From assembly GCA_945859605.1 (NCBI GenBank), contig OX243814.1, forward strand, positions 42,476,931 through 42,540,930: a DNA stretch of 64,000 bases. Reading direction: 5' to 3'. How positions within the stretch are numbered: position 1 is the first letter of the stretch; each line of letters begins with the position of its first letter. This DNA comes from Lumbricus rubellus (Eukaryota; Annelida; Clitellata; Crassiclitellata; Lumbricidae). Shown piece by piece: positions 1 to 64,000 of the stretch. The position numbers and the translations under genes are program-made. The notes under the pieces are model-generated. The model saw only the letters and a program-made list of their open reading frames with translations, made no database searches and was not told the DNA's origin.

Positions 1-2434
1 TTGCCCGTGAGAGGCTACTCGAACTTTAATTGTCCACCACACAACACTTCGACCAGGGATTAGTCAGCGAATGAGTTCTAAAACAGTTGCAATTGCATAT
101 TTTGATTCTTCTTCTTCGCGTATGCTACTGCTCCAGGTCTTGTCGGAGCGTGGACCGGGATTCGGATGAATATTATTCGGTCAGCTGGCGGCATCCTTAG
201 TTTCCCCGAAGGTACTCACAGGGAGGGCGCGCCTGGATTGACCCAGGCTTCGTGAACGCGGATGCCATCCTCCCCCATATTTTGATTGAGTCATTGTGTA
301 TATTATATTATTACAATTTATTGTGAATGGTCGATGTGTATAATAATTTACTTAATTAATCTTTACAAGTTTACATATTAATATCGATTTGTACATTTCT
401 ACACTCTTGTACGGTTTACTGGTACTTTATATTTACAAGTTTACATAGGCCTATTAATATCGATTTGTACATTTCTGCACTCTTGTACGGTTTTCTTGTT
501 TTGCTTTTCATACTTTGATGCTCAGTGTTATAACTGTAGTCTATATCGAAATGGAAATGAAAATGGACGATCATGCTAGCTGAACGATGTTGTTCCTTTG
601 AGTTTACTCCTTGACACCTAAGAACCGTTGGATCAAAAGAACTTGAACTTGTGTGTTTTGGTCATCAATAAAGCTTATGAATTTAATCGAATGAATTGAA
701 AAAACTCACTTAGGTATTCTTGTGCTATTTCGCAGGTCTTCCCCTTGTCTCAACCTCATCTGCCTTCAGAAGAACAGGTTCATTAGATACGATCGGCTAA
801 GATTAGGCTAGCGTGAAATTGTGACTGTGGCAACAAACTTTTCCATACACATTCAGATACATACCCGATTACCCGTACATGCATACATGTACATACAAAA
901 AGCTTCCTATCCCCAATAGAATAACCAGACTGTCAATGTCCGTGTTCAACAGATAGCCAGCCTGTCTTGTTTGACAGTGTCCAGCGATATTTGCACACCA
1001 ATGCCAAAGCCTGGTTGAGCATAAATAATAATTTAGGCCTACTCCCAATCTCAGATCATACACAATGTGACATAAATAATAGAAGTATATATGTAGCGTC
1101 ACAATAGAAAGGCACACACAAGATTCCTCTGCTGGGGCGCATTTGTATCGAACCCAAATAGATCTACATCACGAAGCTTATTGCCCAGCTTCAAATCAGG
1201 AAACTCGTCAATCATTGCGCTTAGATGCCAGTGAAACTATGCATGCGCCGCGTTTCCATAGGCCTACATTATAACTTGAACCCAATCTGTCTTCTCGCGT
1301 CTCCAATCTTCATTCTAAACAGTTTTTCGTTATTAATGTGTCACGTATGCTCTGTTGCATTTAATTCTGTGCGGCAAGAACTTAACATGCCTTAAAAGAA
1401 AATTGGGCCTAACATTCTAAATTTAAGATGAGTTTAACGAAAATAATAGTGCCCGCAGGTTCTCTGTTCGCCAGCAGACTTGAACGGTGCCATATTAAGT
1501 GGTAGGCTTAGGCTATACAATGTGATCTAGAGTGCAGTTGATGACAATTCGTATATGCTGGGCAAAAACCCTAGAGGCCTAGTCTATAGCGACGAATCGG
1601 ACTACCACTGACGAGTCTTCAACTTCACTGTTCAGTGTTCAATGTTCGCGATTTAACTGGTGTAAAAGTGTAAGTCTTACTGCCATTTAGTATCACATAG
1701 GCTATCTCAAAAGCTCAGACACGAAGTCACAGGAGATCGTGGCTTTCCTAAAATAAATTAATGCTGATCATAGGCCTATATTTTTGAGCCAGATGTAAAA
1801 CCGTTCGTTGGCAGGATAGGTCTAATTATTATACTAACCCAATATAGGCTACAACTGTGACAAATTGTCCGGTCTTAGGCAGGACCTCTAGTTTTACTTT
1901 AAATTCCATTTCACACAACTTAGGCCTATTGTCTATTATAGTAGGCCTATCCGTGTTCGTCTAAAAACGATATTTACGCCTGACCTACTATTTTGCACTC
2001 TTGAATGTTTCTTTCTTCGAAATTCTCCAATGGTCTAAGTATTGTTTCTCCCTGTTTCATTCCTTAATAAGTCCACGACGCATTGTTTGCAATTCTAGCC
2101 AGTTTAATAATTTAAAAGTTCCTGTTTATCGTGGCCATCGGACAAATCTAAATGTTACAAATTATTGTTACTTGAATAGGCCTGTAACTAGAGCAAGTAA
2201 ATATACCCACGCTTTATTGCTAGACTTTGTCAGTATGCTTATTGAATCATTACCAGACATAAATCAATAGCCTATTTGAGATAGTTTCAACAAGTTTGTA
2301 ACTTTTTAATAGATGTTACCACGGATTTACAAAATAAAAGTCATATATTGACCTAATTCGCACTTAATAGGCGCGGCATTATAAATTCCGTTATCCCTAT
2401 AATAAATCGCCAGTCTTGACCAGTGGGTGTCGTT
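1..2434. other. No recognisable gene; tandem duplication near 360-495
   Basis: I see no coding sequence here that I can defend; the open frames are short and without known motifs. A 57-bp stretch at about 361-417 is repeated at about 431-493 with one substitution and a 6-bp insertion. An AATAAA lies at 667-672 and could be the polyadenylation signal of a plus-strand gene ending off the left edge, but nothing else supports this. TAGGCCTA-type palindromes are frequent (for example near 446, 1036, 1259, 1772, 1921 and 1942). Confidence 0.5.
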
Positions 2435-3670
2435 TCAATTATACAGGTTATCAATGGACATTTTCGACATGGGAAGGGCGTTATTCTTCGCGGTTCGTAC
2501 GACTATCCTATGCGATTGGACATTACGGGCAAATTTGTTGTAGGTTCTGAACCCGAACGTTCGTTTCAGTTCCGTTCTGAATTTCTGCCCGAGTAGACAG
2601 TAGACGTAGAAATTAACGGAATGATTTAGATACATCATCATGTAGCAGACGACGCGTACAAGCCCGGATACACGAACGCGCAGCAAGACAGTGACGTTGC
2701 TGTCGATGATAGAGTAGGGTAGACTGAGGACGAGCCAGAGGGTGGACAGAGTCAACAGGGTCATGGTGAGTCGCTGTTGGTGCCCGTGGCGCCGGAAGTT
2801 GTTCCTGGGACTAAGGGTGCTCATCACTGGGGGCGAGGTGCTTCGAACGATGACGACGATGATGACGATGTTGAAGGCGAAGACGAGTATTGACGGCAGG
2901 ACGGAGTAGACGAGCAGGTTGAACTTGGGAAAGACGTCGCAGATGAAGCTCTCGTATGAGTAGGACGCGCACGTCGGGGGACCCCCACCTCCCTCACGGT
3001 CATAGACGAGCTCAGACGCCCAGATGATGTTGACGTTGAAGAGCATCACAACGATGCCTGACACGAGCGTCGTGAGGTGTGGCCGCCGGACCAGCCAGAG
3101 GTTGGACGCGCGAAACGGGGTGTAGACGACGAGCAGTCGCTCGAATGTGACGACGACAACGATCCAAGCGGAGAAGTGTGTGCAGCTGTAGAAGGCGTAC
3201 TTGATCAAACGACATGCTGAGTCGGCGACGTGCAGGAGTTCGAATCCGGTTGCAACTCTCAGCCACGTCTTGAATCCACTGAGGTAGAGAACGGAAATGT
3301 CTGCGATCGCCAGAGCTGAAAGATACACCGATGAACAGTTCGTTCTCATCGCTTTCCTCTGAAGCACGACCAGAGACAGGATGTTGCCGACTGTACCGAT
3401 GAGGATTATCAGCGGAAGTACGTACTTGATCAGCTGCGTTCCTAGGAGCATCGTTGCGTCCAGTCTCGTGCCTGCACCACTTCCGTTTCCGTTCGATGAT
3501 GACGATGATGAAAGCCCTGACCCACCGGATGTGACGTTAATCCAGCGTGAGTCTCGCGTTGCCGTCGGATCAATATCGTAGACGCGTACGCCACCTAGCG
3601 TCTCATTCTCCAACAAGTCGCCAACATCAACGGAGCCGAACATTGCAGAAATCGTAATCGTAATCTCCAA
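2435..3670 (-). CDS. Rhodopsin-class (class A) GPCR, neuropeptide-receptor-like, single exon
   Basis: A 411-residue intronless seven-transmembrane receptor that would sit in the plasma membrane and couple an extracellular ligand, probably a peptide, to G proteins. The N terminus (1-75) is hydrophilic, Ser/Gly-rich and carries N-glycosylation sites (NETL, NVTS, NGS). TM1 contains the GN motif (about 95-96), TM2 the LSALAIAD motif with Asp124, TM3 ends in ERL (177-179) in place of DRY, and Cys153 with Cys234 in extracellular loop 2 can form the conserved disulphide. TM6 has a Trp-Leu-Val-Leu-Ser-Leu-Pro stretch (Pro318). TM7 has NHSVNFYVY, the form of NPxxY common in neuropeptide receptors, followed by an amphipathic helix 8 (GQKFRTELKR). 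Family assignment is firm; the ligand cannot be told. The first Met may not be the true start: Met10 is an alternative, because the upstream sequence resembles a short dispersed repeat. Confidence 0.88.
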   Translation of the reverse strand: MEITITISAMFGSVDVGDLLENETLGGVRVYDIDPTATRDSRWINVTSGGSGLSSSSSSNGNGSGAGTRLDATMLLGTQLIKYVLPLIILIGTVGNILSLVVLQRKAMRTNCSSVYLSALAIADISVLYLSGFKTWLRVATGFELLHVADSACRLIKYAFYSCTHFSAWIVVVVTFERLLVVYTPFRASNLWLVRRPHLTTLVSGIVVMLFNVNIIWASELVYDREGGGGPPTCASYSYESFICDVFPKFNLLVYSVLPSILVFAFNIVIIVVIVRSTSPPVMSTLSPRNNFRRHGHQQRLTMTLLTLSTLWLVLSLPYSIIDSNVTVLLRVRVSGLVRVVCYMMMYLNHSVNFYVYCLLGQKFRTELKRTFGFRTYNKFARNVQSHRIVVRTAKNNALPMSKMSIDNLYN

Positions 3671-4039
3671 ATTTCTAAAGCGCTACTTGAAAGCCAAGCG
3701 CGGGGCACCAGCTTATTCACGAGCTACTGATAGATACACTGCGAGAGATACGAGTATCTCTCATGCATATCTCTGATATACATGTAGATACTGATAAATT
3801 ACTTGTATTATTCCATCGTTATATCAAACTCAAAATTTCTAAAACCTAACTCGAAAGCTAACCGCTAAAGCTTATTCACGAATGCTGCGTCAAGTTGTAT
3901 AGCGCTTGCTCAGTAGAGATGTGTGTCCGTTTCCAATGCATCTTTAATCAGTCAATGCCGAAGTATTTGGAGCACGGCTGACACGAAGGTTCTTCCACGC
4001 AATGTATGAATCGATGGCACCAAAGAATGATTCAACAAA

Positions 4040-4132
4040 GCCATACAACAAACATTATTGACAAGTTAAACACTATTCACAAGTCAAACACTATTCACAA
4101 GTTAAACACTATTCACAAGTTAAACACTATTC
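4040..4132. repeat. 18-bp tandem repeat, about 5 copies
   Basis: The unit CACTATTCACAAGTTAAA and close variants are repeated head to tail. There are no spacers and no coding meaning that I can see. Confidence 0.8.
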
Positions 4133-4454
4133 ACGTGTTCATTCTTTCAAAGCAAACAGACAGAAATAAACGAATCACATTGCTGGCCGATTCTATTGTG
4201 CGGCGTACAGTTTTTCCGCGTAGTGCTTCTGCAGAAAACGCGCTGCTCTGTTTTGCGGCTGCAGGTGTCGTAACGATCGCATTTAACGCTCCAGAAATCA
4301 TCCGCGAAACGTCAAACGACGGACGACGATTAGACGCAGAACGACAATGGACGACTGACTGACGACGGCGTGCGGTCGAGCCTGGACATTGGCGGCCGCA
4401 GGGTCGAAGGAGCATGCAGGACTCTGAATGACTGCGTGCAGGTGGTTACACGGA

Positions 4455-5195
4455 AGAAGGGATAAATGGATGGGTGGATGGATGGGTGGATGGGTGGATG
4501 GAAGGATGGATGGGGTTGGGTGGGTGGGTGGATGGGTGTGATTGGTGGGGTGGATGAATGGGGTTGGGTGGGTGGGTGGATGGGTGTGATTGGTGGGGTG
4601 GATGAATGGGGTTGGGTGGGTGGGTGGATGGGTGTGATTGGTGGGGTGGATGAATGGGGTTGGGTGGGTGGGTGGATGGGTGTGATTGGTGGGGTGGATG
4701 AATGGGGTTGGTTGGGTGGGTGGGTGGATGGGTGTGAATGGTGGGGTGGATGAATGGGGTTGGGTGGGTGGGTGGATGGGTGTGATTGGTGGGGTGGATG
4801 AATGGGGTTGGGTGGGTGGGTGGATGGGTGTGATTGGTGGGGTGGATGAATGGGGTTGGGTGGGTGGGTGGATGGGTGTGATTGGTGGGGTGGATGAATG
4901 GGGTTGGGTGGGTGGGTGGATGGGTGTGATTGGTGGGGTGGGTGGCTGGAAGGATGGATTGGGCGGGTTCATGGGTGGATGGGTGGGTGGTGGTAGGGTG
5001 GATAAATGGATGGATGGGGTGGGGAGGGTGGGGTGGATAGAAGGATAAATGGGATGGTGTGTGTGGACTGATGGATGGATGGATGGATGTATGGATGGAT
5101 GGATGGAGGGATGGGGTGGGAGGGATGGATGGACAGATAGATGAATGGGGTGGGGTGAACTGATGGATGGATGGATGGATTTATGTGTAGATGGA
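4455..5195. repeat. 48-bp minisatellite flanked by (GGAT)n
   Basis: Between about 4510 and 4945 a 48-bp G/T-rich unit is repeated about nine times, with flanking GGAT/GGGT repeats on both sides. Because 48 is a multiple of three and the strands are strongly asymmetric, long frames stay open on both strands; they are artefacts of the repeat, not genes. Confidence 0.92.
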
Positions 5196-5570
5196 TGGCG
5201 TCTAATGGATGAGCGTCTTGGGAGGGGTACGTGACGTTGTAACCACTGCTTCAACTAGAGTGCGAATAGTTGTGCAACAGAATCCCGTCATAACAGACCT
5301 TTACAGATCTACAGACGATTCTCTGAACATGGAATGGACTTACATTGTATAGCCTACGTCGTCGTTCACGTTAAAACACACTCAGGTTCACTTACACATA
5401 GGAACAATTGCACAGTAGTGCATAATTATGCACGTGTAGCCTATAATTGTTGAGCTTACATCCACAATAGTTAAATAAATAAATACATACAATTATTATG
5501 TAGTTATAATTATATATAATATAATATATGTAGTTTAAATTATATAAATATAATAATTATAATATTATGT

Positions 5571-5870
5571 GAACGGTATTCTAGCAGTTAGCGTGCTGGA
5601 CTATCAACCGAAAGGTTGGCGAGGGGGTCAAATGCTATCAGGGCAGAAATTTCTGTCAACATTTCTGCTCTACGTGTGCCCCTCCCCCTTAGCCAACTCA
5701 TCTATGATGAGTACACTAACCGTACACTGTCAGTGGGAAGATTAGACGGTGAGGAAGAGGACTGGCCACCTGCCCTCATATGCTGAGGCTAAGAAAATGA
5801 AGTCGCTAACACTTCGTACACCCATGGCTGCCTCATGGCTGAATAGTTAAAGAGACCGCTCTTCATTTTC
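5571..5870 (+). mobile_element. tRNA-derived SINE
   Basis: The head (about 5571-5645) is tRNA-like: an A-box-like TAGCAGTTAGCGTGC, an anticodon-arm-like GGACTATCAACCGAAAGG, and a decayed B box (GGGGTCAAATG, where GGTTCGAATCC is expected). It is followed by about 220 bp of non-tRNA body ending in a CTTCATTTTCTTCTTC stretch that runs into (ATCA)n. A real tRNA gene is excluded by the broken B box and T arm. Confidence 0.6.
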
Positions 5871-5872
5871 TT

Positions 5873-6015
5873 CTTCAATCAATCAATCAATCAATCAAAT
5901 CTGTTTATTTTGCAACCAGTATACATGAAAGGTTCACACATCGTTCACATTGGCTACAAAAAAGGGAGGCCCTAAAGGGATTTTAAAAATCCCGCTGTCT
6001 AGGGACACCAACTAT
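5873..6015 (-). mobile_element. LINE 3'-UTR tail fragment
   Basis: Read on the minus strand it has a GGTGTCCCTAG block, a hairpin GGGATTTTTAAAATCCC, a CCCTTTAGGG block, an AATAAA-like sequence and a terminal (TGAT)n. The same layout occurs at 41480-41612, 49915-50065, 54757-54925, and in the 3'-UTR of the LINE at 29461-30899. Confidence 0.6.
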
Positions 6016-6224
6016 TAATGACTTGACAATGCAAGGTGGCCATGACGAAATCTTTGCAAAATCAACACAGTGACTGACAAAAAAAGATAAAGCAACTTAT
6101 ACTAGAGAATGGAAGAAAAAAACAAAACACAAAAACAGGAAACTGAAAACCTCAACACTGCTGAGACACAAACAATAATGAAAAAGAACAAAAAAACTTA
6201 ACTATAGGCTACTGAACTGTACTT

Positions 6225-6547
6225 CTTCTTCATCATCTTTTTCTTCATCATCATCTTCTTCATATTCTTCTTCTTCATCATCTTCTTCTCTATCATCTTC
6301 TTATTCATCATTTTCTTCTTCATATTCTTCTTCATCCTCTTCTCCATCATCTTTTTTCTTCTTCATCATCTTTTCATATTCTTCATCATCATTTTCTTCA
6401 TCATCATCTTCTTCATCATCATCTTATTCTTTTTCATCTTCTTCCTCTTCATCATCTTCTTTATCATCTTCTTTATTATCATCTTCTTCTTCATATATTC
6501 TTATTCTTGATCATCATTATCATCATCATCATCATCATCATCATCAT

Positions 6548-6613
<66 letters not shown>

Positions 6614-6720
6614 CTTCTTCATATGCTTATTATTCTACGTGCTATATATTATCATGCATATTATATTATATATTATATATTATATATTATATATTATATA
6701 TTATATATATTTATTATAGG
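6225..6720. repeat. (TCT/TCA)n triplet repeat running into (TA)n
   Basis: About 390 bp of CTT/CAT triplets, with a nearly pure (CAT)n run at about 6510-6612, followed by ATATT-rich repeats to about 6715. Long Ile- or Ser-rich open frames here are repeat artefacts. Confidence 0.95.
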
Positions 6721-7216
6721 CCTATATATTATATATTATAGATCTATACTTCGTCTTACTATAAAAGCAATCTTCAAGACTTTCGCCCGAGAGTATACCT
6801 GATGAACAGGATCGCGGACTTAGCTCTAGAATGAAAAATTAATTATTAAAAATGGATATTGAATGGTAATAACAATAATACCCTGGTCGCTTTCATGGGT
6901 ACTTTGGCTTATACCCTGCAGAGGAAGACGAGACTTGACCCACCAGACGCCCGTAAATAATAATCTCCAAGACCCTGGGGAATGAGGTAATTCAGGAATA
7001 AAATAGCAATAAAAAAATAATAATTGGAAGAGCGGTTTAATTTTCGTAATATCCTCTCGCACGCCGTCTCAGCTTACACCGACATTGTGCAGTTACATAC
7101 AGTAGACCTACTAACTATAATAATTATGAGTTGATTAGGGTTCGGAGATGGACATAGCCATTGCACTAGATTTGATAAACCTGGTGTTATTCCAGTAGGC
7201 TTTAGCCGATAAATAC

Positions 7217-7323
7217 GGAAGTCCATGGGTGACATGCGATAGTTTTTTTATCTAGTGCGCACTAGATACTATCTAGTTCCCACTAGATAAATAAAAACAA
7301 TCGCATGTCACCTATGGGCTTCC
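7217..7323. repeat. 107-bp near-perfect foldback (MITE-like hairpin)
   Basis: The 24-bp outer arms (7217-7240 and 7300-7323) pair with two mismatches, and pairing continues inward through T-rich/A-rich arms. The centre holds ATCTAGTGCGCACTAGAT, a perfect 18-bp palindrome, and a second ATCTAGT/ACTAGAT pair. I see no clear target-site duplication. Confidence 0.7.
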
Positions 7324-7710
7324 CTAGATAAATGAAAACGAATAGGCGAAAGTTTTAAGGGAAACGAAATGAACCAAACAATTTATAATTAATTTAGGCC
7401 TACTCTATAATATATTATATTATATAATAGACAACTCATCAATCGCTGAAGACGATTCTCTAACAAACACAATCCGTTGAAAGCAGACGAAGTGGAAGAG
7501 GTTCAAGGAAAAGAGGAAGCAATGAAACTAACTTATAGATTAGGAATCGCAAGGACATGTTACATTTCTATTTAAACGTAATTACGATGATGCTGTAAGC
7601 ATTACTTAAAGTGTGGCTGGACGGTCATGAACGGCGTCCATGCATTTATTTCGCCAGCACAGACTGGAAAGTTAAGGAACGTCCAGGCACTTCTTTCTTG
7701 CACACTTTAA

Positions 7711-8694
7711 CCCTCAGGCTACCAAGTTTTTTCTAACACTGACTACCAAGAGGGGGTGGTTACCACCCCCTGGATTTTGGGTTTGGTTTGAGATATCATA
7801 ACTTGTAATACACCAATGGATTCAGCATTCATTTCTGCACAAAATGGTATATTTATTATTTAGGTTTAAAATATATGAAAGCACCCGGAAGTCATGAATT
7901 TTTTTACCGTAGGCACCCGTCGATTCCACAAAATGTATACGGTACTTTCGCATAAGTAAAATATTAGATCCTGCGTGTTTTTAACATAATTATATTTAAT
8001 TAAAAATAGTTTACATATAATAAAGTCCAATACTCAACTATAAAAACTAGTAATAAGTTAGTTTTAATTACAATAACAAGAAAAAAACATGTATTAGCCG
8101 CTGAAAAACGTTTACGCAGACTTATCGGTTTGCGTTGTAAAAAAACCCCGACATTTTCACACATTTTAATTTATTTTGAGCACTTCCGGTTATCAAATGT
8201 CAAATTAATTGGTACAAAATATAGCCCTAAATGCCCTCTATAGAAAAACATAATTTATTTCTCTTAAAAAATAAATTATGAATAATTTTTAATAGGAAAA
8301 ACATGAAAATTTTATGAAAATAAAACACCTTTATTTATTTTTTAATTTATTTTGAGCACTTCCGGTTGTCCAAAGACAACTCACTGAGCATGGAAATGTA
8401 GCCCCGCATTCCCTCTACAGAATGGTGTAATTTGTGTCTCTTCATGTCAAAGGACGGATAAGATACAGCCGATAATCTAAGAGGGGTGGTATCCGCCCCC
8501 CTGGTGCCTCGGGTATATCGGGTTTAACTTTTGAATGGTATGGTATATCATCACACATTTTAGTTCAAAATGTGTGCAAATGAATCCTCTACAGCTACCT
8601 AAAACGTCAAAAAAAATTTCCAAACGAAAAAAGTTTGATTTGGGAAAAACCTAGGGGGGGGTGGATACCACCCCCCCCTCTGGTAGCCCGAGGG
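7711..8694. mobile_element. Non-autonomous piggyBac-like element with TTAA targets
   Basis: TTAA at 7707-7710 and 8695-8698 flank termini CCCTCAGGCTACCA (left) and TGGTAGCCCGAGGG (right), a 14-bp inverted repeat with one mismatch. TTAA targets with CCC...GGG ends are typical of piggyBac. Directly inside both ends are G-run/C-run hairpins (around 7752-7772 and 8652-8680), with a third around 8480-8503. No transposase frame is seen. Confidence 0.8.
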
Positions 8695-9077
8695 TTAAGC
8701 ACCGGCTGTCAGATTAAATGCGCGTTAGGATGACGCCAATACTTCGATCATTTCCTTCATACAATGCAATTCAGTTTTAGACGATTTTTACCTGTGACGA
8801 TCTAAATAACCTAATATGCTTGACGGTTGCATCTATGTATCCGAAATCACATTTCCATTTCTGCGAAATCACATTTCCATTTCAGCGAAATCACATTTTA
8901 TGGTGTAAATTGATGCTTTATTCCATCGTCAATTACCGTCTGCTTCAAGTCACGTGGTTTATTACGTCATTCGTCGTTGCGTGGTCAAGGCTTCCGGTCG
9001 AGTTCCTGTTGCTATAAATGATCGTTGGTCTAATGGCACGCAATTGCATGGCATCAGTTTCCTTATAGACGCGTTTT

Positions 9078-9106
9078 CTCCTTGTGAGCGCTGTGCTCAC
9101 AAGGAG
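9078..9106. repeat. Perfect 12-bp stem, 5-nt loop hairpin
   Basis: CTCCTTGTGAGC (9078-9089) and GCTCACAAGGAG (9095-9106) are exact reverse complements around GCTGT. The role is unknown; the stem is too short for a microRNA precursor. Confidence 0.7.
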
Positions 9107-9332
9107 TCCAATGTAATGTCTGCCAGGAGGAGATACTTCCGTGACTGAATGCTTATTGACGCACGTGCAATGTGCATGGTCGGGTAAAAGAGACTTGGCA
9201 CTTCCGCAAGGAACGGCGCTGTGAGCCTTGCACTTCTCAGTGTGAACAGTGGCTCTATTATAGATATTGTTCGCTTGCCTGACCTTATGCATGGTTTCGG
9301 TAAGCCGCTCAGCCGTATTTTAGCAGTCCTAG

Positions 9333-9972
9333 CAGGGCATTTTTTAACGTGCAGTTGTAGGCCCTACACAAAATGTGCAGTTCTAAATGTATTTGTGCAA
9401 TTGTAGAGGTACTTCTGAACACTGAACAGTTAAAACCATAGATGTAAAAACGATGGAAACAAAAAAACGGTAAAAACGTGTTTTTTTGGAAAAAATAAAA
9501 ACGGAAAAAAACGATAAAAAACGGAAACGGAAAATAATTTGACTTTGCTACATCTAAAACCGCATTTAAACCTTGAAAATCTTGATTAGGAACCTACTAC
9601 ACGCAGGCTGTCTCTTAAATGATGATGTTAAACGATGAAATAATGACTTTAGTTAGCTGAATTCTTAAGAGTTGGCGGAAAACATAAGGAATATCATAAA
9701 AAATTAAAACTAATTAAAATAATAACAGAAAGTAAATGAATAAATAAAGTTTAAAAAATTTTTAAAAACCGATAAAAAACGATGGAAAAAATAAAAAAAA
9801 TAAAAAACGGCGTTTTTTGGAAGAGAAAAAAAAACGGGAAAAACCTTTTTTACAACTATGGTTAAAACTAGCAAAAGGTTTATTGTCGTGCGATTAGAAT
9901 TAATTTACCATGGAGGATGGGAAAGGAAAGAAGGGGTTGTGCAGTTCTAAAAAATCCTTTAAAACAACCCTG
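9333..9972. mobile_element. hAT-type MITE (family A, copy 1), interrupted by a second MITE
   Basis: Termini CAGGGC...CCCTG; flanks AGTCCTAG (9325-9332) and AGTCCTAC (9973-9980) match at 7 of 8 positions, an 8-bp target duplication as made by hAT transposases. The outer parts (9333-9436 and 9869-9972) align with the copies at 11640, 15155 and 22258. The middle is a separate nested element at 9437-9860. No coding capacity. Confidence 0.8.
9437..9860. mobile_element. Nested MITE inserted into the family A MITE, 8-bp TSD
   Basis: The direct repeat GTTAAAAC (9429-9436 and 9861-9868) is perfect and flanks termini CATAGATGTAAAAA and TTTTTTACAACTATG. The interior next to both ends is made of AAAACGG/AAAAACGAT repeats. 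The 8-bp duplication suggests hAT-type mobilisation. No coding frame. Confidence 0.8.
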
Positions 9973-10534
9973 AGTCCTACCACTCTTACAGACAGAAAAT
10001 AATTATTACCTAAATACTATAATAATATTATTCTGACCTCCACACCGTTCTTCTACAACCACATCGTTTCCGAAACGAAGGAAGAGCTATGGACTAAAGA
10101 ATCTCAAACCGACAGACGATTCCAGCTGTAGAGAAGTCTATGTACAAGCAAATTTCTACAGGTGTCCCTGAACCCGTAAAAAGTCGCTAAAATATTAAAT
10201 AATGGCCCAACATCAGTGAGCGTTAGATGTTAAAAATGATGGGCGACAGTAGGTCTGCTGGACATTTATTTCGTGGCAATGACCGTATGAATCCAGATAT
10301 GTGCTCTGTGATAAAAAAATAAATAAAAATGAGTCAGTCGTAATGATTGAGAAGACACCTGCGTGCCAACGAGTAATTGCATACCTGCGTGCTAATTATG
10401 CTTACAGGTAGACGCTGATTGTTGCATGATTCTAGATTAATTCTACTCTGATGGATTTCTGACTGTTGGATTTCCGGAATCCGCCAGGAAGAGATTCGTC
10501 AGATAAGATTGATCTTTGCAGACGAGGCAGGGAC

Positions 10535-10818
10535 GGAGGGAGAGAGGGAGGGAGGGAGGGAGGGACGGACGGACGGACGGACGGACGGACGGAGACAGAG
10601 ACTTTGGGTCGGTCGTTTTCTGGTTATGCGAGAACATTTCTCTTTTTCCTGCAAGGTTGTCCGCATTTGCCTAAGTATTTATAAGGAAGGTCGTCAGACA
10701 GACACTTGGCCAGACCAGACAGACAATTGGCCAGACCAGACAGACAATTGGCCAGACCAGACAGACAATTGGCCAGACCAGACAGACAATTGGCCAGACC
10801 AGACAGACACTTGGCCAA
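10535..10818. repeat. (GGGA)n(CGGA)n and a 21-bp minisatellite
   Basis: GGGA/CGGA tetramers run from about 10538 to 10593. From about 10695 to 10818 the 21-bp unit GACAGACAATTGGCCAGACC (plus A) is repeated about five times. Open frames with WPDQTDN repeats come from this array. Confidence 0.9.
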
Positions 10819-10955
10819 GTCAGATTAAAAGAGATAGATCATCGATTTGGTTCTAATGCAAATCGGTTGTCGACTTGTGCTTAATGCATTGCAGAGCGCA
10901 AAATAGAATATTTTTCTAATTGCAAAAGCATGTTAGCAAATACATAGACAGATCA

Positions 10956-11160
10956 TCACAGAGAGAGAAAGAGAGTCAAATAAAGCACAGGCAGACAGAG
11001 ACAAAGACAGAAACAGAGAGACAGAGGAAGACTGATAGACTGAGAAAGAGAGAGAGAGATTGACAGAGATGCAGACAGACAGAGGCGGACAGAGGCAGAC
11101 AGAGACAGAGAGAGAGAGTCAGAGACAGACAGACAGAGAACACAGACAGATACACAAACA
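10956..11160. repeat. GA/GACA-rich simple repeat
   Basis: Imperfect AGAG/AGAC repeats on the plus strand. Long Leu/Ser frames on the minus strand are artefacts of the repeat. Confidence 0.9.
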
Positions 11161-11639
11161 GAGGCAGGTCGAGAAGCCATACACAGTAATTTTGCACGTG
11201 CGTAGTCAATTACTCTGCGGATAAAATGACCTTTTAGCTCTCCTACGGCCATAATTATCATCACCTCACAAGAGATCTTTAGATATCCCTGGACAGAAAA
11301 GTGGACGATGCAAAAATGGTTCAGTGGGTCAATGTCAGGTAGGAACTCCTAACAATAATGTCCGCTACTACCGACTATATTATGTACAACAGCAACAACT
11401 ATCGACACTAGTACTACCCCCTCGCGTGCACCGGAGCCATAATCGTAAACTCGAAACGTCTCTCTTCTACAGCGCCAAAAAAAGTATTGTCGCGAGAATA
11501 AGACAATTTACTGACCTATTACCGCACATGCACGTGAGCCTGTCAAGCACATTTTAGGTAGACCCATACGCATTAAAGTATAATCAATGACAGGCGCACT
11601 TTGCACAGTGGAAGAAAAAAGTGCCTCATCACCAAATAT

Positions 11640-11850
11640 CAGGGCTGTTTTTAAGGAAATTTTATTACTGCACAACTTCGTTTTTCTCCCATCATCCAAA
11701 GTAGGCTAAATTACTTCCAATCGGAGCACAGTGACCTTTTTTGCTAGCTTTAACTGTACAGAAGTGCTTCTATATAGCCTATACAACTGCTCGAATCCAT
11801 TTAGAACTGCACATTTTGTGTACAAAAGTACTGCAGGTTAAAAAGTCCTG
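11640..11850. mobile_element. hAT-type MITE (family A, copy 2), perfect 8-bp TSD
   Basis: The perfect direct repeat CCAAATAT (11632-11639 and 11851-11858) flanks termini CAGGGCTG...AGTCCTG. The 211-bp body aligns with the other family A copies. It differs from copy 3 by an inserted GGCTA at 11703-11707, and by a larger TAGCCTA-containing insertion near 11771. Confidence 0.88.
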
Positions 11851-12174
11851 CCAAATATAGTAATGTTATTCCCAAATACATAGGCTACACATAGGGCTTC
11901 TTCATCTTCGAGTTCTCTGCCTCTAGGCAGGTTCGAAAGCAAAATGCCGCCACTCCATTCTTAGTTACACATAGGCCTATGCAGTGCTTAAAGTGCAAAA
12001 AAGAAGTAGGCTATACCTGGACGCTCCTAGCTTTCCCGTGTGTGCTGGTGAAATAAGTGGCAGGACAGCATTCAGGTTTGAAAATAATTGCATACAATAG
12101 AGCTGGTCACAATGATGATCTAATCACGATGATGATTATGTGGAAGCCCGGCCACGCGTTGCTGTGGCTGAAAA

Positions 12175-12305
12175 GAGCCTCCCTCCTCCTCCCCCTCCCT
12201 CTCCCACTTCCCCCTCCCCTCCACCTCCCCTCCCTCCCCTCCCCATCCCTTCTATACCTTCTATACCTTCTTCTTCATCATCATCATCATCATCATAATA
12301 ATTAT
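12175..12305. repeat. CT-rich tract and (CAT)n
   Basis: Polypyrimidine CCTCCCCT repeats (12178-12270), then (ATC)n and an AT stretch. Confidence 0.9.
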
Positions 12306-12334
12306 AATAATTATTTCAGTAGGCCTAAGCTGAG

Positions 12335-12463
12335 AAGAGAGAAAAACCACGCAAAAACTGGCAGGACACCAAGAAATGTGATTATAGATGTCTGGAGATG
12401 TCACGTGAAGAGGCTGAGGAGCTGGCGATGGACAGGAATGAGTGGAGGAGATGCATTGCCTGA
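12335..12463 (+). pseudogene. LINE reverse transcriptase C-terminal relic
   Basis: The plus-strand translation reads KPRKNWQDTKKCDYRC then EEAEELAMDRNEWRRCIA and a stop. The pattern RGRPxxxWxD...A.DR..WR is the usual C-terminal end of RTE-like and related non-LTR retrotransposon polymerases. Only about 43 codons survive, so it is a relic. Confidence 0.5.
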
Positions 12464-12499
12464 CGTAACAGATCTGCACGGGAAAGACTAAGTGCTATA

Positions 12500-14283
12500 A
12501 GCTGAGTATATAGTACCCACCGAAACAAAATCCTGGCTGTGACCTTGGGCCTTCTATGTCATAGAACAGGGTTCCTTCCGCTACAGACAACATTCGTTCA
12601 TTCCCATCTTGTGAGCTTTCTTAGAAAAGCACTTTTTCTTTGAAATCACAAATCTTCATCATGCAACTGAAAAAACTTTTCTTGAACTCCTTTTTGGTCA
12701 TTGATATACAGTCTAATATTTCGAAACTAATGAACCGCAGATGACGACAGCAGTTGCTTCATTATCACTGCAGCGAAATATAAGTCTTCATTCTAATTAA
12801 GGAAGTAAAGATGAGAACTATCCTCTAATGTAGCCCTAAAAATGCATCCATGCAGTGTTTAATCTAGACCCTCTTATCCTCAAGGATGGTGAATGAAGGT
12901 TTCTTGAGGAGGGACGAACGTTATTTTGAAAGATAACACTGGATAGAAGCCATTTACTTGTAAAACAAAATTTTTTACAATATGATATTACCAGTAAATT
13001 ATGCTCATCATTTTATGATTAAGTCCAATAACAAATGATATCATTATTATCATATAATAGCAAATCATATCGCGGTTACTATAACTATAATACAATACAA
13101 AAACGTGAATAGCAACTAGACATTATCATTTTTCATATTTTTCTGCCGAAGGGAGCAACTTATCGGGAGGGGAACTCCATTTCCCCTTCATAGATTAAAC
13201 ATTGGCAGCTATATGGTTATTAAATGCTAGCAGTTTCATTTTCATAGCCAGAGGCCTACCGTCTGACTGTTGCACATACAGTGTAGCCTACACTCTACAC
13301 ACTGTACAGTCAGTGTACCCATAGTAGCTGAGTAACCTATGTTAGAGGACACAGATGAGACCCAAATTTAGAAAAAATTAAATTTTCTGCTTTGAATTAG
13401 ATTTGGTATCTGACATTGTCTACAAGCCTGTCGTTAATTTGATATATAGGTCTATTCCTGTGCATCACAATAAATGTATCAGCTGCCTACATGTATATAC
13501 GGTAGGCTACTGTAGTTTCTTTCTTTTGTATGAAATTAGATTATCCATTCGCTGCTTTTTCTTTCTTCTCCTCGTCAGCCTGTCTCAGCGCCAGAAAATT
13601 CGCCAATTTGGTCGCGTGTGAAATTCTCTATTCACTTTTCAATACAGCTATCGAACTCCGCCAATGAAATTTGGCCAGCTTTCCTTCTTTCGCTTGGCAT
13701 TTTTCTACATGTCATTCAAGTCAGTTTTATTTCTACAAGAATTCATCCGTTTATTTCATGTCTGTTTTGCAGTTTGTAGATCTGCATCTTCCCATCTTCC
13801 ATATCTTCTTTTCTATACTTTAAATGATGATGTTGATGATGATGATGATCAAAGTCTTTGATTGTCATCATCATCATCGTCGTCGTCGTCGTCGTTGTCT
13901 TCATCTTCATCATCATTCCTTTTCTGCACTTCCACGCATGCCCCTCACGCTTCTTTTATAAATAGCAGAATGTCCCTTATGACATTATTTCGAACTCGGT
14001 AATTGTACGTCTTGGTCTAGAGGCTACACGTCCATGCAGCGCAGCTTCAAGCATTTTTCTCCTGAAAATATAATACACTAATAGTATGGCTGGCGTGGTG
14101 ACAGTGTAGCAGCTATTACAGTTTCTATTCGATACTTGCATGCGAAATATAGCAACCTACGCATAATATATATAGAAATATAATTATATATTCGCAAGAA
14201 AAATGTTTAATACATATATATACTAATATATATATATTATATGCACATACTCACAACTATATACATGTATGCATACTTTGCAT
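12500..14283. other. No gene recognised
   Basis: AT-rich sequence without a convincing frame. It contains a short GAT/CAT triplet tract (about 13825-13918) and several TAGGCCTA-type palindromes (near 13251, 13286, 13503). Confidence 0.4.
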
Positions 14284-14460
14284 AGTCTATATTATATATA
14301 TATATATAATTTTATATATATATATATATAAAATTATATATAAATATAATCTATATATATATATATATGAGTTGCTCTGTGATGTCCTCGGTATAGAATA
14401 TGATTCTACATTATCCATTACCAGTCATCACCATCAGCAGCAGCAGCAGCAGCAGCAGCT
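14284..14460. repeat. (TA)n palindromic tract and (CAG)n
   Basis: Alternating AT from about 14284 to 14368 can fold back on itself. It is followed by a short (CAG)8-like run at about 14436-14458. Confidence 0.85.
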
Positions 14461-15154
14461 AATGACGTCAGTTATTTTTTTGGTGGCAATGGATGCGAGC
14501 AACTAATCTCCATTTTCTCTCCGCCATCTATCATTTGTTCAGACATTCTGTTCTCGTGTTAACCCGACTGTCATTATCTGGTTTGTGTTCGCCGTCTACT
14601 TACTTACTTTCATTAGTGAAGACTAACCAATGTCCAGTTCGGTCTTGTTCGATCTTTGTTGCACTTTCTTTTCAATCTCAGTCCATATAGAAAAACTCTT
14701 GAGATTTGTTCAATAATTCGGCAGTGTTTGATCTATACATGTACGTCTCTGGGGAAGCTCCCCCCCCCCAGAGACATTACCCCAGAACAATTTAAGGTGT
14801 TGTTTACATGCACATACGTATCATTTCCACCCACCTCCCCATCCCCAGAAAACGGCACCTCAGACACGTAACATTTCCCTCGCCCCAGAAAATTTGACAG
14901 CTCTTGTTTACATGAGTAGATGCAAAATTTCCAAACCTCATCGTCAGAATAACTCGCAGGACATAATATACAATTATACATGCACTAAAAAGTTAATAAA
15001 AAATTTACCGATCAAAGGGTTTTGTCGGTGTCTGGCTCAGCGGTTTCCTTCCTCCCAAAACGGCCGTTTTCTCCGTAGAAACCTCCCTAAAAACAGGGTA
15101 CTAGACTAAACACTATTAATTGGCATCAGCTCCAAAATGGTCAAGTCACTGACG

Positions 15155-15348
15155 CAGGGCCGTTTTCAAGGAATTTTTAGAACTGCACAACCCCTTTTTT
15201 CTTTCCCATCCTCCATGGTAAATTACTCCCAATCGGAGAAAAATGGCCTTTTTCAACTACTTTTCACTGCCCAGAAGTGCTTCTACAACTGCACAAATCC
15301 ATTTAGGACTGCACATTGTGTGTACAACTGCACGTTAAAAAAGCCCTG
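15155..15348. mobile_element. hAT-type MITE (family A, copy 3)
   Basis: Termini CAGGGCCG...AAGCCCTG. Flanks CACTGACG and CATTGAAG match at 6 of 8, a decayed 8-bp duplication. At 194 bp this is the shortest copy; it lacks all of the TAGGCCTA-type insertions seen in its relatives and so approximates the ancestral form. Confidence 0.75.
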
Positions 15349-15940
15349 CATTGAAGCCTAAAAAGTCGCGACAATTTTTAACAAGCAGGGCTATTTGAAT
15401 AGAAATCTTTTTATGTCATGCCTACAGATTTTTTGTACCAATTAATATGTCCTTGACAGTCGCTGCCGCAGTCAACACATTTCTTCTGCTGTGAAGATTC
15501 TTTTCTCGGCATGCATCCAATCGCATTGTTCAGTATTCTTATACACAACACGTATGACTGTGAATGTTGGTCGCATCACCGTTGGACTTCTTTGTTATAA
15601 TATTTCTATGGATTCTCCGTATTCTGTTCGCTTTTCAAACTGATTGTAAGGCGTGTCAAATTCTGCTTTGTATCAAATTGTATGGCTTCAATGGCTATTG
15701 CTTTCTACGGCTGCTATGCTGCCATCTGCGCTTGTTAGAAGCACGGTCATTGGTGTAGGATGATGTATAGAGTATGCGCAATACGCATGCAGCATTTCAA
15801 TTATTTGGGTTTCAACCCAGGTTACATGTAGTTCATCTTGCTCATCTTCTAAAGCCTACGGCAAATTTTTTTAAAGGATGGTGGGGTTTGGGTCTAAACA
15901 CCCGGCTCCTTCGCAATATCAGTGGTCTGGTCATACTGTG

Positions 15941-16258
15941 CAAGGGCGGATACAGAAACGTTTAACGGGGGGGGGGTCAAAACATTCTAGGCCTTGGGTC
16001 TGGGGAAAAAAAATTCGTGTCCGCCCAATAAGTTTATGACCTTTTTTAGTCCTCAGGTTTAGACTTCTGGAAAACATGCCATTTCCAAATGGGGGCCACA
16101 ATGCATGGGCATTTTCTTAATACGGGGTGGGGCCAAAATATGCAATATATACATTGTTCCACAGCATGTTCAATCCAAATGGGGGGGCCACGATACATGG
16201 GCATTCCTAAATGGCGGGGGCCATGGCCGGATAAGCCCCCGCCCTGGATCCGCCCCTG
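15941..16258. mobile_element. hAT-type MITE with GGGCGGAT termini
   Basis: Flanks ATACTGTG (15933-15940) and ACACTGTG (16259-16266) match at 7 of 8. Termini CAAGGGCGGATACAG and CTGGATCCGCCCCTG are inverted repeats with two mismatches. The body is G-rich with internal TGGGGGCCA-type repeats. No transposase. Confidence 0.75.
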
Positions 16259-16266
16259 ACACTGTG

Positions 16267-18921
16267 TGAGATGTATAAAATTGTGATTGCTTGGCAGGCA
16301 TGATGCTTTCAATAGAGCCACTTGACAAGAGGCTACCAACGGAAACAATTAAGTAAAAAAACACCATTGACAATTTTTCTATGCGAAAGTAACCTACAAT
16401 AGTTCTACAATCATGTAGGCTATAAATAATTGTTTTCTGCTTAATTGCGTGCAATTAAATAGATGACCGACCACTTTAATTCTTGTTCGCTGACTAAATG
16501 GGTTTAGACAGGAAATTAAAATAGCTCACGCGTCGACAAAAATTTAATAATGTTCCGTGTTCATTATCAGACCTAGGCCTAAGCTTATAGCCTATCAACA
16601 TATTGACAAATCTATTTATTATAATAGGCCTATGAGCACATTAGCAACATCAGAATTTTACCAGCGTTCAAAGCCGTTCATGTTTTAAAAAGCTCGTAAA
16701 TTCTTTTTGTACAACTGAAGCACAGTAGGCCTATGTTAAAGGTCTAAAATTTATCTATTTCCTTGCTGATTCTTTCTAACCTCATGACTTCGTACGCTGT
16801 ATTAACATGGCGCTGATGTCTTGAACCGTGAACAACAAATCGGGAGCAGACGTTTGTACAGGAACCCCCTAATAATGACGCTCCAGATAGTATTGTTTAT
16901 TTTAATCTAACTGATCTAACTGACCGGTTCAGATAAGAATGCGAAGGAGGATTCAAAGCCCACTTTGCAGCATCGGTTAAGTTAACAAGTAAATCTAATA
17001 CAATTAAAAATTAGCAAAGTTAGAACACCTGCAACAAAAGTAGTCCCAAACTTTGAATCACGATTGTCAGAAGTGAAATTCGTTTCTGAAAAAATTACTT
17101 GACTTGATAGATCTAATAGGCTACTCAAAAGAGACTCTTAATTAAGTCAAAAAATAAGAGATCTTCAATCTTCAGAAATGTGAATTAAAAAAATATAAAT
17201 TAGATGGCATAATAGCCTATGCAAGTGAAATACCGGCTTGGACGGGAAGGCAATGTTGACACGAAATTGCAACGATTCGATATGAAACGATACATCAATT
17301 GTGGCGAAAGACAAGGAGCCTTAATATATGTAGCCTATGACACAAATAGCACGAAATTTCAGCAAAATATTTGCTAAGATCAAAATCACCGAAATAACAA
17401 AGAATTATGATACCGTGCTTGATGAAAAGAAACTCTGAAGACAAGAACGGATGATGAGAATTGAAACGTGATAATATCAGAAGACATTATCAACAAAACA
17501 GCCAACGAGTTCGAGGTTTCGAACGTGACTAAATCAGTCAACATCTTAAAATGTAGAAATGATCAGGGTCGACATGCATTTGGTTATTGACCTACTTGCT
17601 TACTACTTGATAATAATAACACCATCGCCGGTGTCACGAAATAGAGAATTCCCATAACAATCGTTTCTCCCCAGATTAAGAGAGGTTGAAAAGTCACTTC
17701 CACGCGTGTTTATTTTTGCCAATTAACTTCCATTTGATTTGTTTTGAACATTGTCAATAACAGATGCGTGTATCCCCATTAGCTAACTTTGTCGGTTTTG
17801 ATTTTTAGACCATTTAGGACACTTGAGACAAATTGGGATGAATAGAGGTGTGGGTCCGATGTTTTTCTCTCTTTTTACTCTTATAGGCGCTCTATAAATC
17901 CTCAAAATAATATGAACTTCTGTTCAGTTCGCTGGTGAGCTATCTCAAACAATGCCTTCTATCTGATTCAGACTGACGTCGGAAATCCCGTTAGTGTCAG
18001 GATAGGTCCAACTGGTGTGGAGCTACACGTTTGCCTATGCCATTTAATTTAGAATCCACGTTTGTAGAAATGATATCAAGCTTAGAGTTCTATTCGATTG
18101 AATATCATCGGATGAGTCAGGAAGGGACAATTGGGAAATTACCCCATACAAAAGAATATTTATCTTCATCTGAATTAGCGTTTAGAAAATAGAACACAAT
18201 ATATTGCTCAGCAATAACACGATAAGTTCAGTAGTTCATGTGCTGGATATCTAGGCATAAATAGGCCTACATCATTCGCGCTTTCTGGTAAGTAATTGCT
18301 GATTTTTAAGGGTTCCACTCGCCCATCCGTTGCGGTTTAGCAAGACATTATTCACGCAAATTACGTAACAGCGTCCAGTCTGCACCGAGTGGCCGTCTAG
18401 ACTTAGCGAATAATGTGTCAGCTGTTCAATACCCTAGAGAACGATAAGCGAAAGAGATTTGGTTTCAGGATGGAAAGGGTTAAAAATGCGGAAGAGGAGC
18501 TTAGCAGATGAAATGGATTTTGTGGGAAACGTTATGCAACATCGTCGTCCATCAAGACTTCTAAAGCCGTGGATATTGCACTCATCTGCAAACACACGTG
18601 CGAACCATAATGCACTAAAGCGTTATGTCTATGCCGACATATTTTATTAGCATTTTATTATTAGCATATCATACATAGGATTGACAGAATTGCCATTAAA
18701 GGGCAAGCATCTTTCTTATCATTGAATACAATGTTGGCATATTATTAAGATAGGGCCTACTATCCATCTGATTGTCATAATACATTGTCATATTAGGTCG
18801 TGTATTTAGTTTACAAGTATTGTTTGCACATTATTATCATTGGCATGGTATTCGCTGTATTCAGGTGATTGGTAGAGATTATCATTAAGTTATTCGCACA
18901 TTATTGGCATAGATATTATTC
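16267..18921. other. No gene or transposon recognised
   Basis: I find no long frame, splice-consistent exon set or inverted-repeat pair. TAGGCCTA palindromes recur (16576, 16627, 16730, 18265). Confidence 0.4.
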
Positions 18922-19033
18922 ATGGGATCATTACTATTACTACAAATATTGCCATTGCCATCACTGTTAATAGCCTACTACCACTGCCCGTACTGCCAAA
19001 GATATTTTACTACTCCTATACGACGACGACTAC

Positions 19034-19114
19034 TACCACCACCACCCCACCACCACCACCACCACCACCACCACCACCACCACCACCACCACCACCACCA
19101 CCACCACCACCACC

Positions 19115-19146
<32 letters not shown>

Positions 19147-19175
19147 CAGTACTACTACTACTACTACTACTACTT

Positions 19176-19218
<43 letters not shown>
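19034..19218. repeat. (CAC)n followed by (ACT)n
   Basis: About 90 bp of CAC triplets then about 90 bp of ACT triplets. His- and Tyr-rich frames here are artefacts. Confidence 0.97.
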
Positions 19219-19524
19219 AAGGCCTTACTCCTCTCATCAATAACATAGGCTACAACTTGCATGTCATTCGCATGATTTTTTTATCTCAAAAACGAGCAGG
19301 ACCACTCACGAATTGGCGCATGCAAAATTCGATATCATTTATGTACAGTTATAGTGCTCAGAAAATGCTTCTTTATCTCGCTCTAGGCTCTTGTTATGTC
19401 CTAAATGGCGTTATATAAAAGCATTTAGGTACGACTGGTAGGGCCCACATCCAGTCTTTGTGACTGGAGTTTACCTGAACTAGACACAGTCGTTGTTACC
19501 AGGGAGACCGTCCACTTTGATATA

Positions 19525-20932
19525 CAGGGTGGCTCAAAAAAAAACGTACCACCGGAAAAAATGCGATAACTTCTCAACCGATTGACATTTTTCTCCGAAA
19601 ATTTTCCAATTTGTAGGGGAATGAATTTTCAACAATCCCTGAAAGTTTCAGTTGAAACCTTTCATGTTTGCAAAAGTTACAGCTGTTCAAACTTAAAATT
19701 TCGTTTTTTCAAATTTTCGCGGAAAATGAACGTCACTTGTAGATTTCCATGTCAAATGATATCACTTTTCACTACGACCTCAGAATTTCGTTTTACACTT
19801 TATTGTAAGGTATAATGAGAGTGTCCACTCCCTGCCTTAGCACAAGCTCAACTTCTTTTTGTGAAGCTCAGTATGGCCTTGTTGGTCGGGTCCTGCGGCA
19901 ACTGACCCCACATTAGCAGCAAGACTTGCTTCAGCTGGCCAATGTTCTCCAACTTGGGATGAAATGTCTTGCAGCGTTCCAGAATAATTCACCAGACGTG
20001 ATAAGCAAGAGGACTAAGGTCTGGCGAGTTTGTTAGTCACCTTTGCCAATAAATTTACTGCATTTGATGGCAAAAAATAAGGTAGCGTCATCATAATCAG
20101 CCTTGCCGTGCGAGCAAGCAGGCGCACCGTCCTGCTGGAAATTAAAACCAGATGTTAGAGCATGCCTGGTCTTCAATGAGTCTGGGTAAGAGAGTTCAGC
20201 GATGAGTTTGACATTTAGCCTACTGAATGGTATTAAATGCAGTCTTTTCTTGCAGCTGTAACACACGCCAGCATAGCTGATACTGAAATCAGGATGTGCT
20301 TTGCAAACGTAACCCTTTCGAATACCAAGCGAATTTCCTGAACATGACATTTTCCCTCGTCAGACCAAATGACAACTTCCTGCCTCTCTTCCAGCATCTG
20401 ACCTTCGTTACATAAACACGTTTGCAGATAGCCTTCAAAGTGCTTCAGGCTTCACTTTTCACTGGGTCTTTTGCTATGACCGCGCGATGTCCCAGTCTCT
20501 GTTCACGTAACGTCCGAGTTCCCATTTTATCCTCTGCAGAAACTTTGCCCATGACGTTCAGTAACGGATTGACAAACTGAGGCCTTAATATACAAAATAT
20601 GACCATATACTAACAGCTTACATAATAAACAGCTTATCTACAGCTCTTAGTGAGGTTGTATGACATTGTCATCATTTTATGTGTTGCAATTTGCCCAAAA
20701 ATCGTAATGAAATCACATGTAATGGAACAAGATTCTCCGGATATTCAAAAAAACGAAATTTTAAGTTTGAACAGCTGTAACTTTTGCAAACATGAAAAGT
20801 TTCAACTGAAACTTTCAGGGATTGTGGCAAATTCATTCCCCTGCAAATTGGAAAATTTTCGTAGAAAAAGGTCAATCGGTAGCGAAGTTATCGCATTTTG
20901 TCCGGTGGTACGTTTTTTTTTGAGCCACCCTG
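19525..20932. mobile_element. Mariner-type transposon relic with about 190-bp terminal inverted repeats
   Basis: TA dinucleotides flank CAGGGTGGCTCAAAAAAAAA (left) and its reverse complement (right). The inverted repeats run about 190 bp inward (19525-19717 and 20740-20932) at over 90 percent identity by eye. TA target, a CAGGGTGG terminus and a transposase fragment containing FQQDGAPA place it in the Tc1/mariner superfamily. The 1.4-kb length is right for a full element but the coding part is broken. Confidence 0.88.
19825..20350 (-). pseudogene. Degenerate mariner transposase
   Basis: The minus-strand frame 20350 to 20033 contains NVKLIAELSYPDSLKTR and FNFQQDGAPACSHGKADYD, matching the block around the second catalytic Asp in mariner transposases. 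Downstream, after stops and frame changes, remnants such as LLLITSGELFWN persist to about 19825. The N-terminal DNA-binding part is not recognisable. It is non-functional. Confidence 0.75.
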
Positions 20933-21289
20933 TACAAGTATTATGTCGTGTAATCCCGTGAACAGAAGAACGGCCAGTGTATTAGTTACATTGACATTTC
21001 CTGAACAGGTCTACGCTTAGCATTCGTTTTATTGTGAAAGTCACCGCGGTCGTCATAGCGCGACGGTTAACAAGCGCCAAGAGAGCAGCAGAGAATAAAG
21101 ACTGGTAAACGCGTTTGAACAGCATTCGTGTTGTGTGAAGTAGGCTAAGACTCATGTAGCGCCTTTTAAGCAACTCACAAAGCGTTGCCTAACTATGGAC
21201 ATACATGTACGCATGAGTCCAAGGCCGTCTTTTCTAGTTCATAAATTATTCAGTGTACAAATGTGCATGACATTGTGTGCGCGTGTTTG

Positions 21290-21386
21290 CATGTGTGTGT
21301 GCATTGGTATGTGTGTATCTATGCATGTGTGTGTATGTGTGGGTGGGCCCGGTGGGTGTGTATGCGTGTATGTGTGCATGTGTGTG

Positions 21387-21460
<74 letters not shown>

Positions 21461-21565
21461 CGTGTGTGGACATGCGTGTGTTTGTGTGCGACGGGCGTGA
21501 GTGTATGTGTGTGTATCTATGCATGTGTGTGTGTGTGGGTGTATGTGGGTGGATGTGTAATATTG
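21290..21565. repeat. (GT)n-rich tract
   Basis: A pure (GT)n run at about 21388-21457 inside imperfect TGTGTATG repeats. Confidence 0.97.
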
Positions 21566-22257
21566 TGTATGTGTGTCTACAGACTACAGAGAACTAATTA
21601 TATTTTTCTTAGAATTTCTTCCTGGTATACTCAAAAATATCTTTCTTTTGCTTGTTGCACCAAAATGCACAGTAACGATGTTTTCGACCGCTAATAGTTC
21701 GGGCTATTAGAGCCCACGGGAAGACAATGCAAAATCTCAAGGGTCACGACAACAGTTTATAAATTCAATACAACATTTAAACATTAATTGCATTGCGCAG
21801 GCGGCGCAATAATTGTATAGACCATACTTGACATAACACGACATGATAATTATAACACAACATAACATGATAAAACATAACATTAAAGGGTTTACAATGG
21901 TTGAGAAGACTAAAGATTTGTGTAAGAGCCACCACTAATGCAATCCTTACAATATGTTTTAATATCCCATCTGCCCGAGCGATCCTCTCGACCTTGAAAT
22001 TGCTGAGTGTCTCCATTGAAAATGCCTCATCACTCGGCTCACAACTGGCATTTATTGCCAGCTGCCAAAAGATCTTTGCGTGATGTCTCCTTGTGATTGC
22101 CTGAAGATGTTTATCTGAGTTGTCGTAATTCCGTTCTGTCAGCCAACTGAAAAATCTCGTGATTGGCGTGACTTCTTCGTTGGCTATCATCTTGTGCGTC
22201 TATGAGATAGACGGAGACATGAACAGAGAGAGGGGAAGACAGATGGACATTGGACAG

Positions 22258-22458
22258 CAGGGCTTTCTTAACGTGCAGTTGTACACAAAATGTGCAGACT
22301 TTCTAAATGGATTTATGCAGTTGAAGAAGCACTTAGGCCTATGTACAGTTAAAACTAGCAAAAATGGTCATTTTCCTCCGATTGGAAGAAATCTACTAAG
22401 GAGGATGGGAAGGAAAAGGAGTTTGTGCAGTTCTGAAAATTCCTTTAAAACAGCCCTG
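22258..22458. mobile_element. hAT-type MITE (family A, copy 4)
   Basis: Termini CAGGGCTTTC...AACAGCCCTG, inserted opposite to copies 2 and 3. Flanks TTGGACAG and ATGGACAG match at 7 of 8. It carries a TAGGCCTA at 22334-22341 that the other copies lack. Confidence 0.82.
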
Positions 22459-22544
22459 ATGGACAGAAAGACACACACAGAGAAAGACGAAATTCAGAAC
22501 AAATAATTATGCAGAGATTTTCTGACAGAAGTTCAATTGTGCAT

Positions 22545-22618
22545 AAATCAGACATGACCAGACATGACCAGACATGAACAGACATGACCAGACATGACAT
22601 GACATGACATGACATGAA
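22545..22618. repeat. GACATGACCA / GACAT repeat
   Basis: Ten-base GACATGACCA units followed by pure GACAT pentamers. Confidence 0.85.
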
Positions 22619-23578
22619 GGGGAAGTAGCGGGAGAAGAATTGTTGTATCGACCCACATGAAGACAATAATTGCCAAACAAAGCCTCGCTTACTAGCAGGT
22701 GGTTAGAATGAAAATCGTGCCGGGAAGATTTTGCTTCACATCGCCATCTGACCATTTTTACCTACTCGTGACATACTTATACATGAAGCTACTATAATAC
22801 TCGGTCCTCTGCCCGTACAAACCATATCGTCTATATTCTAGAGTTGAAGTGCTTCACTCTGGGCCTATAATATAGATTAACATTATATATGCATGCATAT
22901 ATATATATATATATAATTATATATATATATATCTCATAAGTATTATGTTATGCAACGACTTGGGCTACAAAGATCCGCTAATGATACAGCGCAGTGTGGT
23001 GCATTTTGTATTTATAACAAGAAGAAAATTTGGAGTTAAATTACACGTAGACCTATGCTAACTTAACACACAACTTCCACGCTTCCTTTAATTCGTAAAT
23101 TTATTCAGGATTAATTAATTATATTTAGTATAACTGACGAATAGGCCTACGGGCATGTTTCAATTATGAAAATCATTGATAAACGACCGTGTATTAATGC
23201 GGCTAATACGTTCCATTATGTCCATTCATCCAGAACAACACTAGATGGATTTCTATCCCGAACTTTGTGGCGTCAATGCCTCTTTTTCCAGATGTACAAT
23301 TAATTGATATGCAATGATTTAAATTGAAAAATTTATCGAGCCGCTGATTCCCGATAAGACTTCCTTCTCGTCGTAAATTTCATTTCAAGTAATTGTTGTG
23401 ACGCAAATAAAATTTCGTCTGAGCGATTCGTCTTTAGACCAAGCAATTTAATTATAGATAAAATGGAATTTATTGCAGACAATCTGTACGCACAGGTGCG
23501 TGGAAAAAAGCAACGCTGAAAAACAGGCCACAATTCGCAGAAATGATATGCATGTGTACATGTATTATGCATGCATGA

Positions 23579-23990
23579 TTGTATGTATGTATGTATGTAT
23601 GTATGATTGTATGTATGTATGTATGTATGTATGTATGTATGTATGTATGTATGTATTTATGTATGTATGTATGTATGTATGTATGTATGTATGTATGTAT
23701 GTATGTATGTATGTATGTATGTATGTATGTATGTATGTATGTATGTATGTATGTATGTATGTATGTATGTATGTATGTATGTATGTATGTATGTATGTAT
23801 GTATGTATGTATGTATGTATGTATGTATGTATGTATGTATGTATGTATGTATGTATGTATGTATGTATGTATGTATGTATGTATATATATATGTATCATG
23901 TATGTATGTATGTGTGTATCTATTCTAGGCCCTATGTATGTTTGAATGTATGTATGTTCTACTATGTATGTATGTATGTATGTATGTATG
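23579..23990. repeat. (GTAT)n microsatellite, about 330 bp nearly pure
   Basis: GTAT tetramers from about 23579 to 23905 with few interruptions, then imperfect repeats to 23990. Frames of repeating MYVC and of THIH/YIHT are artefacts. Confidence 0.98.
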
Positions 23991-24052
23991 TGAGTGTGTG
24001 TATATGAATGTATAAATCTGTGCATTTTCGCGTGTGTTGCTTTGTCTTTATA

Positions 24053-25265
24053 CACCGTGGTTCAAAAAAAAGTAAGCCAAATTGTTTTGCGCATATCTCT
24101 AATACCTGATGACATATCAAGCTAAAATTTTCTAAATATTTAGAGAAGTGGACCAAGAATATGATTCCAAAATTTCATGAGATAAAGTTGAACGGATAAA
24201 AATATATGAATATTTAGACTTCATATACCGAAATTGCAGTTTACAAGCAATTTTTCTGTCAGATTCAATAAAAAGTCAGCCAAACTGATTTTCTTGCATC
24301 TCTGATGTCTGATGAGTAATCATAAAAACTTTTTACCAATATTTAGGGAATTGAACCAAGAATAGGATTCCAAAATATCATGTCATAAATTTGAAGGGAT
24401 AAAAAGATATGGATATTTCAACTTCATCACCAGAAATTTCAGTTTTCAGCAAGTCTGTTATGGCGTCCGTTGCGGTTTCGACGCTTGGCCGTTCCCATTT
24501 AGTCTTCATTGATCCTGGAGTAAAACTTAATAGAGCCTATTATCGCGATGGTTTGTTGTCACAACATCTTCTATCTGTAATCAGAAATCTAGTCCCAGAA
24601 GACAGCTCTGTTTTTCAACAGAACAGCGCCAACCCACAGAGACAATGAAACCATCGAAATGCTGACAAGAGAGACGCCACACTTCATTTCTCTCACATTA
24701 TGGCCTCCGAACAGCCCAGATTTGAATCCTGTCGACTATAAAAATGTGGAACGTGATGCAAGACCGAGCCTACCAGACAGCAATCCATGATATAAACGAT
24801 CTGAAGCAACGCTTGTTAGAAGTGTGGGATGGCCTGGACCAGAGGATAATCGACGTTGCTGTTGCCATTGCAGTGGCGCCAGCGCCTCCAGGCTTGCGTG
24901 CAAGCAGGAGGGGACATTTTGAGCATCTTATTTAATTAAATTATCAAACCATTCTGCTGGGGTCATATTGTTAGTTCAATTCTCTACATATCTGGAAAAT
25001 TTTAGAATGATTAATCATCAGGCATTGGAGATAATAAGGAAACATTTTATCGAATCTGACAGAAAATTGCTTGTAAACTGCAATTTCGGTATATGAAGTT
25101 TAAATATTCATATCTTTTTATCCGTTCAACTTTATTTCATGAAATTTTGGAATCATATTCTTGGTCCACTTCTCTAAATATTTGGAAAATTTTTAGCTTG
25201 ATATGTCATCAGGTGTTAGAGATATATGCAAAACAATTTCGCTTACTTTTTTTTGAACCACGGTG
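24053..25265. mobile_element. Mariner-type relic with about 215-bp near-identical inverted repeats
   Basis: TA flanks CACCGTGGTTCAAAAAAAAG and its reverse complement. The arms 24053-24270 and 25048-25265 agree at well over 90 percent by eye. Inside each arm there is a second, more diverged copy of the same arm (about 24269-24460, and about 24955-25048 on the right). The middle holds a broken transposase. Total 1213 bp, so internally deleted. Confidence 0.88.
24409..24935 (+). pseudogene. Broken Tc1/mariner transposase, C-terminal half
   Basis: The frame 24409-24648 reads VMASVAVSTLGRSHLVFIDP ... LVPEDSSVFQQNSANPQRQ. The expected FQQDSAPAHR block has an Asn at the catalytic Asp position (FQQNSANP). 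A frameshift follows, then WPPNSPDLNPVDYK, then the frame 24744-24935 ending in RGHFEHLI, a typical transposase C terminus. The N-terminal DNA-binding domain and first catalytic Asp region are missing. It is inactive. Confidence 0.82.
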
Positions 25266-25439
25266 TATTTAGGCGCCTCTTGTAAGTCATAAACAGATAA
25301 ATCACGGACAATGTTTGCTGTGAACTCACAGGAATCAGTCGTAACACAGCAGACGATCCATGTTGTCTTGATGATGGCTGGATTATATTGGCTACTCAAC
25401 TCTTCCTGGCAACTATCCTCTCTAATTCTAATCAATCTC

Positions 25440-25454
25440 CTAATCTTTCTTTCT

Positions 25455-25502
<48 letters not shown>

Positions 25503-25628
25503 CTCTCTGCCTCTCTCTCTCTCTCTCTCTCTCTGCCTCTCTCTCTCTATCTCGCTCTGCCTCTCTCTCTCTCTCTCTCTCTGCCTCTCTCTCTCTATCT
25601 CTCTCTCTCTCTCTCTCTCTTTCTCTTA
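25440..25628. repeat. (CT)n tract
   Basis: CTCT repeats with TGCC interruptions. Leu/Ser frames are artefacts. Confidence 0.97.
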
Positions 25629-25867
25629 GTTTCTTCGGTTCTCTTTAGAACTTCGGTCGACAGAGGATCTCCTAATCACAATAATCATAATCACATTCCA
25701 TTCTCTGCTGACCAAACGGTCAAGTGACACAATGCAGCTCAGCGCCAGAAATAGCAACATCGGTCAACTTACTAAATTTATTGCATTTGGGAACTTGACA
25801 TTACTTTAGAAATCGAGACATCCATATCCCAACTAGAAAACATCCTGCATATCAAGTGTACCATATG

Positions 25868-25900
<33 letters not shown>

Positions 25901-26010
25901 TGTATGTATGTATGTATGTATGTATGTATGTATGTATGTATGTATGTATGTATGTATGTATGTATGTATGTATGTATGTATGTATGTATGTATGTATGTA
26001 TGTATGTATG

Positions 26011-26041
<31 letters not shown>

Positions 26042-26347
26042 TACTATGTATGTATGTATGTATGTATGTATGTATGTATGTATGTATGTATGTATGTATG
26101 TATGTATGTATGTTTGTATGTATGTATGTATGTATGTATGTATGTATGTATGTATGTATGTATGTATGTATGTATGTATGTATGTATGTATGTATGTATG
26201 TATGTATGTATGTATGTATGTATGTATGTATGTATGTATGTATGTATGTTTGTATGTATGTATGTATGTATGTATGTATGTATGTATGTATGTATGTATG
26301 TATGTATGTATGTATGTATGTATGTATGTATGTATGTTTGTATGTAC
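25868..26347. repeat. (TATG)n microsatellite, about 480 bp
   Basis: Almost pure TATG tetramers with single TTTG variants and one ATACTATG interruption near 26040. It is the largest microsatellite in the window and a likely site of assembly collapse. Confidence 0.98.
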
Positions 26348-26349
26348 AT

Positions 26350-27289
26350 GTATGCATGCATGCATGTCTTTCCCGGTAGTTAAGATCGGTCGGTCAGCCG
26401 GATTGTTAATAAACGAAAATTATTTTTATTTGTTTCATTCATTTCTCGCATGTGATATGTCTTCCTTTCAAGCTCTGTACTCAGAAGCGCTCCCAACTAC
26501 AGTGCGGACACGGCATCGAAATTTTTCATTAAAATTATTATGCGTAATCGCAAGACTATGCTATAGGCGTACTGGACTGGATGATATTAAAGGAAGGCTA
26601 CAGGGGATTGAAGAGAGAGACACAGAATAGAAATGAAATGGCGTCGTTGGACATATGAACATATACCTGAAGGCAGAGAACGAGAGAAGAGGACAAATTG
26701 CATGCGCGTGTAATACCGTATGTAATTTCATTAGACTTGGATGAATTATTTTCTCTCCGGCATCACGGTTGAATTATGAGTTTTATTTTATTTTACCTGG
26801 AGCGACTATCGATTGAAGTAGACTGTAGACCAATACGGGCCTGATGATAACGGAATGATAATTATAATCAGTCATTGGAATATAATGGATTAGGCCCACA
26901 ATAATGTATATACATATATGCATATATATTATATATAATTTATATATACATAATTACATATATGGTATATATATAATTGAGCCTTCAGGTGTGCCTTAGG
27001 CTTATATATGATCATCCGAATGGCAGCAAATAATTGAGATTGAAGATAACATGATGCGAAGACAGCAAAATCTTTTCGACGGGAAGACTCATTTTATAAA
27101 AAAAAGACCACCGACATTTAGGCTAACAGCCTACAGCTTTTAGTCTTACGGTTAGTCTGAACAAGACTAAATCCCTTCTCTGTCTCTTCATGTAGGCCTA
27201 CATCTAGGCCTACGTTAAAAAAATTCATCACGTTATGTCAATATGCCGTGTATTATACACGTAATTATATAATATTATATATATACATA
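26350..27289. other. No gene; LINE/SINE tail fragment at about 26460-26520
   Basis: The minus strand of 26460-26520 shows TGGGAGCGCTTCTGAGTAC followed by AGAGCTTGAAAG, the shared 3' tail of the L2-like LINE and tRNA-SINE families seen elsewhere here. The rest is AT-rich without recognisable content. Confidence 0.4.
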
Positions 27290-28107
27290 CAGGGTGGGAT
27301 AAAAAAAAAGGTTTTTGGGTCAATATCTTGGCCAGAAGTAAGAATTTATTTCAAAATCAAGTTTAAAAGCTTAAAGGCAATTCACATTTGCGTAAAAGAG
27401 ACATATTTGACCAAACAATTATTTCAAACAGAACAAAATTTATTTCAGTTTTAGGCCTAGTGAGTCCACCCACTGTTTTTTTTTTGACAATCCAAAATCA
27501 CAGCGCATCAAAAAGTAACAAAAAACGACATTATTAAGACACATCTCAGATAATTAATTGTTATCAAATGAACTTGATAGTGCTTCACAATATGTGTTCA
27601 ATGAGTCCAACACCAGTGTCCATACTTAATATGAGTTTCTTTGTAAAGTTCTTGATGGACTTGTTGATGTGTTCAAGAGGTAAATTATCCCATGTCAACT
27701 CCAATGCGACCATCAATATTATTCTCTTAATTATAATATTGCTCTTGATTTTGTTCACAGATTGTATGACAAAACGTGCAGCTACACTGGTACTCTATTT
27801 CCTTTCTATATAATGATAGCAATAATGATGACCATCTGGCGAGATCAAGTTTTTTTAACAATTATTTTAGATGTGGCACAAAAATCGTGTTTTGTTAGTG
27901 TTCTGTTTCGCTATGTCTTTCGATCATCAAAACCGTGTTTAATTAAGGCGAAATAACTTTTGCTCTGTTTAGAATTTTTTAATTTGGCCACTGTAGCCTA
28001 AGTAGGCTAGATGTGACTTGCCTTTATGCCGGTGAAACATGATTTGAAAATTCTCACTTTTGACCAAGATATTGGCAAACAATCTTAGGGTATTTTGGTC
28101 CACCCTG
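27290..28107. mobile_element. Internally deleted mariner-type element
   Basis: TA flanks CAGGGTGGGAT (left) and TCCACCCTG (right). Inside, AATATCTTGGCCAGAAGTAAG pairs with its diverged partner on the right (about 28048-28082). On the minus strand from about 27698 to 27585 a transposase C terminus can be read (LTWDNLPLEHINKSIKNF ... LIEHIL then stop). At 818 bp it lacks most of the coding region. Confidence 0.72.
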
Positions 28108-28719
28108 TATAGTCTGAACCAAGTAAAAAGCAGTAATTAATGTCACTCAGTGTTAACAACACCGATGTTGCACTCAGTTTCTAAGTGGACGGCTGGTGAA
28201 TTATCTTCGACATGCATGTCACCACAGAGCTACAAGATTATTACGACACAAATAGACGAAACCATGCATTAGAAGATTCACCCTTATGATCAACGCAAAT
28301 GAGCTTAAGAAAGCAATGACATACACACATACAGACAGGCATATACAACGGTAACTGTAAAGACTAAAGGGACACCAAAACAGAAACTATGGAACGAGCG
28401 AGTAGAACAAAACGTTTTTTTGGAAGTGCAACATGCATGCATAACGCAGATTGCGGCAGCACAAAAGACATGCGAATGAGAATGAGATGTGCTTCGAAAG
28501 CATTCGCAATAATGAACAGAATATTTAGGCCTAAGTCTAGTTCATAAAAACAAAATTTAAAAAAATATAGGCCTACGAGACGATGACAAAACCAATTTTC
28601 CTGTACGGATGGGAATGATGGATAAAATGGCAAAGCAGGATAAGAAAAGAATTAATACATCTGAAATGAGTTGCATGGCGACGGAGGATAAGGGATTTGA
28701 AGGCTCTTTCCTCTATCTC

Positions 28720-28792
28720 CCTTTCTCCCTCCCTCCCTCCCTCCCTCCCTCCCTTTCTCCCTCCCTCCCTCCCTCCCTCTCTCTCTCTTTCG

Positions 28793-28832
<40 letters not shown>

Positions 28833-28975
28833 TTGTCTGTCCGTCTGTCTCTCTCCCTATAAAACTGTATATATATATAAATTATATATTATATATGTAT
28901 GTCTGGTTGTCTGGTTGTCTGGCTGTCTGTCTGTCTGCCTGCTTGTCTGTCTCTCTCTCTCCCTCTCCCTCCCTC
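28720..28975. repeat. CCCT/CT-rich tract with GTCTG repeats
   Basis: (CCCT)n, (CT)n and, after an AT interval, TGTCTGGT repeats. Not coding. Confidence 0.95.
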
Positions 28976-28984
28976 CTTGCATTT

Positions 28985-29440
28985 CTTGATATCTTCCAAT
29001 CGGCTCTCACTGAATCCAAATACGATTCAGCTCATCTGGTTTGGCACTAATTCCTCTGCTGGCTCAACCCAAGTTCTTCATATTAAAGTGCCGGTCGTGT
29101 ATGCCTACTGTCTAAACTCCCAAATATCTATATGCAAACTCATCCTTTTGTCGAACTCAGTCACTTCTCTTCGTTTGCTCCGCTCACTTGTACGGCACAG
29201 TCTCTTTGTTCCGCCTTGAAAAACTGTGAATGGCTAAAACACGAACATTTGCCTTCATTATAGCCCAACACTATGGAATCAGCTTCCTTCTTCGTCCCAT
29301 ACATGTACATCCTTATTAACTGGTGGGCCAAGCGACTATATTTTTTTCTCAATGCTGAGCTCTTTTCTCTTTGTTTCTTGCACTGGGAGCGCCTTTGATT
29401 GCTGTGCACCGCGAGAGGCGCTATATAAACTTATACATAC
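28985..29440 (+). pseudogene. L2/CR1-like LINE, 3' end of reverse transcriptase plus tail
   Basis: Translation begins SNRLSLNPNTIQLIWFGT, the conserved segment after the polymerase core in L2/CR1-type LINEs (usually SNRLxLNxxKTxxxxFG). Shifted frames then give RRLRSLVRHSL-like and LWNQLPSS-like C-terminal pieces. The 3' end is GGGAGCGCCTTTGA...GAGGCGCTATATAAAC, the standard tail of this family. Stops and frameshifts show it is dead. It directly abuts the LINE that follows. Confidence 0.7.
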
Positions 29441-29460
29441 AATACGATACAATACAATAC

Positions 29461-30546
29461 AATAATCGATTTGATACCATCAACCATGGCATACTGCTAA
29501 AAAAGCTGTCCATCTATGGCATTCGAAACACCCAGCTAAAATGGTTTGAAAGTTATTTAGAAAACAGAATGCAGCTAGTTAGCTGCAATGGTAGTAAATC
29601 ACCTTTAAAAGAAATTAATTACGGAGTCCCACAAGGCTCTATCCTTGGCCCACTGCTGTTTATCTTATACATAAACGACCTGCCTAGTGTAGCTCCTGAT
29701 CTATTTTTTCTATTGTTTGCAGACGACACTAATATTTTTAACTCTCATTCCTCACTTGAAGCATTAATTAATCATACTAACTCCGACCTAGAAAATATAG
29801 CAGAATGGTTTCGCTCTAATAAGTTAACTCTCAATCTCGATAAAACTAATTACATCATCTTTAGGTCACATAAAAAAGCACTTCCAACGTCTTATCCTAA
29901 TTTATGTATTTTCGGTACACCTATCACTTTAGTGCAATCATCGAAATTTTTAGGAGTTTACGTAGACCAACACCTGTCCTGGAACGAACACGTGTCGAAT
30001 ATCGCAACAAAAATAGCAAAAAATCTAGGAATTTTATCACGCATATCCAGAATTCTCCCACCACAGACCAGAACCTCACTCTATTATACACTCATACATC
30101 CATACATATCTTACTGTAACATTGTTTGGGCTTCTGCATATAAGTCAAACCTCTCGAAAATTCTTGTCCTTCAAAAAAGGGCAATACGATTTGTTGCAAA
30201 AATCCCTTATCGAGCCCACACGAAAGCAGAATTTTTAGGTCTAAAAATACTGCAACCAGATCAAATAAGGCAATTACAAATTGGAATATTTATGTATCGA
30301 TATATCCATAATCAACTACCAGCTACCTATAAAGATTACTTCAAATTCAGAATTGATATTCAAGAGCGTGGCTTGAGAAATACTAACCCTTTCTATATTC
30401 CCTTTGCCCGCACTAATACAAGGCTTGCATCTATTAAATGTATTGGACCAAGAACATGGAATAGTATTCCTCTTGATATTCGCTCCCTGCCGTCTCTTCG
30501 TCTCTTTAAACGGGAGCTTTCTACCTTCATCCAACAAGGAATGTAG
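29461..30546 (+). CDS. Reverse transcriptase, C-terminal part (LINE ORF2 fragment)
   Basis: About 360 uninterrupted codons of a non-LTR reverse transcriptase. Visible are GVPQGSILGPLLFILYIND (finger/palm block), LLFADDTNIF with the catalytic FADD, LNLDKTNYIIF, and SSKFLGVYVDQHLSW (thumb). The C-terminal domain has LYYTLIHPYISYCNIVWAS and LQKRAIRFVAKIPYRAHT, and ends FKRELSTFIQQGM. The endonuclease and the first RT blocks are absent because the copy is 5'-truncated. The frame is open back to 29371, but that part is the (AATAC)n junction and the preceding LINE. The absence of stops over more than 1 kb points to a recent insertion; it cannot be autonomous. Confidence 0.85.
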   Translation, partial: NNRFDTINHGILLKKLSIYGIRNTQLKWFESYLENRMQLVSCNGSKSPLKEINYGVPQGSILGPLLFILYINDLPSVAPDLFFLLFADDTNIFNSHSSLEALINHTNSDLENIAEWFRSNKLTLNLDKTNYIIFRSHKKALPTSYPNLCIFGTPITLVQSSKFLGVYVDQHLSWNEHVSNIATKIAKNLGILSRISRILPPQTRTSLYYTLIHPYISYCNIVWASAYKSNLSKILVLQKRAIRFVAKIPYRAHTKAEFLGLKILQPDQIRQLQIGIFMYRYIHNQLPATYKDYFKFRIDIQERGLRNTNPFYIPFARTNTRLASIKCIGPRTWNSIPLDIRSLPSLRLFKRELSTFIQQGM

Positions 30547-30899
30547 ACCTCTACCAATCTGGGGAAATACTGTTAATTCACCTTCATACGGGAGTGTGCA
30601 CTTGTTTTTCGTGTATATGACTGCACTGACTTTATTCCACTTTTCTAACTCACCTTTTGTTTTGTATTAGTATGCTAGTTAAGATATTTTGTTCATAAAG
30701 CTGCTTTATTTTTCCAATCGGCCGTGCTGAATTTTTCTAAACCAATTCTCTCAGGTGGCCCTGGCTAGCGGGACCTTTGGCCCCTTTTGGGTCTCCTGTG
30801 CGATCCGACATAAGACATATATGATGTAGAATTACAGTATCTTTAAAGTTTGTGTTGGTTGCCGAATAAAAAATGTTATGTTGTTATGTTGTTATGTTG
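29461..30899 (+). mobile_element. 5'-truncated non-LTR retrotransposon (Jockey/CR1-like LINE)
   Basis: The copy starts inside the reverse transcriptase (FDTINHGILLKKL) right after an (AATAC)n stretch, as expected for 5' truncation during target-primed reverse transcription. It ends with an AATAAA at 30865-30870 and three copies of TTATGTTG (30876-30899), a short tandem-repeat 3' tail typical of CR1/Jockey-type LINEs. The 3'-UTR carries a GTGGCCCT...GCGGGAC block shared with other tails in the window. Confidence 0.88.
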
Positions 30900-31440
30900 A
30901 TGTAGGCCTATGTACATGTACGTTGATGTTGCACAGTTTATAATGCGTTGTGAACGATGTTTAGACATAAATTGCATAGTTTGCCGTGAAGGAAACATTG
31001 TTATTCAACATATGCATGAAACAGCACTGACTATACAATGCGTTCGTTTTGCGGATTGTCTTTAATCATGGCGTTGTAGTTTGACGTCGTATATGCATTA
31101 TGCAATCGATTCTGCAGGGACCTACGGAGGGCATCAGTAACGGTTACAAAGCATACAATGCTTTCTTTAGCGCCAGAATTATTTACAACACAGTCGTCGC
31201 TGTCAGAGAAAAGATTGTTCATCATTCATCAATTCATCGTTTGCGGTGGTTTATAAACGAAATGGAGAAGTAAACAAATTGAGACAGACAGGCAGGCAGG
31301 CAGACAGGCAAAAACAATATACATGTGTAATTATACAAACATGTATTCTTACATTTAGTGAGAGACACACAGAGAGACACCGATAGGAGGCAGAGACGAA
31401 TACAGAAAGACAACTAGACACAGACACAGAGAGGCAGATA

Positions 31441-31720
<280 letters not shown>

Positions 31721-31835
31721 TATACAGAGACAGGCTAGACTAAATTACAGAGAGTGATATAAATGTACGCTGTCTTCGGAAGACACAGGGAGCCTTAAAA
31801 ATGAAAACGCTCCCTTTGTCAACCGTAGGCCTACA

Positions 31836-32171
31836 CATGGGCGGAAACCTAGGGGGGACAGGGGGGACGGTCTCCCAAAAAAGGTGTTGGGGGGACGGCC
31901 CATGCATTGGTCCCCCCCCCCCCAAAGTTGAGCGTGAAGACTCTCACGGCGGACGAAAAAATTGTTTGTATAGGTATTTTAGAAAGTTTTTGTCCGGATG
32001 ACTAAAAAAAAAAGGTCATCAACTTTTTTGGCGGCGAAAATAGACATTTTGACCAGGTAGACTTTCGGACTTGTTAAAATTTTTCGTCCGTCAAAAAATC
32101 CGTCGCGTCTTTCCTTCGGCCACTCGTTCGTTCCCCCCCCCCCCAAGTCTCCGCTTAGGTTTCCGCCTATG
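31836..32171. mobile_element. hAT-type MITE, perfect 8-bp TSD
   Basis: The direct repeat GGCCTACA (31828-31835 and 32172-32179) is perfect. Termini CATGGGCGGAAACCTA and TAGGTTTCCGCCTATG are inverted repeats with one mismatch, apart from a short gap on the right. Poly-C and G runs lie close to both ends. The target site is itself part of a TAGGCCTAC motif. Confidence 0.82.
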
Positions 32172-32696
32172 GGCCTACACGCTGCAATGAATCATTCTCC
32201 TGCAGTCGTTTTAGTCCACGTTTAGACCTAGAAGACTATTCCATATAGGTCTTTATGAGTTGCATCCAACGGCGAGCTGTTAATTATCGCTGTCCAGTCC
32301 ATGGCATCCGTGTGCACGAGCACAGGTTATTAGAGAGGCACTTTCATTACCCTATCCTGGAAATTTTACACCTATTTTTAACTAGACCTATTAGCCTACT
32401 TTTTTGCTTCAAAAACCTCTTTCGCATGAAAAACACAAATGATAAGCGTGCTATTAGCAACTAATGATATACAAAATGACATTAAGAAAATGTACATTTA
32501 AATACCGGTAGGCCTATAATATACCTCTATGAAAAATACCCATGTGATCTGTGATCTGTCAGTTTGAAATTAAACGAAGATTTGGCGATTATCATTGTCA
32601 TGATATTCATTGTTATTTATTGTTGTGACTATTTTGTTTACCCGAGGTACCTAGGATCCCTCGGGATTTAAAAAAAATATGCCTGGAGCTGTTATT

Positions 32697-32880
32697 ATTA
32701 TTATTAGTAGTAGTAGTAGTAGTAGGCCTAGTAGTAGTGGTAGTGGTGGTGGTGGTGGTGGTGGTGGTGGTGGTGGTAGTGGTGGTGGTAGTGGTGGTGG
32801 TGGTAGTAGTAGTAGTATCATTAGCCCTACTATCTTCATCATTATCATCATCATCATTATAATCATCATCATTGTCGTCA
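32697..32880. repeat. (TAG)n, (TGG)n and (ATC)n triplet tracts
   Basis: TAG/TGG triplets (32700-32815) then ATC triplets. Frames are artefacts. Confidence 0.95.
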
Positions 32881-33036
32881 TTGATCATCATCATTCTGTG
32901 ACAAAGGGGTTTATACCACTGCATAAATCATCTCCTCTGTTGTCTCCACACCACCGAAACCTGACGCGGAGTTGCTTCATTCTGACGAAAGGACGACTAT
33001 ATTATTATAGCTAGCCTATTCGTGAGGAATGAAGCC

Positions 33037-33097
33037 CGTAAGACCGTGTAAGACCGTATAAGACCGTGTAAGACCGTGTAAGACCGTAAAAGACGGG
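33037..33097. repeat. 10-bp tandem repeat (TAAGACCGTG)
   Basis: About six copies of TAAGACCGTG with single substitutions. Confidence 0.85.
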
Positions 33098-33600
33098 ATG
33101 AACGAAGGGGTCGACGTTAAGACGAACAGACAAGCGTCCGGTCAGACGAATGAATGAACGGCTGCTGCCCTACGAGAATTAGCTTTGAAATTGGTTTTCG
33201 TTGGCAACGCTATCCGAAGCCGAAGCCGACGAGAAGAATAATTATAGATCAAGTTTAGCAAACAGTTCTATTATAGATCGCGATCCTTTGCTCTGTCCAT
33301 TCGACCGTAAGTCTGATAGAACAATTCGTCTTTGTTTGGGAACCATGCAGCAAGCTATAGCTAGGCTAGTTGTTTTATTCATAAAACTGGTTTCGTTATC
33401 CTAAAGGCATTTTGTGAATTTCAACATAGTCACCATCATGTTGAGAATAAATAGGCCTAGGCTACTAATTAGAACGTGCAACCCGTGATTCTCGTTGCAA
33501 TTGAACACGCATGACATGAAACACCGCAATAGGAACTAGGCCTAATGAATAATTATTGTAGGCCTACTCTAGTACTCTTGTAGACTTGTAGGGCCTAGAG

Positions 33601-34397
33601 CAGGGGTTCTCAAACTGTGGTACGCGTACCCCTAGGGGTACGCCAGGCGCCGTTAAGGGGTACGCGAAAATTTCCGGAAATACAAATTTTTCTTTGAGCT
33701 TATGCACTTTTTGTGAACATGTGATTGGACTCACATACTAAGCTTATATTATAGGCCCTAGGTCATGCAGCATGTTTGTATTTAGGCCTGCCATATAAAT
33801 TTGAAACAAAATAATGTATAAATGGCTGAAAGAACCAAAGTCAGAAATTCTCAGGTAGGCTATTATAAAGCTCAAAAAGGATAGCTGAATTGTTCTATGG
33901 ATTAATTTCTGGTCGAGCCTTAAAATAAATTTGTGATTCCTTTCAGCACCTCGTATAATTATATATCTGTTTGAAACTAGTTTTTAAATATCTTGCTATC
34001 AACAATAAATATGGGATAAATTTGAGTTTGAAAATGACAAATATTAAACCAGGTAATTTTTATTTTAAATATGTGGCATTTCTGTGCTAGTCGAAACAAG
34101 CACACGGCAATATAACGCTATAGGTTAGTTTTTTCGTAGGGATTATAGACCAATTTCCCCTTTTTGTTGATATGATTGCATGATTAAAACTTTGCATATT
34201 TTCAATTTTGCTCCATGTAGGCTCTATAGGGCTCTAATAGGTCACACCATACAATTATTAAAAAGACTTTTTAGTTGGCACTGCAATGGAGACTAAGCAA
34301 TGGCATTTTGTTTCTGATCTGTTTTTTCTGGGGGGTACGCCACCATTCAATTTTTTTACTGGGGGGGTACAATAAAAATAAAGTTTGAGAACCCCTG
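33601..34397. mobile_element. Non-autonomous hAT element, perfect 8-bp TSD
   Basis: GCCTAGAG at 33593-33600 and 34398-34405 is a perfect 8-bp duplication. The first 16 bp, CAGGGGTTCTCAAACT, are matched exactly in inverted orientation at the right end. CAGGGGTTCTCAA is a familiar animal hAT terminus. The 797-bp body has a GGTACGCGTACC palindrome near the left end, GGGGTACG motifs near both ends, and no transposase. Confidence 0.9.
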
Positions 34398-34819
34398 GCC
34401 TAGAGTGAGTGATTGTAGGCCTACAGCAGAAAAAATAAGCCAGTGCATATTGCATAAACAACTCAACGGGAGCCATACAAAGGAAACGACTCTTTAGTGC
34501 AACATCCGACTTCTGTATAATCAAGCATGGGATTAACAGCAATTCATCCACGATGCCGTTTTTTCTGGCTCATATATAAATATATATATAGGCATATATA
34601 TATATATATATATACTGCAGCTGCAGTGCAGAATTAAAAACTCCTAGAACTAGAACAGTGGGCTAAATAAAATGGTAACAACAGCAAAACAAAATAGAAA
34701 ATTAAATAGGGCACACGGAACAAATAGGCCGACCACCGACTGAGCGAACATTAGCCTATGTGAACGACGAGAAAAAGTTAGTCTGCAGCGTAGGCTATAT
34801 GTATAGGCCTAATATACAA

Positions 34820-35292
34820 TCTATATAAATAAAAATGAAACTTTCCAATAGTTCATGTTACAATCACGCCGAAAGTTACGCACCGATTGTTGTGACAATT
34901 TATCAAAACCTTCCATTCCAATAGCACCGTGTCTTCAGATTTCTTTTCCACGAAAAAACGCAATCTTTTCCACAAAAAGTGAACTTTGCAATACGTTCGA
35001 CCGCCATTTGCAAATTCAACCAAACCGCACGCTTGAATCGTCTTCATCCGAAGCACAGTGACGAAACATGAATGAGGTCGCGTCCCGTGCGTCATCAGCG
35101 AATCGATAAATAATTCCATTACGACAACGGCCTTCCAACATTCTTGGGCTCTATCCGCTGTCAGTAAAGGACGGTGTGAGGGAGGGGGAGGGGAGGGGGA
35201 GGGGGAGGGGGAGGGGAGGGGGAGGGGGAGGGGAAGGGGAGGGGGAGGGGAGGTCTTTTCTGCCACAGCAACGCGTGGCTGGGTACAGCTAG
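34820..35292 (+). mobile_element. Non-autonomous Helitron
   Basis: The 5' end is TCTATATAAATAAAAATG. The 3' end has a GCCAC/GTGGC hairpin (GCCACAGCAACGCGTGGC, about 35261-35278), then GGGTACAG and a terminal CTAG. It lies between an A (34819) and a T (35293), with no target duplication and no inverted termini, exactly as known for animal Helitrons. A (GGGGA)n expansion occupies about 35177-35253. Confidence 0.88.
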
Positions 35293-35892
35293 TAATCATA
35301 TAAATATGTAGGCCTAAGTACATCGCTGATTAGTTCATAATTCTCTATTGTGTAATACTATGAAAGTCGACCACAGATAGGCTTATACTTATGCGTTGCT
35401 CTGGCTGGGCTAATAAGTCACAACAATTAGGCCTAAGTCTTGGAAGATTTTAGTATAAGACGATTAGATCCAGCAGTGTAGCTTCAGTGATAGAGCATCA
35501 ATGCGGCTAATCATGCTAATGAGAGCGAATCGGGAAGATCCAGGGGCCATAAAGAAAGCACTTGGACGGCATCGACAGAATAGGCTTACAATATATTATT
35601 TATTTAAATTTCATTTTAATTATTTATTGGTCCAAAATAAATTGTTCATAAGAAACACTAGTCTATTTTATAAACAGTTGAAAACAACAACCCATAACAA
35701 ACTCAACCATTAGGCCTATAGCCCTATAAGCACTTGCTGCCATGGGCGGAGTTTATCAGAGGCTAGGATTATGCAGTCTATGCCATAATCCTATAGGCCT
35801 GTATAGACTCTATAATAAAAATTATTTTATATAGGCCTATGCGCTCTGCGGTGACATTTCTTTGTTTCTTTGGTCGTTTGTTTGTATGTGCA
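35293..35892. other. No gene recognised
   Basis: AT-rich sequence with several TAGGCCTA palindromes (35309, 35428, 35712, 35796, 35832). Confidence 0.4.
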
Positions 35893-36155
35893 CTTGTTAT
35901 AGCGCCCATTCAAGCTCTATACTCAGAGGCTCTCCCGACTGCAGACTGCAGAGCGGAGTAGAGCCTACACTGCACCGGAGTTTCACGCCGAAGCGCTGAG
36001 CAATTGCGAATGAAGGACTTGCCCACGGTCCTTTCGCGGCGACTTGAGGTCGATTCGAAAATCGAAACTGCAACCCTTCGGCTGCAAGGCAACGAACGTA
36101 CCCACTACACCACTGTCACTACCGCGCCCCACAAGGGTCGTGGCCAGACTCTGCA
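35893..36155 (-). mobile_element. tRNA-derived SINE with an L2-like 3' tail
   Basis: On the minus strand the head reads as a tRNA: GGCGCGGTAGTGACAG, A-box-like GTGTAGTGGGTACG, an anticodon region TTGCAGCCGAAGGGTTGC and a decayed B box (CAGTTTCGATTTT). The body ends GGGAGAGCCTCTGAG...GGGCGCTATAAC, the same 3' tail as the L2-like LINE fragments at 28985-29440 and 38727-39270. A tRNA head joined to a LINE tail defines a SINE that borrows LINE machinery. Confidence 0.75.
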
Positions 36156-36211
36156 GATCCTATCTGATGTAGGCTTATCTTATTAGCAACACTAGTCGGC
36201 GTGAATTAAAA

Positions 36212-39200
36212 AAAAGCTAGAAGAAATTTGTGACAAGCCAGTTTTATAGTTTTTAGTTAGGTAATATCATGTAGTATAACATACTAAAACCTACAAAACG
36301 AAATCTCTTAGGAAAATTCACAATTTAACACCAAAGTAGCGCACTTTATGACACACATTTTACGCTGTAATTCTGTGTACAGTGGGCGGATGTGCACAAT
36401 CCTGGTGTCTGTTGTCCGTGTTTAGTGGGTCAGATAATCGAATGGTATTGAAATTAAGGGGCCATTGCACATGTTTTACAAGATCCACATGCACAACTAA
36501 ATTTAAAATATGCAGGGGCGAGCCATGAACAAAATTCCGGAGTTCCATTCCTGGGTTTTTAACTTTTTCCAATGGTCTTGGACGCAAAATACAGAGAACT
36601 AGTTCTTTTAAATTAGAATTTTTATGTCGGTTTCTAAACCGCCAAACCACCTCGTAAGCGGGCGTGGGGGTTAAGAAAAAATTATATGTAGGCCTAATAA
36701 TTATATTAACAAGCCGGACGAGCCCTTAGATTAAGATTTTTCAACAACTTTTATTTACCAATACTTACTTAAATAGCCCAATATGAAACAGGTGTTCACA
36801 ACCACTCATCCAGCAAGCACTTGTCAGTAGAGTGAAGAAATGCATGTCCTTTTATGCACTATACTGTGTCAGGACTTAGATATTGTCTCTTGCTATCTAA
36901 GCTAATAGATCTAAAAGAAGGAATTGATGTCCTCATCCATTACCCTGCTTGCAAATATTGAAATAGCACTTAAACTAAGAATACAATTTTAATATGCAGA
37001 CACTGGCACAAGCTATAAGCTTAGCCTAGGCTACTATTTAGGCAGGTTGTGTCAAGCAGTTATTCATAGCAGTTATTCAGTAGGTCGGTGTGACCTTGCA
37101 CGCGTTATAAATTTATTTACTTAATAATAATAATAGGTCAAGGAAGTTAATGTAAAAAGAACTAAAAGTTCCAAGCAGATCGTTAGGCAGGTCATGAGCA
37201 AAATTGGCAGGTCACATACGGTCAAGAAAATAATTATGTCCATAGATACAATAGAAAAACAGTAGGCCAAGTTGGTGTGTTCTGGTTGCATGAGAGTGGT
37301 AATTAAGTTTGTAGCATTCATACATGCACAGGATGCTTAGTGTCCAACACTGTCCACACTGTACAGAAAGTGATGCACTCATCAAAGCACAGACAATTAT
37401 AGGCCTATATAGATAGTTGTGGTACTTTGCAAGTTGCAACACTATACAGATCTATATGACAGTCACAAACATTCCACCTATAAACAAACAATTTAAACAT
37501 AAACATGCCATATATTGATATAAGACAGTTGTAGATATAGGAATTTTTATTCGTTAATTACAGCAGCATGTACAAAAATTGAAAGAAACCAGAACAAAGC
37601 AGAATGATCTAAAAGAATAGTGCATGAGGACAACCTAATTCCTTTTTTCTTAATCCATATGTATGTCTATAGGAGCACACAACTAAAATTATATGGTTTC
37701 AGTGGAATGAGGTAATAGGTGTTGGTGGAATTAGGTAGCGTTTAGGGTTGTATGAGTCCCAATGAAGTTTAATGTTGGCAAGCCATCAGGATGGAGCGGA
37801 GGATCCTGCAGGTGAACCTTCTGTCATAATGGATATCATATCTGTGTTTGATTGTGGTTTCCATTGGATCAAGACGAGAGATGTAATGCATGCCCGGTTT
37901 GTTGGAAATATTGTGGTTTATTTGATGAGCATAGTCTTTCAGGATGTCATGTAGAAGAGAGAAAATTGAAATGACAAGGAGGAAACGCATTCCAATTTTT
38001 GTGTGTAAATTGGAATTGGAGTCTGGCTGGCAGCTGCATGTTTATGTCGAAAACGTGCAATTTAATCATATAAGTTTTGTTAAATTTGTTTGTTTCATAA
38101 GCATTTAAAGTAAATTTGGCCTTAGATTACATAAAATTGTTAGGAATTGATACGATTCTAACTGGTAGTTTAACCTGTTAACAATGTGTAGCATTTTCGT
38201 AGCAATATGTAATTTAGTTGAGCGATAATTTGCTTCACTATGCTATTAATGTCTGCAGAAATGTCTGTAATAGGGGCGGAATCCACAGCTTAGCCAAATG
38301 TCTGTTACGAATGCTGGCGATATTTTCATGGTCAAACTGTGCATCACGTATGCTGCCTCGCAATAGTTTTGCTGCAGCGTCAATCTGCTTACCCGGTACT
38401 CTCCTTTTCAATGTCTGCGTCCTTGTCATTGTTCCATTTGTCACTGATTATAGGCTAATACCTGTACATAACATGAGATTATACTTTTGAAGCATAATAC
38501 ATCCCTGACACCACTAACACCAGCAAACCATTTTCATCACCATAATGCACCTTCAACAATAATTCCTTCAAATGGTTCACAGAAAAGATATTGCATGGTT
38601 CATCAGCTAACTTTCTCATCTCTTCCTGAACATCAATGATTGTGCACAATTTACCGAAGTTTGCCTTCATTGACTGACATGTCTGAAATACTTGCAGCAC
38701 ATCATCTCTATCTCTGACTGCTACTGTTGCTCCCACTGTTGTCCATGCCTTTGTGGTCTCTCAGATCGTCTCGACTATTGAAGTTCCCTCCTGTCGGGTT
38801 CCAAGTGATCCAGATCGGGTGTCTTGAGCAGGTTCTGCGCACAGCAGCACATCTTATAGGGCATATCTCTAAATTTGACCAAGTCATGGGGGTACATGCG
38901 CAATGTACTCCACTGGCTTTCTAATACACATCGGATAACCTATAGGGTTTCTGCAATAGTCTGGCGCTGCATGGAGGGTCTGGTGGCTCTCATGTACCTG
39001 CAGGAGCTCTGCTGTCCCACCTCCGGCGATCAGCTGATCAAGTTGAGTTCTTGGCCCCTCGCTCACGGGCTACTATAATGTAGCAGCGCTCTTTCTCAGT
39101 GGGTGGTCCTAGAACCTGGAGTGGTCTCCACGTTTCATTCCGCCTTTTGTCTAGAGATTACATCCTTTCTCGTTTCCAAACTGCCATATTTAGCCCTTGT

Positions 39201-39918
39201 TTGACTGGGAGTGCTTCTGAGTAGGTTACTGTGAAAGTGCCCCATATAAAGTCATTAATAATTCGCAATGTCGATCACTATAATACACTATTCTGCAGTG
39301 TTCATGAATCCTAACTATGCCTGGATGTATAGCCATGTATTGATTATAGCACTATCATCACGCCGAATACTAGCTGTCTGAGATGGAATTCGTTCCTCTT
39401 GCATGCGCAAATGCAGTCACGTTAGAATCGATAGTCGAAGACCTAGTAACAGAACGGCAAATAACGCATTTTATCCTCGCATAGCTCAGCCGTATCTGCC
39501 CGATTCGCCATTATCGCTCAACTCAATTACAAATTGCTACAAAAATCCTACACAACGTTAACAGGATAAACTACCCGATAAAATCGAAACAATTCCTAAC
39601 AATTTTACGTAATCTGTGGCTGAACTAACTTTAAACGCGAATTAAACAACACATTTCACAAAATTATACTATTAAATTGCACGTTGCCGACATAAACATG
39701 AAACGAAAGATTGTAAATGCCTTCTTACGCCATGGTAACTCCCACTCAAAAAAGACTACGCAAGGTCTAAATGCGCCAAACAATTAGTCCCAGTTTTAAG
39801 TTCAAATTTCACATTTTCCTAATTGTAGGTTCACTGTAGGTTTTTATGGGAATGAAACTAGACCATACTAAACCCATTGCAAATATAATTGGCTTGTCAC
39901 AAATTTCTTCTAGCTTTT
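36212..39918. mobile_element. Long-inverted-repeat (foldback-type) element, left arm interrupted
   Basis: The 29-bp ends AAAAGCTAGAAGAAATTTGT...GACAAGCCA (36212-36240) are matched exactly in inverted orientation at 39890-39918, with weaker pairing continuing about 110 bp inward. A second inverted pair, 38034-38235 against 39500-39705 (about 75 percent identity by eye), looks like the inner part of the same long arm. In the left arm the two blocks are about 1.6 kb further apart than in the right, so something inserted there. I could not settle the target duplication or superfamily. Confidence 0.6.
38727..39270 (+). pseudogene. L2-like LINE, 3' end of reverse transcriptase
   Basis: Pieces in shifting plus-strand frames read SRLDY-like, VLEQVLRTAAHLIGHISKFD, VLHWLSNTHRITYRVSAIVW and CMEGLVALMYLQELC. 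Together they match the L2/CR1 C-terminal consensus (RLDYCNSLL, QRVQNAAARL, LHWLPVRxRIxYK, LxGLAPxYL). The tail GGGAGTGCTTCTGAGTAG...GTGCCCCATATAAA follows. It lies inside the long-inverted-repeat element and is dead. Confidence 0.7.
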
Positions 39919-39994
39919 GAAATTTTTGGTTTAATTCTGGCCTACTACACGTAGCCTACGTCACTCAATTGCACGCAAAACGCAAGACCTGTCA

Positions 39995-40002
39995 CTGCTG
40001 TC
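39995..40002 (+). repeat. Target-site duplication of the MULE, left copy
   Basis: CTGCTGTC directly abuts the left inverted repeat; the identical octamer abuts the right repeat at 46346-46353. Mutator-like elements duplicate 8-11 bp, so this fits. Confidence 0.92.
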
Positions 40003-40053
40003 ACAAGCAGTTCTACTTAGACTGGTCAAATATGGGACCGACCAATCACAGGC
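40003..40053 (+). repeat. MULE left terminal inverted repeat
   Basis: 51 bp, exact reverse complement of 46295-46345. It holds CGACCAATC at 40039-40047. Confidence 0.96.
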
Positions 40054-40337
40054 CGTGTCTTAAACATAATAATGCGTAATGCGTGTCTAAAATAAACCAT
40101 CGATATTTATATTTTAGAATAATAGTATACCTAAAATTAATGTTTATATACACATAGGCCTATCGATGAAATGTGAAACAAGCACATTAGGGCCTACTAT
40201 TATTGTTGGTATGCAACAGCGTTATATTACCGCTGGTTGAAATTTATTATTATTATTAAGAATTAAAAGTGAAAGTTGCACGAAAGCGCGAACACGAGTC
40301 TAGGCCTTATCGCAATAATTAAACTAGTCTCTGACAA

Positions 40338-40448
40338 GACCTGGAAGACGGCGGAATGACGTGGGAGGCGGCCAGGACAGCTGCAGAGGACAGAGTGACG
40401 TGGAGGACCTGTGTCGCCCGATGCACTACAAATGCGTGGAAGGACTAA
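40338..40448 (+). pseudogene. LINE reverse transcriptase C-terminal relic inside the MULE
   Basis: A plus-strand frame reads WEAARTAAEDRVTWR then TCVARCTTNAWKD and a stop, the typical end of an RTE-like LINE polymerase. It was presumably captured by, or inserted into, the left non-coding part of the MULE. Confidence 0.5.
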
Positions 40449-41479
40449 GGTCTAAGGTCTGAAAGGAAACAAGATGGCAAATCAGTGGATTGGTAATGTT
40501 GACAGATATTTTGGTTTAATGATAAACACGCTAGAGCATTTACACTCATGTAAATGCCATGGATAATGTTCATTTTGGGGTAATGGCTAACAAGTGAAAA
40601 AACCTAAAACTGGTTAAAACAGATTTTTGGCCCCCCCCCCCTGGATATGTGCTGCCCCAAGAAATTTGCCTGTGCCTAAGGCCGGCCCTGTCAATATATT
40701 GATACTAGACTCCATTTCTGGGTGACTGCACATGTTAAAACTCCTTTTTATTAATAAAAAAATCTGTCATGGGTGCAAGGAATCCAACAGCCAAGACTCT
40801 ACCATAACCGAGGCTTTTACTACTTTTACACAAAACTAACAAATGAAATGAAATCATAAGTTTTATTCAATCACAGCAAAGCAATGCAATGCATGCAAAC
40901 AAACAGGATCATAGCGTTAAAATCCAACATCATAGTAAATCAGTAGTCATTCCAACCATATTGCTAATTAACAGTATCAACTTAAAATAGTGGAATGACA
41001 TTTGATGAAATTTGATGCCTGCAAGTTTTATAGCAACAGGATATTAAAACATTTTCATAATGGAAAAAGGAAACCTTAGACCTATTGCAGCATCTGTTGG
41101 TGTAATATCGATAAGTTCATTTGCTAATTAATTTTATGCAAAAACTATGCACAGCAATTACAATCGTAATCTCCACATTTTTTAACACCACTCGAAAGCC
41201 AATGCTTTTGACAGGTTCTTAAAAGTTACTATACACACAAAAGACAATGACTTCCATTGTCCAGCAATAATCACAGCAGAATCCTTGCAGAACCACTATA
41301 AATCAGGAAAGTGCAAGGGGTGGAGGGTTAGAGGGAGGGAGTATGCCAAATTGCATTCAGAGATATTTCCCAGTCAGATGGAGGCAGCAAGTGGTTTTGT
41401 CAACATCCACAACACCTCACGTTTGCAAATAGTTCGTCATGGCCACCTCACACCGTCAACTCAATATATTAGCTGGTGT

Positions 41480-41612
41480 TCCTAGACAGTGGGATTATTT
41501 TATCCCTTTAGGACCTCCCTTTTTGTAACCAATGAGCAAGATATGCAAACCTGTCATGTATACTTTGGTTGCAAAATAGAAATATTTGATTGATTGATTA
41601 TTAACAATACTG
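41480..41612 (+). mobile_element. LINE 3'-UTR tail fragment
   Basis: GGTGTTCCTAGACAG, hairpin GGGATTATTTTATCCC, CCTTTAGGACC, an A-rich stretch and (ATTG)n at the end, colinear with the minus-strand copy at 5873-6015. Confidence 0.6.
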
Positions 41613-42128
41613 ACAGATAATCTAAAGTTCTAAACCTAAGGACTGATTTAACAGTCAGGCCGATAATTAGCATGCTGACAATTTCATCCAAATCGGTTGT
41701 AAGCGAAAACAGATGCAAAACTGTAGAAGCTAACACATAATCCAAATGCAGAGTCACTTAGAACAAATTGAAACTCAAACGACCACATGAGCAAAATGAT
41801 TCACTGTTCTTGAACTTGTGCTTTAAGCAACATGTCAAAGTACATTACATCACACTGCAAACCATTACGTCCATGGAGAAATTCCTACATGTCCCCCATA
41901 GCAAAAATGTCTCTCAAATATGAAATTAACAATCAAGTGGGGTCATAGTCCTAAGAATGAAGATTATAGACATATTTCTCGGCCAGTCAGTTAAATAACC
42001 ATTATTATTAGCCTCTAATTATTATTCTGTTGCAACAGTCCAATCTGTTATGATAATACATGTACTTCGTAATGGTTACTCCAATATTTCAAATTCAGTG
42101 TCTTTCGTTTGTTTATTTATTTATTTAT

Positions 42129-42129
42129 T

Positions 42130-42212
<83 letters not shown>
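42129..42212. repeat. (CA)n microsatellite
   Basis: A pure CA run of about 82 bp. Confidence 0.98.
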
Positions 42213-42213
<1 letters not shown>

Positions 42214-42371
42214 GTCAAACAGAATAAACATGAGTCATTAAACAGAGTGCAAAAGAAATCAGAAAAAACTAACAGCTTATACAGTCCTGATCCCTAGCTC
42301 CATGACTATTTATATAGTGCAAGTTAGTATTAGTACTTAATTAATTAATTATAACATAACTGAAAGTAACA

Positions 42372-45300
42372 TTATAAACATAAAATGTAATAATAATAAT
42401 TAATAATAGAAATGCTGAAATAATTCACTAACTTATGGTATCTGACAAGAAAAAAACATACCAATTGGTGTAACAAAGTCTTGGACTTGTGTTTTCTTGT
42501 TGACCAGAGGGTTCGCTGTGTAGGTGCCAATTTGTTAACAGGCTCGTGTGAAGTTGGTGGAGGTGGCAAACGAGGCGTCGCTGTCTTATCTTTTAAAGCT
42601 GCAACAAGCGATCTCAGTCTGCTCATGTGTTCCACAACCACTTCGGCAGCAGCAGCGTCGTCCCCCACATCGCTTTGGATGTCAGCCCATAATAGCTGAG
42701 CGCTACTCATAGACTGGTCGACATTACGAGGTGGCCGACGACTGGAAATGTCACTGATAATAGCGTCTGATTCGCAGATATCAGACAACACTGTGGGAAG
42801 CCGATTTGTTGCAACTTCTTCTACATGATCAACGTCTTGATTGCAATCGTCGTCTTCATTGCAGTGAAGTTGAGAACGCAGAGGATTGGTTGCATCTGGT
42901 TTGTTGCTTTGATTCTCAGATGTGTAGTGACGAACAGGCTTGTAAAGATGTATAATCAGATGAATGTGCTTGCAGATCGTGTTACGCAAAGCACTGTCCA
43001 GACACGTGCAAGAGAACGCATGAACGCAAATGTTGCATTCGCTACACATCAGCGGACACGTCGGAGCTTCATGTGGAACAGTCTCATTTTGTCGAACCAT
43101 GTATGTGATGTCATGAGCACCAGCAACAGAATACAGCGTGTTTTCGTTGATACAGCTGCATTGATCTGCGTTTAGTCTTAGGCAGCCCTGGTGTCGTTTC
43201 CTTATGCCTCCGACGTGTCTCGTCCACTTCCCCTTGTGCAGTTTCCGCAGTCTGTCGCTCATCTTGGACCTCATGAACTTCATGAGGGCATGTATGCTTT
43301 TGTCTAGGCGGTGCACCTTGCGGCCCTGCAGATGAACGTGCTTGATCACACGATGCATTGCTTCAAGGTGCATGTTGTGATGCACCTTGAGGCCAAGACG
43401 GTAACAGTATGCCCAGAGGTGTGGTCTACTCGCATATTCACGATCAAAATAATTAGCAAAGTCTGATGTCTTGTGATCATCTTTACCAGCTGCCAAGAAT
43501 TGAGAAATTTTTTCGTTAAATTTCTCCAGATCAGGTAATTCCATGATGGCTCGAAGAGTCTTGTATAACACGGCTTTCAGCTGACTGTCACCCTTAATGC
43601 GTGTGAGGTTTTTCCTCCATGCACGGTCGATGTGCCATGTGCAGAGGAGTCTGTGGGCCGGCTTTCCCATCACAGCGTTCCATGCATTGCTGTAGACCTC
43701 GGTGTCATCGGTCATAAGTATAACGCCACTTAACGGGTATCCCATTGCCTCTTTAACAGTCTGTAAAAATATGCACATGGAATGCTCGTCTACATGATTA
43801 CTGTAGCAGAAGGCAACAGGAAAGCCTTCGCCATGCTCATCAATGGCAAGGAGCGTCGTCAACTGAAAATCGTAACTGTTCAAGCCATGAGTGGAGTCCA
43901 TGCATACTTCGCGACCTGGACGGCAGAATTCACGAGCTCCAATAATCTGAGAGTCGGTGGCCAAGATGAGTATGAAATCCTCCGATCTCAAATTAAATGA
44001 TGATTCCTCGCCTTGAAATTTGATTAGGCGGACCAAGTTCTTCGTAGATGGATTCTGTTGCGTGCGGTGAACCCATGCAGCAACGCTGTCCGCATCATTT
44101 TTATGTAGAACTTGGTTTTTATTTATGCCGAAATCACGCGAGATGTTTGCCAGATCTTGTTTGGAGAGGAATTGCATATTGGTCATAACGGGGACACTTG
44201 CAGTGGAATGAATTGAATCCAAGACATCGTCGTAAGGTATTCCGGCAGCCAGTTTCACTGCAATCGCTTCACGCTGCTGTCTCCGTAGTCGAATGTGAGC
44301 AACATCGCAACTGTGACCGCAATGCTCTGTGTAGTAGCTCACCGACACGCCACCTGAGTGTGACACAAGTAATTGCCAATTCTATTAAACCATATGACAA
44401 ATAAAATTTAATTTCAAATGTGAAATTCAAAGGTAAAAGCCCAGACTGGCTGCCCGTACTCCAAACAATATGGCCGTTAATTAATGCAATAAAATTAGGG
44501 TTAGTTTTAGGGTTAGTGCAGTCATTCTGCTGAAATTGAAGCTGAATTGATGAACAATGTTGTCGATGGTCGCACTCTTATTTTATTGCACCAATTCAAA
44601 ATATCAGACCAGTGTCAGAGTAGCACTATGAGAGAGATCTTGAGGCAACTCGGAGTTGCCGAAGCTGGTAGTAACAACTACAAGTGATCAAACTAATATG
44701 TTTTTAGAAATTGAGCTCTTGATCCAGAGTAATTCCAATACTCTGGAGGTGCTTTAGAAGCCAGTCTAAGACTTCGGCGGAGTGTTGGGGATGGTTAGTC
44801 ACAACAGGCTTCTTCACAATCTGGTTCATTCAGTCCAACAACAAACTTACTTAGTGTTAGGAACATGATCACAGTGGTTTCTATTTGGCTTAAACACCGA
44901 TTCAAATTTTTTATGCAAATTCTCTATGGTAGCCTAATCTAGTCAGAAGTAGTTCTGTAGCTGTGCCCTATATGTGCATTACCTCAACTTTCCGCCTCTC
45001 TTCTTCTTCTTGATAACAATAGCAAACTAACCGGTTGGACATATTTTGACGAACATTGCAGCAGGACACATTCCGCCGATCTTGCAAGTGCCTTGTATCT
45101 TCAGGTGACGTAATCTACCATCTTTTGCAATATACCGACCGCTGCGATTGCAGTAGTACACTCGAGATGTCACGGTTTGCTTTTGAAGCTTTCGATCTCC
45201 TGTTGCTTTAATAAACTGTGTCATCGTTGTATCTTCTTCCTGACATTTCCAATTGTTGAAATCTGTGAGAAGGTAAATAAAAGGAGCTACAGTTCAAATG

Positions 45301-46182
45301 AAACAGCTACAATACAATAATGGTAGCACAGAAACAAGGAAAAATAATTAAATAAAACGGTATACATGTACAATCAGGGGGCGAAAATTTCTTACTTATA
45401 TTTGCAGTGCCGTCAGCGTTGTCATTGCACGTCTTTTTCGTGAGGGTCGGTTAGGGCTCAGGTTAGGCATCGTGAGGGTCGGTTAGGGTTAGTGTTAGGG
45501 TTAGTTTAGCCATTAGAAACTCCGGCGGATTGATGGCAAAAGACACCGTGTATTTTTCGCCCCCTGATAGTACATGATCGCCAATAAAACGAACTACAGC
45601 ATTCACAGGACAGAGCACCTGCCTGTATAATAGCAATTACAGACATGGTCTAAGTTTCCTTAATACAAATATATACATGCATAGATATATAAACACATAA
45701 TCATGTATGCATAATTATAAAGATATAATTATCTGCACTTATTTCTACAATTATGCCATGTATGTGAGATCTATACAGCTCAAATCTCAAACACTTACAC
45801 AGTGCGTAAGAAGACACGATAGAAATCAGATATTATTAGGTCTATGGGAATAAATAAATAAATAACGAGTTCACTTCACTTTCACTAATAGCTTACCAGT
45901 AAAATTATCGAACTGTAAAGCTCTTCTTTCACTGTTCCTTCGCTTTTGAAAAGAAGCCTGTTCATGTTTTCGCTTTCGGTGATAGATGAGAGCTTTTTTG
46001 TTAACGAGTTTCTCACCGCAAATATTGCACGTAATAACCGATTCATTAGAGGTGTGTTTAGGCTTCCGACCTCGTCGGACTTCTGGAACAGCAGCGTCTT
46101 TGTGAAACTGACGAACGTGTCGCCTCAACGTTGAGTTTGTAATAAACTGTTTCTTACAATTATCACAAGTAAACATCGACAT
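42372..46182 (-). CDS. MULE transposase: C2H2 fingers, FAR1-like domain, MULE DDE core, SWIM finger (3 exons)
   Basis: Three minus-strand exons join in frame at GT-AG introns: 46182-45897, 45262-45032 and 44353-42372, giving 832 residues. Exon 1 has two C2H2 fingers (FTCDNCKKQFITNSTLRRHV; ITCNICGEKLVNKKALIYH). Exon 2 with the start of exon 3 is FAR1/WRKY-GCM1-like: VYYCNRSGRY, GTCKIGGMCPAAM, then EHCGHSC. Exon 3 carries the MULE core: Asp325 in CMDSTHGLNSYDF, Asp388/389 in ILMTDDTEVYSNAW, the C-x2-H motif CTWHIDRAW, and Glu503 in NMHLEAMHRVIK. A SWIM finger follows (FSCTCLDSALRNTICKHIH). It would bind the element ends and catalyse its movement. No stop or frameshift is seen. A GTATGT near 42460 could be a donor for a further exon, so the last about 30 residues are uncertain. 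Because it lies inside perfect inverted repeats, it is a transposon gene and not a host gene. Confidence 0.9.
44484..44592. repeat. Small inverted-repeat insert with TTAGGG-like motifs (intron of the transposase gene)
   Basis: TGCAATAAAA and TTTTATTGCA bracket about 109 bp. Near the left end are ATTAGGGTTAG and TTTAGGGTTAG, telomere-like hexamers. Confidence 0.35.
45375..45566. mobile_element. MITE-like insert in intron 1 of the transposase gene
   Basis: CAGGGGGCGAAAA is matched exactly in inverted orientation at the right end. The 192-bp interior contains GGTTAGGG-type repeats. A flanking AT on both sides is the only possible target duplication. Confidence 0.5.
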
Positions 46183-46248
46183 TTTCTTACTTTACTATAC
46201 AATGTTGACATAAATTATAATTTCCACACACAATGAGACATAGCCGGT

Positions 46249-46309
46249 GATTGGTCGCTGTATGAATGGCTACGATTGGTCGGGATGAGAAATCGCCTGT
46301 GATTGGTCG
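46249..46309 (+). promoter_or_regulatory. Three GATTGGTCG subterminal repeats (putative transposase binding sites)
   Basis: Exact GATTGGTCG at 46249-46257, 46274-46282 and 46301-46309. The left end has one copy in inverted orientation. The array also lies directly upstream of the transposase start at 46182 and so could act as its promoter. Binding is inferred from position only. Confidence 0.55.
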
Positions 46310-46345
46310 GTCCCATATTTGACCAGTCTAAGTAGAACTGCTTGT
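46295..46345 (+). repeat. MULE right terminal inverted repeat
   Basis: 51 bp, exact reverse complement of 40003-40053, followed by CTGCTGTC (46346-46353), the right target-site duplication. Confidence 0.96.
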
Positions 46346-46599
46346 CTGCTGTCAGCCTGTCGCAAAGTGATAATTTTGTAGTAAGATATTCGTCGCCCGA
46401 ATATTGTTTATGCAGGAAAGGAAAACCCGAACCGGAAGTTCTTCGAACGAGCGCTGCCGGAAGTAGTCGACACCGAATAGAATATTCTATTAGACGCCAG
46501 TGTTAGACGCGACACCTATCGTCTCTTCTGTGCATGACACCGACGATGTTTATGTAGCGCTCGTTTGTGAGATAATTATTGGAGATAGTATATGAGGCA

Positions 46600-46870
46600 A
46601 TTAAAAGAGAGGAGAGAGAGCATGATGAGTGGAGAGAGGCAAGAAAGAGACAGACAGAGACAGAGGGAGTTAGGAGTGAGTGAGTGACGAACGGACACAC
46701 AGATAGATGGTTAGAAAGACAGACAGACACAAAGACGCAGACGGACAGACAGACAGACACAGGGCAGGGAATTAAAGCAAGCAAACCACTAATTTAATCC
46801 GAGAATCTTTACAGCGCCACTTTAAGAGAGCAACTCAGAGGCGCTCCCAGCCCAGCCACAGAAAGTAGAA
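46600..46870. repeat. GA/GACA-rich tract and LINE/SINE tail
   Basis: Imperfect GAGA and ACAGAC repeats (46605-46765). On the minus strand 46795-46865 reads TGGGAGCGCCTCTGAG...GTGGCGCTGTAAAG, the L2/SINE tail. Confidence 0.6.
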
Positions 46871-47010
46871 TTTAAACGACTTATAAAAACCAAACCAGCT
46901 GATTATAATTACCCTAAGGCTGATGAGCAAATCAAAAACTCTTCTTGTTCGACAAACACATCTGATGACGGTATCAGTTTGGAAACCGAGTCCTCTAACT
47001 GCGTCATACA

Positions 47011-47334
47011 CAGTGTTGCCACTGAGGTTTCAGAAAAAAACATAAATTTCCTATAAAAAAACCCAGAAAAACACAGACGTCGCCCGGCCGAAAAGTAAAG
47101 AAAATTTTATATTTTCGCCGGCAAAAAAGCTGACGACCTTTTTTTTCAGTCGTCCGGTCTAAAATGTCAAGAAAACTGTACAAATTGTCAACTCGCCCAA
47201 AAAACACAGGATTTTCCCCCAAAAAACCCAGAAATCCAGACGAAAACGGAAAAAAACACAGATTTTTCCAAAAAACCCAGACGAAAGCAAAAAAACACAG
47301 ATCTAGGTGGAAAAACACAGCTGTGGCATCACTG
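47011..47334. mobile_element. hAT-type MITE (family B, copy 1), perfect 8-bp TSD
   Basis: GTCATACA (47003-47010 and 47335-47342) flanks termini CAGTGTTGCCAC and GTGGCATCACTG. The body is built of AAAAACACAG repeats. The whole element is repeated in opposite orientation at 52718-53052. No coding capacity; Lys/Phe-rich frames here come from the A-runs. Confidence 0.9.
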
Positions 47335-47342
47335 GTCATACA

Positions 47343-48469
47343 CGGTTAGTTTCGCGCTAATTACTTTCTCTTGGTAGGCCAATGCAGCCTACAGCGTTTA
47401 AAAAAAACTAATCCATCGATGGACAAAATGGATTTTTTATGACTAGACACTGAATAATATGATTAAAGACCTTGTTTAGGGAGACACAGTAGGAGGATAA
47501 TGACCGTCAGATGAGTGCCTAAAAAACTAATCTGGCTTCTTCGCATGTAATAATTATGTTTATAATAATGACCGTGCATTTACGTATGTAGGACATAATG
47601 TGGGTGTCCACTGTCCATGTATGTATTTATGCATGTTTGTATGTGTGTACACTTTGTATGCATGTATGCAAGCAGGTGATCACAATCATGTAGCCTACAT
47701 TATATACCCTATACAATGTTATATATGCATAAAATTATACACAGCACGCAAACATGCATACAATGTATAAGTAATTTTACATAGGCCTACATAGCCGACT
47801 ATAATATAAATTTACATGTACAATTTTTATGCACAACATAGACTAGTAGGCCTAATATATTATTATTATCTCAAAGACAGGTAGAGACTACTATTATGTT
47901 CTCCCTCAATGTTCTTCTTTTAAGAACACTTCTCCGCATAACTCAAGGCCACATCATTATTAATATACTGTCATCAATTTCGTACCTTTGATGTAGATGT
48001 TAAACAAAATGTCGGCAGAACTCAGAATAAAAATAATTAATTTGTATCTTCATATTCTTTGCAAGACAATAGATTTTCCTCAGAGTATTAAATAGAAATA
48101 ATAGAACCCTTTCTCTAGATCGAATATGTTTCATGTATGTCAAAAATAGAAACAAGAATAATCCATGTTGCTATGGTGTTGTCAGAATCGACAACAACTG
48201 CCTGAATGGGTTAAGTAAGATCTGCAACCATCTATTAAAATATGGCAAATGCATTTTATTTCTAACAACATCTACCTCTCGATTTCGCAACTGCTGCAGG
48301 ATATTCGTAAACAATTCACAAACTGCAACTGTCAAATAGTTTTTAAAACATCATTCAGAAGATTCACGCAAAAGAATGCATAGTTTCGGTAACATCTTCC
48401 ATCGTATATACATTTTACAATATGAATGAAAGTGATTTTTACAGAAATTGATCTCGTTCATTTCTTGGC
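47343..48469. other. No gene recognised
   Basis: AT-rich sequence with TAGGCCTA palindromes near 47784 and 47848. A TTTATT at about 48255 (AATAAA on the minus strand) could serve as the polyadenylation signal of CIAO2A. Confidence 0.4.
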
Positions 48470-51400
48470 TCATCTATCAACATCTTTGATGCAGTCCATG
48501 ACTAATTTTAGCAGGTTGGGATTTTCCAGTGCAGCCGCCACTCTTTCCTTGTCGTTGATCTGCTTGTTGACTACAAAAGCGTAAAAAAACGAAAATATTA
48601 TTACTGCCTAAGGAACAACTTTGTGCAAAATGTCACTGATTCATTACTTTTGATCCTGGATAGCATCTTCCATGTTGGTTCCACTTAGTAACAACAATCA
48701 TATACATGAACAGAGAGAGCGAGATGGGTAACTAATCACTAAGATTGGTGACCTGAGAAATTTATTAGGCAAACAGCTAATTCAAAATTCAAATCAATTT
48801 GCTGAGGAGGTCATACTTAAATGTATATTGTAAACCTCATGGTCAATCGAACTCTTCACTCTGTGGTAGGGTAGCTTCTGGTCTGCAAGCTCACACTTCT
48901 ATAAGACAGCATCGAGCTTTAGCAGAACTTTGTGGGTTCCTCCAACTGGAATGGCCTCCCACTAGACTTGCTATTGACGCTCGGTTAAATACGGCAGCTT
49001 TTAAAGTGCCTCAAATAACACTTCACTAGCTGTGGCTGGGAGCAGCTCTACATAGGTCTCTTGAAGTGGCGCTATATAACTTTGAAGAATGGACGAATGA
49101 ATGATTAACAGAGTTGTGACCAATTAATATCAAATATATAATATCAAATCCTCAGTAAATAAATAATAAATAAATAAATAAACATTAAGTACAGGATGGA
49201 GGGACAAACGTAACAAGCCCATGTAACACAAAATTTGGACATAAAGAATGGCAGTTGACGCAGCTCATAGTGAAACAATTTATACAGCAAGATGCAGGTT
49301 CATAAACAAAGACAACGTAGTTACAAGGTAGGATGAGTAATACTTGCTTTCATCAGCTGTATTGTGCATTCCTTTTTTAATGTTGATATCAACCTAAAAC
49401 AAGTCACAAAGATTAGGTAAAATTTAGGTTGAACAATCAGTAGTACACTTTATAGATCATAGAAACATTAATGCACTTCAAGATTTAATATATAGCGCTC
49501 TTTACGTAGAACTAATTTAAGTTCAGCTGCAAACTATAAGCACGCAGATAACTACAAAAGTCACAACAGAGGACGGAACAAGATGGAGTGAAGAATTCAA
49601 CAAGAATTCTAGAATTTACGCAATTGTCTATGGTACAATTGACTATTACGAATCTCGTGTTTTTAGTCTTTCCAGCCCTAAACAATGCTCAAAATTCTTT
49701 CGTTTTACATAAATGTCTTGTCTTGATAAACATTAAGTTTAAAGTTTATTAGTTTCTGCAAGATCTCTTCATCATGCTTTGTGTTCATTGGGATTCACTG
49801 CACAACCAGTAACAGTTGGAACAATTGTCTGACTATATACACCACATGCAACACAGCTGGCATGCATGCCTAACCTATAGCTCACATTCTGCCCATTAAA
49901 ATATCTTCAATTAATTTAATTTTATTTATTTATTTTTTCCTGAACCAAAACAACAAACAAACATGATACAATTATGGCAGTGAACAATACTTTAACATAA
50001 TTTGGTTAAGAAGGGGAGACCCAGAAGAGATGGACAATCCCTCTAATAGGGCCACCCATTATTCATGTAAAAATAGTTTAAAAAATCACATGATAGCACA
50101 TACAATTGTAGGAATATAGAGATCATTAGGGAGAGAGGAAAAAATTATTAGCCAGCCATTACTAAAAATGCATTAAACTAACAAAGGTAGACCAACACAG
50201 TAATGAATTACTTAAGTGCATTTAAATGTACAATAAAACACACATATAATCGCCGAAAGTCACCACGTCAAATTTCCGCAAAAGAGAAAAGGAAATTCTA
50301 AAGAAGAATGCCAAGCAATGTGCCTGTAATTTATTTAGCAACATCTGCAGACAAGAAAGAGGAATATACGAATATACGATACGATACCTTGTGCTTGTGT
50401 GGTAGACACTGGTCCAACTTTGTTCTCATGCAGAGACCTTGAAAAACACAATAGCAACCAATATTAGCAATGCAAAAACCATTCCATTCAACAAACTTAA
50501 ATCAAAGTCTGAATAATCATTTAATATCCATTAAACAAGTGATGCAATTGGAAGAAAAAAATCACCTGAATCCAAAAAAAAAACCTGAAGGTAAAAAGAG
50601 CAGCACATATTAGATGCATAAAGACATTTCCATATTAAATCAGTGTCTACATTATCATTTTATATAGACTGCATAGACTAAAACATAATAGAAACTGCTA
50701 AAAAAGGAAACACTAAAAGGCACTGAATTTGGTTAAGATATATTTATTTGAAAAGACACTTAAACAGAAGAATCATGCCACCACCAAAAATATCATGATG
50801 CTGCATGGAAAATAAAATGACAAAAAATCACGCAAAAAATTATTAACACATTAAGCAAGTAAACCGCAATTAGTAACTTTTCCCCTCACCCCCACATAGT
50901 GGCTTCACCCATTATTACTTACCAATCATGGTAGCCAGAGAGCAGTGTGGCACGGTAGGTATGAACTCAATTTTTATGAGGCAAGAATCACGATTAAGAG
51001 GCGTCACCATAACTCCATCCTCGTAGACAACACTGAGCTGCTCCAGCGTCTCTGGTTTCTCTGGATCTCGTATATCCTTGATCAAATCTAAAAACAGATT
51101 AAGATTTTTGTGCCTAAAGTATACAATCCTTTTCGAACTCCTTATACCAGTGCAAAAAATACTCAGATATGTCAGCAGCAAACTTCTTTAATCATGCAAA
51201 CTGCATATAATATAAACTGCATGCAAACTGACAAGTAAAACAGTACAATAAAAATATTGGAATGATACATAAAATTGGTTGTAGTTGATATAAGGATAGA
51301 AATCTTTCAAAAACTTATACTACACACCGAGCCTTCAGGCCAGTCAACAACAGACTTTGAGTAGAAATCAGAGTTCAGAGCAAAGTCGAGAAGACAGTGT

Positions 51401-51637
51401 AGTGGCACAGTGGAAAGTGTCGAATGAATTTGGATTTTGGTAAAATAATTGGTGATGAAATTAACCTTGGAAACTTTCCCACTGTATCCCAAGTATTTCA
51501 ATCTTTGGCAGGCTTACCATACACAGTAGCAGAGAGCTCCTCCAAGTCAATGCCATTTGGTGCTGACAACTGTGGCTGTTTATGCTCCGTCATCTCATGC
51601 AAACTCAACTTTGGAATGCTATACTCTGGTGCAATAT
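48470..51637 (-). CDS. CIAO2A: CIAO2A (FAM96A), MIP18-family cytosolic Fe-S assembly component
   Basis: Cytosolic iron-sulfur assembly targeting factor; in animals it acts with CIAO1 and is linked to maturation of IRP1. Exons on the minus strand: 51637-51518, 51087-50923, 50437-50388, 49393-49348, 48570-48470. They join in frame: ...EELSATVYD / [20 protein letters not shown] / [15 protein letters not shown] / [16 protein letters not shown] / [15 protein letters not shown] / [20 protein letters not shown] ... CIKDVDR stop. The TVPHCSLAT motif holds the conserved reactive Cys of the family. DPEKP and INDKERVAA match CIAO2A better than CIAO2B. The first Met in the 5' exon (about 51588) gives 145 residues, close to the vertebrate 160, but that exon is open upstream and a further 5' exon may exist. 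The intron after exon 4 (49347 downward) starts GCAAGT, a GC-AG intron. HIKESHI lies head to head about 1.6 kb away. Confidence 0.93.
48800..49105 (+). pseudogene. L2-like LINE C-terminal relic and tail (in a CIAO2A intron)
   Basis: Plus-strand pieces ([19 protein letters not shown]) resemble the WNSLPxxIR...FKxxLKTxLF end of L2/CR1 polymerases after frameshifts. The tail GGGAGCAGCTCTACATAGG...GTGGCGCTATATAAC and GAAT repeats follow. Confidence 0.5.
49915..50065 (-). mobile_element. LINE 3'-UTR tail fragment
   Basis: The minus strand reads GGGTGGCCCTATTAGAGGG, an imperfect hairpin GGGATTGTCCATCTC, CTTCTGGGTCTCC, and ends in an AATAAAT stretch. It is colinear with the other tails. Confidence 0.5.
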
Positions 51638-52717
51638 CTGCAATATTTTAAAGCATATTTAAGTTTCATTTTAAGAACACAATAAAGGAGTCAGCCTTCT
51701 GGAGTAGGACTAAGGAGGAATCCCATGGCATACATCGGGTCTCCCCTCGCTAAAAATGAGTAAACATAAGTCGAACATGGTAAACGCAGCCATGAATATC
51801 AACAATTCTAACATAGTGGTTGGAAAATTATATTGAATATTTTCTTCCAAGATGCAGAGTGCTAAGGTCGCAAAGTTAGGTCTTATAAATAATAACTGGG
51901 TCAGGTTATCAATTGGCGATGCACATTGAACCACGTGAAAATGCGTTTAAAAGTCAACCATTACAGTTAAGTAAAACGGCTCCACCTCGATCCCACTTTG
52001 TCCAAACCTATTTTCAATGCTCAAATTTGTTATATCGATTAAATAAATCTAAACCACTCCGACCAGTAGGCCTACATGCAATTTTCTAACAACATCGCGT
52101 TTTAGTCATTACCCAAGACCTAACATGAATATTCATGAGGATCTGACTAAAATAATATATGGAAGGCATGGCTAGGGGGCTGGGATTTGGGTATTTTTCC
52201 TTAGGAATCCAGTCATCATTTCACAATATTACAACCAAAGTGCAGCATAAATTGTTGTTTTCATTAAAAGAACACATTTTATTTTATGGGATTAGGATTT
52301 TGTGCTATTTTAAAACATTTGACATTGCTTGGATATAGAAATTAATAATTATGTACCTTTGTTTATTATGCCATGTCTGTACACCAACATGCGGATAGTA
52401 ATAATTTGGTCTATTAAAGAATATTCTTGTCATATCTTAATTCACATACTAGGACCACAACTCCTTTTGTAAAAATATTCTGTGCCGGGACTATAGCTAC
52501 ATATAAATCATAAAAATTCTTGAAATGAATTAATTTTGGCATTGAGGAATAAAGAGCAAAGATCGTAAAGTCTTCGATCACATTTTAATAATAATATTTT
52601 CGTTTATTATTCAACAAACCAGTTGACAGAATATTCTTAACGTTCGTAGTCGTTTGCCCGGTAGCACCATAATCCATTGCGAAATTACACCATAGCGCCC
52701 AAGTTGTTGAGGGCAAG

Positions 52718-53052
52718 CAGTGATGCCACAGCTGTGTTTTTCCAGCTAGATCTGTGTTTTTTTGCTTTCGTCTGTGTCTCTGGGTTTTTTGAGGGGGAAA
52801 TCTGTTTTTTTCGTTTTCGTCTGGATTTCTGTTTTTTTGGGGGGAAAATCTGTGTTTTTTGGGGCGAGTTGACAATTTGTATATTTTTCTTGACATTGTA
52901 GACCGGACGACTAAAAAAAAAAAAAAGGTCATCAACTTTTTTGCCGGCGAAAATATAAAATTTTCTTTACTTTTCGGCCGGGCGACGTCTGTGTTTTTCT
53001 GGGTTTTTTATAGGAAATCTATGTTTTTTCTGAAACCTCAGTGGCAACACTG
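52718..53052. mobile_element. hAT-type MITE (family B, copy 2), perfect 8-bp TSD, HIKESHI promoter region
   Basis: AGGGCAAG (52710-52717 and 53053-53060) flanks termini CAGTGATGCCAC and GTGGCAACACTG. It is an inverted copy of 47011-47334. The right end lies 141 bp before the HIKESHI start codon, so it may sit in or beside the promoter or the 5'-UTR. Confidence 0.9.
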
Positions 53053-53193
53053 AGGGCAAGGCTTTTTATTCAGGGCTGATCCTGATGGTTTGATGTTCGG
53101 TCAATTATTATCGCGGGGCTTGTTTCAGTTCATGTCGGTGCGACGGTTATATTTAACTAAATTTGCGTTTTAGATATTATAAGTTGTAGCAGG

Positions 53194-55998
53194 ATGAATA
53201 TGTTTGGCGTTCTAATCACCGGTCGTTTGGTAAGTCGATGCAAACTGTTGGCAAGAGATCGGTTGTAATTTGTAAAAGCGATGCGTGCTGAAACATTCAT
53301 TCATATTGGAGATTTATATAGCGCCAGTTTAATGCTGTCTAGTCAAGAACGCGCCCGATTCAACTCCGGGGAAACGAACAGGTATAAGTTTGAAATAAAA
53401 CGTGGTTGCAAGGGCACTAGGCGCCTCTGCCACTGGTTGCACTCGTGCCTGGATATAGGAGGAGAGCGACACTAATCATCTTTGTCACATGTGGCAGTGT
53501 TGTTAAACAGCAACAAGCACTGACTGGGCGCCAAGTGAAGAGCCACGGTAATCCCGAAGACTGCATGGCCGTACTCCAAACAATAATGAGGGGTCAGAGT
53601 TGCCTTTCCTGAAAAACTGAATTTTTTATAAGGTGCAGTTGTGGGCCAAAGGTACAAATCCATGCCATTGCCATTAAAAGAATCACTCGAGAACTTCTGG
53701 AAAATATTGAGATTAAAATCAGTAATTAATTGTCATTAGAAATGAAAGCCTTAAAATACCTCTGAAAAGTCTTCTCTTGTTCAACGAGCTTTATTACAAC
53801 TAGTCTAAAAGTTGGTAGCAATTTGAGAAGCTGTTAGTTTAGACCTCTTAAGCAGCTATCAGCAGTTGAATGATTACTACTTAGTATAAATACTTTGGAT
53901 CTGTGTATTTATATTGATTAATTTACTGACTGATTGATCATTGATCAGTTTATCAATCATCTTTCTAATTAAGTGATTGAATTCTTGATTGATATAGCGA
54001 ATAATGGTTGGCTATGAATTGAAGAACCATAATTGATTGAAGAATGGTGAGTAAAAAGACAAGAGGAAGACCAAGGGCAATGTTAGTGGACTGTACAATG
54101 AAGGAGGGCTACTACAAGTTGAAGGAGAGAGCCAGAAAATCATGACAAATACGGGCGCCATTAGGTATACAAACCTGTCTAGAAGAAAAAGAAACAAAGG
54201 AGATGAAATTTCGAATATTCTGTTGTTTTCTCGAGAAGTCTAACCAAGTGCTGTGTATTTTCAGGTCCAAACCGATTTCATCCAGATCAGCGAAACGAAT
54301 TTTGTGTGCAACATCGCCGACGCCGACGATGTCAATCATGTGGTTGTCTTTATGACAGGCCAGGCGCCGTTCCCTGAGGGTATGGGTGGTGCGGTCTACT
54401 TCTCATGGCCGTGTGAACAGGGTCCGGCCTGGCACCTCCTTGGTTATGTTTCCAATGCAAAGCCAAGCAAAATTTTTAAGGTGGCCAACCTGAAGCAAGG
54501 TGCGTGAATTGTAAGAGTGTGTATCCTGGTTTTTTGTGATATTCTTCAAGTAGGATATTCAGTGTTTAATTATACTTAAAAACATGCAAAAGTCGGAAAT
54601 CAAAAATGGAGGAATTTAAAAGTATCTAAAACGTATTTTAAATACTTTATCACTTTTACAATGTGTAATAAATAATGTTACCGAAAAAACCCTGAAGTAT
54701 GTTTCTGGTTTAAAGGTGAGCCAAATTAAATTATAAATAATAGTTACATTCGACTCAATCAATCAAAATCAATCAATCAATCAAATTTTTTTTATTGAGC
54801 CAGAGAAAAGCACACAAGGTACATATCATCACATAAAAATAAAACATGAATGTTATTGGCAACAAAAGGAAACCCAGAAGGGACTGCAGAGTCCCGCTGG
54901 TTAGGGCCACCTAAGCACATTTTCTGGTTCTAGGCGTTAACAAATTCAGCACAATAAAATTATATTCTATTTTCCATCATATATGCAATAAATCAAAAAT
55001 AAATCAAAACTTAACTACGAAAATTAAACGTTCCAAATTTTAACATCACGATATTACATAATGCAAACACGTCTTAATTTTTAAAAATAAATCAATACCA
55101 AACTGAAAAAAGTAAGAAAACCTTAAGTAAAAAACACAAAGCCTTAACTAAGTAGGGAGAAGGAAGTTTAAAGTATGAACCCGACTAACAGTTCTGGTTA
55201 ATCAACCATAAACCCAAGCAATGCTTAAATGACTTAAGAATTGGGATACTGCGAAGGTTTAGAGGTATTCTATTCCATTCAATAGGACCTGCATACTTAA
55301 TGTATGTAACTCCTGTAATAACTTGTAACCATTCGACATATTATGAATTGTAATTATTGTGTTGTGTGAGTTTGAAATTGAACAAAGATTACCATTATTA
55401 TTATCAATACTGTCTCGATGTTATGAATCTACATCATTCTGATTGTTCTTTGTTCTTCATAGGAGAACAAATATTGTTTTCAGTGTTCTAAATCTATATA
55501 TAGCATTCCGATTGTTCTTTGTTCTTCAGAGGAGAACAAATATTGATTTCAGTGTTCTTAATCTACATACAGCTCATTCCGATTGTTCTTTGTTCTTCAG
55601 AAGAGAACAAATATTGATTTCAGTGTTCCAAATCTACATACAACATTCCAATTGTTCTTTGTCGTTCAGAGGAGAACCCGTTCACTGCGCATCCGTTTGG
55701 TCGCCTAGAGAACCACCAGTCGCACATGATGCAGATTGGCATCTCCGTCGAGACGCTTGAATCTCTCGTCCAGCAGACGCCCGCCATCAACACGGCCGTC
55801 ACCGCAGTCGAATCCTATCAGGATTTCTGCACAAAGATGCTCGAGAGTTGCTTCAACTTCGTGGCATCGTTTGCAGTTAACCAGTCCCAGATGACGCCTA
55901 CTCCCTCAGAGTCGTATGTCCCGCTCAGCGCGCTCCAGCAATGGTATCTGAACTTCCAGCGCCGGCTCTCACAGAATCCGTATTTCTGGAAGTCTTAG
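53194..55998 (+). CDS. HIKESHI: Hikeshi (HSP70 nuclear import carrier)
   Basis: Hikeshi carries HSP70 into the nucleus during heat stress by binding FG-nucleoporins. Three exons, 53194-53229, 54265-54499 and 55670-55998, join at GT-AG introns (phase 0, then phase 1) to give 199 residues; human has 197. Exon 1 encodes MNMFGVLITGRL, with the second Met aligning to the human start. Exon 2 encodes VQTDFIQISETNFVCNIADA, then VNHVVVFMTGQAPFPEGMGG and AVYFSWP, the N-terminal beta-sandwich; the Val of AVYF corresponds to human Val54. Exon 3 encodes ENPFTAHPFG, whose Phe matches human Phe97 needed for HSP70 binding, then MQIGISVETLESLVQQTP and a C-terminal end FQRRLSQNPYFWKS. The start is fixed by family alignment and the GTAAGT donor. 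Neighbours: CIAO2A divergent, PEX5 convergent. The 3' part of intron 2 is an unusual array of repeated acceptors. Confidence 0.97.
53285..53352 (-). mobile_element. L2/SINE tail fragment in HIKESHI intron 1
   Basis: The minus strand shows TGGCGCTATATAAATCTCC followed by GAATGAATG. Confidence 0.5.
54041..54145 (+). pseudogene. LINE reverse transcriptase C-terminal relic (HIKESHI intron 1)
   Basis: The frame reads RMVSKKTRGRPRAMLVDC then TMKEGYYKLKERARKS and a stop. RGRPR..LVDC...L.ERA matches the C-terminal end of RTE-like LINE polymerases. Confidence 0.5.
54757..54925 (-). mobile_element. LINE 3'-UTR tail fragment (HIKESHI intron 2)
   Basis: The minus strand reads AGGTGGCCCTAACCAGCGGG, hairpin GGGACTCTGCAGTCCC, CTTCTGGGTTTCC, then AATAAAAAAAATT and (TGAT)n. 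Confidence 0.65.
55405..55675 (+). repeat. Tandem array of about 70-bp units repeating the exon 3 splice acceptor
   Basis: Units begin at 55435, 55504, 55575 and 55644 (spacings 69, 71 and 69 bp), preceded by a partial unit. Each holds CATTC..ATTGTTCTTTG, a TTC(A/T)-pyrimidine stretch with AG, then (A)GGAGAAC. The last unit runs into the real exon 3 start (GGAGAACCC). The decoy acceptors (about 55462, 55531, 55601) would lead to an in-frame TGA within six codons. Confidence 0.85.
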
Positions 55999-57095
55999 GA
56001 ACAGTGTTTAGTTGCAGGAATGACAATGGCGGACACGTTTTCCATATGGTTGCTTAACGTTGGCTATGCATAAGCAAAGGATGATGATGTATCGGGCAAA
56101 TGACAATAGAACGTAACTCTTTTGTTATGCCTTCGTGTTCTGCAACCAATTCACATGAACTGATATGCATTTCTGCTTTGCTGATTTTATTTCCATATTT
56201 TTTGTACCCTAATATCATGTTTATTTTTGCTTTATATGGTGTGGTTACGCCTCTGTTGCATCTAGTTTTCAGTGGCATGCATGGAAACTAGTGAGACACC
56301 TTTAATGTGTGTTTTTAAGATATTTGGAAAGGCACTACCTACATGACTAATGCATTTAAACAGGTAAATGACTTTTTCTTAGACATTTGCCAGGCACAGG
56401 AATCCTGTCATTCTGAAGCTAAAAAACAAAATGTCATTCATTTTGAGCCAAATGTATGCGAAACTATGTAGAGGTAATAGTACTAGGTTACAGCGCAGTA
56501 TTCTTTCATCATTTCAAGAATATGAAGTTTCTATTTGGCCGAGTTAGTAGTAACAGAGGCAACCGTACTAGATCACAAAACAATTCCAGTATATGTATTT
56601 ATTATTTTATTTGGTGCCATACCATACTGAAATTTAGCCAAATTAAATTTCAGAGAGTACAGACACATGTTCAAGTGTTATAATTTCACGTAAAAGCTGT
56701 ACACGATCATTGTTTTTGTTCATGCGTGGTAGAAGGGACAATGGGACATTGGAATGCTTACCCTAAAAATGTAATATATTCTTACATAAAACAATATCCT
56801 GATTATCTTTAAAGCTGCAACACAACAATTCCAAGGCCCAACACAAAATCACAAACTAAAACCAGCTACCAGCAAATCTGACGTTTCACATTCATTTCAC
56901 AGGGAAAAAATATGCACCCAAACACCAAGACATTATTCCGCAGCAAAATATAAATATGAACGGTTGAACTTATATTTAACATCAGGAAATTTCTTGGCAG
57001 AAAATCTTGTACCATCTTACTCACCGGAACTTAACTAAACTTAGCCTGAAAGGGCAACTTTTTTCTTAGATTTGTTGCCAAGTGTTCATATGGGG
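55999..57095. other. 3' flanks of HIKESHI and PEX5 (convergent)
   Basis: This 1.1-kb space lies between two stop codons facing each other, so it must hold both 3'-UTRs. I see no further coding sequence. TTTATT at about 56583 and 56598 could be minus-strand AATAAA signals for PEX5; no clean AATAAA for HIKESHI is visible. Confidence 0.4.
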
Positions 57096-60000
57096 TCAAA
57101 CATCAACACGGAATTCACTTTTAAACACTTCAACGTCTTTCTTATCACAGGCATTGTATAAGTCTCCACGGCCCATTTTAGTGACGGCCGTTCGAACTGA
57201 TGACCATATGTTGTCTGACATCACTGCACTGGTTCCCTTTACGCCAGGACCGCTTTTCTGAAGACTGAGAGCCGTCACAAAGTGTTCCATTGCTTCCCTG
57301 GGAAACAACAAATGCAATTGTTTTAAAGAATGATCATGTGCAGTTTTAGGACAAAAAGAAAAAAGTAAAATGCGTGAGGCAGGGTTGCTGATTAGAGAGA
57401 TTGAATGGTAAAAAGGGAGTCTCGGTTCAAACCTCCCCCAGCTGGTCACTATGTACATAGTAAGTCATCTCACAACTTGTGTACTTGGCTTGTAATAATT
57501 AAGTAGATGGTAGAGCAGATGAAAGAAATGGGAAAACTTTTTTTTAATACCGGCCACAATTTATTTTATAAAAATGCTTGGCAACTGCTCAGACAAGCCG
57601 ACATTTGTAATCAAATTTAGGTGCCCAAAAAAGCTTATGTTAGTGTGCTGTATATACAAAAAGTTTTATCATTACACACATTGGCTGTGTTCATCGCTAA
57701 AGAGATGTATGCAATTGGGTGTGTAAAGTTATAAAGAAGTTGCTCATAATCTGATGCCAGTAAGCAAAGTTGAGACAAGTTGAGATATGCGTAATAAATA
57801 GAATGTAAGTTTCTTCATTTTAATGAGACATTGTATTTTAATTTGTTGAAGTGAATGCAAACATTTTTTTGTCCACTTGGTCTGGCTGCTTTCATTTGTT
57901 TGTGATTGTATGCTGAATCGAATAATTAAAACAAAAATTATTAACAATCCATTGAATTCAATTTGTTTTGCATGTCAGTTAATTGCAGCTGAAGCTCAAC
58001 AACAACTGTTTCACTTTTGAAATACTGACACTCATTCTCTTCAACTCATCTCGAAAACTTTGTTCTGCAATGTTGAACTTTATATATTTAATTACTGCAG
58101 TGCAGTGGCATACCTGTCTGCACCAAGGTTCAAACAAGCGAGGCCAAGGTTATGTCTCGTTCGAACATATCCAGGTACAATATCCAGTGCTCGTCGGAAG
58201 GCTTCAACTGCTTCGGCACTCCTTCCACTGTTGGAAAGCGTGGCACCAAGCTTGTTCCAGATTAAGGCATCCTATTGGTAAAGAAAAACAGCAAAATATA
58301 TACAAAAGGCTAAATGTATACAAAGAAGCAAATATAAGGAAATACCAGAATCCAACTCCTACTTCCACGGGCTCGCTTAGCTGCCCGAGCTTTCTCAGTT
58401 GTAAAGCCGTCCATCGGCAATCACCTCCCGTCAAAACTGAACAATCAAACTTTGTTTCATAAATTTCTCACATCTTTTTTCTTTTACCATGTCTGAGCTG
58501 GGAGCGCTCCTCTCTAGCTTTCCTGAAGGGGTGCTATATACATTTATAGAATGAATGAATGAACAATGGTAACAGATCAACAGAAGTTTCCAGAATGGAT
58601 CCGACTTAGAACAGCAAACAGAAGAAACAATTTGTCTGGATTCGGTGCATCACTTACGTCTGGCCGGAGCTGAAGAGCGGCTTTGAAGCAGTCAACCGCT
58701 TTGTCGTAGTCGTTTGACAGATTCAGAAGTATTCCGAGTCCTACCTGCAGCCAACACCAATCGCAAAATCATTTCCTTTCGCATGAATTCACAAATTGCC
58801 TCAATATTCAATTATTCATGATGCAATAAAAGATGAATTTTGATGCAATCAGCAAGAAATGCACAACAGACACTGTTAGAAAAGATTGGGTAGCACTTTT
58901 TGCATGATAAGAGAAAAAAGTAAGTAAGTACATAAGTATGTACTTTATTGAACCGCCTGCAAGCACACTGCGGGAACATTGGAATAGAACAGAATAGTGT
59001 GTACAATCGTAAAAAATCAAAATATGCAATTCAATAAACAGAGTATACAGCTAAAAAAACATAACAGACATCTTTTCAAAAAGGTTTATAACTAAACACA
59101 GAGGAAGCATTCAACGATTTACAATTTCTGATTGCAGTTCATTTAAACTGATCACCTATTATTATTGCTTAATGCATTACAACAATGCCCTTGTAAAATT
59201 AATTTTGATTAGGTTAGGAACTCATGAAGCGTCTATTGGTCTAGCAACCTGTACATCAGCATCAATCTCGTGAGGACTGGACTGTACAGCCTTCAGAAAT
59301 AGGTCTTCAACTTGCCGATAGTACTCCCTACAACACAACAAAACAAAGTCTATGACACGATTTGCCCCAAACTTACATTACAATTTTCACAACACCGTAA
59401 TCACAACAATGCCATGGTTATGCGAACAAAACAGACCATAATGATACTGTACAGTGAACACATAAGACCTGTTCTGCGGCACCAACATTGTAATTGACCA
59501 ATTTCTATCTGAATTTCGGTGTACAGACATTAAGCGTACATCATCCATAGAGCCGATCAAAAACCAACTATTTTAAAATCACACACATCATCCTAATGAA
59601 ATGCAAATCACTTCAAGTATATTCTTATGATGACCCACTATTTAGACCACAATCTGGTTCACATAACATTTAAAGAAGATTTTAAAAAGCATCGGTGTAA
59701 AAAATTATTTCCTTGTTACGCTGACAGCGCATAAAAACAGCGTAACGAAGACAACGGTGCTTACATCGACATAAAAGATGAGACTCGTGAGTTGGCCGTG
59801 CTGCTCAGCGATGGTTCTTCTGTGGTCAGCAGATGCGAGTATTTCGGATTATGTCGAATCCAATCGCTGAGAGCAGCACACGCATTCTGCTGCAGCGCTT
59901 CGTTGGTGTAGCTAACGGCCAATGCCATCAAAGCTGTCACGTTACCAGAATTCAGTTCTAGACATCTGCCATAACACACAAAAGATGACAATGTTAGAGA

Positions 60001-63000
60001 AAATAAAGAATAGCTTATTGCCAAAGAAAACAGTTAACCATTCATTCATTCATTAAATTTATATAGTACCCCTTCAAGAAGTTTGCTCAGAGGTGCTCCC
60101 AGTTGAACACGACTAAAGAGAAAGTCTGCAAGATATGTGACGAAACATAAATTTCAGATTAGTGCAATTGATGTCAACTACACTTATAATTAAAACACAA
60201 TGCAGGCAAAATATTCACAATGTCTGCAAAATATTGATTCTAATTTCTGTGTGATATTGTGCATGCTGAAAATGTTTGAAATAACGATGATAAATTATAA
60301 AAGAAACTAACAAAACACTACGCAATACAACACTGGACTGCAACATTTTCATTACCGGTACTATGTTTTCACCCACTCACAACATTATTTCATTTGTAAG
60401 GATTTAAATAGCCCCTTTTCAAGGCGACTACTCAGAAGTGCTCCCGACCCCAGTACCACTAAAAGGACAGTTTTCAAAGATGCATAGAAAAAGTCACAAT
60501 GAATCCTGGGGAAACAAGTGCAGCAACAAAGGGAGACTGTTCCAGAAAGGTGCAATGAATTAATCCAACGAATTGCTCTCATCAATTCACATGTTTTACA
60601 TTGACAGTCAGATAGGAAAATGCAGAGTGGCAAACATGGAAAGTTTTAGAGAGACATCAGAATAAATATTATTGAGAAATCAAGAAATATCATGCATGAT
60701 GCACTTGTACTGTTCTCAATTTCAACAACATTTGAAGACTGCATTTTTCTCACTTGGCCTAGGCCAGGAGCGCCTCTGAGTAGCAATCCTAAAGGGGCGC
60801 TACATTTATATAAATTCAGATCGATCGATCGATTGATTGAGTGATTGAAGTACTTTTGCAGAGCAGCTATTGCCGCCGGATCTTGTTCGTTTGCGGCCTG
60901 CGTTGTTCCCAGATACTGCCACGCCTAGAAACAAACCAACAACCAACTGTCTAAAATCAAATCTAAAAACAATTAAAATATCTAAAGTTCTGGTTATAGT
61001 AAATAGAGCAAAATTAACATAATTTTGTAAAGCTCCAGATGTCTAAATTAAACCACACTCAAGGAAACAGACAATTGAGCAATCAACTGCAAAATCACCA
61101 AAAAAAACATCAAAAAGATCAAATTAGAAAATATTATTATGCAAGCAATCATGCCAAAGGGTAAGAAGAAAATAATTTATCATTTGTATTTAATGGTACT
61201 TCAGTCAAAAACGATATTTAAACCATATCTTTTTGAAAAGTTTGACACTTTTTCAATGCTTTAAGTAACGTAGACCAAATTAACAGAATTTAATCAATTA
61301 ATCATGATTAAATTAAGGAGATTAATCAATTAAATTATTTTAATCAGTGCAAGTCCTATTTAGAATTGCTCAGTGTCCATAAAGAACCAATGGCATGATA
61401 AGACAGCAGACACTCCGAGTCATGGATGACTGACCTCCGTATGGTCCGGTTGTTTTCGGACGGCCGCCTCAAAGAGGAGAACAGCATTGGAGATCTCTCC
61501 TTTCTTCAGTCGTTCCAGTCCTTCCTTGAAGGCATCCTGGTGGTCCAGCAGTGGATTTGTCTCTTCAAAACTATAATCCTATACACACCAAATGATAAAA
61601 TACATATTATAACCAGCCCACCAAAGCAAGCAAGAACAGTTTTTTACACTCAGATTAAAACATAATTGCAACTACTGCAAGAAATTAAAAATTTTACTTG
61701 AATTAAGACAGACAGACAGACAATTATATCACACAAGTGAGTAGATTAGATAAGAATGTTTTTTTTAACAGGAGCGTGAAACCATACCTTGTAATAAGTG
61801 CTGGCGTCAAAGTTTTCGTACGTCGTCAACCAGTCTTGGACTTCTGGAGTGCCATGTCTAACAAATAGCAGGCAAACATAATATATCTGGAATGTATTCC
61901 AACTAAATTTGGCAATGACAAGATTCGACAGCAAATCCCATGAGCATGTAAAGGCTAAATCAAGTGTCCTGATGAATTTACCCACACATGCATACACACA
62001 ACATCGCACATGTATGCACAAACACCCACACCCACACTAGATTAAACAAACAAAACATACATAAGTAGTTTATAAAAACTTTATGTAGTAACCTAAGTAA
62101 ATAGAATCTCATCAGCAACCTAAGGAGTCCTGAATAAACAGTGCTTAATATGGATGAGAAAATACAGCTGATTGATAAATCTTCACAGGTACTCCCTGTC
62201 TCCACCCCATCTGGGTCACCCTATAATTATCTGTGTTAATGTGCACATGGAATTCGTACAAATGCAACAGTAGCAGTGACTCTACACTAAACAGTTTTAA
62301 AAAACATGTCATAGTTTTAAGTTAGGTTAGCCGTCTATTCATCCCACATCTTCTTTAGCATGTGGATTTTGAATTTCAGATCATCGATATACGAAAAATT
62401 AATTAATTAAATCATACCAAATTAATAAAGCCTGTTTCTTTTTCTTACTTTGCGAGGTCTTCCCACTGTTGCTGTAGGTTCTGCCAGAAATGTTGGTTTT
62501 CGGTGTCTGCCTGAAATTCATCGATCCATTCGTTGGCAAGATTGTTCTGAAAAGCAATCACCGAATATAAATAAACGAAACATTAGAAAACCAAAATTAC
62601 ATAATTAAGATACCATATTCATCTAAAAATACAGTATAAAATTAAAATCAGATCTATAATTAAATATTTGTCTAAAAATAAATAAAACATTAGAAAATCA
62701 AATCAGGTAAGTAAGGTACCATAGTTCATCTAAAAAACATTAGAAAATCAAAATCAGATAATTAAGGTTGTATAATTCATCTAATCATATGAAAATCTAA
62801 CAGGCAATCATTAGATTTTCAAGAACTCTCTCCAACATGCTTAGATATATAAACCTGAAAAGTGAAGCATGAACATTGTCTTTGATTTAAATAAAGACTT
62901 GTACAGTTAAGCTTTTATGTGTGTTTGCCTATTATTACAATAACAGAATCATTAAATCAGATATTGCAGAAAAATGTTTGGACATGAGATCGGTGCTGGC

Positions 63001-63494
63001 GTACAATCAGAGACCGAAAGAAATGGCACCATCTTAAAAAACCTCATCATCGGCACATACCTGATGGAAGAGAGAAAAGAAAGAAGAAGACAATTGCAGA
63101 AAAGTAGATATATTATAGATACCATCAGTAATAATTTTAAACTAAAACTTAGATTAAGAAGTGCCATTTTTTCCCATAAAACCAAAGTAAAAATCCATTG
63201 AAGAAAGCCAGAAAGTCTTCAACAGAAAAAGACGACTTTATCTAACAACCTATTTACCTGCATGTTCATTTCCTGCGACCAATTCTCAAACGAACTTTGT
63301 CTGTCGAAGTCACTCGCAACGTATTCCTGCACCCAGGCATCTTCGTCATCCAAAGTAGTTCCGATTCTTTGTTGCTGAGTCACAAACTCATTCACCCACT
63401 TATCGTCTGCGCCGGCCACCAAATCGGACGATGATGACGGCTTTTCTTCGAGTTTTATAGAACCATCTCTCAGTCCATGAAGGAATTGGATAAA
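57096..63494 (-). CDS. PEX5: PEX5, peroxisomal targeting signal 1 receptor (5' part outside window)
   Basis: PEX5 binds C-terminal SKL-type PTS1 signals in the cytosol, docks at PEX13/PEX14 and delivers cargo into peroxisomes. Ten minus-strand exons join in frame: 63494-63258, 62546-62449, 61857-61788, 61578-61435, 60924-60854, 59965-59765, 59327-59249, 58744-58658, 58271-58114, 57297-57096. The N-terminal part carries PEX14-binding WxxxF/Y motifs: WVNEF, WVQEY, WIDEF and WLTTY. TPRs follow: [40 protein letters not shown], a Ser-rich hinge ([13 protein letters not shown]), then [39 protein letters not shown] and RHNLGLA..NLGADREAMEHF. The Asn residues in SYTNE, WNKLG and RHNLG are of the kind that contact the PTS1 backbone. 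The C-terminal bundle has [20 protein letters not shown]. All junctions are GT-AG and phase-consistent. The N terminus with the conserved export Cys, and any PEX7-binding exon, lie beyond the right edge. Confidence 0.97.
58495..58562 (+). mobile_element. L2/SINE tail fragment (PEX5 intron)
   Basis: GGGAGCGCTCCTCTCTAGC...AAGGGGTGCTATATACATTT followed by GAAT repeats. Confidence 0.6.
60035..60115 (-). mobile_element. L2/SINE tail fragment (PEX5 intron)
   Basis: The minus strand reads CTGGGAGCACCTCTGAGC...AAGGGGTACTATATAAATTT followed by GAAT repeats. Confidence 0.6.
60395..60620 (-). pseudogene. L2-like LINE C-terminal relic and tail (PEX5 intron)
   Basis: The minus strand has [16 protein letters not shown] and [14 protein letters not shown] pieces, then CGGGAGCACTTCTGAGTAG and AAGGGGCTATTTAAATCC, colinear with the other L2-like ends. 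It is non-functional. Confidence 0.5.
60740..60850 (+). mobile_element. L2/SINE tail fragment (PEX5 intron, ending at an exon)
   Basis: AGGAGCGCCTCTGAGTAGC...AAGGGGCGCTACATTTATA then (GATC)n/(GATT)n up to about 60845. The PEX5 exon at 60854-60924 follows within about 10 bp, so the repeat tail touches the splice donor region. Confidence 0.6.
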
Positions 63495-64000
63495 CTGCAT
63501 GTTGGTAAACACAAACTATCTTGTTTGAAAACTAGCATAACTAGTGGTTTGAAAACAGACTGGAATGGGCTCCTAGGAGATATACCTACTTTCAAGAACT
63601 CTCTCCAAAACACTTAGATATATAAATTATAAACCTAATAAGTGTTTCTTTTGCGTGTGCTAGAGTCAGGAGCACCGTGAATGAAGAGGACTACGTAAAT
63701 CATTCACTGAATAAATGACTAAAAATTAAGAACAGAATTACAGACAAAAACAGCTCAAAACTTTTACGTCACCACTGTATAGCACAGTGCTCAGTTTGGA
63801 AGGTTTTTCAATGGAAGTGCAAAGAAATCAGCTGATATTCATAGCCACCGTAAAGCATAATCGATGTTCATTCAAACATTGACAAAACGTCTAGCTGAAA
63901 GTGTAAAGGGAAAGCCAAGACAGCCTGCACAGAAAATTAACATAAACGTGTCAACACCCTATTAAAAGTCAACCTTAACCTAACAAGATTTCAAAACATG
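63495..64000. other. PEX5 intron sequence to the window edge
   Basis: Sequence upstream (minus sense) of the exon at 63258-63494. I find no earlier PEX5 exon in it. Confidence 0.5.

What the first reader, a model, noticed from the sequence alone, without database searches (positions are those of the whole stretch)
39995..46353. Complete and apparently intact MULE transposon with perfect ends
Seen: 51-bp inverted repeats with no mismatch, an exact 8-bp flanking duplication (CTGCTGTC), and an 832-codon transposase in three exons with all splice sites and the DDE, C-x2-H and SWIM motifs present. Known: MULEs duplicate 8-11 bp and carry this transposase fold, and animal MULEs have been described (for example the Phantom group). 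Inference: this copy moved recently and may still be able to move. Most other elements here are decayed or non-autonomous.
Basis: partly seen in the sequence, partly recalled or inferred. Interest (0 to 1): 0.85.

Follow-up and report, generated by a model that had tools for sequence, protein, structure and literature searches.

The report
Young earthworm MULE, this copy truncated
This is one of about a dozen near-identical copies of a recently mobile jumping gene in the red compost earthworm; its ends are perfect, but this copy has lost the tail of its transposase gene, so it is a deletion derivative and not the intact element.

Summary
The ends are real: 51-bp perfect terminal inverted repeats (40003-40053 / 46295-46345) inside an exact 8-bp duplication, with a three-exon transposase on the minus strand. 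The family is young. The host assembly (chromosome lengths match Lumbricus rubellus) holds 14 left ends at 98-100% identity, the window's included. Twelve copies have both ends, 10 of these with perfect 8- or 9-bp duplications; three of ten searched sites have uninterrupted paralogous empty sites. But this copy is not complete. Against copy L016, with no substitution in about 6 kb, it carries a private 760-bp deletion at 42480|42481 with 2-bp microhomology. It removes the last 54 residues, the stop codon and downstream sequence: the 832 codons are 797 native plus 35 read-through. The lost tail, ending FEH[SN]Y, is present in 19 of the 25 nearest homologues and evolves under constraint. Intact 851-codon copies lie elsewhere. 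The fold resembles the ISCth4 transposase. Verdict: a new family of a known kind; the window copy is probably non-autonomous but mobilisable in trans.

The parts
39995..40002 (.). target-site duplication, left copy (CTGCTGTC)
   Evidence: matches 46346-46353 exactly
40003..40053 (+). left terminal inverted repeat, 51 bp perfect (58 bp at 95%)
40039..40049 (-). subterminal motif CGACCAATCAC (one at the left end); candidate transposase binding site by inference
40054..42371 (.). left part without a recognised gene, including a (CA)41 tract at 42131-42212; blastn found no match to sister locus L023 in it beyond the end region
42372..42479 (-). read-through end of the window frame: 35 non-native codons and an accidental TAA, in sequence that is non-coding in L016
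42480..42481 (.). junction of a private 760-bp deletion (2-bp microhomology TC), relative to L016 element positions 2432-3191
   Evidence: only this copy's match ends at query residue 625
42481..44353 (-). exon 3, native part: MULE DDE domain (D 43898-43896, D 43709-43707, E 43364-43362), CTWH 43643-43632, CxC...CxH (SWIM-like) 43010-42966
   Evidence: assignment of the triad by analogy with Muta1
45032..45262 (-). exon 2: weak FAR1 match only (E 0.067, below cut-off)
45897..46182 (-). exon 1: start codon and two C2H2 zinc fingers
45365..45576 (.). short palindromic insertion in intron 1 (23-bp inverted arms, 96%; MITE-like); its left end is present in 11 of 15 copies examined
46247..46309 (+). 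three copies of the subterminal motif (GTGATTGGTCG at 46247, ACGATTGGTCG at 46272, GTGATTGGTCG at 46299)
46295..46345 (-). right terminal inverted repeat
46346..46353 (.). target-site duplication, right copy

Best explanation
A cut-and-paste Mutator-like transposon (MULE) of a young family in the earthworm Lumbricus rubellus. Intact members encode an 851-residue transposase: two C2H2 fingers, a short second module, the DDE catalytic domain, a SWIM-like CxC...CxH motif and a conserved C-terminal tail ending FEHSY. By analogy with other MULEs, this protein would bind the TIRs and perhaps the repeated GTGATTGGTCG motif, excise the element and insert it with an 8-9 bp duplication (inferred). The window copy inserted recently. 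It has lost 760 bp internally, by interrupted repair after excision or by end joining with microhomology (inferred; whether before or after it landed here is unknown), which removed the transposase tail. It is therefore most likely a non-autonomous deletion derivative that can still be moved by transposase from intact copies (inferred).
Against: Loss of the tail has not been shown to abolish activity. The model's C-terminal region has pLDDT under 50, but it carries the read-through tail, so it says nothing about the native one. Six of the 25 nearest homologues lack the end motif; at least one of these is a fragment. The deletion could be an assembly error; reads were not available. No expression or mobility data. 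No empty site was found for the window insertion itself.
Confidence: 0.85

Rival explanations
1. The window copy is fully autonomous: the C-terminal tail is dispensable and the 832-residue product is an active transposase.
For: The catalytic and CxC...CxH residues all lie upstream of the deletion; six of the 25 nearest homologues lack the end motif.
Against: The end motif FEH[SN]Y is present in 19 of the 25 nearest homologues, and F[DE]H[ST]Y recurs within 8 residues of the end in four distant ones of the 120 retrieved; dN/dS of 0.205 over the last 55 codons, from 13 synonymous and 12 non-synonymous changes; no second copy with this junction was seen.
Confidence: 0.12
2. The 760-bp gap is an assembly artefact and the real locus is intact.
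For: The assembly is one haplotype, not fully phased, built from 2,261 contigs (passages), and the copies are nearly identical between loci, which favours mis-joins.
Against: Eight of the ten other two-ended copies besides L016 show their own private deletions, most with 1-17 bp of microhomology, as expected of real events; both flanks of the window copy carry the same TSD.
Confidence: 0.06
3. A host gene derived from a MULE (domesticated), not a transposon.
For: Open reading frame under purifying selection.
Against: TIRs, TSDs, many near-identical copies at different sites and empty sites.
Confidence: 0.01

Closest known systems
Muta1 of Aedes aegypti (active animal MULE; PMC5225508: abstract and sections 7 and 11 seen)
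   Same: 8-9 bp TSDs, several virtually identical copies, DDE transposase encoded by more than one exon, non-autonomous derivatives that share the ends
   Different: 3.2 kb, 145-bp TIRs, 504-residue protein with a putative FLYWCH finger; here 7.06 kb (L016), 51-bp TIRs, 851 residues with C2H2 fingers and a conserved C-terminal tail
Spectre clade of arthropod MULEs (PMC6446971: abstract and sections 5-7 seen)
   Same: C2H2 finger, 8-bp TSD, perfect TIRs (74 bp in the text, 76 bp in the table; 51 bp here)
   Different: Described with two ORFs (C2H2 and transposase) and arthropod hosts; here one spliced gene in an annelid. The named arthropod rows of my tree fall outside the 35-row clade that holds this family
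Phantom clade (PMC6446971, sections 6 and 7 seen)
   Same: Animal MULEs with 8-10 bp TSDs, some with SWIM
   Different: FLYWCH, SWIM or no finger listed, no C2H2; no FLYWCH hit here
ISCth4 transposase (PDB 6xgx, 6xg8; IS256 family by recall)
   Same: DDE transposase core, best structural match
   Different: 12% identity over 240 aligned residues; its origin from a bacterium is recalled; the N-terminal exons of the element were not modelled

Membership tests
MULE (Mutator-like) superfamily | MULE transposase domain above the curated cut-off | tested here: met
   PF10551, 38.7 bits against 27.6
MULE (Mutator-like) superfamily | DDE triad and C-x2-H | tested here: met
   D152, D215, E330, C237 and H240 invariant in the 45 rows of A2 (the window and 44 roughly full-length rows that I chose out of 120); assignment of the triad by analogy with Muta1, C-x2-H recalled
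MULE (Mutator-like) superfamily | TIRs and 8-11 bp target-site duplication | tested here: met
   51-bp TIR; perfect 8- or 9-bp TSD in 10 of 12 two-ended copies; empty sites for 3 of 10 searched
MULE (Mutator-like) superfamily | SWIM zinc finger (frequent, not universal) | tested here: inconclusive
   CxC...CxH spacing conserved, but no Pfam SWIM hit up to E 1; the motif is recalled
autonomous element (this copy) | complete native transposase | tested here: not met
   54 of 851 residues and the native stop deleted
Phantom clade | falls in group 20 of the published tree | not tested
   no reference Phantom or Muta1 sequence was at hand
Phantom clade | FLYWCH finger (in some members) | tested here: inconclusive
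   no FLYWCH hit; weak FAR1 match E 0.067 in exon 2
Spectre clade | C2H2 finger, 8-bp TSD, perfect TIRs | tested here: met
Spectre clade | separate C2H2 and transposase ORFs | tested here: inconclusive
   here C2H2 and transposase lie in different exons that join in frame; RNA evidence was not at hand
Spectre clade | groups with Spectre transposases | tested here: inconclusive
   the Myzus persicae row P0109 lies outside the 35-row clade (SH-aLRT 99) of this family, but P0109 is not shown to be Spectre

The most novel reading that the evidence does not exclude
The family belongs to an undescribed major clade of animal MULE transposases, marked by a conserved C-terminal FEHSY tail and N-terminal C2H2 fingers, and is mobile today in Lumbricus rubellus. 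The window copy would be a natural tail-swap variant whose protein competes with the intact transposase.
Probability: 0.25. Interest if true: 0.55.

Novelty: new member of a known kind. Interest (0 to 1): 0.36.

Why it matters
Only a few active MULEs are known (so says the abstract of PMC5225508, 2017). A family with substitution-free copies, intact coding copies, empty sites and a natural set of internal deletions, in an earthworm with a chromosome-level genome and RNA data, is a practical system for testing MULE activity in animals, and the conserved C-terminal tail is a testable functional part. The case also shows that perfect ends and a long open frame do not prove an intact element: only comparison with sister copies exposed the missing tail.

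Tried and rejected
Viral relatives: two scans of viral contigs, with the single protein and with the alignment A1, confirmed none. Sequence search of solved structures gave nothing meaningful (3 matches, best E 0.21); the fold search did. Rfam and tRNA scans of the window found nothing.

A gene-start insertion preference looked promising. Promoter-like motifs, chosen after I had seen the flanks, lay in 6 of 12 flanks against 10 of 48 random 600-bp pieces (p 0.051) and 15 of 94 window pieces (p 0.013); flank CpG observed/expected was 1.09 against 0.85 (p 0.011) and 0.74 (p 0.002). I do not claim it: three of the six motif-bearing flanks (L009, L017, L019) proved to be dispersed repeats, and the outer part of the window's left flank, which was also counted, is one too.

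An empty site for the window insertion itself was sought with its joined flanks; none was listed, only the two own flanks and 38 repeats matching the outer 88-105 bases on the left. The exact deletion junction was to be searched genome-wide; that request did not complete. Its privacy rests. In A3 the invariant tail residues are circular, because I had chosen all 20 rows for bearing the motif; I rely (all 120 retrieved proteins) and on A1, whose rows I chose before I knew the motif.

Full report
What was checked. TIRs of 51 bp without mismatch (58 bp at 95%) lie at 40003-40053 and 46295-46345, the 8-bp CTGCTGTC duplication is exact, and the first 50 bases occur twice in the window and never in 100 shuffles. 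Three minus-strand exons (46182-45897, 45262-45032, 44353-42372) join in phase 1 at GT-AG borders into 832 codons. Exon 1 carries two C2H2 fingers, exon 2 has only a weak FAR1 match, exon 3 holds the Pfam MULE domain.

Host. The assembly that holds the window has 787,420,884 bases in 368 contigs. Its COI is 96% identical over 98% of the query to that of Eisenia nordenskioldi, the best named match. Contigs C1-C5 measure 68.40, 62.94, 56.54, 53.92 and 49.32 Mb, matching chromosomes 1-5 of Lumbricus rubellus wcLumRube1.1 in PMC11015115 (abstract in the listing and passages seen). That paper gives 787.5 Mb in 380 scaffolds, so the held copy has a few pieces fewer. The window lies in contig C4, 42.48-42.54 Mb.

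The family. The left 126 bases match 14 places at 98-100% identity over at least 118 bases, the window included. Twelve copies have both ends. Ten of 12 have perfect target duplications (nine of 8 bp, one of 9 bp), L009 has one mismatch, and for L013 I could align none. Of the rest, L020 lacks the right end, L021 runs into an assembly gap, and L022 is an older copy for which only the right end was found. The joined flanks of ten copies were searched together. Three gave uninterrupted sites elsewhere (L019, L017, L009), and alignment shows the junction with a single copy of the duplication: 140/140 for L019 at two places, 138/140 for L017, 94% for L009. Only 40 of 1,699 candidates were scored, so the other seven are not shown to lack empty sites. 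Pairwise substitutions among the two-ended copies, L009 and L011 apart, run from 0 to 11 over the aligned kilobases; L009 and L011 differ from the others by 13-32 and from each other by none.

The window copy is not complete. L016 has no mismatch to it in 3,867 + 2,166 + 306 aligned columns, apart from gaps and CA-tract length, and holds 760 bp more at window 42480|42481. The break has 2 bp of microhomology (TC). In L016, L013 and L019 the frame runs on to 851 residues; L016 and L019 encode the identical protein and L013 differs by one residue. The window protein shares 797 residues, lacks 54, and gains 35 from sequence that is non-coding in L016. In the genome-wide protein search only this copy's match ends at query residue 625 of 678 (best candidates only). 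Taking L016 as reference, eight of the ten other two-ended copies (L010, L012-L015, L017-L019) have their own private deletions, and L009 and L011 share one. Most junctions have 1-17 bp of microhomology; two have 3-bp and 202-bp inserts instead. L009, L011, L012, L017 and the one-ended L020 also carry large stretches foreign to L016, some plainly nested insertions. This fits interrupted gap repair or microhomology joining (inference).

The missing tail matters, probably. FEH[SN]Y lies within 24 residues of the C terminus in 19 of the 25 nearest homologues, and F[DE]H[ST]Y recurs within 8 residues of the end in four distant ones (P0084, P0103, P0112, P0119) of the 120 retrieved; most of the more distant proteins lack it. 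Between L016 and its 85%-identical sister L023, exon 3 aligns without gaps or stops with dN/dS 0.15; for the last 55 codons it is 0.205 (13 synonymous, 12 non-synonymous changes) and for the catalytic core 0.105. The AlphaFold2 model of the window exon 3 has pLDDT 79.3 and pTM 0.74; residues 614-659, which include the read-through, are below 50, so the model says nothing about the fold of the native tail.

Wider family. Sister families in the same genome keep the plan. L023 has related ends, a 9-bp duplication CGTGAAATA (read by me) and an exon 1 with the same end. L036 has 102-bp TIRs at 89%, duplication TGTTTCAT (read by me) and an open exon 3. L026 is a 777-bp short derivative with TSD AGAAACAC. 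In a tree of 111 sequences the family sits in a 35-row clade (SH-aLRT 99) in which no row has a source-given name; the named arthropod rows and the sea urchin row lie outside (a quick tree without bootstrap; rows under 450 residues were left out). I could not place Phantom, Spectre or Ghost references, so the clade may already have a name.

Literature. I found no paper on a MULE of an earthworm. A search for earthworm, Mutator, MULE and DNA transposon (at least two of the four) gave 1,385 papers, of which I saw ten, none holding the word earthworm; papers further down that list were not seen. The listings showed none either. All this covers only the open-licence library.

Verdict. A well-supported, recently mobile MULE family, new to me as a family but of a known kind. 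The finding's central claim of an intact copy is wrong for this locus.

Noticed in passing
G000 C18:15469073, C2:28721705, C2:59965084, C4:2141112, C17:2709095, C17:12313836, C15:20155030, C6:35428573, C10:22937826, C3:56136025 (L038:2052-4538 is the first): A second MULE group in the same genome: ten loci with open frames of 744-848 residues, 33-39% identical to this transposase; the one tested has the Pfam MULE domain at 44.2 bits.
   Followed up: partly
L026:6136-6912 and L025 (about 6209-6979): Short (777 bp in L026) non-autonomous relatives with related TIRs; L026 has TSD AGAAACAC and holds repeated GGTTAGGGTTAG telomere-like blocks.
   Followed up: partly
L036:1231-8113: A third sister family member: 102-bp TIRs, TSD TGTTTCAT, open exon 3, and a reverse-transcriptase fragment (5554-6507, RVT_1 E 2e-15) nested between exons 3 and 2.
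   Followed up: partly
L009 and L011: Two copies without a substitution over 7,273 columns, sharing a frameshift and a 388-bp nested insertion, at different target sites: evidence that a defective copy spread.
   Followed up: yes
L037 (C2:48130500-48136500): A further, truncated copy, 99% identical over 2.8 kb, not found by the end searches.
   Followed up: partly
window 39853-39947: Most of the 150-bp left flank that was searched is a dispersed repeat; 38 further matches to it were listed, a lower bound.
   Followed up: partly
window 42131-42212: (CA)41 tract inside the element; the longest run varies from 13 to 41 units between otherwise near-identical copies.
   Followed up: partly
window 2435-3682 (-): Open frame for a rhodopsin-type GPCR (7tm_1 42.2 bits), 83% identical to an unnamed relative.
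   Followed up: partly
window 29359-30546 (+): Reverse-transcriptase fragment, Pfam RVT_1 E 2.7e-17.
   Followed up: no
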